Below are positions 1 through 64,000 of a stretch of 64,000 nt of DNA, piece by piece; position 1 is the first letter of the stretch; each line of letters starts with the position of its first letter. The DNA comes from Williamsia serinedens (GTDB lineage Bacteria > Actinomycetota > Actinomycetes > Mycobacteriales > Mycobacteriaceae): contig NZ_JAMTCG010000007.1 in assembly GCF_024171725.1 (NCBI RefSeq), positions 1 to 64,000 of the forward strand, written 5' to 3'. The notes under the pieces are model-generated. The model was not told where the DNA came from and made no database searches. It worked only from the letters and a program-made list of their open reading frames with translations. The translations under genes were made by a program, and so were the position numbers.

Positions 1-246
1 AAAACCCACGGCATCCACTGACAAACACCGCAGGCAAACAAAAACTTCACCAACAATTGTCGACACACTATCGAGTTCTCAAAGAACACACACCCGCACG
101 TTCCGCCCTCGTCGGGGTTCCCGTGGGAGCTGCCAGATGAGCGCGCTGTCTCCAGCGGTTTCGATCTGGGGTTCTGCACCTCGCGCTAGCGGTTCCGGCG
201 GGCTCTGAGGCCCGGCGGTGTTTTCCCTCGCTGCGGTGCATGGAAG
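1..246 (-). promoter_or_regulatory. Leader of a ribosomal RNA operon (16S gene lies off the left edge)
   Basis: Read on the minus strand, this gene-free stretch lies downstream of tyrS, where Mycobacteriales carry an rrn operon. At 71-88 it holds TGTTCTTTGAGAACTCGA, which resembles the actinobacterial boxA antitermination element found in pre-rRNA leaders. The last 60 bases are relatively AT-rich with T-runs, as in leaders upstream of the RNase III processing site. No protein-coding potential is credible here. The rRNA gene itself is not in the window, so the assignment rests on context and the boxA-like motif. Confidence 0.7.
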
Positions 247-275
247 AAGTTACACAGACGCGAACACAGCGTCAA
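247..275 (-). promoter_or_regulatory. Probable sigma-A promoter of the rRNA operon
   Basis: On the minus strand a TTGACG -35 element (270-275) is separated by exactly 17 bases from a TAACTT -10 element (247-252). It starts only 28 bases past the tyrS stop codon and points into the boxA-containing leader. In related genera rrn promoters occupy the tyrS-16S interval. The transcription start has not been measured; the call is from motif and position. Confidence 0.6.
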
Positions 276-302
276 ATTGCCTGGTCAGCGGCCTGTGTTC
301 GG

Positions 303-1583
303 TTACGTGCCCGTCAGGACGTGCACTCCGGCCACCGTCCGCTTGCCTCGACGCAGCACCAACCACCCGCCGGGGAGCAGGTCGTCGACACCGGGCTGCC
401 AGTCCGTGTCCTCGATCTTCGTGTTGTTCACGTACGCACCGCCCTCCCCGATCACCCGTCGGGCGGCCTTGTTCCCGTCGCAGAGGCCGGTCGCGACCAA
501 CAGGTCGACGATGGTGCGCGGGTCGTCGGGAGCGAGCTCGACGGCACCGGTCTCGCGCAGCGCGCCGGCGACCGTCCCCTCGTCGAGGCCGGACAGGTCG
601 CCGCGCCCGAACAACGCCTGGCTCGCCGCCTCGACCGCGGCGGTCTGCTCGGCACCGTGGACGAGTGTCGTCATCTCCGCGGCCAGGCGCTTCTGGGCCG
701 CACGCAGGTGAGGTGACTCCGCGGTGGTCTTCTCCAGCTGCTCGATCTCCTCGCGGTCGAGGAAGGTGAACCACCGCAGGTAGCGCACGACGTCGGCGTC
801 GGCGGTGTTCACGAAGTACTGGTACCAGGCGTACGGACTGGTCATCGTCGGGTCGAGCCACAGACTGCCGCCGCCGGTCGACTTGCCGAACTTCGTGCCG
901 TCGGACGCGGTGACCAGCGGGACCGTGAGTGCGTGCAACGCCGTCCCGTCGATCCGTCGGGCCAGATCCACGCCGGCGACGATGTTCCCCCACTGGTCGG
1001 ACCCACCGATCTGCAGCTCACACCCGTGCAGGCGGTTGAGCTGAACGAAGTCGTTCGCCTGCAGGAGCATGTAGCTGAACTCGGTGTAGCTGATCCCGTC
1101 CCCGGCCAGCCGCCGCTTGATGGTGTCGCGCGCGAGCATGACGTTCACCGAGAAGTGCTTGCCCACATCCCGGAGGAAGTCGACCACCGACAGCCCGCCT
1201 GTCCAGTCGAGGTTGTTGGCGACCACCGCGCCCGACGGTGAGTCGTCGATCGTCACGAACCGCTGCAACTGCGCGTCGATCCGGCTCGCCCAGTCGCGCA
1301 CCGTGTCCGCGGTCTGCATGGTCCGCTCCCCCACGTCCCGGGGATCACCGATCATCCCGGTGGCGCCTCCCGCCAGGACGACGGGCCGGTGCCCGGCGAG
1401 TTGAAAGCGTCGCAGGGTGAGCAGGGGCACGAGGTGTCCGGCGTGGAGGCTGGGGCCGGTCGGGTCGAACCCGGCGTAGAGGGAGAGCGTGCCGCGCGCC
1501 ACCCGGGCACGCAGCTCGTCGATATCGGTCGACTGGGCGATCAGCCCGCGCCACTGCAGGTCGTCGATGATGTCGGTGCTCAC
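303..1583 (-). CDS. tyrS: Tyrosyl-tRNA synthetase
   Basis: This class I aminoacyl-tRNA synthetase attaches tyrosine to tRNA-Tyr in the cytoplasm. The predicted 426 residues are close to the mycobacterial length of 424. The HIGH-type motif reads HAGH at residues 47-50, the KMSKS-type loop reads KFGKS near residue 233, and an S4-like RNA-binding domain fills the last 60 residues. I chose the GTG at 1583 because the reading starts [14 protein letters not shown] like its homologues, it has a GGAAAG ribosome site upstream, and it overlaps the mpg stop by 4 bases (GTGA), which suggests translational coupling. A longer version beginning at 1610 is less likely. It is the last gene before the rrn operon, as in M. 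tuberculosis (Rv1689). Confidence 0.96.
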
Positions 1584-2257
1584 CAGTCCGATCTTTCCGC
1601 ATCCCCGCACGACGCCGAGCGGCGGGCGCGCACGGCCGCCGAGCCGGGTCGCCAGGCCGACACGGCGGGGTGGCCGTCGACCCAGAACCGCCAGGGGCGA
1701 CCGGTCGCGACGGTCAACCCGACCCGCGGGCCGCTGCGGACCCGCGCGTCGGCGACGGTCTCACCGCTCAGCAGCCGCATGTCGGAGCCGGGTCGCAGGA
1801 CGTCGCGTCCCGAGTCCGCCAACCCGACGCCGAGCGCCGCACCGAGGTTGCCGGGGCCCATGGCCCAGCGGTCCTGCGGCGGGACGACCCCGGATCGGGA
1901 CCGCCGACGGTCCGCGACGACGTCGTGACCGGCGAGCACCTCGGCCGAGCGCAGCAGCACGGCTCCGCCTTCCCCGTCGGACTCGCAGGTGATGTTCACG
2001 CACAGATGGATGCCGTACGAGCGGTACACGTAGGCGTGACCGGCCGGGCCGAACATCACCGCGGCACGCGGGGTCGGGCCACGGAAGGAGTGGGCACCGG
2101 GATCGGGGTGCCGACCGCCCTCGGGGCCGCCGTAGGCCTCGGTCTCCACGATCCGCAGCGCGACGGGACCGTGGTCGATCACGCATCCGAGCAGCCGACG
2201 GGCCGCGGTGACCGGGTCGACCGCGAGACGCGACCGTTCGACGCGGACCGCCGTCAC
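1580..2257 (-). CDS. mpg: 3-methyladenine DNA glycosylase (AAG/MPG family)
   Basis: A 225-residue monofunctional base-excision repair glycosylase of the alkyladenine (AAG) family, expected to remove alkylated purines. The conserved segments [15 protein letters not shown] and [14 protein letters not shown], with its active-site region, are visible, as is the late [10 protein letters not shown] segment. The start is a GTG one base after the stop of the upstream Trm112-like gene, and the stop overlaps the tyrS start, so the three genes are probably co-transcribed. The last 15 residues ([14 protein letters not shown]) are poorly conserved in character. The order Trm112-like, mpg, tyrS matches Rv1684, Rv1688 and Rv1689 with intervening genes missing. 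Confidence 0.93.
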
Positions 2258-2258
2258 C

Positions 2259-2480
2259 TCAGCGGGTCGACCGCGCCATCAGGGCGTCGTGTTCGGTGTC
2301 GTCGACGGGTCGCGCCTCCGGGATCAGCAGCACCGGGATGCCGTCGTCGACGCGGTAGACCACCCGCAGGCGCGGGTTGTACAGGACCTCGTCGGGCCCG
2401 GTGTCGGTGTCGAGGTGCAGGAGGGGTCCGTGGTCCTGCGGGCAGACCAGGCGTTCGGTCAGGAAGGCGTCGAGCGGCAT
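2259..2480 (-). CDS. Trm112-like small protein (UPF0434 family, Rv1684-like)
   Basis: A 73-residue protein starting MPLDAFLTERLVCPQDHGPL. The segments LVCPQDHGPL and VVYRVDDGIPVLL match the short bacterial Trm112/UPF0434 fold, whose eukaryotic relatives activate methyltransferases. Only one of the zinc-ligand cysteines is present (CPQD), as in many actinobacterial members, so zinc binding is doubtful. The ATG at 2480 has AGACTGACACC upstream without a strong ribosome site; translation may depend on coupling to the preceding large gene, which ends 43 bases away. The role in this organism is unknown. It is easy to miss because a longer reading frame runs upstream through the neighbour. Confidence 0.85.
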   Translation of the reverse strand: MPLDAFLTERLVCPQDHGPLLHLDTDTGPDEVLYNPRLRVVYRVDDGIPVLLIPEARPVDDTEHDALMARSTR

Positions 2481-2523
2481 GGTGTCAGTCTCCCCGTCGG
2501 TGCTGCGGCGGCCGCGATCGGGC

Positions 2524-5508
2524 TCAGGACGACTTGGCCTCGGTGATCGCGTCGCCCTGCGCCGACCAGCCCTTCTCGTCGGCGACGGTCCGGGTGAGAC
2601 GGCGGTAGCGACCGTTCTCGTCGCGGTACCAGACGCGTGCGCTCGGCCGCGGGATCCCCTCGGCCCGGAAGCAGTTCGGGACCGGTCGGTAGGAGTGGCT
2701 GAGCGGGATCTCGTCGACGGCCCACACGATGTGCGGCCTCTCCGACGCGGGCAGACCGGCGAGCGCCAGGCGCAGCGACGACACCGTGAGGTTGGCCGTG
2801 TGCCGACGCGGCGACACGACGGCGACCGCGAGTTCGTGGTCACCCACGGTCGTGCCGTAGACGACGACCTGGTCGACGTCGGGATGGCGAGACAGCGCGG
2901 CGATGATCGGCTGCGGGTACACCGGTCCCTCATCGCTCTTGACCACCCCGTTCACGCTGCCCATCAGCCAGTGGTCGCCGTCGATGTCGCGGCGCACGAG
3001 CTGACCGGAGGTCTCCCAGCGGTCGTGGGAACCGAAGACGTCGCGCAGGACCGTGGCACCGGTCTCGTCGCGCTGGCGGGTCTGCGCGAGCAGGACGCCG
3101 ACCTCGTCGACGTGCGCCTCGCGGACATATCCACGGGCGTCGAGGTGGAAGCGCTCCTCCATGACGTCCCACGCGGCCACCCGGACACGGTTGGTCTCCG
3201 GCAGCGGGCGGCCGATCGAGCCGATCTTCACGCCCGAGACGTCACCGAGGATCGCCGCGCCGTCGGCCGTGGCGAAGAACTCCATCACGCCGGCGTCGGG
3301 GAACCGCGCGACGACGTCGTCCCAGAGGCCGGCGGGCATGCCCGACCCGATGAACAGACGGATCGGGTTGTGCTCGGTGATGGCGAGGTCGGGGTCGCGG
3401 ACGATCCCGTTGAGCATGGTCCAGGTGTAGGAGACGACGGTGATGCCGTAGCGGTACACCTCGCGGGCGAAGCTCTCCGGACCGATGCCCGACGACAGCG
3501 CGATGCGGGCGCCACCGACCACCGTGCCGCCGAGCGTGGTGAGCAGACCCGACGCGTGGTGCAGCGGGGTGAGGCAGTAGACGGTGTCGTTGCCGCCGAT
3601 CGCCGCGGCCGAGGCCGCTCCGAACGCCGACTGCGCCCAGCGGTGGTTCGTGACCGGCCACCGCTGCAGGGTGCCGCCCGACGTGGTGAAGAAGATGAAC
3701 GCGAGGTCGCCGGCGAGTCCGGGATCGGGTCGGAACCACGACGGCAGCTCGACCTGGTCGGGGTCGATCTGCTCCATGTCGACGACGGCGTCGCCGTCCG
3801 CCTCCGGGATCGCACGGGTGTCACCACCGCCGAGCACGAGGACACGCTCGGCGTTGCCCATCACGTGGTCGAGGCTGTCGGGGTCGGCGACGACGACGGT
3901 GACGTCGGCCAGGGTCAGCATCGGGTCGAGGGCGGCGTCCGGCGGCAGCGGCACGACGACCGCACCGAGACGCGACAGCGCCGCGATCGCGACCAGCGCA
4001 CTGGGACGGGTCTCCATCATGACGCCGACGTGCTGGCCCGGACGCACACCGCACGCGATGAACCCGCGCACGACGTTGTCGACGCGACGGTTCACCTCGA
4101 TGTGGCTCAGCACGCGGTCCTCGAAGAGGAACAGCTCCCGGTGACCGAACCGCTCGGCGTTCTCGGTCATCAGCTTGCCCAGCGAGATCCGCGTGCCCGG
4201 CTGGATCTGGCCGAGACGCACCAGACGGGGAAGCGTCCGCACCGACTCGCGGAGGACGGCCTGCGAGGTGCGGCGGAAGGAGTCGGCGGCGTGTGCGAGC
4301 TCGCGGCCGACGCCGGCGCTCGCGTCGGCGACGGCACCGATGCCGTGGGTGACCCGCGACGTGATGCTCACACCGGACCCGGTGGAGTCCTGCGGGTTCT
4401 CCTCCATCGGGGCGATGTCGGCGGGCTGGTCGTCGAGGCCCTCGCGCCAGCGGATCCACTGCGACACGGTCGGCCAGCTCTGCGCGCCCGCGACGGAGCC
4501 CACGACGAGCCCGAAATGGCCGACGGGCAGGACGGACTCGTAGACCTCGGCGCGCGGTGCGGCGCGCTTGATGCCCCGGACGGCGAGCGGCTGGCCGATG
4601 TCGTCGGCGCTGCCGACGAAGGCGAGCACCGGGCTGGTGACCTCGGCCAGGGTGACGAGCCGGTCGCGGATGACGAAACCGCCGGACACCATCCGGTTGT
4701 GCACGACGAACTGGCGCAGCAGTTCGGCGATCGCGGGCCCCGACCACGCGACCCACCCGTCGTTCTCGAGGAAGCGTCGCTGGTCCTCGCGGGGCAGCAG
4801 GGCGTTGCGGTCGTGCAGCTGGCGGAGGAAGTCGATGCGACTGCGCGCGGCCTTCACCGGGTCGAGCATCTGGAAGCCGGTGCGCGCGAGCCAGCCGGGG
4901 ATGGCGAGGCGGTTGAAGACGTTGTCGGCGAACACCTCGGCGAGCGGCGCCATGATGTTCGCGGGCAGACCGAGCGGGAGCGCGGCGAGCACGTCGACCG
5001 GGCTGCCGAAGGTGACGAGGCTGGCGATGTCGCGCGACCGGCGGTAGGCGGCGGTCTGGTACGCGAACATGCCGCCCTGCGAGTAACCGATGAGATGGAC
5101 CGGACGCCCGGTCTCCTCACGGATGAAGTCGACGATCTCGTCGAGCGCGACGATGTGGTCGGCGAGGGTGCGCTCCATCCCGCCGGCGACCTGGTCGGGT
5201 GAGCCGAAGTCGACGACCCACGGGTCGATGCCCGCTGCGTGCAGGATCGACACCGCGCCGTTGTGCCGGGTGACGTCGTAGATGTTGGCCGACACCATCA
5301 TCGGATGTATCAGCAGCACCGCCGGGCCGTCGGCGACGTCGTCGGGGAAGTACCGCCGCAGGCGGTACATCGACGACGTCTCCTCGACCCGGAACGGAGC
5401 CGGGGTCGTCCCGGTCTCCAGGCCACCCATGCGGATGACCTCGAGACCGTTCTGGGCGGTGGCGACGACCCGGTCGAGTGCTCGACCGAGGTTCGGGATG
5501 CCCACCAC
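2524..5508 (-). CDS. Bifunctional lipase / long-chain acyl-CoA synthetase fusion (Rv1683-like)
   Basis: A 994-residue fusion. Residues about 1-370 form an alpha/beta hydrolase of the PHA-synthase/lipase type, with the nucleophile elbow GYSQGG near residue 144 and VLLIHPMM forming the oxyanion strand. Residues about 400-990 form an AMP-binding adenylation domain of the FadD type. The mycobacterial counterpart Rv1683 has the same two-domain layout and has been linked to triacylglycerol metabolism. The P-loop reads TTSGGTLQRW, which departs from the usual TSGTTGxPK pattern, so adenylation activity should be tested and not assumed. The GTG start has AGGAGG nine bases upstream. It follows argH by 69 bases and precedes the Trm112-like gene. 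Confidence 0.87.
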   Translation of the reverse strand: MVGIPNLGRALDRVVATAQNGLEVIRMGGLETGTTPAPFRVEETSSMYRLRRYFPDDVADGPAVLLIHPMMVSANIYDVTRHNGAVSILHAAGIDPWVVDFGSPDQVAGGMERTLADHIVALDEIVDFIREETGRPVHLIGYSQGGMFAYQTAAYRRSRDIASLVTFGSPVDVLAALPLGLPANIMAPLAEVFADNVFNRLAIPGWLARTGFQMLDPVKAARSRIDFLRQLHDRNALLPREDQRRFLENDGWVAWSGPAIAELLRQFVVHNRMVSGGFVIRDRLVTLAEVTSPVLAFVGSADDIGQPLAVRGIKRAAPRAEVYESVLPVGHFGLVVGSVAGAQSWPTVSQWIRWREGLDDQPADIAPMEENPQDSTGSGVSITSRVTHGIGAVADASAGVGRELAHAADSFRRTSQAVLRESVRTLPRLVRLGQIQPGTRISLGKLMTENAERFGHRELFLFEDRVLSHIEVNRRVDNVVRGFIACGVRPGQHVGVMMETRPSALVAIAALSRLGAVVVPLPPDAALDPMLTLADVTVVVADPDSLDHVMGNAERVLVLGGGDTRAIPEADGDAVVDMEQIDPDQVELPSWFRPDPGLAGDLAFIFFTTSGGTLQRWPVTNHRWAQSAFGAASAAAIGGNDTVYCLTPLHHASGLLTTLGGTVVGGARIALSSGIGPESFAREVYRYGITVVSYTWTMLNGIVRDPDLAITEHNPIRLFIGSGMPAGLWDDVVARFPDAGVMEFFATADGAAILGDVSGVKIGSIGRPLPETNRVRVAAWDVMEERFHLDARGYVREAHVDEVGVLLAQTRQRDETGATVLRDVFGSHDRWETSGQLVRRDIDGDHWLMGSVNGVVKSDEGPVYPQPIIAALSRHPDVDQVVVYGTTVGDHELAVAVVSPRRHTANLTVSSLRLALAGLPASERPHIVWAVDEIPLSHSYRPVPNCFRAEGIPRPSARVWYRDENGRYRRLTRTVADEKGWSAQGDAITEAKSS

Positions 5509-5577
5509 GCGACAACACCTCCTGCGTCAGTGACTGCACGCGCTCATGACGCCGAGCGGCGCCGCGACGGTGTCACT

Positions 5578-8264
<2,687 letters not shown>

Positions 8265-8318
8265 GGTTGTCTGCAGCTCCTGATGTGTCGGTGGTGGTCG
8301 GTCGGTGGTGGGCCCGGC

Positions 8319-10970
<2,652 letters not shown>

Positions 10971-10974
<4 letters not shown>

Positions 10975-11899
10975 GACGCGCCTTCCATCGGGTCGGGCGG
11001 TGGGACGGGATCGGGCAGGATCATGGTGCCGATCCCCTCCTCGGTGAACAGTTCGAGCAGCATGGAGTGCGGCACGCGGCCGTCGATGACATGCGCACGC
11101 GGGACCCCGCCCTGCACCGCGCGCAGGCAGGCCTCCATCTTCGGGACCATGCCCGAGTCGAGCTGCGGGAGCAGGGTCTCCAACTCGGAGGCGACGATCT
11201 CCGACGCCAACGACCCGCGGTCGGGCCAGTCGGTGTACAGACCCTCGACGTCGGTGAGGACGACGAGCTTCTCGGCACCCAGCGCCTGCGCGAGAGCAGC
11301 GGCGGCGGTGTCGGCGTTGATGTTGTGCACCACGCCGTCGGCGTCGGGCGCGATGGAGGAGACGACGGGGATCCGTCCCGCCTCGATGAGGTCGGTGACG
11401 GCGCCGGGCGTCACGGTGGTGACGTCGCCGACGAGCCCGATGTCGGTGGCGACACCGTCGACCGCGACCGTCCGTCGCGTCGCGGTGAACAGGCGGGCGT
11501 CCTCACCGGAGATCCCGACGGCGTGGGGGCCGTGGGCGTTGATCAGCCCCACGAGTTCCCGCCCGACCTGCCCGAACAGGACCATGCGCACGACCTCCAT
11601 CACCTCGGGCGTTGTGACGCGGTAGCCGCCGCGGAACTCCCCGGTCAGACCCAGCCGCGACAGCATCGCCGAGATCTGCGGGCCGCCGCCGTGGACGACG
11701 ACGGGGTGGATCCCGCAGGTGCGCAGGAACACCATGTCCTGGGCGAACGCGGCCTTGAGGGTGCCGTCGACCATGGCGTTCCCGCCGTACTTGACGACGA
11801 TGACCTTGCCGGCGAAGCGCTGCAACCACGGCAACGCCTCGGTGAGGACGTGGGCCTTCGCGAGCGCCGACAGCGCGGTGGTCTCGGTCGGTGCGGTGC

Positions 11900-11903
<4 letters not shown>
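10971..11903 (-). CDS. argB: Acetylglutamate kinase
   Basis: A 310-residue amino acid kinase that phosphorylates N-acetylglutamate, normally the arginine-feedback-regulated step of the pathway. The KYGGNAM glycine loop lies near residues 37-43 and VVHGGGPQI near residue 70. An N-terminal helix before the kinase core ([16 protein letters not shown]) resembles the hexameric, arginine-sensitive enzymes, which suggests feedback inhibition. The ATG overlaps the argJ stop by 4 bases. Confidence 0.97.
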
Positions 11904-14169
<2,266 letters not shown>

Positions 14170-14196
14170 CTATTCAGCGGCGGGGTCGGCGCGCGC

Positions 14197-16686
14197 TCAG
14201 CGCAGGCGGGCCCCGACCGCCGCCTCCGCGTGCGCGACGGCCGCGAGCCGGGCCTCACTCGCCTCGTCCTCGGTCAGCGTGCGGTCCGGCGCCCGGAAGC
14301 GCAGCGCGAAGGCGAGGGACTTGTGCCCTCCCCCGAGACGCTCGCCGGTGAACACGTCGAACAGCCGGATCTCCTCGAGCAGCGGTCCGGCACCCCGGGC
14401 GAGGGCGTCCTGCACGTCCGCCGCCGGCACCGCGGCGTCGACGACCACCGCCACGTCCTGCAGGACGGCGGGGAACGCCGAGAGTGTCGGCGCGGGGAGG
14501 TCGGCCCCGACGGGCAGTGCGTCGAGGTCGATCTCGACCGCGCACGACCGGGCGGGCAGACCGGACGCCTCGATGACGCGGGGGTGCAGCTCGCCCGCCC
14601 AGCCGACGTCGACGGGGCCGTCGGGACCGTCCACGACGACGCGGGCACAGCGACCCGGATGCCACGGCAGGTGGTCGTCGGCGACCATCCGCACGGCCAC
14701 GCCGGACGCCTCGGCGACGATGCGGGCGGCCTCGAACGCGTCCGATGGATCGACCGGGCGCGCCGGCCCCCACGGACCTGCCGGCTCGCGGTTGCCGGCC
14801 AGCACGACGGCCACCGCCAGCGGCTGACGCGGCAGGGAGGCGTACAGCTCGGCGATCTGCTGGTCGCTGGGCCGCCCGGAGACGTCGACCGGGCCGACGG
14901 GGTGCGCGTTCGCGTCGGCGAGCACCACCTGGCCGATGGTGTACAGCGCGACGTCCCGCTGACCACGGGTGATGTTGCGGACGGCCATCTCGACCAGGTT
15001 GGGGATCAGGGTGGTGGCCAACTCGGAACGGTCGGACTCCAGCGGGTTGAGCACGCGCACCGTCGCCCGACGCGGGTCGTCGGAGGGCAGGCCCCAGGCG
15101 TCGAAGACGTCCGCGGGCAGGAACGGGAACGGGAGCACCTCGACGTGCCCGGAGACCGCGAGTGCCTTGCCGATGGCCCGCCGACGACGCTGCGTCGCGG
15201 TGAGACCCCGGCCGGCGGGGGCGCTGGGCGCGACGGCGGGGATCCTCTCGAGCCCCTCGAGTCGCAGCACCTCCTCGACGAGGTCCGCGGGGCCACGCAG
15301 GTCGGGCCGCCACGACGGCGGCTCGACGGTGAGCGGACCGGTCCCGGTGACGGTGCACCCGACCTGTTCGAGCCGGCGGACGGTGGTGCCCTCGGGGTAG
15401 GCGACGCCCGCCACCCGGTCGGGGAGGTCGGCGTCGACCACGATCACGCTGCCGGGCACGTCCACGCGCACGTCGGTGAAGGTCGGGTCGGCCTGACCCC
15501 CGGCCAGGTCGACGAGCAGCTCGGCGGCCCGCGCGAGCGCGACCGGGGCGAGTTCGGGGTCGACGGAGCGCTCGAAGCGCTTCCCGGCCTCGCTCGAGAG
15601 GCGGTGACGCCGTCCGGTGCGGAAGACAGCGACCGGGTCGAAGCGTGCGGACTCCAGGATCACGTCGGCGGTCCCGTCGGCGACCTCGCTGTGGGCGCCG
15701 CCCATCACGCCGGCCAACGCGATCGGCCCGGACTCGTCGGCGATGACGACGTCGTCGGGGTCGAGGGTGCGGTCGGTGCCGTCGAGGGTGGTCAGCGTCT
15801 CGCCGGCGATCGCCCGACGCACGGTGATGGTGCCGGTGACCCGGGCGGCGTCGAACGCGTGCAGAGGCTGACCCAACTCGAGCATCACGTAGTTCGTGAC
15901 GTCGACGACGGCGGAGATCGGTCGGACACCGGCCACGAGCAGACGCTTGCGCATCCACCACGGCGACTGGGCGGTCGGGTCGATCCCACGGATCACCTGC
16001 GCGCAGTACCGCGTCGCCGACGACGCCTCGTCGATCCGGACGCCCGGGGAGGTCTCGCCGCCGGGGGACGACGCCGCGGCGATCGTGCGATCGGCGGGAT
16101 CGACGAAGGGCAGGTCGAAGCTCGCCGCGAGTTCCCGTCCCAGGCCGCGGGCGCTGAACGCGTACCCGCGGTCGGGCGTGACGTTGACGTCGATGGCGCA
16201 GTCGGCCAGTCCGAGGACGACGCGCGCGTCGTCGCCCGGTGTCGCCGAGCCCGGTTGGAGCACGAGGATGCCCGAGTGGTCGTCGCCGACGCCGAGCTCG
16301 CTGACCGAGCAGATCATGCCGTCGGAGGTGCGGCCGTAGGTCTTCCGCGCGGCGATCGCGAAGTCACCAGGAAGCACGACCCCGGGCAGGGCGGCGACGA
16401 TCAGGTCGCCCTCGGCGAAATTGCGGGCACCACAGACGATCCCGCGCGGCTCGCTCTCCCCCACCTCGACGCGACAGAACCGGATGGGCTTCTTGAAGCC
16501 CTCGAGCTCCTCGATCTCGAGCACCTGCCCGACGACCAGGGGCCCGGTGATCTCCGGGAAATCCTCGAGCGACTCGATCTCGAAACCGACGCGGACGAAG
16601 GCGGCGTCGAGCGCGGCGGGCGTCGCCGCGAAGTCGGGCGCACCGCCGCGCACCACGTCGACCATCCAGGACTGGGTCACACGCAC
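14197..16686 (-). CDS. pheT: Phenylalanyl-tRNA synthetase beta subunit
   Basis: An 829-residue beta chain of the alpha2-beta2 PheRS. An EMAP-type tRNA-binding domain sits at about residues 40-150 (GPLVVGQVLEIEELEGF). The B3/B4 editing region, the B5 domain, the catalytic-like core and the C-terminal ferredoxin-fold anticodon-binding domain (LFDVFTGERLGGGHKSLAFA) follow in the usual order. The GTG start lies 66 bases after pheS. It ends 54 bases before argC, and argC has its own promoter. Confidence 0.96.
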   Translation of the reverse strand: MRVTQSWMVDVVRGGAPDFAATPAALDAAFVRVGFEIESLEDFPEITGPLVVGQVLEIEELEGFKKPIRFCRVEVGESEPRGIVCGARNFAEGDLIVAALPGVVLPGDFAIAARKTYGRTSDGMICSVSELGVGDDHSGILVLQPGSATPGDDARVVLGLADCAIDVNVTPDRGYAFSARGLGRELAASFDLPFVDPADRTIAAASSPGGETSPGVRIDEASSATRYCAQVIRGIDPTAQSPWWMRKRLLVAGVRPISAVVDVTNYVMLELGQPLHAFDAARVTGTITVRRAIAGETLTTLDGTDRTLDPDDVVIADESGPIALAGVMGGAHSEVADGTADVILESARFDPVAVFRTGRRHRLSSEAGKRFERSVDPELAPVALARAAELLVDLAGGQADPTFTDVRVDVPGSVIVVDADLPDRVAGVAYPEGTTVRRLEQVGCTVTGTGPLTVEPPSWRPDLRGPADLVEEVLRLEGLERIPAVAPSAPAGRGLTATQRRRRAIGKALAVSGHVEVLPFPFLPADVFDAWGLPSDDPRRATVRVLNPLESDRSELATTLIPNLVEMAVRNITRGQRDVALYTIGQVVLADANAHPVGPVDVSGRPSDQQIAELYASLPRQPLAVAVVLAGNREPAGPWGPARPVDPSDAFEAARIVAEASGVAVRMVADDHLPWHPGRCARVVVDGPDGPVDVGWAGELHPRVIEASGLPARSCAVEIDLDALPVGADLPAPTLSAFPAVLQDVAVVVDAAVPAADVQDALARGAGPLLEEIRLFDVFTGERLGGGHKSLAFALRFRAPDRTLTEDEASEARLAAVAHAEAAVGARLR

Positions 16687-16752
16687 TCGGGTTCGACCTC
16701 TCTCAGGGTTTCTGCCACAGGGGATCTCGGGGACACGGTGTCCGGTGCCGCG

Positions 16753-18710
<1,958 letters not shown>

Positions 18711-18742
18711 GGGTCGTCCGGTGTCGTGCTGTGTGCTCGGCG

Positions 18743-19123
18743 TCAGGCCGCGGGGGCGTTGACGTCGGCCGGGAGTGCCGTGCGGGCGACCTCCACCAGG
18801 CCGGTGAAGGCCTCGGGGTCGCTGACGGCGATCTCGGCGAGGATCTTGCGGTCCACCTCGAGGCCGGCGATCTTCAGGCCCTGGATGAAGCGGTTGTAGG
18901 TGATGTCGTTGGCGCGGGCCGCGGCGTTGATGCGCGCGATCCACAGCTTGCGGAACTCACCCTTGCGGGCGCGACGGTCGCGGTAGGCGTAGGTCAGCGA
19001 GTGGAGCTGCTGCTCCTTCGCCTTGCGGTAGAGCCGCGACCGCTGGCCGCGGTAGCCCTTGGATGCCTCGAGCGTCGACCGACGCTTCTTCTGGGCGTTG
19101 ACCGCCCTCTTCACGCGTGCCAC
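18743..19123 (-). CDS. rplT: 50S ribosomal protein L20
   Basis: A 126-residue ribosomal protein with the typical Arg/Lys-rich N-terminal helix ([18 protein letters not shown]) and a globular C-terminal half containing [11 protein letters not shown]. In other bacteria L20 binds the infC-rpmI-rplT leader to repress its own operon, which makes the long structured leader here notable. The start is a GTG 65 bases after rpmI. Confidence 0.97.
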
Positions 19124-19188
19124 GTGCGTACCTCGTTACTTCTCGGCCGACCGCCGCGGCGGTCGGATGGGGATGGTGAGCGCGGGGC

Positions 19189-19383
19189 TCAGATGTTCAG
19201 GAGGCGCTTGATGCGCGGGGCATCGACCTCGGCGACGACGGCGGTGCCGTCGAGCCGGCGGGTGCGCTTGGTTGGCTTGTGCTCCAGCAGGTGGCGACGG
19301 TTCGCCTTCTGCCGCTGGATCTTGCCGGTGCCCGAGACCTTGAAACGCTTCGCGGTCCCCTTGTGGGTCTTCGCCTTCGGCAT
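19189..19383 (-). CDS. rpmI: 50S ribosomal protein L35
   Basis: A 64-residue ribosomal protein beginning [20 protein letters not shown], diagnostic of L35. The ATG has GAGGAATCACC just upstream. It lies between infC (53 bases) and rplT (65 bases) in the conserved translation operon. Confidence 0.97.
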
Positions 19384-19436
19384 GGTGATTCCTCGACTTC
19401 TTCGTGTGGTGCTCGTCTGGTGCTGGTGCTGGTGCG

Positions 19437-20009
<573 letters not shown>

Positions 20010-20352
20010 GGGGCCTCCTCGTTAGTACTTCGGTGGTGCGGGACGTCGCCGGGTCCCCGGGACTCCCGCGTCGTGCGACGCGTTGCTCGTCGAACGCCCT
20101 CAGCCAGCGAAAAGGCCCCGTCCGATCGGCGATCGGCGGGGCCCGCACTGACCGGTCGGCAGCGTCGAGCGGGTCTGCAACCCACGCACGTGCCACCTCC
20201 AACAGGAGGCACCGCACCGGTATTCCCAGGTGGGAGGCGATGCGGTGACCGGACCGTACGACTGCGGCGATGCCGTGTCGGACGGTGGGAGCGGGCTCCA
20301 CTTGCAAACCCCGGCTCTCACCGGGGCGGTCTGACGTGGAAGTCTAACAGTC
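20010..20352 (-). promoter_or_regulatory. Structured 5' leader of the infC-rpmI-rplT operon
   Basis: This 343-base gene-free interval precedes infC on the minus strand. It holds a perfect hairpin CCCCGG-6-CCGGGG (20309-20326), several shorter complementary segments, and an intrinsic-terminator-like hairpin (20110-20143) about 100 bases before infC. A TAGACT -10 candidate lies at the far end near 20345 (minus). The layout suggests attenuation of the operon. The promoter position is uncertain. The divergent small gene starts at 20353. Confidence 0.55.
20110..20143 (-). terminator. Terminator-like hairpin in the infC leader (possible attenuator)
   Basis: On the minus strand an outer GGCCCC/GGGGCC stem encloses an inner CCGATC-GCC-GATCGG stem and is followed directly by TTTT (20113-20110). 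It lies about 100 bases upstream of the infC start codon, inside the leader and not after a gene. That position fits a regulated attenuator more than an ordinary end-of-operon terminator. Confidence 0.6.
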
Positions 20353-20694
20353 ATGTCCGAGAATCCCCATTCCGAGGATGTCCGGGAGCTCGCGGACGTC
20401 CCGGCCGTCGAGGTGGTCACCCGCTCGATCGTCATGCTCATGAGCGCGGCGGCCGAAAAGCTCGGTCTCGCCGACGATCCCGCGGCCGGTGCCCGCGTCG
20501 ACCTCGACGAGGCACGCAAGCTCATCACCGCGCTCGCCGGCCTGGTCACCGCCGCTCTCCCCGACCTCGGCCTGCACGCCGCGCCGATCCGCGACGGGCT
20601 GAAGAGCCTGCAGCTCGCCTTCCGCGAGGCCAGCGCCGTCCCCGACGAGCCGGGTCAGGGCCCGGGCGAGAAGTACACCGGCCCGGTGCGCTGA
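20353..20694 (+). CDS. DUF1844 family protein
   Basis: A 113-residue soluble protein. The central helix-rich core (VVTRSIVMLMSAAAEKLGL and ARKLITALAGLVTAALPDL) matches the DUF1844 family, which is common in Actinobacteria and often adjacent to infC. Its function is unknown. The start ATG is divergent from the infC leader; TCTAAC four bases upstream is a weak -10 candidate, so the leader is very short or absent. It ends 10 bases before the convergent uvrA stop. Confidence 0.85.
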   Translation: MSENPHSEDVRELADVPAVEVVTRSIVMLMSAAAEKLGLADDPAAGARVDLDEARKLITALAGLVTAALPDLGLHAAPIRDGLKSLQLAFREASAVPDEPGQGPGEKYTGPVR

Positions 20695-20704
20695 CCCCGG
20701 CGCG

Positions 20705-23659
<2,955 letters not shown>

Positions 23660-23792
23660 TGGTTGATCCCCTGCTCTCGTGTGCGTGGCGCGTGGATACA
23701 CGGCCCTGACCACTCTAGGTGTGACCACCGACAGGACGCGTGGCGGCCGGATCGGCCCCGGCGAGGGCACCTCGCACGGCGTGGACCGCCGG

Positions 23793-23798
23793 TAGGTT
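23793..23798 (+). promoter_or_regulatory. Leaderless -10 element of the metallo-hydrolase gene
   Basis: TAGGTT is followed by exactly six bases and then the ATG at 23805, which places the predicted transcription start on the start codon. No ribosome site precedes the gene, consistent with a leaderless mRNA of the type common in Actinobacteria. Confidence 0.5.
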
Positions 23799-23804
23799 GG
23801 CCCC

Positions 23805-24488
23805 ATGACGGCTCCGCAGGTGACCATCTCCGACGACTACACCGGCGACGTGGGCGACCAGTCCGGCGCGCACCGGCTGACGCTCCCCTCGGCGACCATC
23901 ACCAAGATGTCGGTGGGCCCGATGGACAACAACGTCTACCTGGTGACGTGTTCCCGCACCGGGGAGCAGTTGGTGATCGACGCGGCGAACGACGCCGACC
24001 GCATCCTAGGACTGCTCGAGGCGTCGCCGGGTCACCTGTCCGCCATCCTCACCACGCACCAGCACTTCGACCACTGGCAGGCGCTGGCGGCCGTCGCCAC
24101 GGCGACGCGGGCCCCCACCGCGGCGGGTCGGATCGACGCGCCGGAGATCCCGGTCGCCGCGGACCGCCTCGTCGACGACGGCGACGTCGTGGAGGTCGGG
24201 GAGCTCCGGCTGCACGCCATCCACCTCGTCGGACACACCCCGGGGTCCATCGCCCTCGCTCTCGAGGTCGACGGGGCCACCCACCTGTTCACGGGCGACT
24301 GCCTCTTCCCCGGCGGCGTCGGGAAGACCTGGGAGGCAGGCGATTTCGAGCGTCTGCTCGACGACGTGAGCACCAAGCTCTTCGACCGTTACGGCGACGA
24401 GACCAAGGTCCACCCCGGTCACGGTCTGGACACGACCTTGGGCGCCGAACGTCCCCACCTGGGTGAATGGCGCGAACGCGGCTGGTGA
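23805..24488 (+). CDS. Metallo-beta-lactamase-fold hydrolase (glyoxalase II-like, Rv1637c-like)
   Basis: A 227-residue hydrolase. The zinc-binding signature HQHFDH is at residues 85-90, with HTPGS near 146, GDCLFPGG near 166 and the final histidine in HPGHG near 205. These are the ligands of a two-metal glyoxalase II-type site, probably for a thioester. The mycobacterial equivalent Rv1637c also sits beside uvrA. The substrate is not known. Confidence 0.88.
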
Positions 24489-24498
24489 GGCGTGTCGG

Positions 24499-24518
24499 GA
24501 CCCCTCGCGCGGGGGGTC
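24499..24518 (+). terminator. GC-rich hairpin after the metallo-hydrolase gene
   Basis: GACCCC (24499-24504) pairs with GGGGTC (24513-24518) around an 8-base loop, starting 10 bases past the stop codon. It lacks a T-tract, so it is a weak terminator candidate. A TAACGT -10-like sequence at 24527-24532 just downstream could serve the following gene. Confidence 0.4.
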
Positions 24519-24600
24519 GCTGCCGGTAACGTCGTGCTCGCCCTGCCGTTGCCCGAGCCCCGGACCTCGGCGCGTGACCCCGCCTGCCAGGAGGCCATCA

Positions 24601-25773
24601 GTGTTGATCCGCCGAATTGCCCGTCCGATGCTCGCGAGCGTGTTCATCGCCTCGGGCGTCACCGCGCTGCGTCATCCCGAACAGTTCGCCGACACCGCCC
24701 GGCCGTTCGTGAAGAAGTCGCAGGAGACGCTGCCGGACGACATCACCGACCCCCTGCCCGACGACACCGAGTCGTTGGTGCGCATCAACGCGGCCGTCCA
24801 GGTCGGTGGCGGCGTCCTGCTGGCCACGGGCAAGATCCCCCGCATCGCCGCACTCGCGCTCGCGGGCTCGCTGGTGCCGACGACGCTGGCCGGTCACGAC
24901 TTCTGGAACGAGCCGGACGCCGAGGCGCGCAACGCCCAGCTGATCCATTTCCTCAAGAACGTCAGCCTGCTCGGTGGTCTGCTCATCACCGCCGTCGACA
25001 CCGAGGGCAAGCCGTCCGTCGCCTATCGCGGACGCAAGGCCGCCGAGCACGCCGCCGACGCGGTGACCTCGGCGATCCCCTTCGTCGGTGACGACGACGA
25101 CCGCTTCGAGCAGCTGCGGTCGGTGGCCGCGGACCGCGCCGGCCACCTCGCGGAGTTCGCCAAGGACAAGGCGCCCGTCGTCGCCGAGGCGGCCAAGGAG
25201 CGGGCCATCCCCCTCGCCGAGGCCGCCAAGGAGCGCGCCGTCCCGCTCGCCGAGGCCGCCAAGGAGAAGGCCACCCCCATCGCGGAGTCCGCCGCCGAGC
25301 GCGGCGCCGAGCTCGGCCGCAAGGCGGCCAAGGCGGCACGCAAGCGTGCCGAGGAGGCGCAGAAGGAAGCGTCCAAGCGCGCCGAGGAGCTGGCCAAGCA
25401 GGCCTCGAAGGAGCGCGACAAGCTCGCCAAGAAGGCGTCGAAGGAGAGTGAGAAGCTGGCGAAGAAGGCCCGCAAGCGCGGTTCCGAGCTCGCCGACGCG
25501 GCGGCCGATCGCGGTTCCGACCTCGCCGACCGCGCCCGCGACCGCGGGTCGGACCTCCTCGACACCGCGAAGGACCGCGGCGCCGACCTCGCCGACCGCG
25601 CTCGCGACCGCGGCGCCGATCTGGCGGATTCCGCCCGTGACCGCGGACCCGACCTGGTGCAGCAGGCCCGCGCCCGCGCCGAGGCGCTCGCCGCCCAGGC
25701 GCAGGACGAGGGTGTGCACCTGAGCCGTCGTGCCCGCAAGCGTCTCGAGAAGGCGGCCTCCGACCTCGGCTGA
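24601..25773 (+). CDS. DoxX-family membrane protein with an undecapeptide-repeat tail
   Basis: A 390-residue two-part protein. Residues 1-145 form a DoxX/SURF4-type membrane domain with about four hydrophobic segments (MLASVFIASGVTAL, INAAVQVGGGVLLATG, IAALALAGSLVPTTLAG, NVSLLGGLLITAV). Residues 195-366 are an Ala/Lys/Arg/Asp/Glu-rich tail built of 11-residue units such as AEAAKERAIPL, ASKERDKLAKK and ARDRGADLADR, predicted to form a long amphipathic helix. The GTG at 24601 is fixed by AGGAGG seven bases upstream. DoxX proteins are poorly understood, with redox and sulfur links in some cases. The tail may bind membrane, nucleic acid or cell-envelope polymers; this is inference. Confidence 0.8.
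   Translation: MLIRRIARPMLASVFIASGVTALRHPEQFADTARPFVKKSQETLPDDITDPLPDDTESLVRINAAVQVGGGVLLATGKIPRIAALALAGSLVPTTLAGHDFWNEPDAEARNAQLIHFLKNVSLLGGLLITAVDTEGKPSVAYRGRKAAEHAADAVTSAIPFVGDDDDRFEQLRSVAADRAGHLAEFAKDKAPVVAEAAKERAIPLAEAAKERAVPLAEAAKEKATPIAESAAERGAELGRKAAKAARKRAEEAQKEASKRAEELAKQASKERDKLAKKASKESEKLAKKARKRGSELADAAADRGSDLADRARDRGSDLLDTAKDRGADLADRARDRGADLADSARDRGPDLVQQARARAEALAAQAQDEGVHLSRRARKRLEKAASDLG
25183..25698 (+). repeat. Coding tandem repeat: fifteen 33-nt (11-residue) units
   Basis: Inside the DoxX-family gene, four units of the AEAAKERAxPL type (residues 195-238) are followed by a 7-residue spacer and eleven more units (residues 246-366) that change gradually from ASKRAEELAKQ to ARDRGADLADR. 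The 11-residue period fits a slightly right-handed amphipathic helix, as in LEA proteins and apolipoproteins. Base divergence between units suggests old duplication and not recent slippage. Confidence 0.8.
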
Positions 25774-25787
25774 CGCCGTCGTGTCCC

Positions 25788-25818
25788 CCGGTCCGGCGTG
25801 CACTGCGCGCCGGACCGG
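25788..25818 (+). terminator. Perfect 11-bp hairpin after the DoxX gene
   Basis: CCGGTCCGGCG (25788-25798) pairs perfectly with CGCCGGACCGG (25808-25818) around a 9-base loop, 15 bases past the stop codon. There is no U-tract, as is often true of actinobacterial terminators. It separates this gene from the helicase gene downstream. Confidence 0.55.
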
Positions 25819-25925
25819 CACGGCCACCGGTCCCGGTCGGTATCCTCGAGTGCCCGTGACCCACACCGATTCCCGCGGACACCGCGGTCTCCGCGCACCA
25901 GCTCTCCACGCATGAGTCCCACCCG

Positions 25926-28172
25926 ATGACCCAGACGACGCCCGACGCCACGACGGCGGAACAGGCACATCTCGACCACGTCTACGGACGGCTCGACCGG
26001 ATGCGGGCGGCCACCAACCGCCGCCTGCGCACCGCCCTCACCGAATCCGACGGCACACCCCAGTCGCAGTCAGAACGCGAGTCGTACGAGCGCATGTACT
26101 CCGACGACCTCGCGAAGTTCGACGCCGCCGAGCACAACCTCTACTTCGGACGTCTCGACCTCGAGGACGGCGAGGTTCGACGGATCGGTCGCATCGGGAT
26201 CCTCGACGACGACGCCGAGGACACCACGCTCCTCCTCGACTGGCGAGCGCCGCTCGCACGACCCTTCTACCTCGCCACCCCGGCGGCACCCGAGTCCGTC
26301 GCGGTGCGCCGCCACGTCCGCACCCGCAGTCGACGCGTCGTCGCCGTCAACGACGAGCGACTCGACGCCGGCGACCTCGACGCGACCACCCGCGGCGACG
26401 TGGTGAACGAGGCCGCCCTCATCGGCGCGCTGACCGCGGCGCGTACCGGCGAGATGACCGACATCGTCGAGACGATCCAGCGCGAACAGGACGAGATCAT
26501 CCGCTCGTCGCACCGCGGGGTCACCGTCGTGCAGGGCGGGCCGGGAACCGGCAAGACCGCGGTGGCGTTGCACCGTGCCGCGTACCTGCTCTACACACAC
26601 CGGGATGTGCTGTCGCGCAGTGGCGTCCTCGTGGTGGGCCCCAACGACGACTTCCTGCGCTACATCGGCCAGGTGCTCCCCAGCCTGGGCGAGACGGGCG
26701 TCCTCCTGGCCACGGTCGGGGATCTCTACCCCGGCGTCCGGGCGGTCGGTCACGACACCCCGGACGCGGCGGCCCTCAAGGGCGAGCTCGACATCGTCGA
26801 CGTGCTGCGGGATGCCGTGCGCGACAGGCAGGTCCTGCCGTCGGAGACCATCACCGTCTCGTTCGACGGCTACCCCCTGAACATCGACCGCACCGTGGTG
26901 AAGCGGGCGCGGGGTCGCGCTCGGTCGACCCGGCGACCGCACAACCGGGCCCGGTCGGTGTTCGTCCGGGCCGCCCTCGACGCCCTCGCCGAGCAGCACG
27001 CCGCACGCATCGGGTCATCGATCGTCGACGGCAGTCAGTTGTTGAGCTCCGGTGACATCGCGGACATCCGTGACGAGATGGAGCACGACGACGCGATCCG
27101 TGCGGCGCTCGACGGGCTGTGGCCGCACCTGACCCCGGAGATCGTGCTCGACGAACTCCTCCACGACGACGACCGCCTGCGCGCCGCCACCCGCGACGCG
27201 GGCGTCCGCCGAGCGCTCCTGCGGGCACCGGCGACGCTGGGCCGGTTCACCGTCGACGACATCCCCCTGCTCGACGAGCTCGCCGAGATCATCGGGTACG
27301 ACACCGGTGAGGACGAGCGTGAGGAGCAGGCACGCTTTCGGCGCAGCCTGGCCGAGGCCCAGGAGGCACTCGACATCCTCACCGGGTCCGCGCCCCAGGA
27401 TCTCGAGGACGAGCTCGATCCCGAGATCCTCATGGCCTACGACCTCATCGACGCCGAGCAGCTGGCCGCACGCCAGACCCGTCGCAGCTCACTGACGACC
27501 GCAGAACGCGCACAGACCGACCGCACGTGGACGTTCGGCCACGTGATCGTCGACGAGGCACAGGAGCTGTCGGCGATGGCGTGGCGGATGATCATGCGCC
27601 GCATCCCGAACCGCTGGATGACCGTCATCGGGGACACGGCCCAGACCGGCGCCCCGGCCGGTACCCGGTCCTGGGGCGCGGTGCTCGAACCCTATGTGGC
27701 ACAACGGTGGCGCCGACACGACCTGACGGTCAACTACCGCACACCCGCGGAGATCATGGAGCTCGCCGCCCGGGTGCTCGCCGAGATCGACCCGGCGGCA
27801 CAGGCCCCCCGGTCGATCCGGCGTGCCGGGACCCGGCCCGAGATGCGTCGGGTCGCCGCCCCGGACCGGGCCGCCGCGGCGACCACGGCGGCGCGGATGG
27901 ACGACGTGGAGGGGATCAGCGCGATCATCGTGCCCGACGAGCTCGCGGACGAGATCCGGCACGCCGCGGGTGACGTCGACACGCGGGTGCTGAGCGTGGC
28001 CGACTGCAAGGGCCTCGAGTTCGACCGGACGGTCGTCGTCGAACCGTCGCTGATCGTCGGCCAGTCGGCCCGAGGGCTCAACGACCTGTACGTCGCCCTC
28101 ACGCGCGCGACGCAACAGCTGACCGTCGTCCACACCGGGTCGCTGCCCGCGTCCCTCGCCACAGACGACTGA
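25926..28172 (+). CDS. HelR/HelD-type RNA polymerase-recycling helicase-like ATPase
   Basis: A 748-residue superfamily 1 (UvrD-like) ATPase. An N-terminal antiparallel coiled-coil region (about 1-75) precedes Walker A GGPGTGKTAVALHR near residue 205, Walker B VIVDEAQELSAMAWR near residue 540, and later helicase motifs VNYRTP, DCKGLEFD and YVALTRATQ. HelD proteins insert arms into RNA polymerase and remove it from DNA; the actinobacterial HelR branch can also displace rifamycins and confer tolerance. No rifampicin-associated inverted repeat is seen upstream. A five-codon frame (MSPTR) at 25913 ends in an ATGA overlap with the start. Assignment to HelR versus other HelD classes would need a tree. 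Confidence 0.82.
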   Translation: MTQTTPDATTAEQAHLDHVYGRLDRMRAATNRRLRTALTESDGTPQSQSERESYERMYSDDLAKFDAAEHNLYFGRLDLEDGEVRRIGRIGILDDDAEDTTLLLDWRAPLARPFYLATPAAPESVAVRRHVRTRSRRVVAVNDERLDAGDLDATTRGDVVNEAALIGALTAARTGEMTDIVETIQREQDEIIRSSHRGVTVVQGGPGTGKTAVALHRAAYLLYTHRDVLSRSGVLVVGPNDDFLRYIGQVLPSLGETGVLLATVGDLYPGVRAVGHDTPDAAALKGELDIVDVLRDAVRDRQVLPSETITVSFDGYPLNIDRTVVKRARGRARSTRRPHNRARSVFVRAALDALAEQHAARIGSSIVDGSQLLSSGDIADIRDEMEHDDAIRAALDGLWPHLTPEIVLDELLHDDDRLRAATRDAGVRRALLRAPATLGRFTVDDIPLLDELAEIIGYDTGEDEREEQARFRRSLAEAQEALDILTGSAPQDLEDELDPEILMAYDLIDAEQLAARQTRRSSLTTAERAQTDRTWTFGHVIVDEAQELSAMAWRMIMRRIPNRWMTVIGDTAQTGAPAGTRSWGAVLEPYVAQRWRRHDLTVNYRTPAEIMELAARVLAEIDPAAQAPRSIRRAGTRPEMRRVAAPDRAAAATTAARMDDVEGISAIIVPDELADEIRHAAGDVDTRVLSVADCKGLEFDRTVVVEPSLIVGQSARGLNDLYVALTRATQQLTVVHTGSLPASLATDD

Positions 28173-28198
28173 GCGTGGGCGGCTCTGCCGCCCACGCT
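28172..28198. terminator. Bidirectional terminator between helicase and USP genes
   Basis: A perfect 12-bp stem (AGCGTGGGCGGC with GCCGCCCACGCT) around a TCT loop sits between two convergent genes. It begins on the last base of the helicase stop codon and ends 20 bases before the universal stress gene stop. No T-tract is present on either side. Confidence 0.7.
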
Positions 28199-28218
28199 CG
28201 GTTCGCGATGTCCTGGTG

Positions 28219-28671
28219 TCAGACCGTGTGGACGATCAGCACGTCGCACGCCGACTTGCGCGCGACGTCGGCCGGGACCGATCCCAGCAGTCGCCCGGCG
28301 ATCGAGTTCAGGCCCTTGTTGCCCACCACGAGCAGGTCGGCCTTCGTGTCGCCGACGAGCTGCAGCAGCGCGTCGACGGGCGCGCCCTTGACCGGCCGGG
28401 TGTTGACGTTGGCCGTCGCGGCGCCGGCCTTCACGGCACGCTCGCGCGCGGTGCGCAGGATCTCCTCCGTCGGAGAGCTGCCGTGCACCTGGTACGCCTC
28501 GTCCTTGAGGACGTCGGACATCGAGTTGACGTCCTTGCTCTCGTGCGGGAAGAAAGCGCACGCGATGACCAGCTGCGCCGAGTCGCCGACGATGGCGCCG
28601 GCCCGCTCGACTGCCTTCATCGACGACTCGGAGCCGTCCGTACCGACGACAACCGTGGTGTACGCGCTCAT
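28219..28671 (-). CDS. Universal stress protein (Rv1636-like)
   Basis: A 150-residue single-domain USP. The nucleotide-binding pattern G-x2-G-x9-G-S is seen in VVGNKGLNSIAGRLLGSV near the C-terminus, and VVVGTDGSESS opens the fold. The M. tuberculosis homologue Rv1636 in the same neighbourhood binds cAMP and ATP. The ATG at 28671 has GGAGGA just upstream and gives the family's normal length; a longer frame to 28755 crosses the likely promoter (TATTGT -10 at 28743-28748, minus). Confidence 0.93.
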   Translation of the reverse strand: MSAYTTVVVGTDGSESSMKAVERAGAIVGDSAQLVIACAFFPHESKDVNSMSDVLKDEAYQVHGSSPTEEILRTARERAVKAGAATANVNTRPVKGAPVDALLQLVGDTKADLLVVGNKGLNSIAGRLLGSVPADVARKSACDVLIVHTV

Positions 28672-28811
28672 CCATTCCTCCGTCTGATCAACGATGACCG
28701 ATCGCTCGCGGTGTCCGCAGATCGAACACGCACTCGGACCGGACAATAGTGGCACGACGAGGGGTTTGTCCCGACGTTCGTGGCGATCGACACACCGGCC
28801 CGACGGGCGTG

Positions 28812-30968
28812 TCAGCGGATACCGGCGGCGTCCATCCCGCGGAGTTCCTTCTTCAGATCGGCGATCTCGTCACGCAGTCGACCGGCGAGCTCGAACTGCA
28901 GATCGCGCGCGGCCGCCATCATCTGGTCGGTCAGCGACGCGATCAGGTCGGCCAGCTCCGCTCGCGGCATCGCCGAGACGTCACGCTTCTCGATGACTCC
29001 CGAGCTGCTCCCCGACCGACCCGGTTCGCCCTGGGCGCGCCGACCTCGGCTCGAGTTGCGGCCCGACCCGCCGACCTCCAGGCTGTCCTCCGCCTCGCGG
29101 TACACCTGGTCGAGGATGTCGGCGATCTTCTTGCGCAACGGCTTCGGGTCGACACCGGCCGCCTCGTTGTAGGCGATCTGCCTCTCGCGACGCCGCTCGG
29201 TCTCGTCGATGGCGTTGCGCATCGAGTCGGTGATCTTGTCGGCGTACATGTGCACCTCGCCCGAGACGTTGCGGGCCGCGCGGCCGATCGTCTGGATGAG
29301 GCTGGTCGTGCTGCGCAGGAAGCCCTCCTTGTCGGCGTCGAGGATCGCGACCAACGACACCTCCGGCAGGTCGAGACCCTCGCGGAGGAGGTTGATCCCG
29401 ACGAGCACGTCGTAGTCGCCCGATCGCAGCTGTCGCAGCAGCTCGACGCGTCGCAGCGTGTCGACCTCGGAGTGCAGGTACCGCACCCGGATGCCCATCT
29501 CGAGAAGATAGTCGGTGAGGTCCTCGGCCATCTTCTTCGTCAGCGTGGTGACGAGCACGCGTTCGTCGCGTTCGGACCGGGTGGTGATCTCGTGCACGAG
29601 GTCGTCGATCTGCCCCTTGGTCGGCTTGACCACCACCTGCGGGTCGACCAGGCCGGTCGGGCGGATGACCTGCTCGACGAACTCGCCTCCGGACTGGCCC
29701 AGTTCGTAGGGCCCGGGCGTCGCCGAGAGGTAGACGGTCTGACCGATCCGGTCGACGAACTCGTCCCAGGTGAGCGGGCGGTTGTCGACGGCGGAGGGCA
29801 GACGGAAGCCGTACTCGACGAGGTTGCGCTTGCGGGACATGTCGCCCTCGTACATGCCACCGATCTGCGGCACGGTGACGTGCGACTCGTCGATGACGAG
29901 GAGGAAGTCGTCGGGGAAGTAGTCGATGAGGGTCGCGGGCGCGGTGCCCGGACCGCGGCCGTCGATGTGGCGCGAGTAGTTCTCGATGCCCGAGCAGAAC
30001 CCGACCTGACGCATCATCTCGAGGTCGTAGGTGGTGCGCATCCGCAGCCGCTGCGCCTCCAGCAGCTTGCCCGCCCGTTCCAGCTCCGCCAGACGCTCCT
30101 CGAGCTCCTTCTCGATCGACTCCATCGCCCGGTGCATCCGCTCGGGTCCGGCGACGTAGTGCGTCGCGGGGAAGATGCGCAGCGAGTCGACCTTGCGGAT
30201 CACGTCGCCGGTCAGCGGATGCAGGTAGTAGAGCGCCTCCACCTCGTCGCCGAAGAACTCGATGCGCACCGCGAGTTCCTCGTACGACGGGATGATCTCC
30301 ACCGTGTCGCCGCGGACGCGGAAGCTGCCGCGGGTGAAGCTCAGGTCGTTGCGGGTGTACTGCACGTCGACGAGGAGCCGCAGCAGGGCGTCGCGGTCGA
30401 CCTGGAGACCGACCTCGAGCTCGACCGAGCGGTCGAGGTAGGACTGCGGTGTGCCCAGGCCGTAGATGCAGGACACCGAGGCGACGACCACGACGTCACG
30501 ACGCGACAGCAGGCTCGACGTGGCCGAGTGACGCAGCCGTTCGACGTCGTCGTTGATCGACGAGTCCTTCTCGATGTAGGTGTCCGTCTGCGCGATGTAC
30601 GCCTCGGGTTGGTAGTAGTCGTAGTACGAGACGAAGTACTCGACCGCGTTGTTGGGCAGCATGTCCCGGAGCTCGTTCGCGAGCTGCGCCGCGAGGGTCT
30701 TGTTCGGCGCCATGACCAACGTCGGCCGCTGCACCTTCTCGATCAGCCACGCGGTGGTGGCGGACTTGCCGGTACCGGTCGCGCCCATCAGGACGACGTC
30801 CTTCTCACCCGCCCGCAGTCGCCGTTCGAGCTCGGCGATGGCCGTCGGCTGGTCACCGGCCGGCTGGTGCTCGCTGACGACCTCGAAGGTCGCCTCGGAC
30901 CGTTCGATCTCCCCGACAGGACGGAACTCGGAGTGGGCGACGATCGGGTGTTCTGCCGCGAATGCCAT
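28812..30968 (-). CDS. uvrB: Excinuclease ABC subunit B
   Basis: A 718-residue helicase-like repair protein that receives damaged DNA from UvrA and recruits UvrC. Walker A is [10 protein letters not shown], the damage-verifying beta-hairpin is around [10 protein letters not shown], helicase motifs V and VI include [14 protein letters not shown] and QTIGRAARN, and the C-terminal UVR motif is [20 protein letters not shown]-like (near residue 690). The ATG at 30968 is chosen because TACCCT lies seven bases before it, fitting a leaderless transcript, and the N-terminus [19 protein letters not shown] matches homologues. Confidence 0.96.
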
Positions 30969-30975
30969 GCATCCC

Positions 30976-31041
30976 AGGGTAGGCGCGGGGTCCGACATCC
31001 GCGGTCTGCCCTGCGCGAACGTCCCCGGCGGGCGATAGGGT
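30976..31041. promoter_or_regulatory. Back-to-back leaderless promoters (uvrB / DUF402)
   Basis: The 79-base divergent interval holds two -10 elements: TACCCT on the minus strand (30976-30981), seven bases before the uvrB ATG, and TAGGGT on the plus strand (31036-31041), six bases before the DUF402 ATG at 31048. Both spacings place transcription starts on the start codons, and neither gene has a ribosome site. Confidence 0.5.
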
Positions 31042-31047
31042 CCGCCG

Positions 31048-31566
31048 ATGGAGGCTGCCCACCCCCCGAAGCGGGAGGTGTTCGACGTCGCGGGACGCAC
31101 GAACACCGACAACAAGGGGATCGTCCGACCGGTGCAGGTCTACGAGCGGACACCGTTCGGGCTCTACATGTCACGCGCGGCCGACCATCCCCGCTTCGAC
31201 CACCTCGAGTCGTGGCTCCTGCCCGATCTCGGTCTGCGGGCCAGCATCTTCCACTTCGTCGGCGGTCACCGGTCGGATCAGCGGCTCTACCTCGACGTCG
31301 GACGGTTCAGTGGTCCCGACGAGCACGGGAGGTGGCACGCGGTGGACTGGTACCTCGACCTCGTCGACGTCCCGGGGCGCCCACTGGAGCTGCTCGACGT
31401 CGACGAACTGCTGGACGCGCACCGCGTCGGGCACCTCGACCTGGCCGACGCGACCGCCGCCGTCGAGATCGCCACGACCACGCTGACCGGGGTGGCCGCG
31501 CTCGGCCACGACGTCGACCGCTGGTTCGTCGAGCAGGGGTGCCCGCTGCGCTGGCGGGACGCCTGA
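31048..31566 (+). CDS. DUF402 (FomD/YgaC-like) nucleotide phosphohydrolase candidate
   Basis: A 172-residue protein of the DUF402 family (Rv1632c-like). Conserved features are the acidic patch [11 protein letters not shown] and [10 protein letters not shown], which in family members such as FomD coordinate divalent metals for hydrolysis of nucleoside diphosphates or nucleotide-phosphonate compounds. It is divergent from uvrB and convergent with coaE, ending 8 bases before the coaE stop. The physiological substrate is unknown. Confidence 0.78.
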
Positions 31567-31574
31567 GGGGGCTC

Positions 31575-32480
31575 TCAGCCGACGGTCACCACGCGGACGG
31601 TCACCGGACGCCCGGGGTCCGCGGAGCCGTGCACGTGCCCCTCGCCGTCGACGCGCGGGAACCCCGCCTCGGTCAGCGGGGCGATCAGCCCCGACGCGGC
31701 CTCGTCGTCGGCGACCGCGAGCCGCAGGCCGACACCGTCGACGGAAGAATCCCGCTCGATCGTCTGTGCCCGCTCCCCGACGACCGCACGGAGCCGGTTC
31801 GTGACCCGCTCGGCGATCCCGTCCGCCTCGGGACCCGACGGCCGCGACACGGAGGACTCGGCGACGACGCCCGCGCGCACGTTGGCCTCGAACGGGATGA
31901 GCCGGTCGTCCCACAGCCGGGTCGCCGCGTCCGCCACGGCCTCCGGGGCACCGGAGTTGTCCACCCAGACGTCGGCCACCGCGCGACGCTGCTCGTCGTC
32001 GGCCTGGGCGCGGATGCGCGCCGCGGCGTCGTCGGCGGGCATGCCGCGCTGTTCGGTGAGACGCTGCAACCGGGTCTGTTCGTCCGCCCACACGATGACG
32101 ACGAGATGGAACATCGGCGCGAGACCACCCTCGACGAGCAGGGGGATGTCCTGCACGACCACCGCGTCGTCGGGAGCCGACTGGATGAGCTCCCAGGTGC
32201 GCGCGCCGACCCGCGGGTGGGTGATGGCGTTCAGGCGCTTCCGACTGTCGTCGTCGACGAACGCGCGCGCGGCGAGCGCGGCGCGGTCGAGCGCGCCGTC
32301 CGGGTCGAGGATGTCCTCACCGAACGCGGCGACCAACTCGGCCAGTCCCTCGGTGCCCGGGGCCACCACCTCCCGGGCGATCACGTCCGCGTCGATCAGG
32401 TAGGCGCCGCGTTCCGAGAAGGCTCTGGCCACCGTCGATTTGCCCGCGCCGATGCCGCCCGTCAGTCCGACTCTGATCAC
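31575..32480 (-). CDS. coaE: Dephospho-CoA kinase with a truncated GrpB-like tail
   Basis: A 301-residue protein. Residues 1-195 are dephospho-CoA kinase, the last step of coenzyme A synthesis, with P-loop GLTGGIGAGKST at 5-16, the DAD motif near 31 and QDIPLLVEGG near 110. Mycobacterial CoaE (407 residues) carries a full C-terminal GrpB/UPF0157 domain. Here the tail keeps only its first part and stops in HGSADPGRPVTV, where mycobacterial CoaE continues about 100 residues further. The frame ends in a plain TGA. The GTG start follows the MCE gene by 37 bases. Confidence 0.92.
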   Translation of the reverse strand: MIRVGLTGGIGAGKSTVARAFSERGAYLIDADVIAREVVAPGTEGLAELVAAFGEDILDPDGALDRAALAARAFVDDDSRKRLNAITHPRVGARTWELIQSAPDDAVVVQDIPLLVEGGLAPMFHLVVIVWADEQTRLQRLTEQRGMPADDAAARIRAQADDEQRRAVADVWVDNSGAPEAVADAATRLWDDRLIPFEANVRAGVVAESSVSRPSGPEADGIAERVTNRLRAVVGERAQTIERDSSVDGVGLRLAVADDEAASGLIAPLTEAGFPRVDGEGHVHGSADPGRPVTVRVVTVG

Positions 32481-32517
32481 CGGGCCAGTGTGTCAGACGG
32501 CGCCCGGGCGGCACCCG

Positions 32518-33765
32518 TCAGCGCGGGACGACGCCCAGCAGGTACGACAGCTGCGTCACCAGCGGGTTCAGGTTCAGCTTGTCGGGGTCCTTCTTGGGGG
32601 TGCCGTCCCACGGCTGCCGGACACCGGGGTCGGCGAAGGCGGCGTTCTGCGCGCCGCGGACGTCGGTGGGGTTGCCCTGCGCGACAGCGCACCGGGCGTC
32701 GGTGTTGAACGGGAAGTCGTCGTAGTTGATGTCGAAGTCGGGGTTCTTCCGCTTCTCCTCGGCGATGATCTGCTGCGTCTTCTCGTAACCGAGGGTGCAC
32801 GACGGGGGGTTGTTCGTTTCCAGCGTGGTGCCGAAGTGGATGGTGCCGTCACCCGGAGCGGTCGAGTAGCTCGCGGACGAGATGGCCGAGAGCTGTCCGA
32901 GGGCGGGGCCCACGCCGTAGAAGGCGCCCTTCACGTTCCGGACGTCGCTCGCGAGGTCCCGCAGCGCGGTGGTGATGTCTCCCCCGCTGCGTTCGAGCAG
33001 CGCCGACAGCTGGGTCGCCAAGGTCTGACCGGTCGTGAGCAGACGTCGCAGGTCGGGGTCGCTGGAGGCGAGTTGGGCGGTGACCAGGTCCAGACTGCGC
33101 GACCAGGTCAGGATCTCGTCGGACTGCGCGGCCTGCGTGGTGAGCACCGTGTCGGAGTTCCGGATCAGCGAGATGGTCTGCGGCAGGTTGTCGTTGCCCG
33201 ACCTCGACAGGTTCGCCAACGAGTCGACCAGCGTGCGCAGGTTCTCGCCGTTGCCGTCGAACGCCTTGCCCAGCTCGGTCACCACGGTCCGCAGATCGTC
33301 CAGTGGCACCGACTGCGTGAAGTCGACCGCGGAGGAGAGCACGTCCTGCACCGGCACCGGGATCGACGTGTTCGTGATGACCGATCCGTCGGACAGCGAC
33401 GGACCCTCGACCGACGCCGGCCGCAGATCGACGTACTGCTCGCCGATCGCCGAGCGGTTCGCGACGACCGCCTGCGCCGAGGCCGGGATGCGCGGACCCC
33501 CGGAGTCGAGCGCGAGATCGACGCGCACACCGTCGGGCCGCAGCGACAGCGCGCCCACGCGGCCGACGGGCACACCCTGGTAGGTGACCTCGGCGTTGGT
33601 GAAGATCCCGCCGGAGTCGGCGAAATCGGCGTGCACGGTGTAGATCCCGGCGCCGACGAGGTGGTCGAGCTTGACGTAGCGGATCCCGACGAGCGATCCG
33701 AAAGCCACTGCCACGACGAGGATTCCCACCAACTGCCAGATCTGCAGTCGCGAGACCATGTTCAC
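32518..33765 (-). CDS. Orphan MCE-family (MlaD-domain) envelope protein
   Basis: A 415-residue Mce protein. An N-terminal membrane segment (IWQLVGILVVAVAFGSLVGI, residues about 9-28) is followed by the MlaD/MCE domain (about 38-115, with TNAEVTYQGVPVGRVGAL) and a helical Mce4_CUP1-type region. Mce proteins form periplasmic hexamers that move lipids or sterols, normally encoded by operons of six mce and two yrbE genes. Here it stands alone between rpsA and coaE with no yrbE. GTG 33765 or ATG 33759 may start it. The cognate permease must be elsewhere, or the protein works differently. Confidence 0.87.
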   Translation of the reverse strand: MNMVSRLQIWQLVGILVVAVAFGSLVGIRYVKLDHLVGAGIYTVHADFADSGGIFTNAEVTYQGVPVGRVGALSLRPDGVRVDLALDSGGPRIPASAQAVVANRSAIGEQYVDLRPASVEGPSLSDGSVITNTSIPVPVQDVLSSAVDFTQSVPLDDLRTVVTELGKAFDGNGENLRTLVDSLANLSRSGNDNLPQTISLIRNSDTVLTTQAAQSDEILTWSRSLDLVTAQLASSDPDLRRLLTTGQTLATQLSALLERSGGDITTALRDLASDVRNVKGAFYGVGPALGQLSAISSASYSTAPGDGTIHFGTTLETNNPPSCTLGYEKTQQIIAEEKRKNPDFDINYDDFPFNTDARCAVAQGNPTDVRGAQNAAFADPGVRQPWDGTPKKDPDKLNLNPLVTQLSYLLGVVPR

Positions 33766-33965
33766 GGGCGGACGGTCCTGTCATGCGTGGATGTGTCGTC
33801 GATCGGCGCGACACGGACGTCCGCGGTGACGAGTCGGCGCTGCACGCCGACGCTCAGAACACTCTCAGGTGACAACGATCGTTGGCAAGGTCGGCGCGGT
33901 CCGAACCGTCCCGCGAGGGCCACGACTGCCTCACACCCCGATCGTCGTGTGACCTCGATCACGAC

Positions 33966-34001
33966 GACGGCGCCCCGACCCGTGCGGGTCGAGGCGCCGT
34001 C
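33966..34001 (-). terminator. Terminator hairpin after rpsA
   Basis: A long stem of GACGGCGCC with GGCGCCGTC encloses a second CGACCC/GGGTCG stem and begins 18 bases past the rpsA stop on the minus strand. It lacks a T-tract. The remaining 200 bases to the MCE start hold no recognisable gene; I found no convincing promoter pair there. Confidence 0.55.
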
Positions 34002-34018
34002 GGGGACGTGCCGAGATG

Positions 34019-35491
34019 TCAGGCGTTGCCGGACAGCTTCTCCCGCAGAGCGGCGAGCTGCTCGTCGCTGGCGAGCGAACCGCCACGCGGGGCGCTCGAC
34101 GAGCCGCCGGCCGAGCCGCCGGTGGACGTCGACGACTCCGAGGAGTAGTCGCTGGGGGCGTTGGCCGCCTCCTCCGCCGCCTTGGCGAACTTCTCGATCT
34201 GGGCGGTGTGCAGCTTGTGGCGACGCTCGGCCTCGGCGTACCGGGCCTCCCACGCCTCACGCTGCTTCTCGAAGCCCTCGAGCCATTCGTTGGTCTCGGA
34301 GTCGAAGCCCTCGGGGAAGATGTAGTTCCCCTGCTCGTCGTAGCTGTCGGCCATGCCGTACTTCGACGGGTCGAACTCCTCGGTGTAGTCCTCGTTGGCC
34401 TGCTTGAGGCTCAGCGAGATACGACGACGCTCGAGATCGATGTCGATGACCTTGACCATCGCGTCGTCGTTGACCGCGACGACCTGGTCCGGCACCTCGA
34501 CGTGGCGCTCGGCCAGCTCCGAGATGTGCACCAGGCCCTCGATGCCCTCCTCGACGCGGACGAACGCGCCGAACGGGACCAGCTTGGTGACCTTGCCCGG
34601 GACGATCTGACCGATCGCGTGGGTGCGGGCGAACTGACGCCACGGGTCCTCCTGGGTCGCCTTGAGCGACAGGGAGACACGCTCGCGGTCGAGATCGACG
34701 TCGAGCACCTCGACGGTGACCTCGTCGCCCACGGCTACGACCTCCGACGGGTGGTCGATGTGCTTCCACGACAGCTCCGAGACGTGCACCAGGCCGTCGA
34801 CCCCACCGAGGTCGACGAAGGCACCGAAGTTGACGATCGAGGACACGACGCCCTTGCGGACCTGGCCCTTCTGCAGCTGGTGCAGGAACTCGCTGCGGAC
34901 CTCGGACTGGGTCTGCTCGAGCCACGCGCGACGCGACAGCACCACGTTGTTGCGGTTCTTGTCGAGCTCGATGATCTTGGCCTCGATCTCCTTGCCGATG
35001 TACGGCTGGAGGTCGCGGACGCGACGCATCTCGACGAGCGACGCGGGCAGGAAGCCACGCAGGCCGATGTCGAGGATGAGGCCGCCCTTGACGACCTCGA
35101 TGACGGTGCCCTTGACGGCCTCGTCCTTCTCCTTGAGCTCCTCGATCGTGCCCCAGGCGCGCTCGTACTGGGCGCGCTTCTTGGACAGGATCAACCGACC
35201 CTCTTTGTCCTCCTTGGTGAGGACGAGTGCTTCCACCGCGTCGCCGACCTCGACGACCTCGTTGGGGTCGACGTCGTGCTTGATGGACAGTTCACGGGAG
35301 GGGATGACGCCCTCCGTCTTGTACCCGATGTCGAGCAGGACCTCGTCGCGGTCGACCTTGACGATGGTTCCCTCGACGATGTCGCCGTCGTTGAAGTACT
35401 TGATCGTGGAGTCGATGGCGGCGAGGAAGTCCTCGGCAGTGCCGATGTCGTTGACGGCAACTTGCGGCGAGGCGATGGTGGAGGACGGCAT
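34019..35491 (-). CDS. rpsA: 30S ribosomal protein S1
   Basis: A 490-residue S1 protein that anchors mRNA on the 30S subunit. Four S1 RNA-binding domains lie at about residues 36-105, 123-188, 209-277 and 294-363 (for example GTIVKVDRDEVLLDIGYKTE and GVVSSIVNFGAFVDLGGVD). A charged coil and a Ser/Gly-rich spacer follow, then the conserved tail SLASDEQLAALREKL. It is nearly identical to M. tuberculosis RpsA in the core. The ATG at 35491 matches homologue starts; longer frames upstream are leader sequence. Confidence 0.97.
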   Translation of the reverse strand: MPSSTIASPQVAVNDIGTAEDFLAAIDSTIKYFNDGDIVEGTIVKVDRDEVLLDIGYKTEGVIPSRELSIKHDVDPNEVVEVGDAVEALVLTKEDKEGRLILSKKRAQYERAWGTIEELKEKDEAVKGTVIEVVKGGLILDIGLRGFLPASLVEMRRVRDLQPYIGKEIEAKIIELDKNRNNVVLSRRAWLEQTQSEVRSEFLHQLQKGQVRKGVVSSIVNFGAFVDLGGVDGLVHVSELSWKHIDHPSEVVAVGDEVTVEVLDVDLDRERVSLSLKATQEDPWRQFARTHAIGQIVPGKVTKLVPFGAFVRVEEGIEGLVHISELAERHVEVPDQVVAVNDDAMVKVIDIDLERRRISLSLKQANEDYTEEFDPSKYGMADSYDEQGNYIFPEGFDSETNEWLEGFEKQREAWEARYAEAERRHKLHTAQIEKFAKAAEEAANAPSDYSSESSTSTGGSAGGSSSAPRGGSLASDEQLAALREKLSGNA

Positions 35492-35659
35492 GTGGTGGGT
35501 TGCTCCGGACAGGTGGTAGTAGGTTTCGGTGGATCTCGGACGGTCGATGCAACCGGCCTGACGGTCTGGATGTTCCGCCGCCGGCCGTCGTCCGGCCGAC
35601 GAGGACCGGACAGACGAGGACATGACTACCCACGCGGGCATGGGGCACGCGCGTAGAGA

Positions 35660-35689
35660 AGGCTACGCCAGGCCCCGGACGCTGGGCAA
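35660..35689 (-). promoter_or_regulatory. Candidate rpsA promoter with a long leader
   Basis: On the minus strand TTGCCC (35684-35689) is separated by 18 bases from TAGCCT (35660-35665). Transcription from here would give a leader of about 160 bases before rpsA, typical of autoregulated ribosomal protein genes. The elements are imperfect, so confidence is moderate. Confidence 0.4.
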
Positions 35690-35706
35690 ACAGGGGTGAG
35701 GGACCG

Positions 35707-36519
35707 GTGACCAGACCTGCACGGGCCACCCCCGACTCCGCGACCAGCGAGGACGCCAGCCGACGCTGGTGGGACTCCGACGCGCACTCCTACGACGAGG
35801 AGCACGGCCGGTTCCTCGGCGTCGACTCCCCCGGCGGCGAGTTCGTCTGGTGCCCCGAGGGCCTGCACGAGGGCGACGCCCGGCTGCTGGGCGAGGTGGC
35901 CGGACGCGACGTCCTCGAGGTCGGGTGCGGCTCGGCGCCGTGCGCCCGCTGGCTGGCCACGCAGGGCGCGCGGGTCGTCGGGCTCGACGTCTCGGCGGTG
36001 ATGCTCGCACGCGGGCGGCGGGCCGTCGCGGCGGGCTCGTCCGCCGCGGTGCCCGCGCTCGTCCAGGCCGGCGCCGAGCACCTGCCCTTCGCCGACGCCG
36101 TGTTCGACATCGCGTGCTCGGCCTTCGGTGCGGTGCCGTTCGTCGCCGACTCCGCGCGCGTCATGGCGGAGGTCGCGCGGGTCCTGCGTCCCGGCGGCCG
36201 GTGGGTGTTCGCCGTCAACCATCCCGTGCGCTGGATCTTCCCGGACGACCCGGGCCCCCGCGGGCTCACCGCGTCGATCCCCTACTTCGACCGCTCGCCG
36301 TACGTCGAGGTCGACGACGACGGGCGGGTGGCCTACGTCGAGCACCATCGGACCATCGGTGATCGCGTCCGCGAGATCCGTGCGGCCGGGCTGATCCTGG
36401 ACGACATCGTCGAGCCCGAGTGGCCGGAGTGGCTCGACCAGGAGTGGGGCCAGTGGAGTCCGCTGCGCGGCCAGTACTTCCCCGGAACCGCGATCTTCGT
36501 GACCCACATGCCGGCCTGA
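35707..36519 (+). CDS. Class I SAM-dependent methyltransferase
   Basis: A 270-residue methyltransferase. Motif I is VLEVGCGSAPCARWLA near residue 68, followed by VVGLDVSAVML (motif II region) and VLRPGGRWVFAVNHP (motif III region), a Methyltransf_11 layout. The start is a GTG. The substrate cannot be inferred. It is divergent from rpsA and convergent with the XRE regulator, ending 10 bases from that gene's stop. Confidence 0.85.
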   Translation: MTRPARATPDSATSEDASRRWWDSDAHSYDEEHGRFLGVDSPGGEFVWCPEGLHEGDARLLGEVAGRDVLEVGCGSAPCARWLATQGARVVGLDVSAVMLARGRRAVAAGSSAAVPALVQAGAEHLPFADAVFDIACSAFGAVPFVADSARVMAEVARVLRPGGRWVFAVNHPVRWIFPDDPGPRGLTASIPYFDRSPYVEVDDDGRVAYVEHHRTIGDRVREIRAAGLILDDIVEPEWPEWLDQEWGQWSPLRGQYFPGTAIFVTHMPA

Positions 36520-36529
36520 CCGGTCGGGA

Positions 36530-37291
36530 TCACTCGCGCGCGAACCACTCTCGGGTCGCGACGTCGGCGGGGAAGAACAGCTCGACGGTGAGTTCCTCGA
36601 CGGTGACGTCGCCGGCGGTCTGCACGGCCGCTGCCATCGAGAACATCGACAGCACCGTGTCGGCGACGCGTAGTCGCATCGTCACCACCGGGTCGGTGGG
36701 CGGGGTCGGCGCGTCGGACGGGTCGTCGAACTCCGCCAGGACGGCGCCGAGCTGCGGGTCCCCATCGGCGTGGTGGCGCCGCCGCACCCGCGTCAGCAGG
36801 TGCGACCGCCACGTCGGCAGGTCGACGATCCGAGGGGCCAGCCCGTCAGGGTGCAGGGTCAGCCGGAGCACGTCGACAGGCGGCGCGAGCAGATGCTCGG
36901 CGCAGCCCGCCAGCAGCGGGGCGACCGCGTCGTTCGCCGCCACGAGCCGCCACCGACGATCGAGCACCAGTGCCGGGTGGGGCCGGTGCGCGTCGAGGAC
37001 GGCGCGCAGGGCGTCGGCCACGGCGGCCACCTCGGGGTCGGAGAGGTCGTGTTCGGTGTGCACCGGCGCATGACCCGCGGAGAGCAACAGGCGGTTGCGC
37101 TCCCGCAGCGGGACGTCGAGGTGGTCGGCCAGGCGCAGCACCATCGCCGCAGACGGACGGGACCGCCCGGTCTCGACCCAGCTGAGATGGCGGGTCGACA
37201 CACCCGTCTCCGACGACACGGCCAACTGGCTGAGACCCCGGCGCTCCCGCCAGGCACGCAGCTGCTCACCGACCGGCACGGTCGCGGTCAC
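36530..37291 (-). CDS. XRE-family regulator with MmyB-like ligand-binding domain
   Basis: A 253-residue transcription regulator. A helix-turn-helix of the XRE type lies at about residues 8-65 (RGLSQLAVSSETGVSTRHLSW). The remainder (RRWRLVAANDAVAPLLAG onward) matches the MmyB-like domain, a PAS-related fold that binds fatty-acid-like ligands in characterised members. The GTG start overlaps the upstream membrane protein stop by 4 bases, so the two are co-translated. It probably controls its own operon through the palindromes upstream of its partner. Confidence 0.88.
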   Translation of the reverse strand: MTATVPVGEQLRAWRERRGLSQLAVSSETGVSTRHLSWVETGRSRPSAAMVLRLADHLDVPLRERNRLLLSAGHAPVHTEHDLSDPEVAAVADALRAVLDAHRPHPALVLDRRWRLVAANDAVAPLLAGCAEHLLAPPVDVLRLTLHPDGLAPRIVDLPTWRSHLLTRVRRRHHADGDPQLGAVLAEFDDPSDAPTPPTDPVVTMRLRVADTVLSMFSMAAAVQTAGDVTVEELTVELFFPADVATREWFARE

Positions 37292-37620
37292 CGGCGTCCT
37301 CCGTCGGACCCGGCTGCGGGGGGCGGCATCTCGATGATCGACGCCCAGTACTGGTGCGGCAGTTCGTCACCGGCACGCAGCACCTGGGCGAGACCCCACG
37401 CCATGCCGATCCCGAGCAGGCCCAGCCACAGCCCTGCGACGGCGATCGCGGTGACCGCGAGCGCGGTGGCCCAGGGAGCGTGCGTGAGCGCGAGGAGCAG
37501 TGGCGCGAACCCGAACCCGCACCCGACGAACCACGCGGACAGCGTGCGGTCGGCGATCATCACCGGCCGCAGCCAGCGGGGCAGGCTGGCGGGCAGTGAC
37601 GGGGCGGGCGGATGTGGCAT
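37288..37620 (-). CDS. Small two-helix membrane protein of unknown function
   Basis: A 110-residue protein with two hydrophobic segments (about residues 29-47, WFVGCGFGFAPLLLAL, and 51-78, ALAVTAIAVAGLWLGLLGIG), a Pro-rich N-terminus and a cytoplasmic-looking tail. I do not recognise a family. ATG 37620 has GAGGAGG five bases upstream. Its stop overlaps the start of the XRE regulator, which suggests the pair form a sensor or self-regulated unit. Confidence 0.65.
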   Translation of the reverse strand: MPHPPAPSLPASLPRWLRPVMIADRTLSAWFVGCGFGFAPLLLALTHAPWATALAVTAIAVAGLWLGLLGIGMAWGLAQVLRAGDELPHQYWASIIEMPPPAAGSDGGRR

Positions 37621-37659
37621 GGCGACCTCCTCGACGGCGACCTCATCGTCGCCGCCCGC

Positions 37660-37690
37660 AGGTCATCGTGTCGATGACCTCGGAGGTCAT
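37660..37690 (-). promoter_or_regulatory. Palindromic operator candidate upstream of the membrane protein/XRE pair
   Basis: Three ATGACCT/AGGTCAT half-sites form two overlapping palindromes: AGGTCATCG-TGT-CGATGACCT (37660-37680, perfect) and ATGACCT-CCG-AGGTCAT (37674-37690, perfect, read on the minus strand from 37690). A fourth imperfect half-site ATGAGGT lies at about 37641-37647. The array sits 40-70 bases before the operon start. Binding by the adjacent XRE protein is an inference from position. Confidence 0.55.
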
Positions 37691-37712
37691 TGGGGCACCG
37701 CGGTCGAGCCCG

Positions 37713-38477
37713 TCAGAGGATGCGGGAGAGGAACGCCTTCGTCCGGTCCTCGCGCGGCGCGGAGAGCACCTCGGTCGGCACGCCCTCCTCGACGACGCGC
37801 CCGCCGTCCATGAACACGAGGTGGTCGGCGACCTCACGGGCGAAGCCCATCTCGTGGGTCACGACGACCATCGTCATGCCCTCGGACGCCAGGTTGCGCA
37901 TCACCTGCAGGACGTCACCGACGAGCTCGGGGTCGAGCGCGGACGTCGGCTCGTCGAACAGCATGAGCTTGGGGTCCATCGCGAGCGCGCGGGCGATCGC
38001 GACGCGCTGCTGCTGACCGCCCGACAGCTGCGCCGGGTAGGAGTCGGCCTTGTCCGCGAGGCCGACCTGGCCGAGCAGGTCCTTCGCGCGGGCGACGGCG
38101 CTCGAGCGGTCGACACCCTTCACCCGGATCGGCGCCTCGATGATGTTCTCGAGTGCGGTCCGGTGACCGAACAGGTTGAAGTGCTGGAACACCATCCCGA
38201 TGTCGCGACGTTGCCTGGCGGCCTGCTTCTCGCTGAGCTCGTACAGCTTGCCGTTCGCCTCGCGGTACCCGATCAGGTCGCCGTCGACGTAGAGGCGTCC
38301 GGCGTTGACCGACTCGAGGTGGTTGATGCACCGCAGGAACGTCGACTTGCCCGAGCCCGACGGCCCGATGACGCAGAGGACCTCGCCCCGCTTCACCTCG
38401 AGCGAGACGCCGTTGAGCACCCGGTGGGAACCGAAGTCCTTGCACACCTGCTCGGCGCGCACCATCGGTGTGGTCAT
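37713..38477 (-). CDS. Polar amino acid ABC transporter, ATP-binding protein
   Basis: A 254-residue ABC ATPase of the GlnQ/HisP type. Walker [10 protein letters not shown] is near residue 38, the signature LSGGQQQR near 150, Walker [14 protein letters not shown] near 170, and the switch histidine is in [13 protein letters not shown]. The ATG overlaps the permease stop by 4 bases. It energises uptake by the adjacent permease and binding protein. Confidence 0.94.
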
Positions 38478-39430
38478 GATCCCCCCGCCCCGCCGGCGTC
38501 GCGATTACCCGTCATGGCCGCCATCGCCGCCAGCTGCCGGCCGGTGAGCTCACGCGTCGCACCGCGCGCGTAGTACCTCTCCAGATAGAACTGCCCGACC
38601 ATCAGAACGCTGGTGATCACCAGGTACCAGGTCGACGCGACCAGCAGCAGCGGGATCGGCTGGAAGATGACCCCGGCGATGTCGGCCTGCCGGCCGTACA
38701 CCTCCAGGCTGAACGGGACAGCCGTGACGAGCGTGGTGGTCTTCAGCATGCTGATGACCTCGTTGCCCGTCGGCGGGATGATCACGCGCATGGCCTGCGG
38801 CAGCACCGTCCGCCACATCGTCTGCGCCCACGACATGCCGAGCGCTTTCGACGCCTCCGTCTGCCCCTCGCCGACCGACAGGATCCCGGCGCGGACGATC
38901 TCGGCCATGTACGCGGACTCGTTCAGCGCGAGGCCGATGACCGCGAAGGTGAAGGCCGCGTTGAGGTCCTGGATGTCGAACTCGGCGAACGTGGTCGAGA
39001 ACGGGATGCCCAGCTTGATCGTCTTGTAGAGCGACGGGAACAGGCCCCAGAACACGAGCTGCACATAGACCGGTGTCCCGCGGAAGATCCACAGGTACAC
39101 CCAGCTGACCGAGCGCAGCACCGGGTTCGGGGTGAGGCGCATGACCGCGAGCAGGGCCCCGAGCACCACACCGATGACCATCGACAGCACGGTGAGGGCG
39201 ATGGTGTAGCCGACGCCCGACAGGATCCGCGTGTCGAACAGGTACTTGCCGTAGGTCGACCACCCATAGGCCGGGTTCGTCGCCGCGCCGTACACGAACA
39301 AGGCGAGGAGGACGAGGACGATCGCCGCCGCCGCCCACTGGCCGGGTCGTCGGACCGGGATGGCCGTGATGGGGACGGGATCCGACGGTGCGGGCCCCGC
39401 GGGGACCGCACCGGGCGGGGTCACGGACAT
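38474..39430 (-). CDS. Polar amino acid ABC transporter, permease
   Basis: A 318-residue integral membrane protein of the HisMQ family. A Pro-rich cytoplasmic N-terminus precedes a first helix ([17 protein letters not shown]). The EAA-type loop that contacts the ATPase is [20 protein letters not shown] near residue 218. The protein has an insertion between helices ([16 protein letters not shown]) that is common in actinobacterial single-permease systems. No second permease is present, so a homodimer is expected. Confidence 0.92.
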
Positions 39431-39434
39431 CGGA

Positions 39435-40337
39435 TCAGCTGGTGGCGCCGTTGATCACGGACTGCGTGATGGCGCCTTCCTGGACACCCCACGAGCCGGC
39501 GATGGCCTTGTAGGTCCCGTTGTCGATCAACGCCTGGACCGCCTTCTGGAGAACCGGTCCGAGGGGAGAGCCCTTCGCGACGGGGTAGCCATACGGGGCC
39601 GAGTCGAAGATCGACCCGGCCGCCTCGATCTTCCCGCCCGACTGTTTGATCGCGTACGCGGTGACCGGGGAATCGGCCGACATCGCAGCGACGCGACCCA
39701 GGACGAGCGCGTTGGTCGCGTCGGCCTGGCTGGGGTACTTGACCTTGTCGATCGCGGGCTTGCCCGCCTTGACGCACGCCTCGCTCTTCGCGGGGATCTC
39801 GTCGGTGTCCTGGACCGTGTCCGACTGGACCGCGACACGTAGACCACACGCGTTGTTCGGGTCGACCGTCTTGCCCGACGGCTGCGCCCACTGGCTGCCG
39901 GCGCTGAAGTAGTCGACGAAGTCGACCTGCTGCTGGCGCTCCTTGGAGTCGGTGAACGACGACATGCCCATGTCGTAGGTGCCCTGCTGCACCGCCGGGA
40001 TGATCTTCGCGAAGTCGGATTCCTTGTACTCCGCGCGCACACCGAGCGTCGACGCGATCGCGTTCACCAGGTCGACGTCGAAGCCGACGATCTTGCCCGA
40101 GGAGTCCTTGAACTCGTTGGGGGCGTACGGGACGTTCACGCCCACGACGATGACGCCGGCGTTCTTGATCTTCGCGGGCAGCTGCGCGGCGAGCGCGTCG
40201 TTCTTCGCGACGGAGGTCGGCGCGCCCGAGGACGGAGCCGCCCCGGAACCACCACCCTCGCTGTTCGAGCAGCCGGCGGCCGCGAGCAGGACCACTGCCG
40301 CGGCGGCGACCGTGGTCGCGAGTCGTGTCGATCGCAC
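39435..40337 (-). CDS. Polar amino acid ABC transporter, substrate-binding lipoprotein
   Basis: A 300-residue extracellular solute-binding protein of family 3. A lipoprotein signal (LATTVAAAAVVLLAAAGC) ends at the acylated cysteine near residue 24, and a Gly/Ser linker follows. The family segment GFDVDLVNAIASTLGV is present. The GTG at 40337 has AAGGGG eight bases upstream; starting further upstream would spoil the signal peptide. The 16 bases covering its ribosome site and start codon are identical to those of uvrA. The ligand is unknown, probably a glutamate- or cystine-like amino acid. Confidence 0.92.
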   Translation of the reverse strand: MRSTRLATTVAAAAVVLLAAAGCSNSEGGGSGAAPSSGAPTSVAKNDALAAQLPAKIKNAGVIVVGVNVPYAPNEFKDSSGKIVGFDVDLVNAIASTLGVRAEYKESDFAKIIPAVQQGTYDMGMSSFTDSKERQQQVDFVDYFSAGSQWAQPSGKTVDPNNACGLRVAVQSDTVQDTDEIPAKSEACVKAGKPAIDKVKYPSQADATNALVLGRVAAMSADSPVTAYAIKQSGGKIEAAGSIFDSAPYGYPVAKGSPLGPVLQKAVQALIDNGTYKAIAGSWGVQEGAITQSVINGATS

Positions 40338-40460
40338 TGGTTGATCCCCTTCGGGTACGGGCGACACGGCGTGTCGTCGCCTCGGGGTGACAGTAGACGA
40401 CATGAACGGTGTGCTGCGCCGCGGTTACCGGGTTTTAACTGAGCCGATCACACTGTCCCC

Positions 40461-40988
40461 ATGGCACATTCCGTCGAGCTGCTCCCCGACCCCGACACCG
40501 AGCGTCGGATACGCGACATCTGGGACGCGCTGATCGACGCGGGTCTGCCCAGTCAGGCGTCGGTGTCGTCGGAGTCGAACCGGCCGCACGTCACGCTGGT
40601 CGCGGCGCGGACCATCGACGACACGACGGACCCCGCGATGCGCGGACTCGCCCGTGACCGACTGCCCCTGCCGGTCGAGATCGGCGCCCCCGTCGTGTTC
40701 GGTGGGCGGACCGCGACCGTCGCTCTGCTCGTGGTCCCGACGGCCGACCTGCTCGTGACACACTCCGCGGTGGTCGAGACCATCGGCGCCGCCGCCGTCG
40801 ATCCCGTCGCGCACAGCGGAACGGACGGATGGACCGCGCACGTCACGGTCGCGCGGCGCGTGCCGTTCGACCAGCTGTCGGACGTGCTGCGCCTCGTGGT
40901 CGACCACCGCATCGACGGCACCGTCCACCTCGACGGAATGCGGCGGTGGGACTCCGACGCGCGCACCGTCACCGATCTCAGCGGCTGA
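40461..40988 (+). CDS. 2H phosphoesterase / 2'-5' RNA ligase-like protein
   Basis: A 175-residue protein with two H-x-T-type motifs, HVT at 43-45 (RPHVTLVA) and HVT at 127-129 (TAHVTVAR), the hallmark of the 2H phosphoesterase superfamily. Members cyclise or hydrolyse 2',3'-cyclic phosphates in RNA or small nucleotides. CACACT six bases before the ATG is a weak leaderless -10 candidate. It is convergent with polA, whose stop is 6 bases away. Confidence 0.85.
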   Translation: MAHSVELLPDPDTERRIRDIWDALIDAGLPSQASVSSESNRPHVTLVAARTIDDTTDPAMRGLARDRLPLPVEIGAPVVFGGRTATVALLVVPTADLLVTHSAVVETIGAAAVDPVAHSGTDGWTAHVTVARRVPFDQLSDVLRLVVDHRIDGTVHLDGMRRWDSDARTVTDLSG

Positions 40989-40994
40989 GTGGCA

Positions 40995-43751
40995 TCAGTG
41001 GGCGGCGTCGTCCCACGAGCGTCCGTAACCCACGGAGACGTCGAGCGGCACGGACAACTCGATGGCGCCGCCCATCTTGGCGCGCACCAGTTCCTCGAGC
41101 TGTTCCCGCTCCCCCGGTGCGACCTCGAAGACGAGCTCGTCGTGCACCTGCAGCAGCATCCGCGAGCGCAGACCGGTGTCGGCGAGTGCGCGCTGCACGT
41201 CGATCATCGCGACCTTGATGATGTCGGCGGCCGTGCCCTGGATCGGCGCGTTGAGCGCGGCACGTTCGGCGACCTCGCGGCGCTGACGGTTGTCGCTGTT
41301 GAGGTCCGGCAGGTAGCGGCGCCGACCGAACAGGGTCGAGGTGTACTCGTTGCGGCGCGCCTCCTCGACGGTCTCGTGGAGGTAGTCGCGCACGCCACCG
41401 AAGCGGGCGAAGTACGCCTCCATCTGCTCCTTGGCCTCGGTGGTGCTGATCTTCAGCTGGGCGGCGAGCCCGAAGGCGCTGAGCCCGTAGGCGAGTCCGT
41501 AGGACATGGCCTTGACCCGCCGACGCATGTCCGTGGTGACCTCGTCGATCGGTACGCCGAACGCCCGTGACCCGACGAAGCTGTGCAGGTCCTCGCCGGT
41601 GTTGAACGCCTCGATCAGCCCGGCGTCCTCCGAGAGGTGCGCCATGATGCGCATCTCGATCTGGCTGTAGTCGGCGGTCATCAGGCAGTCGTAGGCGTCT
41701 CCCGACGGGTCCGTCCCGACAACGAACCCCTTGCGGATGTCCCGCCCGGCCTCGGTCCGGACCGGGATGTTCTGCAGGTTCGGCTCGGTCGACGACAGGC
41801 GACCCGTCGCCGCGATGGTCTGGTTGAAGGTGGTGTGGATGCGCCCGTCGTCCGACACCGACTTGAGGAGCCCGTCGACGGTGACCTTCAGCCGCGTCGC
41901 GTCCCGGTGTTCGAGCAGGTGCTCGAGGAAGGGGTGCTGCGTCTTCTCGTAGAGCCCCGCCAGCGCGTCGGCGTCGGTGGTGTAGCCGGTCTTGGTGCGC
42001 TTGGTCTTCGGCATCTCGAGCTTGTCGAAGAGCACCGTCTGCAGCTGCTTGGGGGAACCGAGGTTGATCTGCTCCCCGATCACGGCGTACGCCGCGTCGG
42101 CGGCGGTGCGGATGCGGTCCGCGAAGCCCTCACCGAGGCCCTCGAGGTGTGCGGTGTCGACGGCGATCCCCGCGGCCTCGATCTCGGCGAGGACCATCAG
42201 CAGCGGCAGCTCCATGTCGGTGAGCAGCGACAGCGAGTCGATGGTCTCCAGCTCCGCGTCGAGCGTGGCGGCGAGCTCGTGCACGGCCTGCGCGGCGATC
42301 ATGTGCTGCTCGGCGGCGTGCGCCTCCTCCGCCTCACCGTCCAGCAGGGACATCTGCCCGTCGTCGGGGGCGTCGTCGGACCGCAGCTCGCGCCGCAGGT
42401 ACCGCAGCGCGAGGTCGTCGAGGTTGAACGACCGCTGACCCGGTCGGACCAGGTAGGCGGCGAGCGACGTGTCGCTCGTGACGCCCGCGAGCGGCCACCC
42501 ACGTCCGCGCAGGGCGTGGAAGGCCCATTTCGCCTCGTGGATCGCCTTGGCGACGCCGGCTTCCCCCAGCCAGTCGACGAGGGCGGTCTCGTCGTCGGGG
42601 TCGAGGACGGCGGTGTCGAGCCAGGCGGCGTGGCCGTCCTCGGCGGCCAGGGCGATCCCCTCGGTGTCGGAGTCGAACACACGCTGCGGGCCGACCACGC
42701 CGAGCGCCGTCCGCCCGGTGCGGGCGTGCTCGTCGAGCCAGGCGCGCACCGAACCCGGGGCGAGGATCTCGCCGTTGACCTCGAACCCCGCCTCGGCCTC
42801 GGGCTCGACCGAGCTCAGCGTCGAGAACAGCCGGTCCCGCAGCACACGGAACTCCAGGTCGTCGAAGAGCTGGTGGATGCGGTCCCGGTCCCACGGCTTG
42901 AGCGCGAGGTCCTCGGGCGCGAGCGGCAGGTCGACGTCGCGCACCAACTCGGTCAGTCGACGGTTCATCAGCACCGACGACAGGTTCTCGCGCAGGGCGT
43001 CGCCGACCTTGCCCTTCACCTGGTCGACGTCGTGGACGAGCGCCTCCAGCGATCCGTGCTCACGGATCCACTTCGCGGCGGTCTTCTCCCCCACGCCCGG
43101 GATGCCGGGCAGGTTGTCGCTCGGGTCGCCGCGCAGGGCCGCGTAGTCGGGATACTGCGCCGGCGTCAGCCCGTATTTCTTGTCGACCTCCTCGGGGGTG
43201 AACCGGGTGAGGTCGGACACGCCCTTGCGGGGGTAGAGGACGGTGGTGTGGTCGTCGACGAGTTGGAGCGCGTCGCGGTCGCCGGTGACGGCGAGGACGC
43301 GGAACCCCGCCGCCCGCGCCTGGGTAGTGAGGGTGGCGATGATGTCGTCGGCCTCGTAGCCCTCGATGGCGAGCACGGGGATGCCCATCGCGGCGAGCAC
43401 GTCCTTGGTCAGGTCGACCTGGCCCGCGAACTCGTCGGGTGACTTCGACCGCTGCGCCTTGTAGTCGGAGTACATCTCGGCGCGGAACGTCTTGCGCGAC
43501 ACGTCGAACGCCGCGGCGATGTGCGTCGGCTCCTCGTCGCGCAGGAGGTTGATCAGCATGGACGTGAACCCGTAGACCGCGTTCGTGGTCTGCCCCGACG
43601 CGGTCTTGAAGTTCTCCGCCGGGAGGGCGAAGAACGCCCGGTAGGCCAGCGAGTGCCCGTCGAGCAGCATCAGCGTGGGCGCCGAGCCCTTCGCGGACGA
43701 CGACCCCTTCGCGGGGCCGGTGCGGGTCGCGGACGTCGAGGCGGGAGTCAC
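40995..43751 (-). CDS. polA: DNA polymerase I
   Basis: A 918-residue repair and Okazaki-processing polymerase. A 5'-3' exonuclease domain (about 35-330, MLLDGHSLAYRAFFALP) is followed by a 3'-5' exonuclease-like domain whose acidic triad appears degenerate (LDTAVLDPDDETALVDW), as in mycobacteria. A family A polymerase domain follows, with DYSQIEMRI and HDELVFEV. I chose GTG 43751 because TAGACT lies seven bases upstream, giving a leaderless mRNA; a start at 43781 would lie inside that promoter. Confidence 0.96.
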   Translation of the reverse strand: MTPASTSATRTGPAKGSSSAKGSAPTLMLLDGHSLAYRAFFALPAENFKTASGQTTNAVYGFTSMLINLLRDEEPTHIAAAFDVSRKTFRAEMYSDYKAQRSKSPDEFAGQVDLTKDVLAAMGIPVLAIEGYEADDIIATLTTQARAAGFRVLAVTGDRDALQLVDDHTTVLYPRKGVSDLTRFTPEEVDKKYGLTPAQYPDYAALRGDPSDNLPGIPGVGEKTAAKWIREHGSLEALVHDVDQVKGKVGDALRENLSSVLMNRRLTELVRDVDLPLAPEDLALKPWDRDRIHQLFDDLEFRVLRDRLFSTLSSVEPEAEAGFEVNGEILAPGSVRAWLDEHARTGRTALGVVGPQRVFDSDTEGIALAAEDGHAAWLDTAVLDPDDETALVDWLGEAGVAKAIHEAKWAFHALRGRGWPLAGVTSDTSLAAYLVRPGQRSFNLDDLALRYLRRELRSDDAPDDGQMSLLDGEAEEAHAAEQHMIAAQAVHELAATLDAELETIDSLSLLTDMELPLLMVLAEIEAAGIAVDTAHLEGLGEGFADRIRTAADAAYAVIGEQINLGSPKQLQTVLFDKLEMPKTKRTKTGYTTDADALAGLYEKTQHPFLEHLLEHRDATRLKVTVDGLLKSVSDDGRIHTTFNQTIAATGRLSSTEPNLQNIPVRTEAGRDIRKGFVVGTDPSGDAYDCLMTADYSQIEMRIMAHLSEDAGLIEAFNTGEDLHSFVGSRAFGVPIDEVTTDMRRRVKAMSYGLAYGLSAFGLAAQLKISTTEAKEQMEAYFARFGGVRDYLHETVEEARRNEYTSTLFGRRRYLPDLNSDNRQRREVAERAALNAPIQGTAADIIKVAMIDVQRALADTGLRSRMLLQVHDELVFEVAPGEREQLEELVRAKMGGAIELSVPLDVSVGYGRSWDDAAH

Positions 43752-43758
43752 GCCCCCG

Positions 43759-43764
43759 AGTCTA
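43759..43764 (-). promoter_or_regulatory. Leaderless -10 element of polA
   Basis: TAGACT on the minus strand is separated by seven bases from the GTG at 43751, with no ribosome site between them. The spacing puts the transcription start on or next to the start codon and supports the shorter polA start. Confidence 0.5.
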
Positions 43765-43802
43765 GGGAGCGGGCCCGACACGCCGCTCCGGCCCGGGAGA
43801 AG

Positions 43803-44534
43803 TCAGGCGACGCCGAGGTAGGCGTTGCGGATCGAGTCGTCGGCGAGCAGCTCCGCGCCCGACCCCGACCTGGTGATCTCACCCGTCTCCAGCACGTACC
43901 CACGGTCAGCGCGTTTGAGCGCCTGGTGGGCGTTCTGCTCGACGAGCAGGATGGTGGTGCCGGCGGCGTTGATCTCGCCGATGATGTCGAAGATCTGGGC
44001 GATGACCATCGGCGCCAGACCCATCGACGGCTCGTCGAGCAACAGCAGCGTCGGGCGGGCCATCATCGCGCGCCCGATCGCGAGCATCTGCTGCTCACCG
44101 CCCGACATCGTGCCGCCGAGTTGCGACCGCCGCTCGGCCAGGCGCGGGAACAGCTCGAACACGCGGTCACGGGTCTCCGCGTACTGCGCCTTGGAGTCGA
44201 ACTTCCGTCCGTAGCAACCCATGTCGAGGTTCTCGACGACGGTCATGCCCGGGAAGATGCGTCGCCCCTCGGGCACCTGCACGACGCCCATCGCGACCCG
44301 TTTGTGCGGGGGCATCCGGGTGATGTCGGTGCCGAGGAACTCGATGCGTCCCGTCGACAGCGGACGCAGCCCGGACAGTCCGCGCATCGTCGTGGACTTG
44401 CCGGCGCCGTTCGCGCCGAGCAGCGACACCAGCTCGCCCGCCCCGACCGTCAGCGACAGGTTGCGGATCGCCTGGATGCGGCCGTAGTGCACCGACATGT
44501 CCTCGATGCGCAGGACGATCTCACGCTCGGCCAT
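43803..44534 (-). CDS. livF: Branched-chain amino acid ABC transporter, ATPase LivF
   Basis: A 243-residue ABC ATPase. Walker A GANGAGKST, signature MSGGEQQMLAIGRAMM and Walker B LLLLDEPSMGLAP are typical of LivF. The ATG at 44534 lies 14 bases inside the end of livG, so translation is coupled. It is the last gene of livKHMGF, ending 51 bases before the polA start region. Confidence 0.93.
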   Translation of the reverse strand: MAEREIVLRIEDMSVHYGRIQAIRNLSLTVGAGELVSLLGANGAGKSTTMRGLSGLRPLSTGRIEFLGTDITRMPPHKRVAMGVVQVPEGRRIFPGMTVVENLDMGCYGRKFDSKAQYAETRDRVFELFPRLAERRSQLGGTMSGGEQQMLAIGRAMMARPTLLLLDEPSMGLAPMVIAQIFDIIGEINAAGTTILLVEQNAHQALKRADRGYVLETGEITRSGSGAELLADDSIRNAYLGVA

Positions 44535-45567
44535 CGTCTCCCTCTCCCGCCCCGGGCACCGAGGCATCCTCCGGACCGACCGCGGCCTCGTCCGACTCGT
44601 CGGGGACGCCGAGGTACGCCGAGATCACCTTCGGGTCGTCGCGGACCTGTGCGGGCGTGCCCTCGGCGATCTTGCGCCCGAACTCGAGCACGACGATCCG
44701 CTCGGTGACACCCATGACCAGTTTCATGTCGTGCTCGATGAGCAGGACGGTGAACCCGTCGTCACGCACCTTCTGGATCAGCTCCATCAGCGCGACCTTC
44801 TCGCTGGGGTTGAACCCGGCGGCGGGCTCGTCGAGACACAGGAGCTTGGGTTCGGTCGCCAGGGCGCGGGCGATCTCGAGCCGTCGTTGGTCGCCGTAGG
44901 GCAGGTTGCGCGCCTTCTCCGCGGCACGCGCACCGATACCGACGAACTCCAGCAACGCCATCCCGCGGTCGACGGCGTCGCGCTCCTCGCGGTGGTGACG
45001 AGGGAGTCGCAGGGCGGCCCCGAGCACCGAGGTGCGGTGCCGCGCATCGGTTCCCACGACCACGTTCTCCAGGGCCGTCATCTCACCGAACAGCCGCACG
45101 TTCTGAAAGGTGCGGGCGATACCGCGCCGGGTGATCTGGTGCCGTTTGACCCGCTTGAGCGGCCGGCCGTCGAACGTGACCGACCCGGCGGCGGGTTCGT
45201 AGACGCCGGTGATCGCGTTGAAGCAGGTCGTCTTGCCGGCGCCGTTCGGCCCGATGAGCCCGAAGATGTCGCCGCGGTCGATGGTGAAGCTGACGTCGTC
45301 GAGGGCGGTGACACCACCGAACCGCACCGTCAGACCGGACACCTCGAGCAGCGGTTCGCCCACCTTCGCGCCGATGTCCCGGCTCGGGGCCACGACGTCG
45401 GCGACGAAGTCGGGGTCGGCGAGGTCGGGGTTGACCGCCGTCGGGTCGACGACGGTCCGCGACGCCGGGTCGGCGAGGACGGCCTGCACCTCCTGCTCGG
45501 GTGTCGGGTCGACGGGTCGGCCCGTGCCGTCGGCCCGGTTCTCGTCGGCCCGGTGCTCGCCGCTCAC
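44521..45567 (-). CDS. livG: Branched-chain amino acid ABC transporter, ATPase LivG
   Basis: A 348-residue ABC ATPase. The core from about residue 72 has Walker A GPNGAGKTT, Walker B LLCLDEPAAGFNP and the LivG insert RTFQNVRLFGEMTALENV. It carries an unusual acidic N-terminal extension of about 70 residues and an acidic C-terminal tail. The GTG start overlaps livM by 4 bases (GTGA); an internal start near residue 70 would give the standard length but lacks the overlap. Confidence 0.92.
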   Translation of the reverse strand: MSGEHRADENRADGTGRPVDPTPEQEVQAVLADPASRTVVDPTAVNPDLADPDFVADVVAPSRDIGAKVGEPLLEVSGLTVRFGGVTALDDVSFTIDRGDIFGLIGPNGAGKTTCFNAITGVYEPAAGSVTFDGRPLKRVKRHQITRRGIARTFQNVRLFGEMTALENVVVGTDARHRTSVLGAALRLPRHHREERDAVDRGMALLEFVGIGARAAEKARNLPYGDQRRLEIARALATEPKLLCLDEPAAGFNPSEKVALMELIQKVRDDGFTVLLIEHDMKLVMGVTERIVVLEFGRKIAEGTPAQVRDDPKVISAYLGVPDESDEAAVGPEDASVPGAGEGDDGRA

Positions 45568-46784
45568 GACTTCGCCTCCACCGCAGCGGTGTCCGCCCGT
45601 CGCGCGCGCACCGGCGTGGTCACCGCCGCGTACACCTGTCTGCCGTATGCCAGCAGTCGGGCACGCGCCGGGAACATGCCCTGCGGCCGGAAGATCATCA
45701 GCGCCACCAGCGCCACCCCGAAGAACAGGTACTTGAAGTCACCGAGGGACTGGTCGCCGACCTGGATGCCCTGCACCCGCGCGGGGAGGTACACGATGAT
45801 GAACGCCCCGACGATGACGCCGAGTTTGTTGCCCTGTCCGCCGACGACGACGGCGCACAGGAACAGCATCGAGTTGATGACCGTGAAGCCCTTCGGGTCG
45901 ACGTACTGCACCTGGCCCGCGTACAGCGCACCCGACAGCCCACCGATCCCGGCCCCGATGACGAACGCCCACAGCTTGAACCGGAACGTCGGCACGCCCA
46001 TGATCTCGGCGACGTCCTCGTCCTCGCGGATGGCGATCCACGACCGACCCACCCGGCTGCGCTCGAGGTTGCCGACGAAGAACAGCACCGCGATCACCAG
46101 GACGAGTCCGAGCCAGAACCACCACACGCCGAAGTTCAGCGTCCCGGAGTTGTTGCCGGAGGAGAAGACACCGTCAGGGTTCTGCGCCGACCGGCCGACC
46201 TCGGGGAACAGCACGTTCTGCAATCCGGCGGCACCGTTGGTGACGTCGGTGAGGTTGTCGGCGAGAAGTCGCACGATCTCACCGAACCCGAGCGTCACGA
46301 TGGCGAGGTAGTCCCCTCGCAGACGCAGCGTCGGGGTGCCGAGGATGACCCCGGTGACACCGGTCAGCACGATCGCCAGCGGCACACACGCCAGCCACGC
46401 CCATGGGCCGGAGAAGAACCCGTGGTCGCTGGAGTCCCACACCGGGCTCGCCGGGGAGGTGAAAAGCGCGACCACGTAGGCACCGACGGCGTAGAAGCCG
46501 ACGTAGCCGAGGTCGAGCAGACCCGTCTGCCCGACGACGACGTTCAGACCGATCGCGATGAGGGCGATCATCGCGAACTGCGCCATCATGCCGCCGAAGT
46601 CGACGGCGGTGGTGCTGATGAGCGGGGGCTTGATCACCGGCAGCAGCGCGATGACGATCACCGCCGGGACACCGATCGCCCACTGCTGCGGACGGGGAAG
46701 GTTGTTCCACCAGAAACGGATGCGGTCGCCGAGTCCCCGACCGCGCTCGGGAGCGGCCTTGTCGGTCGTCGTGGGGGCGCTCAT
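45564..46784 (-). CDS. livM: Branched-chain amino acid ABC transporter, permease LivM
   Basis: A 406-residue membrane protein with about ten hydrophobic segments. LNVVVGQTGLLDLGYVGFYA is the LivM signature, and SWIAIREDEDVAEIMGV is the cytoplasmic coupling loop. The ATG at 46784 overlaps the livH stop by 4 bases and has a Pro-rich cytoplasmic N-terminus. It pairs with LivH to form the pore. Confidence 0.93.
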   Translation of the reverse strand: MSAPTTTDKAAPERGRGLGDRIRFWWNNLPRPQQWAIGVPAVIVIALLPVIKPPLISTTAVDFGGMMAQFAMIALIAIGLNVVVGQTGLLDLGYVGFYAVGAYVVALFTSPASPVWDSSDHGFFSGPWAWLACVPLAIVLTGVTGVILGTPTLRLRGDYLAIVTLGFGEIVRLLADNLTDVTNGAAGLQNVLFPEVGRSAQNPDGVFSSGNNSGTLNFGVWWFWLGLVLVIAVLFFVGNLERSRVGRSWIAIREDEDVAEIMGVPTFRFKLWAFVIGAGIGGLSGALYAGQVQYVDPKGFTVINSMLFLCAVVVGGQGNKLGVIVGAFIIVYLPARVQGIQVGDQSLGDFKYLFFGVALVALMIFRPQGMFPARARLLAYGRQVYAAVTTPVRARRADTAAVEAKS

Positions 46785-47815
46785 ACGCGGGCCCTCGTGA
46801 GCTTCTCGCCGAGGATGCCGGTGGGCCGGATCATCAGCACCAGGATGAGCAGCACGAACGCCACGACGTCCTTCCACTGGTTGCCGAACACCACCGAACC
46901 GTAGTTCTCCATCACGCCCAACAGCAGCCCGCCGAGCAGCGCGCCGCGGATGTTGCCGATGCCGCCGAGCACCGCGGCGGAGAACGCCTTGATGCCGAGG
47001 ATGAAGCCGCCGTTGTAGACGATGCCGGTGGGGACACGCAGGGTGTACAGCAGTGCGGCGGCGCCGGCGAGGAGTCCACCGATGAGGAACGTCAGCATGA
47101 TGACCCGCTCCCGTGAGACACCCATCAGCGTCGCCGCCTCGGGATCCTGTGCGACGGAACGGATCCCGCGCCCCAGCTTGGTGCGGTTGATCAGCGTGTC
47201 GGCCAGGAAGGTCAACACCAGCGCGCTGCCGATGATGATGAGCGTCAGGTTGAACACCGACGCGTCGAAGATCTCGAACAGCTTCTTCTGCTCGACGAGC
47301 CGGATGCCGGGCTGTGCCGTCGACCCGCCCAGCGGCGGGTCACCGCCGAACTTCGGCAGGACGTAGTGCACGAACTCCTGCAGCACGAACGACATGCCGA
47401 TGGCGGTGATGAGGAACGTCAGCGGCTTCGCCCCCCGCTTGCGCAGTGGCCGGTAGGCGACCCGTTCGAGGCCGACGGCGGTGACACCCGAGACCGCCAT
47501 GCCGAAGATGCACGCGATGACCAGGTACACCAGGGTCATGGCCGTGCCCTCGGCGTAGGCGTTGCCCGACGGGGTGAACCCGAGCAGCAGAAGCGCCACG
47601 TACTGCCCGAACATGCCCACCATGAAGACCTCGGAGTGGGCGAAGTTGATGAGCTTGAGGACGCCGTAGACGAGCGTGTAGCCGACCGCCACGAGCGCGT
47701 AGATCGCGCCGTAGGTCAACCCCTCGATGGTGAGTGTCCAGAAACCGTCGTACAGCGACCTCAGGTCGAAGTCGACGGTCGAGGCCAGGACCAGGCCGTC
47801 GGCCAGTGCGTGCAT
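46781..47815 (-). CDS. livH: Branched-chain amino acid ABC transporter, permease LivH
   Basis: A 344-residue membrane protein with LivH features: GLTYGAIYALVAVGYTLVYG, NFAHSEVFMVGMFG and the EAA-like loop RSVAQDPEAATLMGVSRERV. At the chosen ATG 47815, GAGGA abuts the start codon, which is too close for efficient initiation, so a slightly downstream start is possible. It is separated from livK by a strong hairpin. Confidence 0.92.
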   Translation of the reverse strand: MHALADGLVLASTVDFDLRSLYDGFWTLTIEGLTYGAIYALVAVGYTLVYGVLKLINFAHSEVFMVGMFGQYVALLLLGFTPSGNAYAEGTAMTLVYLVIACIFGMAVSGVTAVGLERVAYRPLRKRGAKPLTFLITAIGMSFVLQEFVHYVLPKFGGDPPLGGSTAQPGIRLVEQKKLFEIFDASVFNLTLIIIGSALVLTFLADTLINRTKLGRGIRSVAQDPEAATLMGVSRERVIMLTFLIGGLLAGAAALLYTLRVPTGIVYNGGFILGIKAFSAAVLGGIGNIRGALLGGLLLGVMENYGSVVFGNQWKDVVAFVLLILVLMIRPTGILGEKLTRARV

Positions 47816-47846
47816 TCCTCGGTGTCCTCCCCGCGGAGTCGCTCAC

Positions 47847-47887
47847 ACGACGATGCGCCCGGACCCGGGGTCCGGGCGCATCGTCGT
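47847..47887 (-). terminator. Perfect 19-bp hairpin between livK and livH
   Basis: Two 19-base arms (47847-47865 and 47869-47887) pair without a mismatch around a CGG loop, 7 bases past the livK stop and 31 bases before livH. No U-tract follows on the minus strand. Such intercistronic stems often act as partial terminators or 3' stabilisers, keeping binding protein in excess over the membrane subunits. Confidence 0.65.
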
Positions 47888-47894
47888 CAGCGGA

Positions 47895-49124
47895 CTACTT
47901 GACGTCGTACATCCAGATCAGCGAGCTGGTGAGCTCACCGTCCGACGTCCACTTGTAGGTGCGGGCGAGACCCTGGCCGTCGTAGTTGCGGACGTACTCG
48001 AGCAGCTTCGGGCGCGTGGTGTTGCCGGCGCCGATGCCGCGCATCAGGATCGTCGCGAGGTCGTACGCCTCGACGGAGTACACGCCCGGGTCCTGGTTGA
48101 ACTCGGTCTTGTACGCCGACTTGAAGGCGTCCGGGGCGGGACCACACGGGCAGGAGAGATCGGCGCCCTTCGCGGCGGACCCGGCCTGCGAGACGAACTG
48201 CGGGTCGTTGACACCGTCACCGGAGACGAACGTCGCCTCGACACCCGCGTTCTTCATCTGCTGCACCAGCGGTGCGGCCTCCGCGTAGTACCCGGCGTAG
48301 AAGACGGCGTCGGGCTTCGCTGCGTTGACCTTGGTGATGATCGCGGAGAAGTCGCGGTCCTTGGTCTTCACGTCGCCGTTGCAGGAGCTGTCGTTCGCCG
48401 ACCCCAGGCCCGTGGTGATGGCCTTGGCCAGACCGGCGGCGTACTCGCTGTCGTCCTTGATCACGCAGACCTTCTTGAAGCCCAGCTTGCCGGTCATGTA
48501 CTTCGCGACGGCGGGACCCTGCACGTCGTCGTTGGCCAGGCCGCGGAAGAAGGTCTTCCAGCCGTTGGTGGCCAGGGCCGGGTTGGTCGCCGACGCTGTG
48601 GTCGCCACCAGACCGGCCTGGTTGAACACGCCACCGGTCGCCTTGGTCTCGCCGGAGAAGGCGGGACCGATGAGACCGATGATCGACTGGTCGTTGGTGA
48701 TCTGCGGCGCGACCTGACTCGCCTTCTGCGGGTCACCCTCGGTGTCGAAGGTCTTCAGGGTGATCTGGCACCCCGGGTTGGCCTTGTTGTGCTGGTCGAC
48801 GGCGAGCTGGGCGCCGTCGCGGATGTTGATGCCCAAGGCCGCGTTGTCACCGGTCAGCGCACCCGCCATCGCGATCGTCGACGCGGGGCACGTGGCCTTG
48901 CCGTCACCGGCGGGCAGGATCGCCGACGACTCGCTCGCGGTCGGGACCTCCTTGCCCGCGGTGTCGATCTGGGCGATCGGGGCGATCGTGATGCCCGACG
49001 ACGACCCGGCCGAGGCGGACGAACCGCCCTCCGACCCACCCGAACTCTTGCTGCCACAGGCCGACACGGTCAGCACGGCCGCCATCGCGACCGCGAACGC
49101 TCCCACCGTCACCCGACGATTCAT
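47895..49124 (-). CDS. livK: Branched-chain amino acid ABC transporter, binding lipoprotein
   Basis: A 409-residue type I periplasmic-binding-fold protein. A lipoprotein signal (AVAMAAVLTVSAC) ends at Cys23, followed by a Ser/Gly linker. The fold includes IAMAGALTGDNAALGINIRDG and VCVIKDDSEYAAGLA. The ATG has GGAGGA nine bases upstream. The 230 bases to the next gene (49125-49354) should hold its promoter; TAAGTT near 49207-49212 on the minus strand is the best -10 candidate but lacks a good -35. Confidence 0.93.
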   Translation of the reverse strand: MNRRVTVGAFAVAMAAVLTVSACGSKSSGGSEGGSSASAGSSSGITIAPIAQIDTAGKEVPTASESSAILPAGDGKATCPASTIAMAGALTGDNAALGINIRDGAQLAVDQHNKANPGCQITLKTFDTEGDPQKASQVAPQITNDQSIIGLIGPAFSGETKATGGVFNQAGLVATTASATNPALATNGWKTFFRGLANDDVQGPAVAKYMTGKLGFKKVCVIKDDSEYAAGLAKAITTGLGSANDSSCNGDVKTKDRDFSAIITKVNAAKPDAVFYAGYYAEAAPLVQQMKNAGVEATFVSGDGVNDPQFVSQAGSAAKGADLSCPCGPAPDAFKSAYKTEFNQDPGVYSVEAYDLATILMRGIGAGNTTRPKLLEYVRNYDGQGLARTYKWTSDGELTSSLIWMYDVK

Positions 49125-49354
49125 CTGGTCATTCCTCCGATCGGCGGCGACCGGTGTCGCCGCACGAAGCCCGTCAGCGACTGTCGCCGACGCTGCTGAG
49201 AGAACTTAGCCCCGATCGTGGTCGTTCGCGCGACATCGGCGTCATTCGCCGATACGTGTCCGCCGCGGCGCACCGAATGTGGCAATCGTGTTGCGGCAGT
49301 GTGTCGTTGGGCCGCCGATATCCTTAGCCGGACTCAGCGTCGGGACCGGGCCGA

Positions 49355-50029
49355 TCAGGCCTTGCCGTCACCGAGGGTCTCGACGACGACCTGGGCGACC
49401 GCCTTCATCGTCGTGCGCCGGTCCATCGCCGCGCGCTGGATCCAGGTGAAAGCCTCGGGCTCGGAGAGTGATTGACTGGACATCAGCAATCCTTTGGCGC
49501 GCTCGACGAGCTTGCGTGTCTCGAGACGGTCGTTCATGTCGGCGATCTCGCGTTCGAGCGTCGTCAGCTCGGTGTATCGCGAGACCGCCACCTCGATCGC
49601 CGGGACGAGATCGGCCTTGCTGAACGGCTTGACGAGATAGGCCATGGCGCCCGCGTCCCGGGCCTTCTCGACGAAGTCGCGTTGGGAGAAGGCAGTCAGC
49701 ATGACGACCGGCGCCAAGCGCTTGCGGGCGATCTCACCCGCGGCGTCGATGCCGTCGCGGACGGGCATCTTGACGTCCATGATCACGAGGTCCGGCGACA
49801 GGGACTCGGTGAGCTCGACGGCCACCTGACCGTTCGGGGCCTCCCCGACGACGTCGTAGCCCTCTTCCCGGAGCATCTCGGTCAGGTCCATCCGGATGAG
49901 GGAGTCGTCCTCGGCCACCAGCACGCGCCGCGACACCGGGCCGGGCTCGGCGACGGGCTCGTCGGGGACGGACCGCTGGGGTGTGGGGCGCTGCGGCGGG
50001 ACCGACGAGGGGGACGGTGCGGGCGTCAC
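49355..50029 (-). CDS. pdtaR: ANTAR-domain response regulator PdtaR
   Basis: A 224-residue two-component output protein that acts on RNA. The receiver domain has the acidic pocket VLVAEDDSLIRMDL, phosphoacceptor Asp in DLVIMDVKMP and the conserved Lys in YLVKPFS. The C-terminal ANTAR domain (RKLVERAKGLLMSSQSLSE to MKAVAQVVV) binds paired stem-loops to prevent termination. M. tuberculosis Rv1626 is the homologue and pairs with the unlinked kinase PdtaS; no kinase is in this window. GTG 50029 is chosen because GGAGG lies five bases upstream. It gives a Pro-rich N-terminal extension of about 30 residues. Confidence 0.93.
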   Translation of the reverse strand: MTPAPSPSSVPPQRPTPQRSVPDEPVAEPGPVSRRVLVAEDDSLIRMDLTEMLREEGYDVVGEAPNGQVAVELTESLSPDLVIMDVKMPVRDGIDAAGEIARKRLAPVVMLTAFSQRDFVEKARDAGAMAYLVKPFSKADLVPAIEVAVSRYTELTTLEREIADMNDRLETRKLVERAKGLLMSSQSLSEPEAFTWIQRAAMDRRTTMKAVAQVVVETLGDGKA

Positions 50030-50177
50030 GACGACCTCCACGGGTGGGGCGATGCGGGACCGAGCGACCGCGCGAGCGCGGCGTCGGGATGTGCCGGGCA
50101 ACCCTACCGGCTGGCCCGGGCCGCCGCGGATCCACTAGCGTGGTGCTCCGCGCGTCCGACGACACCGTCGACGCCAC

Positions 50178-50251
50178 GCCCTCGTAGCCCAATTGGCAGA
50201 GGCAACGGATTCAAAACCCGTCCAGTGTGAGTTCGAGTCTCACCGAGGGCA
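50178..50251 (+). tRNA. tRNA with CAA anticodon (Leu, TTG codon), class I shape
   Basis: A 74-nt cloverleaf. The acceptor GCCCTCG (50178-50184) pairs with CGAGGGC (50244-50250), with discriminator A at 50251. A 3-bp D stem and 11-nt loop follow, then an anticodon arm with loop TTCAAAA (anticodon CAA) and an A-C mismatch at its last pair. The variable region is five bases and the T arm is GTGAG-TTCGAGT-CTCAC. CCA is not encoded. The anticodon reads leucine TTG, but leucine tRNAs normally have a long variable arm, so this one is atypical. It lies divergent to pdtaR. Confidence 0.88.
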
Positions 50252-50347
50252 CCCACTCACCCACCCCGGGCGCGGCGTGGACCCACGTCCGGCCTCGCGG
50301 GTCCGCCGTCGGATAGCATCCGCGTGATCAGTTCTGAGGGGGACATC

Positions 50348-51010
50348 ATGCGGGGTGGACGCATGGTCATCGCCGCGCGCACGACGTCGGTCGTGGCGCC
50401 GGCGGTGGTCGCGGCGATGGTCATCGGGGGCAGCGTCTCGGGTACGGCGGGCGCGGACGCCCCGCCGACCTATCGGGTCGCGGTCACCCACGACGGCAGC
50501 ATCACGTCGGCGCTGTCGGGGGCGACGTTCCGGCAGGCGCCGGACGGGTTGGTCGTCACCGATCCCCGCGGGCACGTGCTCGATCGCATCCCGACCTCCG
50601 TCCCGCTCGACGGGACACCGGTGTCGCTGCGGACCTCGCTCGGTGCCGACGGCCGCACGGCGACGTTGACGCCCGAGCTCCCGGCCGCGGTGGCCACCGC
50701 GCTGAGGCACGGCGAGCACCCGGTCTCGGCGGCCAAGGACCGCGCCTACTACGACATGCTCTTCCATGTCGCCAACGGCCTGAACCGTGCCGGCACGGTC
50801 GCCGCGGCCGCCGGGGCGGGAGTCGGGACGGTCGTCGGCGCGGCGGTCGGACTCGTGGTGGGCTGCACCGTGTTCGGCGCGTGCATCCTGGCCGTACCGG
50901 GTGCCGCCGTCGGGGCCGCGGTCGGCGCGGGTGTCGCGGGCGCGGTCGGGACGCAGTACGGCGACCCGAAGGCCGCGCAGTCGGTCCTCACCTGGATCAC
51001 CACCCGCTGA
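50348..51010 (+). CDS. Secreted actinobacterial protein of unknown function
   Basis: A 220-residue protein. A signal peptide (TSVVAPAVVAAMVIGGSVSG) probably ends at AGADA near residue 38. A beta-rich middle (ATFRQAPDGLVVTDPRGHVL and PVSLRTSLGADGRTATLTPE) precedes a Gly/Ala-rich hydrophobic hairpin (GTVVGAAVGLVVGCTVFGAC) able to span a membrane. Similar layouts occur in uncharacterised secreted proteins of Nocardia, Rhodococcus and Gordonia. The ATG is supported by GAGGGGG five bases upstream; TAGCAT at 50314-50319 is a good -10. Confidence 0.72.
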   Translation: MRGGRMVIAARTTSVVAPAVVAAMVIGGSVSGTAGADAPPTYRVAVTHDGSITSALSGATFRQAPDGLVVTDPRGHVLDRIPTSVPLDGTPVSLRTSLGADGRTATLTPELPAAVATALRHGEHPVSAAKDRAYYDMLFHVANGLNRAGTVAAAAGAGVGTVVGAAVGLVVGCTVFGACILAVPGAAVGAAVGAGVAGAVGTQYGDPKAAQSVLTWITTR

Positions 51011-51026
51011 CGCGGGGGCGGCGACC

Positions 51027-51422
51027 TCAGCCGACCACACCGTCGAGGTAGTACCAGCGGCCGTCGTCCCGCACGAAGCGGCTGCGCTCCGCGAGGACGC
51101 CGCGCCCGTCGGCTGAGCGGTGGAACGCACGGAACGCCACCTCCCCGTCGTCGTCGAACGGACCGCCCGCGACGACGTCGACGACGTCCAGGCGGTACCA
51201 CCGCACGTCCGGGTCGAGGTCGAGGCACTCCGGCCGGGTGGTCGGGTGCCAGGACGCCCGCAGGTGGGCGACGTCGCCGACCGCGAAGGCCGTGAACCGT
51301 GACCGCATCAGCGTCTCGGCGGTCGGAGCCGGACGCGTGCCGTCCAGGCGCGGCCCACAGCACTCCCCGTACGTCAGCCCCGACGTGCACGGACAGCGCG
51401 ACGCGGGATCGGGTGGGCTCAC
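51027..51422 (-). CDS. YchJ/UPF0225 family SEC-C protein
   Basis: A 131-residue protein. The N-terminal SEC-C-like zinc motif has Cys10, Cys12, Cys21 and Cys22 (CPCTSGLTYGECCGP). The body has an NTF2-like fold with TAETLMRSRFTAFA and GRWYYLDG. The function is unknown in the family. GTG start. It is the last gene of a likely four-gene operon with TetR, alpha/beta hydrolase and metallo-beta-lactamase genes, 22 bases after the last of these. Confidence 0.88.
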   Translation of the reverse strand: MSPPDPASRCPCTSGLTYGECCGPRLDGTRPAPTAETLMRSRFTAFAVGDVAHLRASWHPTTRPECLDLDPDVRWYRLDVVDVVAGGPFDDDGEVAFRAFHRSADGRGVLAERSRFVRDDGRWYYLDGVVG

Positions 51423-51444
51423 GTGCCCGAGTGTGTCAGCGGCG

Positions 51445-52194
51445 TCAGCTGCGCGTCGACCGGGCGCGGTCGACCGCGGCGGCGACGCCCTCGTGCCAGG
51501 GCTCGCCGTGACCGGGCAGGACGGTCGTGGCCCCCGTCGCCGCGAGCGCGTCCAGCGACGCGAGGTTCCGGTCGATGTCGGCGGTGGCCGCGCCCGCGAC
51601 GATCCGGGGTCCGGTCTCGCCGGTGTAGGGGTCGAGGGTGACGAGCGCGTCGCCGGCGATGACGACCCCGCGGTCGGGCCAGTGCAGCGCGACGTGTCCC
51701 GCCGTGTGCCCGGGCGTGGGGATCACCTGTGTGCCGGCGGGCAACGGGGTGCCCGCGTCGAGGGTCGTGACCTGCCGCGAGGGGACACCGCGCACGACGA
51801 GGGCACCCGCCCCGACCATCGCCCCGAGGAGCGGCCACGACCGTGGGTGTCGCAGGGGCGCCCCGACCCGGGAGTTCTCGTGCAGGTAGCGGTACGGGTG
51901 CGCCACCAGTCGACGATCCAGCTCGGGCGCCAGGATCGGCAGGTCCCAGCGGCCGGCGAGACGTCGCGCCGTGCCGACGTGGTCGAAGTGGCCGTGCGTG
52001 AGGACGACAGCGGTGATGTCCGCCGGCGTGTGCCCCAGATCGGCGATCGCGTCGAGCAGAGGTCGGTAGGACCGGGGCAGGCCGGTGTCGACGAGGAGGA
52101 GCCCCCCGTCGGTCTCCACCAGGTACAGGTTCGTGTGCGCGTGCTCGAGCCGGTGGATCCCCGGCGCGACGTCACGGTCCCAGCGCGTGGTCAT
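51445..52194 (-). CDS. Metallo-beta-lactamase-fold hydrolase
   Basis: A 249-residue hydrolase with the zinc motif HGHFDH at residues 67-72, HTAGH near 168, GDALVTLDP near 187 and HGEPW near 236. This is a complete two-metal set. The substrate is unknown; the context with a TetR repressor and an alpha/beta hydrolase suggests catabolism or detoxification of a small ester or lactone. Confidence 0.85.
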   Translation of the reverse strand: MTTRWDRDVAPGIHRLEHAHTNLYLVETDGGLLLVDTGLPRSYRPLLDAIADLGHTPADITAVVLTHGHFDHVGTARRLAGRWDLPILAPELDRRLVAHPYRYLHENSRVGAPLRHPRSWPLLGAMVGAGALVVRGVPSRQVTTLDAGTPLPAGTQVIPTPGHTAGHVALHWPDRGVVIAGDALVTLDPYTGETGPRIVAGAATADIDRNLASLDALAATGATTVLPGHGEPWHEGVAAAVDRARSTRS

Positions 52195-52233
52195 GGGCGG
52201 CGGGTACCCGGCGTCGGGGGTCGGAAATGGCGG

Positions 52234-53025
52234 TCAGGCGCGGGTCCCGACGTCCTCACCGCGCAGGAAGGCGAGCGTGGCCGCGGCGAAGTCGTCGGGG
52301 CGGTCGCGGTGCACACTGTGCCCTGTCGGGATGGCCAGGAAGCGACCATCCGGCAGTGCCCCGGCGAGAGTGCGCAGGTGCCGCGGCGGCAGGAAGCTCT
52401 GGTCGCCTCCGGAGATGACGAGCACGGGTGTGCTCACGCGACGCAGCCCGGCCCACCAGTCCGGGTCCGGCGCGTCGAACTCCGCCTGGACGGTGGGCGC
52501 GAGGCGGGCGTCGAAGCGCATCACCGGACGCGGGTCCCGGATCACGTCGAGGACACCGAGCACCAGCTCACGCGGTGACGAGCGCGGTGTGATGCCCTCC
52601 GCGACATCGGCGGCGTCCCGGGGGGTCGGCGGCACCTCCTCGAGGACGAGACGACCGAACCGTCCCGGGGTCGCCATCGCGGCGCGCAGCGCCACGTGGG
52701 CGCCCAGCGAGTGGGCGACGACGTCGACGGTCTGCGCGTCCGGGAGGTCCTCGACGACGGACAGCAGATCGTCACGAAGCCGATCGAGCTCGTACACGCC
52801 GCGCGAACTCTGCCCGTGGCCGCGTTGGTCGTAGGAGATCACCGGTCGACCGTCGGCCCGGAGCCCCGCGGCCAACCGACGCCAAGTGGTGTGGTCGCCG
52901 CCCATGCCGTGCACGGCGAGCACCGGTGTGCCGGTACCGCCGCGTGACCGTCGGACGGCGAGGTCGATCGGGACGCCGTGGTCCGTCCTCCGCACCCACC
53001 GGACGCCGCTCTCCGGGCCGCTCAC
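52234..53025 (-). CDS. Alpha/beta hydrolase
   Basis: A 263-residue hydrolase. The oxyanion segment is VLAVHGMGGDHTTW, the nucleophile elbow is AHSLGAH near residue 112, the acid is probably in ISGGDQSFLP, and the histidine is in TGHSVHRDRP. The elbow has Ala in place of the first Gly of GxSxG. The GTG at 53025 overlaps the TetR stop by 4 bases, fixing the start and indicating co-translation with the repressor. Confidence 0.88.
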   Translation of the reverse strand: MSGPESGVRWVRRTDHGVPIDLAVRRSRGGTGTPVLAVHGMGGDHTTWRRLAAGLRADGRPVISYDQRGHGQSSRGVYELDRLRDDLLSVVEDLPDAQTVDVVAHSLGAHVALRAAMATPGRFGRLVLEEVPPTPRDAADVAEGITPRSSPRELVLGVLDVIRDPRPVMRFDARLAPTVQAEFDAPDPDWWAGLRRVSTPVLVISGGDQSFLPPRHLRTLAGALPDGRFLAIPTGHSVHRDRPDDFAAATLAFLRGEDVGTRA

Positions 53026-53579
53026 GCCTCCCCGAGCCCGCCCAGCAGGATGTCGACCGCCTCGGCGATCACCCGGTCGTCGGGCAACTCGCCGTACATG
53101 ACGGCGGGACACAGCACGACGCCCGACATCATCTGGACCGCCGCGTCGCGGCGCCGCTCGTCGGTGGTCACCGACAGCAGATGCCGGATGTGGCGTTCGC
53201 CGTCGGCGACGAGCGCCTTGCGGACCTCACCGATCTCGTCGACCGTGGCCCCCTGCTGCGCGAGGGCCATCAGGACCTTGTCGAGGGCGAGTTCCTCGAT
53301 CGCGGTGCGGAAGGCGGTCACCTCCGCGACGAGATCGGCCCGCAGGTCACCGGTGGACTCGGCGTGGGGCATGTCGCCGAGGGACTCCACCGCGATACGC
53401 AACAGATCCGCCCGGGACGGCCAATGCGTGTAGAGCGTCGTCTTCGAGTACCCGGCCACGCGCGCCACATGGGCGTGCGTCACCGCGTCCCATCCCTCCT
53501 CCGCGAGCAGGCGTCGGACGGTACGGGAGACGTCGGCACGTGTGCGTGCCACGCGCGCATCCTCGTTGCTCACCGTCAT
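53022..53579 (-). CDS. TetR-family repressor
   Basis: A 185-residue regulator. The N-terminal helix-turn-helix is VTHAHVARVAGYSKTTLYTHW, and the C-terminal half is helical and ligand-binding. The start ATG 53579 sits just after CCGGAG; an upstream ATG at 53609 would add ten residues. It heads the hydrolase operon and diverges from the MAA cluster, so it may control one or both through palindromes in the shared 305-base interval. Confidence 0.87.
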   Translation of the reverse strand: MTVSNEDARVARTRADVSRTVRRLLAEEGWDAVTHAHVARVAGYSKTTLYTHWPSRADLLRIAVESLGDMPHAESTGDLRADLVAEVTAFRTAIEELALDKVLMALAQQGATVDEIGEVRKALVADGERHIRHLLSVTTDERRRDAAVQMMSGVVLCPAVMYGELPDDRVIAEAVDILLGGLGEA

Positions 53580-53884
53580 CTCCGGTTCGGTCGTGGACCC
53601 CCATGTCACCTGCTGTCACACACGACTCTGCCATCACCTGCGGCCCCGACGCCCGAACGGCCCCGACATTTTTCGGACAGAACTTTTCGTCGAAACGCTA
53701 TTGAACGAAGCGACCGGTACTGTACTGTGAGCACATATGCCTGTGTTGTGAGTGAAACCCACGCGCTCTCAACGTCATTGACGTGTGAGGACTAATTCCC
53801 GACAGTCGCCGGTTCTCACTGGCACCCCGCCCGACGCGAGATCAGACACTTCGCGCGCGCATCACAACCACCGGAAGGCACATC
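53580..53884. promoter_or_regulatory. Divergent regulatory interval (TetR operon / MAA cluster)
   Basis: This 305-base stretch has no gene and a clear drop in GC content between about 53665 and 53760. It contains a palindrome TTTCG-T-CGAAA (53685-53695), a sigma-A-like promoter on the plus strand with TTGAAC (53701-53706), 16 bases, and TACTGT (53723-53728), and a perfect palindrome ACGTCA-T-TGACGT (53772-53784). The two palindromes flank the promoter and could be operators. The MAA leader would be about 150 bases long. Confidence 0.5.
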
Positions 53885-54556
53885 GTGTCCGCAGTCCTGT
53901 TCGGTTCCATCAGCACCCTCGTCGACACCTCGGAGATCCAGCGGCGCGCCTTCAACGAGGCCTTCCGGTCGCACGGGCTGGACTGGGAGTGGTCGCGCGA
54001 CGACTACCGTTCGATGTTGGACAGCAACGGCGGCGCCAACCGCATCGCCGACTACGCCGGGCAGCGCGGCGAGAAGGTCGACGCCGACGCGGTCCACGCC
54101 ACGAAGTCGGAGATCTTCCGGACTCTCCTGCTGCAGGAGGGCGCATCGGCCCGCCCCGGTGTCGTCGAGACCATCAGCACCGCCCGCGAACGCGGGATCA
54201 AGGTCGGCCTCGTCACGACGACGTCCCAGGAGAACGTGGCGGCCGTGCTCTCCGCGCTCGGCCCCGACGTCACCGCGGAGTCGTTCGACATCGTCACCGA
54301 CGTCACCTCCGTCGACTCACCCAAGCCGGACAAGGCCGTCTACGAGTACGCGCTCGCCCAGCTCGGTGAGTCCGCCGACGCCACCGTCGCGATCGAGGAC
54401 AACGTGGGCGGCGTGACCGCGGCCGCGGCCGCCTCGATCCGCTGCGTCGCCTTCCCGAACGAGAACACCGCCGGCACCACGTTCGCCGACGCCCTCGAAC
54501 AGGTCGACGCCCTCGACCCCGCGCACGTGGGTGACCTCGCGTCCGCGGCCGCCTGA
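53885..54556 (+). CDS. HAD-like protein lacking the catalytic aspartates
   Basis: A 223-residue protein of the HAD-IA/beta-phosphoglucomutase type. Motif II (VGLVTTTS), motif III lysine (SPKPDKAVYEYAL) and motif IV acidic residues (VAIEDNVGG) are kept. Motif I, normally DxDGT, reads FGSISTLVDT at residues 6-15, with Gly7 and Ile9 in place of both aspartates. The phosphoryl-transfer nucleophile is therefore absent. GTG start with GGAAGG seven bases upstream. As first gene of the MAA operon it may be a regulatory or scaffolding pseudoenzyme, or bind sedoheptulose 7-phosphate; neither is shown. Confidence 0.8.
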   Translation: MSAVLFGSISTLVDTSEIQRRAFNEAFRSHGLDWEWSRDDYRSMLDSNGGANRIADYAGQRGEKVDADAVHATKSEIFRTLLLQEGASARPGVVETISTARERGIKVGLVTTTSQENVAAVLSALGPDVTAESFDIVTDVTSVDSPKPDKAVYEYALAQLGESADATVAIEDNVGGVTAAAAASIRCVAFPNENTAGTTFADALEQVDALDPAHVGDLASAAA

Positions 54557-54616
54557 CCCGACGACCGACACGACCTCGATCGCAGCTCCGCCGATCGCAG
54601 CAGACCAGGAGAACCC

Positions 54617-55831
54617 ATGAGCAACATGCAGGCCAGCGTGACCGCGACGGACACCTCGTTCCACGTCGAGGGGTACGAGAGGATCGAGTACGACCTCGTC
54701 TACGTCGACGGCGTGTTCGACACGGAGAACCGGCATCTCGCCGACGCCTACACCCCCTACGGACGGTGTCTGATGGTCGTCGACGAGTCGGTCGCGGCCC
54801 TGTACGGCGATCGGTTCCGGGCCTACTTCGCCCACCACGGCATCGACCTGACGGTGCACGAGGTGGCCATCGCCGAGACGGCGAAGTCGCTGGAGACGTT
54901 CGAGCAGATCGTCACCGCGTTCGACGCGTTCGGACTCGTGCGGACCGAGCCGGTGCTGGTCGTCGGTGGCGGGTTGAGCACGGACGTGGCCGGATTCGCC
55001 TGTGCCGCCTACCGTCGCAACACCCCCTACATCCGGATCCCGACCACCCTCATCGGTCTCATCGACGCCAGCGTGTCGATCAAGGTCGCCGTCAACCACG
55101 GCAAGCACAAGAACCGTCTCGGCGCCTACCACGCGTCGCAGCAGGTGCTGCTGGACTTCTCCTTCCTCGCGACCCTGCCGGAGGACCAGGTCCGCAACGG
55201 CATGGCCGAGCTCATCAAGATCTCGGTGGTCGGCAACCGGGAGATCTTCGACCTGCTCGACGAGCACGGACCCGAGCTGCTGCGCACCCGGTTCGGGCAC
55301 CTCGACGGCACTCCCGAGATCCGGGCGATCGGCGATCGCGTCACCTACGCGGCCATCGCGACGATGCTCGAGCTCGAGTCGCCCAACCTGCACGAGATCG
55401 ACCTCGACCGCGTCATCGCGTTCGGTCACACCTGGAGTCCCACACTGGAACTCACGCCGCCGGCGCCGTACTTCCACGGCCACGCGATCAACGTCGACAT
55501 GGCCTACTCCACGACGCTGGCCGAGCAGCGAGGACACATCACGCCCGAGGAGCGCGACCGGGTCCTCGGCGCGATGAGCCGTATCGGACTGGCCCTGGAC
55601 AGCCCGTACTTCACCGGTGAGCTGCTGACCGAGGCCACGGACTCCATCCTGCGCACCCGCGACGGGATCCTCCGCGCCGCCATCCCCAGCCCGATCGGCA
55701 GCTGCGTGTTCCTCAACGACGTGTCCACCGGCGAGCTCGTCGACACCCTCGAGGTGCACCGCAAGATCTGCGCCGAGTTCCCGCGCGGTGGCGAGGGCAC
55801 GGGCATGTTCACCGACCGCAGCGATGCCTGA
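54617..55831 (+). CDS. mysA: Desmethyl-4-deoxygadusol synthase (sugar phosphate cyclase)
   Basis: A 404-residue cyclase of the dehydroquinate synthase superfamily, expected to convert sedoheptulose 7-phosphate to desmethyl-4-deoxygadusol with NAD and a metal ion. Long stretches match cyanobacterial MysA, for example [40 protein letters not shown] and [15 protein letters not shown]. Metal ligands are expected in the conserved Glu of MAELIK and the His of FGHTWSP and HGHAIN. The related 2-epi-5-epi-valiolone synthases are similar, but the following mysB, mysC and mysD favour this reaction. ATG with AGGAG seven bases upstream; two GATCGCAGC direct repeats (54578-54601) precede it. Confidence 0.92.
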
Positions 55832-56684
55832 CGGTCCCTCCGGCGCGCACACCCTCCCCGCACCGCGGCCGGTCACACCGACCACCGTCCTCGCCGCGGA
55901 GTTGATCGAGCTGTGTGATCGTCTCGCCGACGCCGGGGTGGCCGACGACGTGCTCGCGGCGGCGCGTCGATCCCGCGATCTCGCAACGGGTCTCGACGAG
56001 TACGTCGCGGCGTGCACCTCGCCGGAGACGTCGGAGCTCGCCGGGTTGACCCGGCGCACGCAGGGCCACGACTGGGACGCCGACGCGCACACGGTGCCGT
56101 TGGAACAGGAGATGCTGTCCGGTCACGTCGAGGGGCGGTTCCTGGAGTTCCTCGTCCACATGGCGGGCGCGCGCCGGATCCTCGAGCTCGGCATGTTCAC
56201 CGGGTACTCGGCGCTGGCGATGGCGCAGGCGGCCGGTCCGGGCGCCCGCGTGGTGGCGAGCGAGATCGACGCCCGCGTGGCGGCGTTCGCGCAGGAGTCG
56301 TTCGCCGAGGCCGGTGTCGCCGACCGGATCGACGTACTGGTCGGTCCCGCCGACGACACCCTGCGCGAGCTCGCCGGACACGCCGAGCGTGGCGGGATCG
56401 AGCCTTTCGACCTCGTCTTCATCGACGCGGACAAGGCGGGATACGGCCGCTATCTCGATCGTCTGCTCGAGTCGTCGCTGTTGGCGCCGCATGCGGTGAT
56501 CGCGGTCGACAACACCCTGATGCAGGGTCAGCCCTATCGCGACGGCACCCCGGTCACCGAGAACGGTCGCGCGATCGCCGCGTTCAACGCCGCGGTCGCA
56601 GACGACGACCGGGTCGAGCAGGTGCTCGTGCCCATCCGTGACGGGGTCACCCTGATCCGCCGGGCGGGGACGCGGTCGTCGTGA
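55824..56684 (+). CDS. mysB: O-methyltransferase of the MAA pathway
   Basis: A 286-residue caffeoyl-CoA-type (Methyltransf_3) O-methyltransferase. SAM motif I is [16 protein letters not shown], the metal site is in [13 protein letters not shown], and [11 protein letters not shown] follows. In known MAA clusters MysB methylates desmethyl-4-deoxygadusol to 4-deoxygadusol. The ATG at 55824 overlaps the end of mysA by 8 bases (ATGCCTGA); a longer frame upstream only reads through mysA. Confidence 0.9.
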
Positions 56685-57991
56685 CGTCGCTGCGCGAGGC
56701 GAACGCGGCGCGCACCGTGGCGGTGCTCGCCGCCTCGGCGGTGACGGCGGTGATCGACGGGATCGTGGTCGGTGCCGCCCTCGTCGGCGGTCGACGTCCG
56801 GCACCGGCACGTCCGGCCCCGCGGCGCCGCACCGTGCTCGTGACGGGCGGGAAGATGACCAAGTCGCTCGCGCTGGCGCGCGCGTTCCACGCCGCGGGAC
56901 ACCGTGTGGTCCTCGTCGAGTCGGCGAAGTACCGACTGACCGGACACCGGTTCTCGCGTGCGGTCGACGCCTTCCACACCACCCCCGAGATCGGCTCGCC
57001 GGACTACGCCCGTGCGCTCGCCGACATCGTCGACCGGGAACGCGTCGACGTGGTGGTGCCGGTGTCGAGCCCCGCGTCGAGCGTCGTCGAGGCCGCCGCC
57101 CGATCGCTCCTCGACGACCGGTGCGAGGTGCTGCACGGCGACGTCGACACCATCGCGATGCTCGACGACAAGGCCGCGTTCTGCGAACGTGCGGAGAAGC
57201 TGGGGTTGTCGGTGCCGCACTTCGCACGGATCACCCACCCCGCGCAGATCGACGACTTCGACTTCCGACCGGGGCGCGAGTACATCCTCAAACGCATCGC
57301 CTACAACCCGGTGGGGCGCATGGACCTCACGCGTCTGCGGGCCGAGACCCCTGCGGAGAACGCGCGATTCGCGCGATCCCTCTCGATCAGCGACGAGGAT
57401 CCCTGGATCCTGCAGGAGTTCGTCGCCGGCACGGAGTACTGCACCCACGGCACCGTCCGCGACGGACGACTTCAGGTGTGGGCGTGCTGCGAGTCCTCGG
57501 CGTTCCAGATCAACTACGCGATGGTCGACCACCCGCGCATCCGCGAGTGGGTCGAGACCTTCCTCGCGCCGACCGGTCTCACGGGGCAGGCGTCGTTCGA
57601 CTTCATCGAGGCACCCGACGGCGAGGTCTACGCGATCGAGTGCAACCCGCGGACGCACTCGGCCATCACCATGTTCTACGACCACCCCGAACTGGCCGCG
57701 GCCTACCTCGAGGACGGGCACCCGACCATCGTGCCGACGGCGACGTCGAGACCGACGCACTGGATCTACCACGAACTGTGGCGCCTGCTCACCGGACCCG
57801 GCCGGCGGGCGCGATGGGCGAGCATCCGACGCAGCACCGACGCGATCTTCACGCCCGACGACCCCGTGCCGTTCTTCATGGTCCACCACGTCCACATCCC
57901 GTCGCTCCTGCTCGCGAACCTGCGGGCGCGCAGGGGTTGGGCGCGCATCGATCTCAACATCGGCAAGCTGGTCGAGAACGGCGGTGACTGA
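56681..57991 (+). CDS. mysC: ATP-grasp ligase, mycosporine-glycine synthase
   Basis: A 436-residue ligase that should couple glycine to 4-deoxygadusol through a phosphorylated intermediate, giving mycosporine-glycine. The N-terminal hydrophobic helix (VAVLAASAVTAVIDGIVVGA) and the block VTGGKMTKSLALARAFHAAG, then YRLTGHRFSRAVDAF, are characteristic of MysC. ATP-grasp residues lie in YILKRIAYNPVGRMDL, WILQEFVAGTEY and YAIECNPRTHSA. The GTG overlaps the mysB stop by 4 bases. The membrane helix suggests attachment to the inner membrane. Confidence 0.93.
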   Translation: MTSLREANAARTVAVLAASAVTAVIDGIVVGAALVGGRRPAPARPAPRRRTVLVTGGKMTKSLALARAFHAAGHRVVLVESAKYRLTGHRFSRAVDAFHTTPEIGSPDYARALADIVDRERVDVVVPVSSPASSVVEAAARSLLDDRCEVLHGDVDTIAMLDDKAAFCERAEKLGLSVPHFARITHPAQIDDFDFRPGREYILKRIAYNPVGRMDLTRLRAETPAENARFARSLSISDEDPWILQEFVAGTEYCTHGTVRDGRLQVWACCESSAFQINYAMVDHPRIREWVETFLAPTGLTGQASFDFIEAPDGEVYAIECNPRTHSAITMFYDHPELAAAYLEDGHPTIVPTATSRPTHWIYHELWRLLTGPGRRARWASIRRSTDAIFTPDDPVPFFMVHHVHIPSLLLANLRARRGWARIDLNIGKLVENGGD

Positions 57992-57992
57992 C

Positions 57993-59027
57993 ATGCCGCG
58001 TCGTCTGCTGCACCTGGTGGGCTCCCCCGTCGACGAGTTCTTCGCCGACCTGTCGCGGCTCTACGCCGGCGGGTGTCTCGAGGCTCTTGCGGGTGACGAC
58101 CGGTACGAGCACGTCATCGCGCACGTCTCCCCCGACCGCGCGTGGACCTTCCCGACCGACCTCGACCCGGCGACGATCGCCGCCGCCGAACAGCACGACG
58201 TGTCCGCGGCCATCGCCCACATCCGGTCGCTCGACATCGATGCCGTCGTCCCCCAGATGTTCTGCCGTCCCGGCATGACCGCCTACCGGTCGCTGTTCGC
58301 GGTGCTCGGCATCGACGTCGTCGGCAACAGCGCCGAGGTCATGGCCGTCGCCGCCGACAAGGCACAGGCGCGAGCCGTCGTCGCGGCCGCCGGGGTCGCG
58401 GTCCCCGCCGGGGAGGTCGTGACCCGTGGCGACACGCCGCACATCGCACCGCCGCTCGTCGTCAAGCCCGTCGACGCCGACAACTCCGTGGGCGTCACGC
58501 TGGTCACCGACACAGCCGAACTGCCGTCCGCACTCGACGAGGCCTTCGCACACGGCACGTCGGCACTCGTGGAGGAGTTCGTGCCGCTCGGACGAGAGGT
58601 CCGCTGCGGCATCGTCGTCCGCGACGGCGAACTCGTGTGCCTCCCCCTCGAGGAGTACGCGGTCGACGCGGACACCGCGCCGATCCGCACACCGCAGGAC
58701 AAACTGTCGCGCGGTGACGACGGCGACCTGTTCCTGGTGGCGAAAACCGCCGACCGCGCCTGGATCGTCCCCGACGACGACCCCGTGGTCGCCGCCGTGC
58801 ACGACGCGGCGCGGCGGGCCCACACCGCACTCGGGTGTCGGCACTACAGCCTCTTCGACTTCCGCATCGACCCGGACGGCACACCGTTCTTCCTCGAGGC
58901 CGGGCCCTACTGCTCCTTCTCGGCGGGCAGCGTGATCGCCGTGATGGCCGCGGCCGCCGGCATCGACGTCACCACACTCTTCGACACCGTGCTGCACGAA
59001 CTCGACCGCGAGAGGGCCACCCTGTGA
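57993..59027 (+). CDS. mysD: D-Ala-D-Ala ligase-like MAA synthetase
   Basis: A 344-residue ATP-grasp enzyme. The N-terminus RLLHLVGSPVDEFFADLSRL and the segment VVPQMFCRPGMTAYRSLF are diagnostic of MysD, which adds a second amino acid (often serine or threonine) to mycosporine-glycine to give shinorine- or porphyra-type MAAs. ATP-grasp elements include PLVVKPVDADNSVGVTLV and FLEAGPYCSFSAGSV. I chose ATG 57993, one base after the mysC stop; an in-frame GTG at 57984 is an alternative. The acceptor amino acid cannot be predicted safely. Confidence 0.92.
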   Translation: MPRRLLHLVGSPVDEFFADLSRLYAGGCLEALAGDDRYEHVIAHVSPDRAWTFPTDLDPATIAAAEQHDVSAAIAHIRSLDIDAVVPQMFCRPGMTAYRSLFAVLGIDVVGNSAEVMAVAADKAQARAVVAAAGVAVPAGEVVTRGDTPHIAPPLVVKPVDADNSVGVTLVTDTAELPSALDEAFAHGTSALVEEFVPLGREVRCGIVVRDGELVCLPLEEYAVDADTAPIRTPQDKLSRGDDGDLFLVAKTADRAWIVPDDDPVVAAVHDAARRAHTALGCRHYSLFDFRIDPDGTPFFLEAGPYCSFSAGSVIAVMAAAAGIDVTTLFDTVLHELDRERATL

Positions 59028-59794
59028 AAGCCACCCCGATGCACCCGTTCGGCGTACGGGTCACCGACATCACCGTCGGCGCACTGGATCCCGACACCGT
59101 CGACGCCCTGCGGGGGCTGCTCGCCGAGCACGGCGTCGCGGTGTTCCCGGGCCAGGACGTCGACGACGCCGCGTTCCTCGACTTCCTGCACGCGTTCGGC
59201 GAGACCACGTTCACGCAGGGCGAGACGCCGGTGCCGGACTTCCCGGAACTGAACGTGATCTCGAACGTCGGACGCACCACACCGCCGCGATCGCAGTTCC
59301 ACACCGACACCAGCTACGTGGCCCATCCGCCCGCGTACACCGCGCTGCGCGCCGTCGAGGTCCCGGATCAGGGCGGACAGACCCTCTTCGCCGACCAGTA
59401 CCGCGCGTTCGAGACCCTCCCGGACGTGGTCCGCGAGGACCTCACCCAGCGCACGGTCACCCATGTCGTCACCGGCCTCGAGCTCGACGACGACGCCGAG
59501 ACCTCCGCCGACCACCCCCTGGCCGCCCCGCACCCGCGGTCCGGCCGGGTCGCCCTCTACCTCTCGACTCCGCAACGCTGCGCGGCGATCTCGGGTCTGA
59601 GCGCCGAGGAGGCGCAGGACACGATCCTGTCCCTGCTCGAGCACAGCACACGCGACGACAACGTCCTGGCACACGCGTGGTCGCCGGGCGACGTGGTGAT
59701 GTGGGACAACCGCTGCGTGCTGCACCGCGCCGACCACTCGGGGGTCGTCGGGGACCGGGTGATGCACCGCGGGATGGTGCTCGAATCCGTCTGA
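59024..59794 (+). CDS. TauD/TfdA-family Fe(II)/2-oxoglutarate dioxygenase
   Basis: A 256-residue dioxygenase. The facial triad is His93-x-Asp95 (FHTDTSY) and His234 (WDNRCVLHRAD), with Arg249 in HRGMV as the likely 2-oxoglutarate anchor. The GTG overlaps the mysD stop by 4 bases, so it belongs to the MAA operon. Some cyanobacterial clusters use MysH, a phytanoyl-CoA-type dioxygenase, to make palythines. This protein is from a different branch of the superfamily, so it may tailor the MAA in the same or a new way. The reaction is inferred from context only. Confidence 0.87.
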   Translation: MKATPMHPFGVRVTDITVGALDPDTVDALRGLLAEHGVAVFPGQDVDDAAFLDFLHAFGETTFTQGETPVPDFPELNVISNVGRTTPPRSQFHTDTSYVAHPPAYTALRAVEVPDQGGQTLFADQYRAFETLPDVVREDLTQRTVTHVVTGLELDDDAETSADHPLAAPHPRSGRVALYLSTPQRCAAISGLSAEEAQDTILSLLEHSTRDDNVLAHAWSPGDVVMWDNRCVLHRADHSGVVGDRVMHRGMVLESV

Positions 59795-59804
59795 CGTCCG
59801 TCAA

Positions 59805-59831
59805 GGTTTGACCCGTCGGCCCACTGGGTAT
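59805..59831 (+). promoter_or_regulatory. SigF/SigB-type stress promoter
   Basis: GGTTT (59805-59809) is separated by exactly 16 bases from GGGTAT (59826-59831), a perfect match to the mycobacterial SigF consensus. It begins 10 bases after the dioxygenase stop and reads towards the methyltransferase/CDGSH gene pair, giving a leader of about 55 bases. Confidence 0.7.
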
Positions 59832-59891
59832 GTCACCGATGAGGTGTCGACCGCCACGGCACCGATCGACATCGACGTCGCGAGGTGACCC

Positions 59892-60617
59892 GTGCTCCTG
59901 CAGTCCCCGTTCCCGGCCCCGGCCGGTGCGCCCGCCCCCGTTCTCCCCACACCCCCGCATGCCGACGACCTCGTCGTCGACCTGTCCGTCTATGCGCCAC
60001 AGAGTGATTCGTACCTGCTCGTCGAGGCCATCCGGGGCCTCGGGGACCGGATCGCCGGTGCACGCGTCCTGGACCTGTGCTGCGGCACCGGGATCGCGGC
60101 CGTCACCGCCGCCCGGCAGCGCGCCGCGGAGGTCCTGGCGCTGGATCTCAACCCCGCCGCGGTCCGCAGTGCGGCGGCCAACGCCGCCCGCCATGCCCCG
60201 GCGATGCACGCGCGTCGTGGCTGCCTCACCGACGCGATCGAACACGGCCCCTTCGACGTCGTGGTCTGCAACCCGCCGTACGTCCCGGCCCCGCGCGACG
60301 ACGTCGACCACGCGTCGGCCGAATCCGCCTGGGACGCCGGGAACGACGGACGGTCGGTCCTGGACCCGCTGTGCCGCACGCTGCCCGACCTGCTGGGTGC
60401 GGGCGGTGTCGCACTCATCGTGCACTCCGAGGTCGCGGGCATCGACACGACCGTCGAGGCGTGCCGGGACGCCGGCCTCACGGCAGACGTGCTCAGCCGC
60501 ACCCGGATCCCGCTCGGCCCGGTCATGCGTGAACGCCGCGACTGGCTGGTGGAGCGGGGACTGCTGCCCGCCGACGCCGACACCGAGGAACTCGCCGTGA
60601 TCCGGGCGTCCCGGTGA
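59892..60617 (+). CDS. HemK/PrmC-like methyltransferase
   Basis: A 241-residue class I methyltransferase. The SAM loop is VLDLCCGTGIAAVTAA near residue 57, and the NPPY motif that selects planar amide or amine substrates is at 127-130 (VVVCNPPYVP). The small size resembles the HemK2/Mtq2 type, which acts on glutamine of release factors or on other substrates. GTG start with GAGGTG five bases upstream. It overlaps the CDGSH gene by 4 bases, so the two are co-translated. The true target is unknown. Confidence 0.85.
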   Translation: MLLQSPFPAPAGAPAPVLPTPPHADDLVVDLSVYAPQSDSYLLVEAIRGLGDRIAGARVLDLCCGTGIAAVTAARQRAAEVLALDLNPAAVRSAAANAARHAPAMHARRGCLTDAIEHGPFDVVVCNPPYVPAPRDDVDHASAESAWDAGNDGRSVLDPLCRTLPDLLGAGGVALIVHSEVAGIDTTVEACRDAGLTADVLSRTRIPLGPVMRERRDWLVERGLLPADADTEELAVIRASR

Positions 60618-60805
60618 CCGAGCGACGGACCGTCCGGATGGTGACCAACGGACCGATCATGGTCGAGGGACCGGTCCGCGTGGAGATGCCCAGCGGCGAG
60701 GTCGTCGAGTCCGACCGGTTCATGGTGGCGCTGTGCGCGTGCAAGCGCAGCAAGACGTTCCCGCTCTGCGACACCAGTCACCGACGACGGGTGCGGGCGG
60801 GCTGA
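60614..60805 (+). CDS. CDGSH iron-sulfur domain protein
   Basis: A 63-residue protein with the mitoNEET-type [2Fe-2S] motif: Cys41, Cys43, Cys52 and His56 (CACKRSKTFPLCDTSH). The Gly of the canonical CDGSH is Thr here. Such clusters are redox-active and labile. The GTG overlaps the methyltransferase stop by 4 bases. It is convergent with the diiron protein gene across a strong hairpin. Confidence 0.92.
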   Translation: MTERRTVRMVTNGPIMVEGPVRVEMPSGEVVESDRFMVALCACKRSKTFPLCDTSHRRRVRAG

Positions 60806-60850
60806 GCGGTCCCCGTGGGGTGTCGTCGCCGACACCCCGCGGGGCTCAGT
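60802..60850. terminator. Bidirectional terminator with a long stem
   Basis: CCCCG-T-GGGGTGTCG and CGACACCCC-G-CGGGG (60811-60844) form a stem of about 15 pairs with one G-T pair and a TCGC loop. It is extended by CTGAG and CTCAG flanks that overlap both stop codons of the convergent genes. Confidence 0.7.
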
Positions 60851-61862
60851 CGAGCGCGATGGCGGGGCGCCCCGCCGTCCAGGCGTCCATCATGTGGGCG
60901 GCGAGCCGATCCTCGACGACGCCGAAGGCCCGCATGCCGAACAGGACGTCGGGTGCCGTCTCCGGCTCCCGAGCGAGCAGGTCACCGACCACGTCGGTGC
61001 GGAGCACCTGCTCGTGGACGGCGTCGGCCTCGACGTGTTCGAGGTAGAAGGCCCGACAGGCATGCGGTGCGTCCAACCGCGCCAGAGCCTCGGCCAGTCG
61101 TCGTGACCCCGGCGACGACGTGATCTCGGTGGCGGCGAGGTGCCCGACGGTCGCGCCGCGCGAGGAGCGGTGCAGGCCGAACATCGTCATCAGGTTCACC
61201 GGGACCAGAGCCGCGGCCGGTGCCCGGTCGAGGTAGCCCAGGTAGGTGGTGTCTAGGTCGGCGGCCCGCAGGAGATCGGCGAAGAGCTGCTGGTGCACAC
61301 GGTCTCCCCGTCCCCCGCCGAACTCGTCGAACTCGACCGCGACGAACGACGCCTTGGCCTGACCCGACAGCCGCGGGATGGCCCAGGCGTGCGGATCGGC
61401 CTCCTTGAGATGGTAGATCGAGCGCAGGGCGAACATCTCCCGCATCTCCTCCCAGGTCCCCTCGTGGCGCAGGAACCAGGACGGCCCCTCGCCGTCGATC
61501 GGCTCGGTCGACAGCGCGTCCATCTCCGCCTCGACCTCGGCGGCGCCGGTGTCCGACGGAACGCCGGCGTCAGCGACGACCGCGGTGCGGAAGACCTGCT
61601 CGAGCTGTGCGCGCAGCGCGAGCAGCGCGGGACTCCACTCCCATTCGGGGTCGACGCCCGCGAACCCGCGGTAGTGCAGCTCGTAGCAGACGTGGAGCGC
61701 GAGGTGCAGATCGTCACCGTACGGATCGGCGGCCTCGACCACAGCGACGTCGTCGACGACGGTCGCGGTGGGGTCGATCGCGTCGGCGTCGGAGGCGAGC
61801 AGCGTCACGACCGCCCGCGAGACGGGTCCGCGAGGGGCGGGTAGCTGCGGAGCGAGGCCCAC
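60846..61862 (-). CDS. Haem-oxygenase-like diiron protein (iron-containing redox enzyme family)
   Basis: A protein of 338 residues from GTG 61862, all-helical, of the Haem_oxygenase_2 family. Candidate metal ligands are in HVCYELHYRGF near residue 61 and in FYLEHVEADAVHE near residue 289, the E-H-E-D-H style of haem-oxygenase-like diiron oxidases. GTG 61862 has no ribosome site. An in-frame ATC at 61901 sits just after AGGAGGA and would add 13 residues (reading ITDTLAPAPSTDT), so an ATC start is possible. It follows the dehydrogenase gene and is probably co-transcribed with it. The substrate is unknown. Confidence 0.82.
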   Translation of the reverse strand: MGLAPQLPAPRGPVSRAVVTLLASDADAIDPTATVVDDVAVVEAADPYGDDLHLALHVCYELHYRGFAGVDPEWEWSPALLALRAQLEQVFRTAVVADAGVPSDTGAAEVEAEMDALSTEPIDGEGPSWFLRHEGTWEEMREMFALRSIYHLKEADPHAWAIPRLSGQAKASFVAVEFDEFGGGRGDRVHQQLFADLLRAADLDTTYLGYLDRAPAAALVPVNLMTMFGLHRSSRGATVGHLAATEITSSPGSRRLAEALARLDAPHACRAFYLEHVEADAVHEQVLRTDVVGDLLAREPETAPDVLFGMRAFGVVEDRLAAHMMDAWTAGRPAIALD

Positions 61863-61917
61863 GGTGTCGGTCGACGGTGCGGGTGCGAGTGTGTCGGTGA
61901 TGATTCCTCCTGGGGGA

Positions 61918-62796
61918 TCAGGTGGTGGGTGACGGATGGCGGGCGCGGCGGAGAGCCCGCGTGCAAGCGGTCAGGAGTCGGTGCCGTCCGGGACCGCCCG
62001 TCACGCGGGCGGCGACGTCGATCAGTCGCGCATCTGCTCCCACCAGGATGCGCCTGCGGCCGCGGGCGACCCCGGTCAGGACGGTCTCCGCTGCCGACGA
62101 CGGCGAGGTGGCGGGGAGCAGACGGTCGAAGACGAGCGTGGTCCGTCGCCGGACCGCGTCGTCGGTGTAGACCGCGTCGTCGGCGATCGCGGTACGGACC
62201 GCACCGGGATGGACACAGTGCACGCGCACGGGTGAGGACCGCCGGATCAGCTCGGTCTGCAGCGCCTCGGTGTACCCGCGCACGGCGAACTTCGACGCGC
62301 TGTAGGCGCTCTGCAGCGGCGACGCGCGGAGACCGAACGCGCTGCCGATCGTGACCAGCGACCCGCGACCTCGTCTCTCCATCCGCGGCAGATACGCCTC
62401 GACCCCGTACCAGTTGACCGCCAGCACTCGACGCGCGGCGTCGTCGTCCTCGTTCTCGACCAGGGCGACCATCGTGGTCCCGGCCGCGGTGGCGGCGAGC
62501 GCCGGTGCGCCCAGGTCGGCCTCGACCCGCTCGGCGTGGGCCAGTACGGCGGGTCGGTCGGCGACGTCCAGACGGTCGACGACGACCCGGCCGCCCCGGT
62601 CACGACACCGGGCCGCGGTGACGGCGAGACGCTCGTCGTCGATGTCGACGAGCGCGACGTCGAACCCCGCGTCCGCCGCGGCGACGGCGATCGCGCGCCC
62701 GATCCCGGAACCGGCGCCGGTCACGACCGCCGGACCGGCGGAGGCAAGGGTGCGCAGCGCCGGGAGGACCGCTCTCTGCGACGACCTCGACCTCAT
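61918..62796 (-). CDS. Short-chain dehydrogenase/reductase
   Basis: A 292-residue SDR. The NAD(P)-binding motif TGAGSGIG lies near residue 26 and the catalytic YSASK near residue 165, with Ser in VTIGSAFG upstream. The extended C-terminal region (TACTRALRRARHP) is basic. ATG 62796 is preferred because the likely stress promoter at 62818-62843 lies just upstream and a TTG start at 62841 would fall inside it. It leads a two-gene unit with the diiron protein and is divergent from the flavoprotein gene. Confidence 0.88.
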   Translation of the reverse strand: MRSRSSQRAVLPALRTLASAGPAVVTGAGSGIGRAIAVAAADAGFDVALVDIDDERLAVTAARCRDRGGRVVVDRLDVADRPAVLAHAERVEADLGAPALAATAAGTTMVALVENEDDDAARRVLAVNWYGVEAYLPRMERRGRGSLVTIGSAFGLRASPLQSAYSASKFAVRGYTEALQTELIRRSSPVRVHCVHPGAVRTAIADDAVYTDDAVRRRTTLVFDRLLPATSPSSAAETVLTGVARGRRRILVGADARLIDVAARVTGGPGRHRLLTACTRALRRARHPSPTT

Positions 62797-62817
62797 GACA
62801 TCCAGCACGCGATGCGT

Positions 62818-62886
62818 GTACCCCGCCGGGAGCGGTTCCAATCATGACGCCGGTCCCGGCGTTTACCCCGAGGACGCGAGGGGTAG
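62818..62886. promoter_or_regulatory. Divergent SigF/SigB-like promoters
   Basis: On the plus strand GTTT (62861-62864), 16 bases, GGGTAG (62881-62886) precedes the flavoprotein ATG by 11 bases. On the minus strand GATT (62840-62843), 16 bases, GGGTAC (62818-62823) precedes the dehydrogenase ATG by 21 bases. Both fit the SigF pattern with one or two mismatches. The shared 16-base spacing with the promoter at 59805 supports a common stress regulon. Confidence 0.55.
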
Positions 62887-62897
62887 ACCCTGCCGCG

Positions 62898-64000
62898 ATG
62901 ACGACGACACCACGACCTCGATCCGGCACCGTCTCCGACGCCGTGGTGATCGGTGCGGGACACAACGGCCTGGTGGCGGCCATCCGCCTCGCCGACGCCG
63001 GGTGGGATGTGACCCTCCTCGAGGGCCAGGACACCCCGGGCGGGGCGGTACGCAGCGCCGAGCTCACACCGGGATACGTCACCGACCTCTACAGCGCGTT
63101 CTATCCGCTCGTGGTGGCCTCGCCCGCCTTCGCCGGCCTGGACCTGGAGTCGCACGGGTTGCGGTGGCGCCACGCCCCCACCGTGTACGGCCACCCGCTC
63201 TCCCCCGACGACACCGACGCAGCCGTCGTCCTGCGTGACCCGGCGGCGACCGCCGCCGGACTGGCCGCGCACGATCCCCGTGACGGCCGCACGTGGATCG
63301 AACTGGTCGAGCGGTGGCAGACGATCGGGCCGGCTCTGCTGGACACCCTGTTCCGTCCGTTCCCGCCGGTGCGTGGACCGGTTCAGCTGCTGCGCGCGCT
63401 CGACGCCGCCGACCTGCTCCGCCTCGCCCGGTTCCTCATCCTGCCGGCTGCGCGGATGGTGTCGGAGCTGTTCCACAGCGACCACGCGCGGATCCTGTTC
63501 CTGGGCAACGCGATGCACGCCGACATCCCGCTCGACGCACCGGGCAGCGGTCTGATGGGACTGCTGCTGACGATGCTCGCGCAGGACGGCGGGTTCCCGG
63601 TGCCCGAGGGCGGGTCCGGCGGACTCACCGACGCCCTGGTGGCCCGGGCACGTGCGGCGGGCGTCGAGATCGTGACGTCGGCCCCGGTCGAGAGGATCAC
63701 GACGAGCGGCACGCGGGCGACCGGGGTGATGACCCGCGACGGCCGGCACCGGTCGGCGCGCCGCGCGGTGCTCGCCGACGTGTCCGCGCCCGCGCTGTAC
63801 CGGCGCCTGCTCGACCCGGCCGTCGTGCCCGCACGGATCGCGGCCGACCTCGACCACTTCGAGTGGGACATGCCGGTGGTCAAGATCGACTACGCCGTCG
63901 GCAGCGCGATCCCCTGGCGCAGTGCGTCGTTGGCCGGGGCCGGAACCGTCCACCTCGGCGCCGACCAGCACGAGATGGTCCGCTGGATGGCCGACCTGAC
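62898..64000 (+). CDS. Phytoene-dehydrogenase-like FAD oxidoreductase (partial, runs off the window)
   Basis: The first 367 residues of an open frame that continues past the right edge. The N-terminal dinucleotide-binding motif is VVIGAGHNGLVAAIRLADAG, followed by TLLEGQDTPGGAVRS, typical of the phytoene desaturase/CrtI-like flavoprotein family. VPEGGSGGLTDALVARA is the conserved middle segment. Similar proteins oxidise carotenoids or other polyunsaturated substrates, but many family members have no known substrate. ATG 62898 lies close to the predicted stress promoter, so the leader is only a few bases. Confidence 0.85.
   Translation, partial: MTTTPRPRSGTVSDAVVIGAGHNGLVAAIRLADAGWDVTLLEGQDTPGGAVRSAELTPGYVTDLYSAFYPLVVASPAFAGLDLESHGLRWRHAPTVYGHPLSPDDTDAAVVLRDPAATAAGLAAHDPRDGRTWIELVERWQTIGPALLDTLFRPFPPVRGPVQLLRALDAADLLRLARFLILPAARMVSELFHSDHARILFLGNAMHADIPLDAPGSGLMGLLLTMLAQDGGFPVPEGGSGGLTDALVARARAAGVEIVTSAPVERITTSGTRATGVMTRDGRHRSARRAVLADVSAPALYRRLLDPAVVPARIAADLDHFEWDMPVVKIDYAVGSAIPWRSASLAGAGTVHLGADQHEMVRWMADL

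Follow-up and report, generated by a model that had tools for sequence, protein, structure and literature searches.

The window, a 64,000-nucleotide stretch of Williamsia serinedens DNA, contains six intact open reading frames, all on the plus strand at 53885–59794, which encode in order a HAD-family protein, MysA, MysB, MysC, MysD and a TauD-family oxygenase. Our conclusion, which we favour without regarding it as secure, is that these genes form a mycosporine-like amino acid (MAA) operon of the actinobacterial type, that the operon is repressed by a TetR-family regulator and leads through shinorine to palythines, and that its HAD is a pseudo-phosphatase likely to bind a ketose phosphate. A complete, probably palythine-making operon for a UV-absorbing sunscreen is thereby placed in Williamsia.

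The open reading frame coordinates bear out the six plus-strand genes and the spacings given in an initial annotation of this DNA: 60 bases lie between HAD and mysA and a single base between mysC and mysD, while mysA and mysB overlap by 8 bases, mysB and mysC by 4, and mysD and tauD by 4 (Table 1). Family assignments, the order of the genes and published operons of the same type also support its reading of the region as an MAA cluster. The span that it gave covers the six genes correctly but leaves out a divergent TetR gene and an operator upstream. Genes for a MysB O-methyltransferase, a MysC-type ATP-grasp enzyme and a D-Ala-D-Ala ligase-like MysD all adjoin mysA, as in mysABCD-type clusters, and HAD upstream of mysA with TauD within the cluster gives the actinobacterial HAD-mysABCD-TauD arrangement. 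Pfam matches to the mysC product are weak; it passes the NCBIfam model with 422 bits against a cut-off of 406.

Table 1. Features of the Williamsia MAA operon and its upstream region.
Feature	Position	Strand	Description
TetR-family regulator	53022..53609	-	Divergent from operon; TetR_N E 1.7e-10; probable local repressor
-35-like TTGAAC	53701..53706	+	16 bases before -10-like TACTGT (53723-53728); inferred promoter, read from sequence
Palindromic operator CGGTACTGTACTG	53715..53727		Predicted; consensus CAGTAC-N-GTACTG, 1 mismatch; overlaps -10-like TACTGT
HAD	53885..54556	+	223 aa; GTG start, GGAAGG upstream; Pfam Hydrolase 7e-24; motif I FGSIST
mysA	54617..55831	+	404 aa; demethyl-4-deoxygadusol synthase-type sugar phosphate cyclase; DHQ_synthase 1.7e-30
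mysB	55824..56684	+	286 aa; O-methyltransferase; Methyltransf_3 E 2.1e-44
mysC	56681..57991	+	436 aa; ATP-grasp ligase (mycosporine-glycine step); NCBIfam NF005315
mysD	57993..59027	+	344 aa; D-Ala-D-Ala ligase-like ATP-grasp enzyme; Dala_Dala_lig_C E 1.3e-19
tauD	59024..59794	+	256 aa; GTG start; Fe(II)/2-oxoglutarate oxygenase; TauD E 4.5e-55; predicted palythine-forming

Against solved structures MysA scores 572 bits with 5tpr (labelled '3-dehydroquinate synthase' in the PDB), 276 with 4p53 ('Cyclase') and then 121 with 3qbd. We take 5tpr to be the Anabaena DDGS and 4p53 to be the EEVS ValA. These bit scores identify MysA as a DDGS-type cyclase as opposed to EEVS or DHQS, and the gap between 276 and 572 bits rules out EEVS. 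The protein is 97% identical to a MysA from an uncultured Williamsia and 95% identical to that of W. deligens.

Judging from the enzyme families and from relatives that have been expressed, MysA would cyclise sedoheptulose 7-phosphate (S7P), MysB would methylate the product of MysA to give 4-deoxygadusol, MysC would add glycine to form mycosporine-glycine, and MysD would add serine to form shinorine. The TauD-type oxygenase would then hydroxylate and release an amino-acid side chain, yielding palythine-type products. For the HAD the likeliest role is binding of a ketose phosphate, which might be the substrate of MysA; it may tune or sense flux into that enzyme.

The same gene set was found again in many other genomes, and its occurrence is therefore far beyond chance. 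All eight Williamsia genomes searched, the source genome included, carry mysA; the host is a soil-type actinobacterium. The initial annotation had treated HAD and TauD as extra genes outside the standard pathway, a description that does not survive comparison: of 74 actinobacterial genomes with mysA, 72 also have HAD and 68 have TauD, which falls below threshold in the other 6. The two genomes with neither gene we take to be Actinosynnema-like. HAD and MysA occur in an identical set of 55 of the 401 family genomes, spread over 7 of 31 genera, and in 121/121 loci HAD is the gene immediately 5' of mysA and shares its strand (median gap 29 bases; some loci were drawn from more than one collection). 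Genomes lacking an intact TauD (G117, G425, G671 and G974) still keep HAD, and thus it is not simply a partner of TauD; we rule out a role confined to such a partnership. Conservation of both genes in actinobacterial MAA clusters had in fact been reported already, in a 2025 preprint on GATOR-GC (PMC11888242).

Read from its sequence, the HAD descends from CbbY and is a conserved pseudo-phosphatase: its sugar-phosphate pocket is kept, the aspartates of phosphoryl transfer are gone, and it probably binds a sugar phosphate. It resembles CbbY, a xylulose-1,5-bisphosphatase, in both sequence and fold. Aspartate occupies both motif-I positions in 9/9 CbbY-like references, whereas in MAA-linked HADs the FDxDG motif is replaced by FGSIS; relative to CbbY (4uar, 4uat and 4uau), the two motif-I aspartates and the following Glu and His have become G, I (or L), S and Q. 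Across 84 distinct sequences, which share common ancestry and are not independent, position 7 is always glycine and position 9 always isoleucine or leucine. The Williamsia protein, with G7 and I9, lacks the DxD pair of nucleophile and general acid, and motif-I aspartate is likewise absent from three further HADs (L148–L150). We therefore rule out an ordinary phosphatase, and the label 'HAD-like' in the initial annotation is misleading. Residues of the phosphate and sugar sites are retained in 84/84 sequences: T111 of motif II, K147 of motif III, the motif IV acidic pair E171 and D172, and R53, K74 and H71. As a contrast set, 29 weaker matches in the phylum gave 24 loci, with no mys genes within a few kb of any; motif I was readable in 20 and was FDxDG in 20/20. 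Loss of the aspartates was not found in print in a search of open-licence literature. The question about this protein thus shifts from which phosphate it removes to what a dead sugar-phosphate phosphatase does for a sunscreen pathway.

There are several possible answers. It is possible, and we put it forward tentatively, that the CbbY-derived HAD is dedicated to binding S7P without hydrolysing it, as a regulator or carrier which couples pentose-phosphate flux to sunscreen synthesis in actinobacterial operons. A re-purposed enzyme, in which the FGSIS loop forms a new active site for a cyclitol or phosphorylated intermediate and no aspartyl-phosphate is involved, seems to us doubtful. The new motif is invariant (G7, S8, S10, S16 and Q19, each 84/84), as expected under selection for a new function, and E171, D172 and the cap residues are retained; but we know of no MAA pathway step that is missing an enzyme, which counts against such a role. 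Moreover, R. fascians mysABC alone gave ∼150 mg/L mycosporine-glycine without HAD in a different host, Streptomyces (PMC11284840), and in that host the core chemistry therefore does not depend on HAD. That same result, together with the loss of the catalytic residues, could favour a decaying leftover retained through operon linkage, as could a dN/dS of 0.59 against the more distant Williamsia L093, the highest value among the six genes. We do not regard this value as reliable, since in GC-rich DNA synonymous change seems to be compressed. With the two nearest Williamsia the dN/dS is 0.12 and 0.22; among the 223 positions, 56 show at least 97% conservation in the 84 distinct sequences; and the gene accompanies mysA almost throughout, persisting even where TauD is lost. 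Notwithstanding the contrary value, we reject the HAD as junk, and consider the leftover explanation highly improbable. As for the S7P-binding reading, two clusters in other actinobacterial classes have a HAD after a cyclase only 37–38% like MysA, making it uncertain that the role is strictly tied to this MysA. The same dead HAD fold also occurs outside MAA clusters, on a Roseobacter plasmid. If S7P is indeed bound, the Roseobacter protein and the HADs beside divergent cyclases would point to a broader family of pseudo-HADs that sense sugar phosphates.

We predict from the encoded proteins that the product is shinorine and then, through TauD, palythine-type compounds. The residues of MysD at the published specificity positions are L248 and A256, as mapped through the MysD of Nostoc sp. 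HK-01 and not through the reference MysD of PMC11983340; this leucine/alanine pattern goes with shinorine (PMC11983340), and shinorine is therefore predicted. Of the 'shinorine- or porphyra-like' product proposed earlier, these residues uphold the first part and speak against the second. Characterised MysDs give mixtures (PMC11983340), but the residue pattern makes it quite improbable that MysD favours threonine and that the cluster makes porphyra-334. In TauD, H93, D95 and H234 are invariant in 24 rows and R245 is conserved in at least 90%. We take these to be the HxD...H iron triad and the distal arginine, and the protein is accordingly a TauD/TfdA-type Fe(II)/2-oxoglutarate oxygenase. Its best solved match is a phenoxypropionate oxygenase at only 100 bits, and in a plasmid search the best 30 of 301 relatives were all general TauD proteins with less than 40% identity, no cyanobacterial relatives being among those 30. 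Given that TauD-family enzymes use many substrates, that the structural match is this low and that some mysA-positive genomes fall below the TauD threshold, the operon might end at plain shinorine, with TauD serving elsewhere, for instance in the supply or breakdown of a different compound. We consider this unlikely: tauD overlaps mysD and is conserved with the cluster, the R. fascians operon, which includes HAD and TauD, reportedly yields shinorine, palythine and palythine-serine (unpublished, a 2018 meeting abstract cited in PMC11888242), and a TauD-family enzyme, MysI, has been put forward for the palythine-forming step in Nostoc (PMC10510106). Our preferred reading remains that TauD probably converts the product further, to palythines.

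Sequence upstream of the operon suggests that the divergent TetR probably represses it. A divergent TetR relative is present in 33 of 85 upstream regions, and an operator with at most one mismatch was found in 18 of these 33 but in 0/52 regions without TetR; in 20 mononucleotide shuffles of each of the 85 regions such an operator arose once in 1700. Among the 23 TetR loci whose operator has two mismatches or fewer, 13 have TTGAAC in the same position. Upstream of HAD, patterns resembling SigA, SigH and SigE sites did not clearly exceed shuffles, whereas a SigB/F-like pattern occurred in 21/86 regions against a mean of 0.7 in mononucleotide shuffles. A slightly wider version of it was found both without TetR (13/52) and with it (9/33), and we therefore do not regard it as a general alternative to TetR. 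The TetR operator offers a means of turning on clusters of this kind.

MAA clusters of this type are already known from actinobacterial relatives. The mysABCD core is common to the Williamsia cluster and Actinosynnema mirum amir_4256–4259 (PMC10384724). A table in that review lists the A. mirum genes with shinorine made in yeast, the passage concerned not stating which of them were used; according to the same review, A. mirum itself showed no MAA in culture (PMC10384724). The two Actinosynnema-like genomes, unlike Williamsia, are without HAD and TauD; their MysA falls among other actinobacterial MysA in a quick tree of 34 rows with moderate support. A plasmid of Nostoc sp. HK-01 (L071) carries mysA, mysB, mysC and mysD in that order, with identities of 63, 49, 54 and 53%, and differs from Williamsia in having no HAD or TauD match within a 21-kb stretch. 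The cyanobacterial enzymes MysH (PhyH type) and MysI (TauD type) are Fe/2OG oxygenases tied to palythine formation (PMC10510106); MysI shares the TauD family with the Williamsia enzyme, and we liken the two by family only. In the passages of PMC11888242 consulted here the HAD is uncharacterised, and they make no mention of its missing aspartates, of descent from CbbY or of the TetR operator. There is a close likeness in gene content with the clusters of that source, namely a Pseudonocardia alni window and the operon of R. fascians D188, which like that of Williamsia combine the MAA core with HAD and TauD, and for which TauD has been proposed to act in palythine formation.

The window sequence confirms the position of the six plus-strand genes, HAD, mysA, mysB, mysC, mysD and tauD, as placed by the initial annotation: all are intact, with overlaps of 4 or 8 bases or spacings of one base from mysA onward. 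The window is bases 1–64000 of contig C7 in a genome of 4.64 Mb. Its MysA is 97% identical to that of an uncultured Williamsia and 95% to that of W. deligens DSM 44902 (the nearest named loci), and mysA was found at E < 1e-100 in 8/8 Williamsia genomes searched, host included.

HAD and TauD had been regarded as extras to the mycosporine-like amino acid (MAA) pathway, a view that is not borne out by their distribution. MysA (E 1e-90) occurs in 55 of the 401 family genomes, from 7 of 31 genera, and HAD (profile, E 1e-60) in the identical 55. With 16 genomes of the order and three of the class, 74 genomes are mysA-positive; HAD is present in 72 (family 55, order 14/16, class 3/3) and TauD, at E 1e-60, in 68. 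The two genomes without HAD (one is G827), which we take to be Actinosynnema-like, also lack TauD, and their MysA falls among the remaining actinobacterial MysA in a quick tree (34 rows, moderate support), which points to loss. Four further genomes have TauD below threshold yet keep HAD: in G117 an eroded remnant of TauD is left and in G671 it is truncated; the other two are G425 and G974. Our counts agree with a 2025 preprint (PMC11888242, in part), according to which the MAA clusters of Actinomycetota, along with some in Pseudomonadota and Bacillota, conserve both HAD and TauD. It also refers to unpublished work, a 2018 abstract by Osborn and Mahmud, in which the expressed R. fascians operon gave shinorine, palythine and palythine-serine.

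The iron-triad positions of TauD are invariant in 24 aligned rows, and in cyanobacteria both PhyH-type MysH and TauD-type MysI are linked to palythines, according to passages of PMC10510106. At loci L144, L076 and L090, TauD is eroded (G117), truncated (G671) or matched only from residue 86–87 onward (G298), while HAD and mysABCD are matched over most of their length; judging by these three loci, the last pathway step, TauD, appears to have been lost repeatedly.

In 121/121 loci drawn from two overlapping collections, HAD is the gene immediately 5' of mysA and shares its strand (gap −9 to 251, median 29). TauD placement is variable: 3' of mysD, between mysB and mysC, 5' of HAD, or on the opposite strand. 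In G262, mysA lies in two pieces, each at a contig end (L130 and L131), and the pieces overlap by 33 residues; an assembly break is the probable cause. The exception to the HAD-before-mysA order is two clusters from other actinobacterial classes (L176:7012-12991 and L177:5716-11731), which carry the dead HAD with MysB, MysC, MysD and TauD (47–64%) after a divergent cyclase. This cyclase is only 37–38% like MysA, has an altered active-site stretch and, with ORF starts set mechanically, ∼180–210 additional N-terminal residues. The two score 238 and 259 bits to 5tpr, which we take to be Anabaena demethyl-4-deoxygadusol synthase, and 185 and 189 to 4p53, presumably the 2-epi-5-epi-valiolone synthase ValA, and would mark a separate, divergent kind of cyclase in MAA-like clusters. 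Five mycobacterial and same-family loci (L036, L038, L048, L083, L084) have HAD, mysA, mysC, mysD and tauD without mysB; the best methyltransferase match elsewhere in G266 and G321, two genomes with such clusters, was 46–47% over ∼138 residues.

The HAD encoded beside mysA is a pseudo-phosphatase, conserved across these clusters; we found no description of this in the open-licence literature searched. Its relative CbbY takes phosphate off a ketose bisphosphate (PMC10212915, in part); judging by the entry titles of 4uat and 4uau, the solved CbbY–substrate complexes were made with a D10N mutant. D10 and its partner aspartate are naturally absent from the MAA-cluster HAD. A largely kept pocket, abolished chemistry and a fixed position beside mysA, which encodes the consumer of a C7 ketose phosphate, suggest a role in binding, sensing or delivery. 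That HAD is essential is counted against by the function of R. fascians mysABC in Streptomyces without it, as described in sections of PMC11284840.

A Roseobacter litoralis plasmid HAD (L070:8989-9660, 43% identity) likewise carries the replacements G7, S8, I9, S16 and Q19; it is flanked by a TrkH transporter and an L,D-transpeptidase, one each side, and no gene in this 18.6-kb stretch is annotated as mys. The dead HAD family thus appears to extend beyond MAA clusters.

Regulatory features upstream of the operon
Feature	Position	Remark
TetR gene	53022-53609	divergent from operon
Near-palindrome, consensus CAGTAC-N-GTACTG; in window CGGTACTGTACTG	53715-53727	upstream of HAD

The candidate operator overlaps a −10-like TACTGT, with TTGAAC 16 bases before it. 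Among 85 non-redundant upstream regions, 33 have a divergent TetR; the operator occurs with ≤1 mismatch in 18/33 of these versus 0/52 without TetR, and with ≤2 mismatches in 23/33 versus 1/52. Across 1700 mononucleotide shuffles the corresponding numbers of regions were 1 and 15. By these counts TetR and the putative operator travel together, yet no good match is seen at 10 of the 33 loci with TetR, and genomes that are related do not count as independent. Both belong to many MAA clusters, a membership of which we found no description in open-licence literature, the operator itself being outside the queries. Twelve TetR-less loci (L011, L015, L018, L020, L021, L027–L030, L032, L089, L130) share a SigB/F-like GGTTTC...GGGGCA 93–106 bases 5' of HAD, suggesting stress-sigma control; they resemble close relatives and may have a single origin.

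The initial reading of an MAA cluster stands. In a structure-library search MysA scores 572 bits to 5tpr versus 276 to 4p53, and MysB, MysC and MysD match their expected families. R. fascians D188 MysABC gave ∼150 mg/L mycosporine-glycine in S. albidoflavus (PMC11284840, in part). For MysD, portions of PMC11983340 set out a rule based on two positions of the omega loop: shinorine goes with the pairs L-A and L-S, porphyra-334 with F-S and F-A. At those loop numbers Nostoc HK-01 MysD carries F249 and S257; aligned with them in the window MysD are L248 and A256, so that shinorine is its predicted product. This mapping runs through homology to HK-01 MysD instead of that study's reference MysD. A Nostoc HK-01 plasmid encodes counterparts of MysA–D at 49–63% identity in the same gene order as the window, and the Williamsia cluster belongs to an already known kind of MAA cluster.
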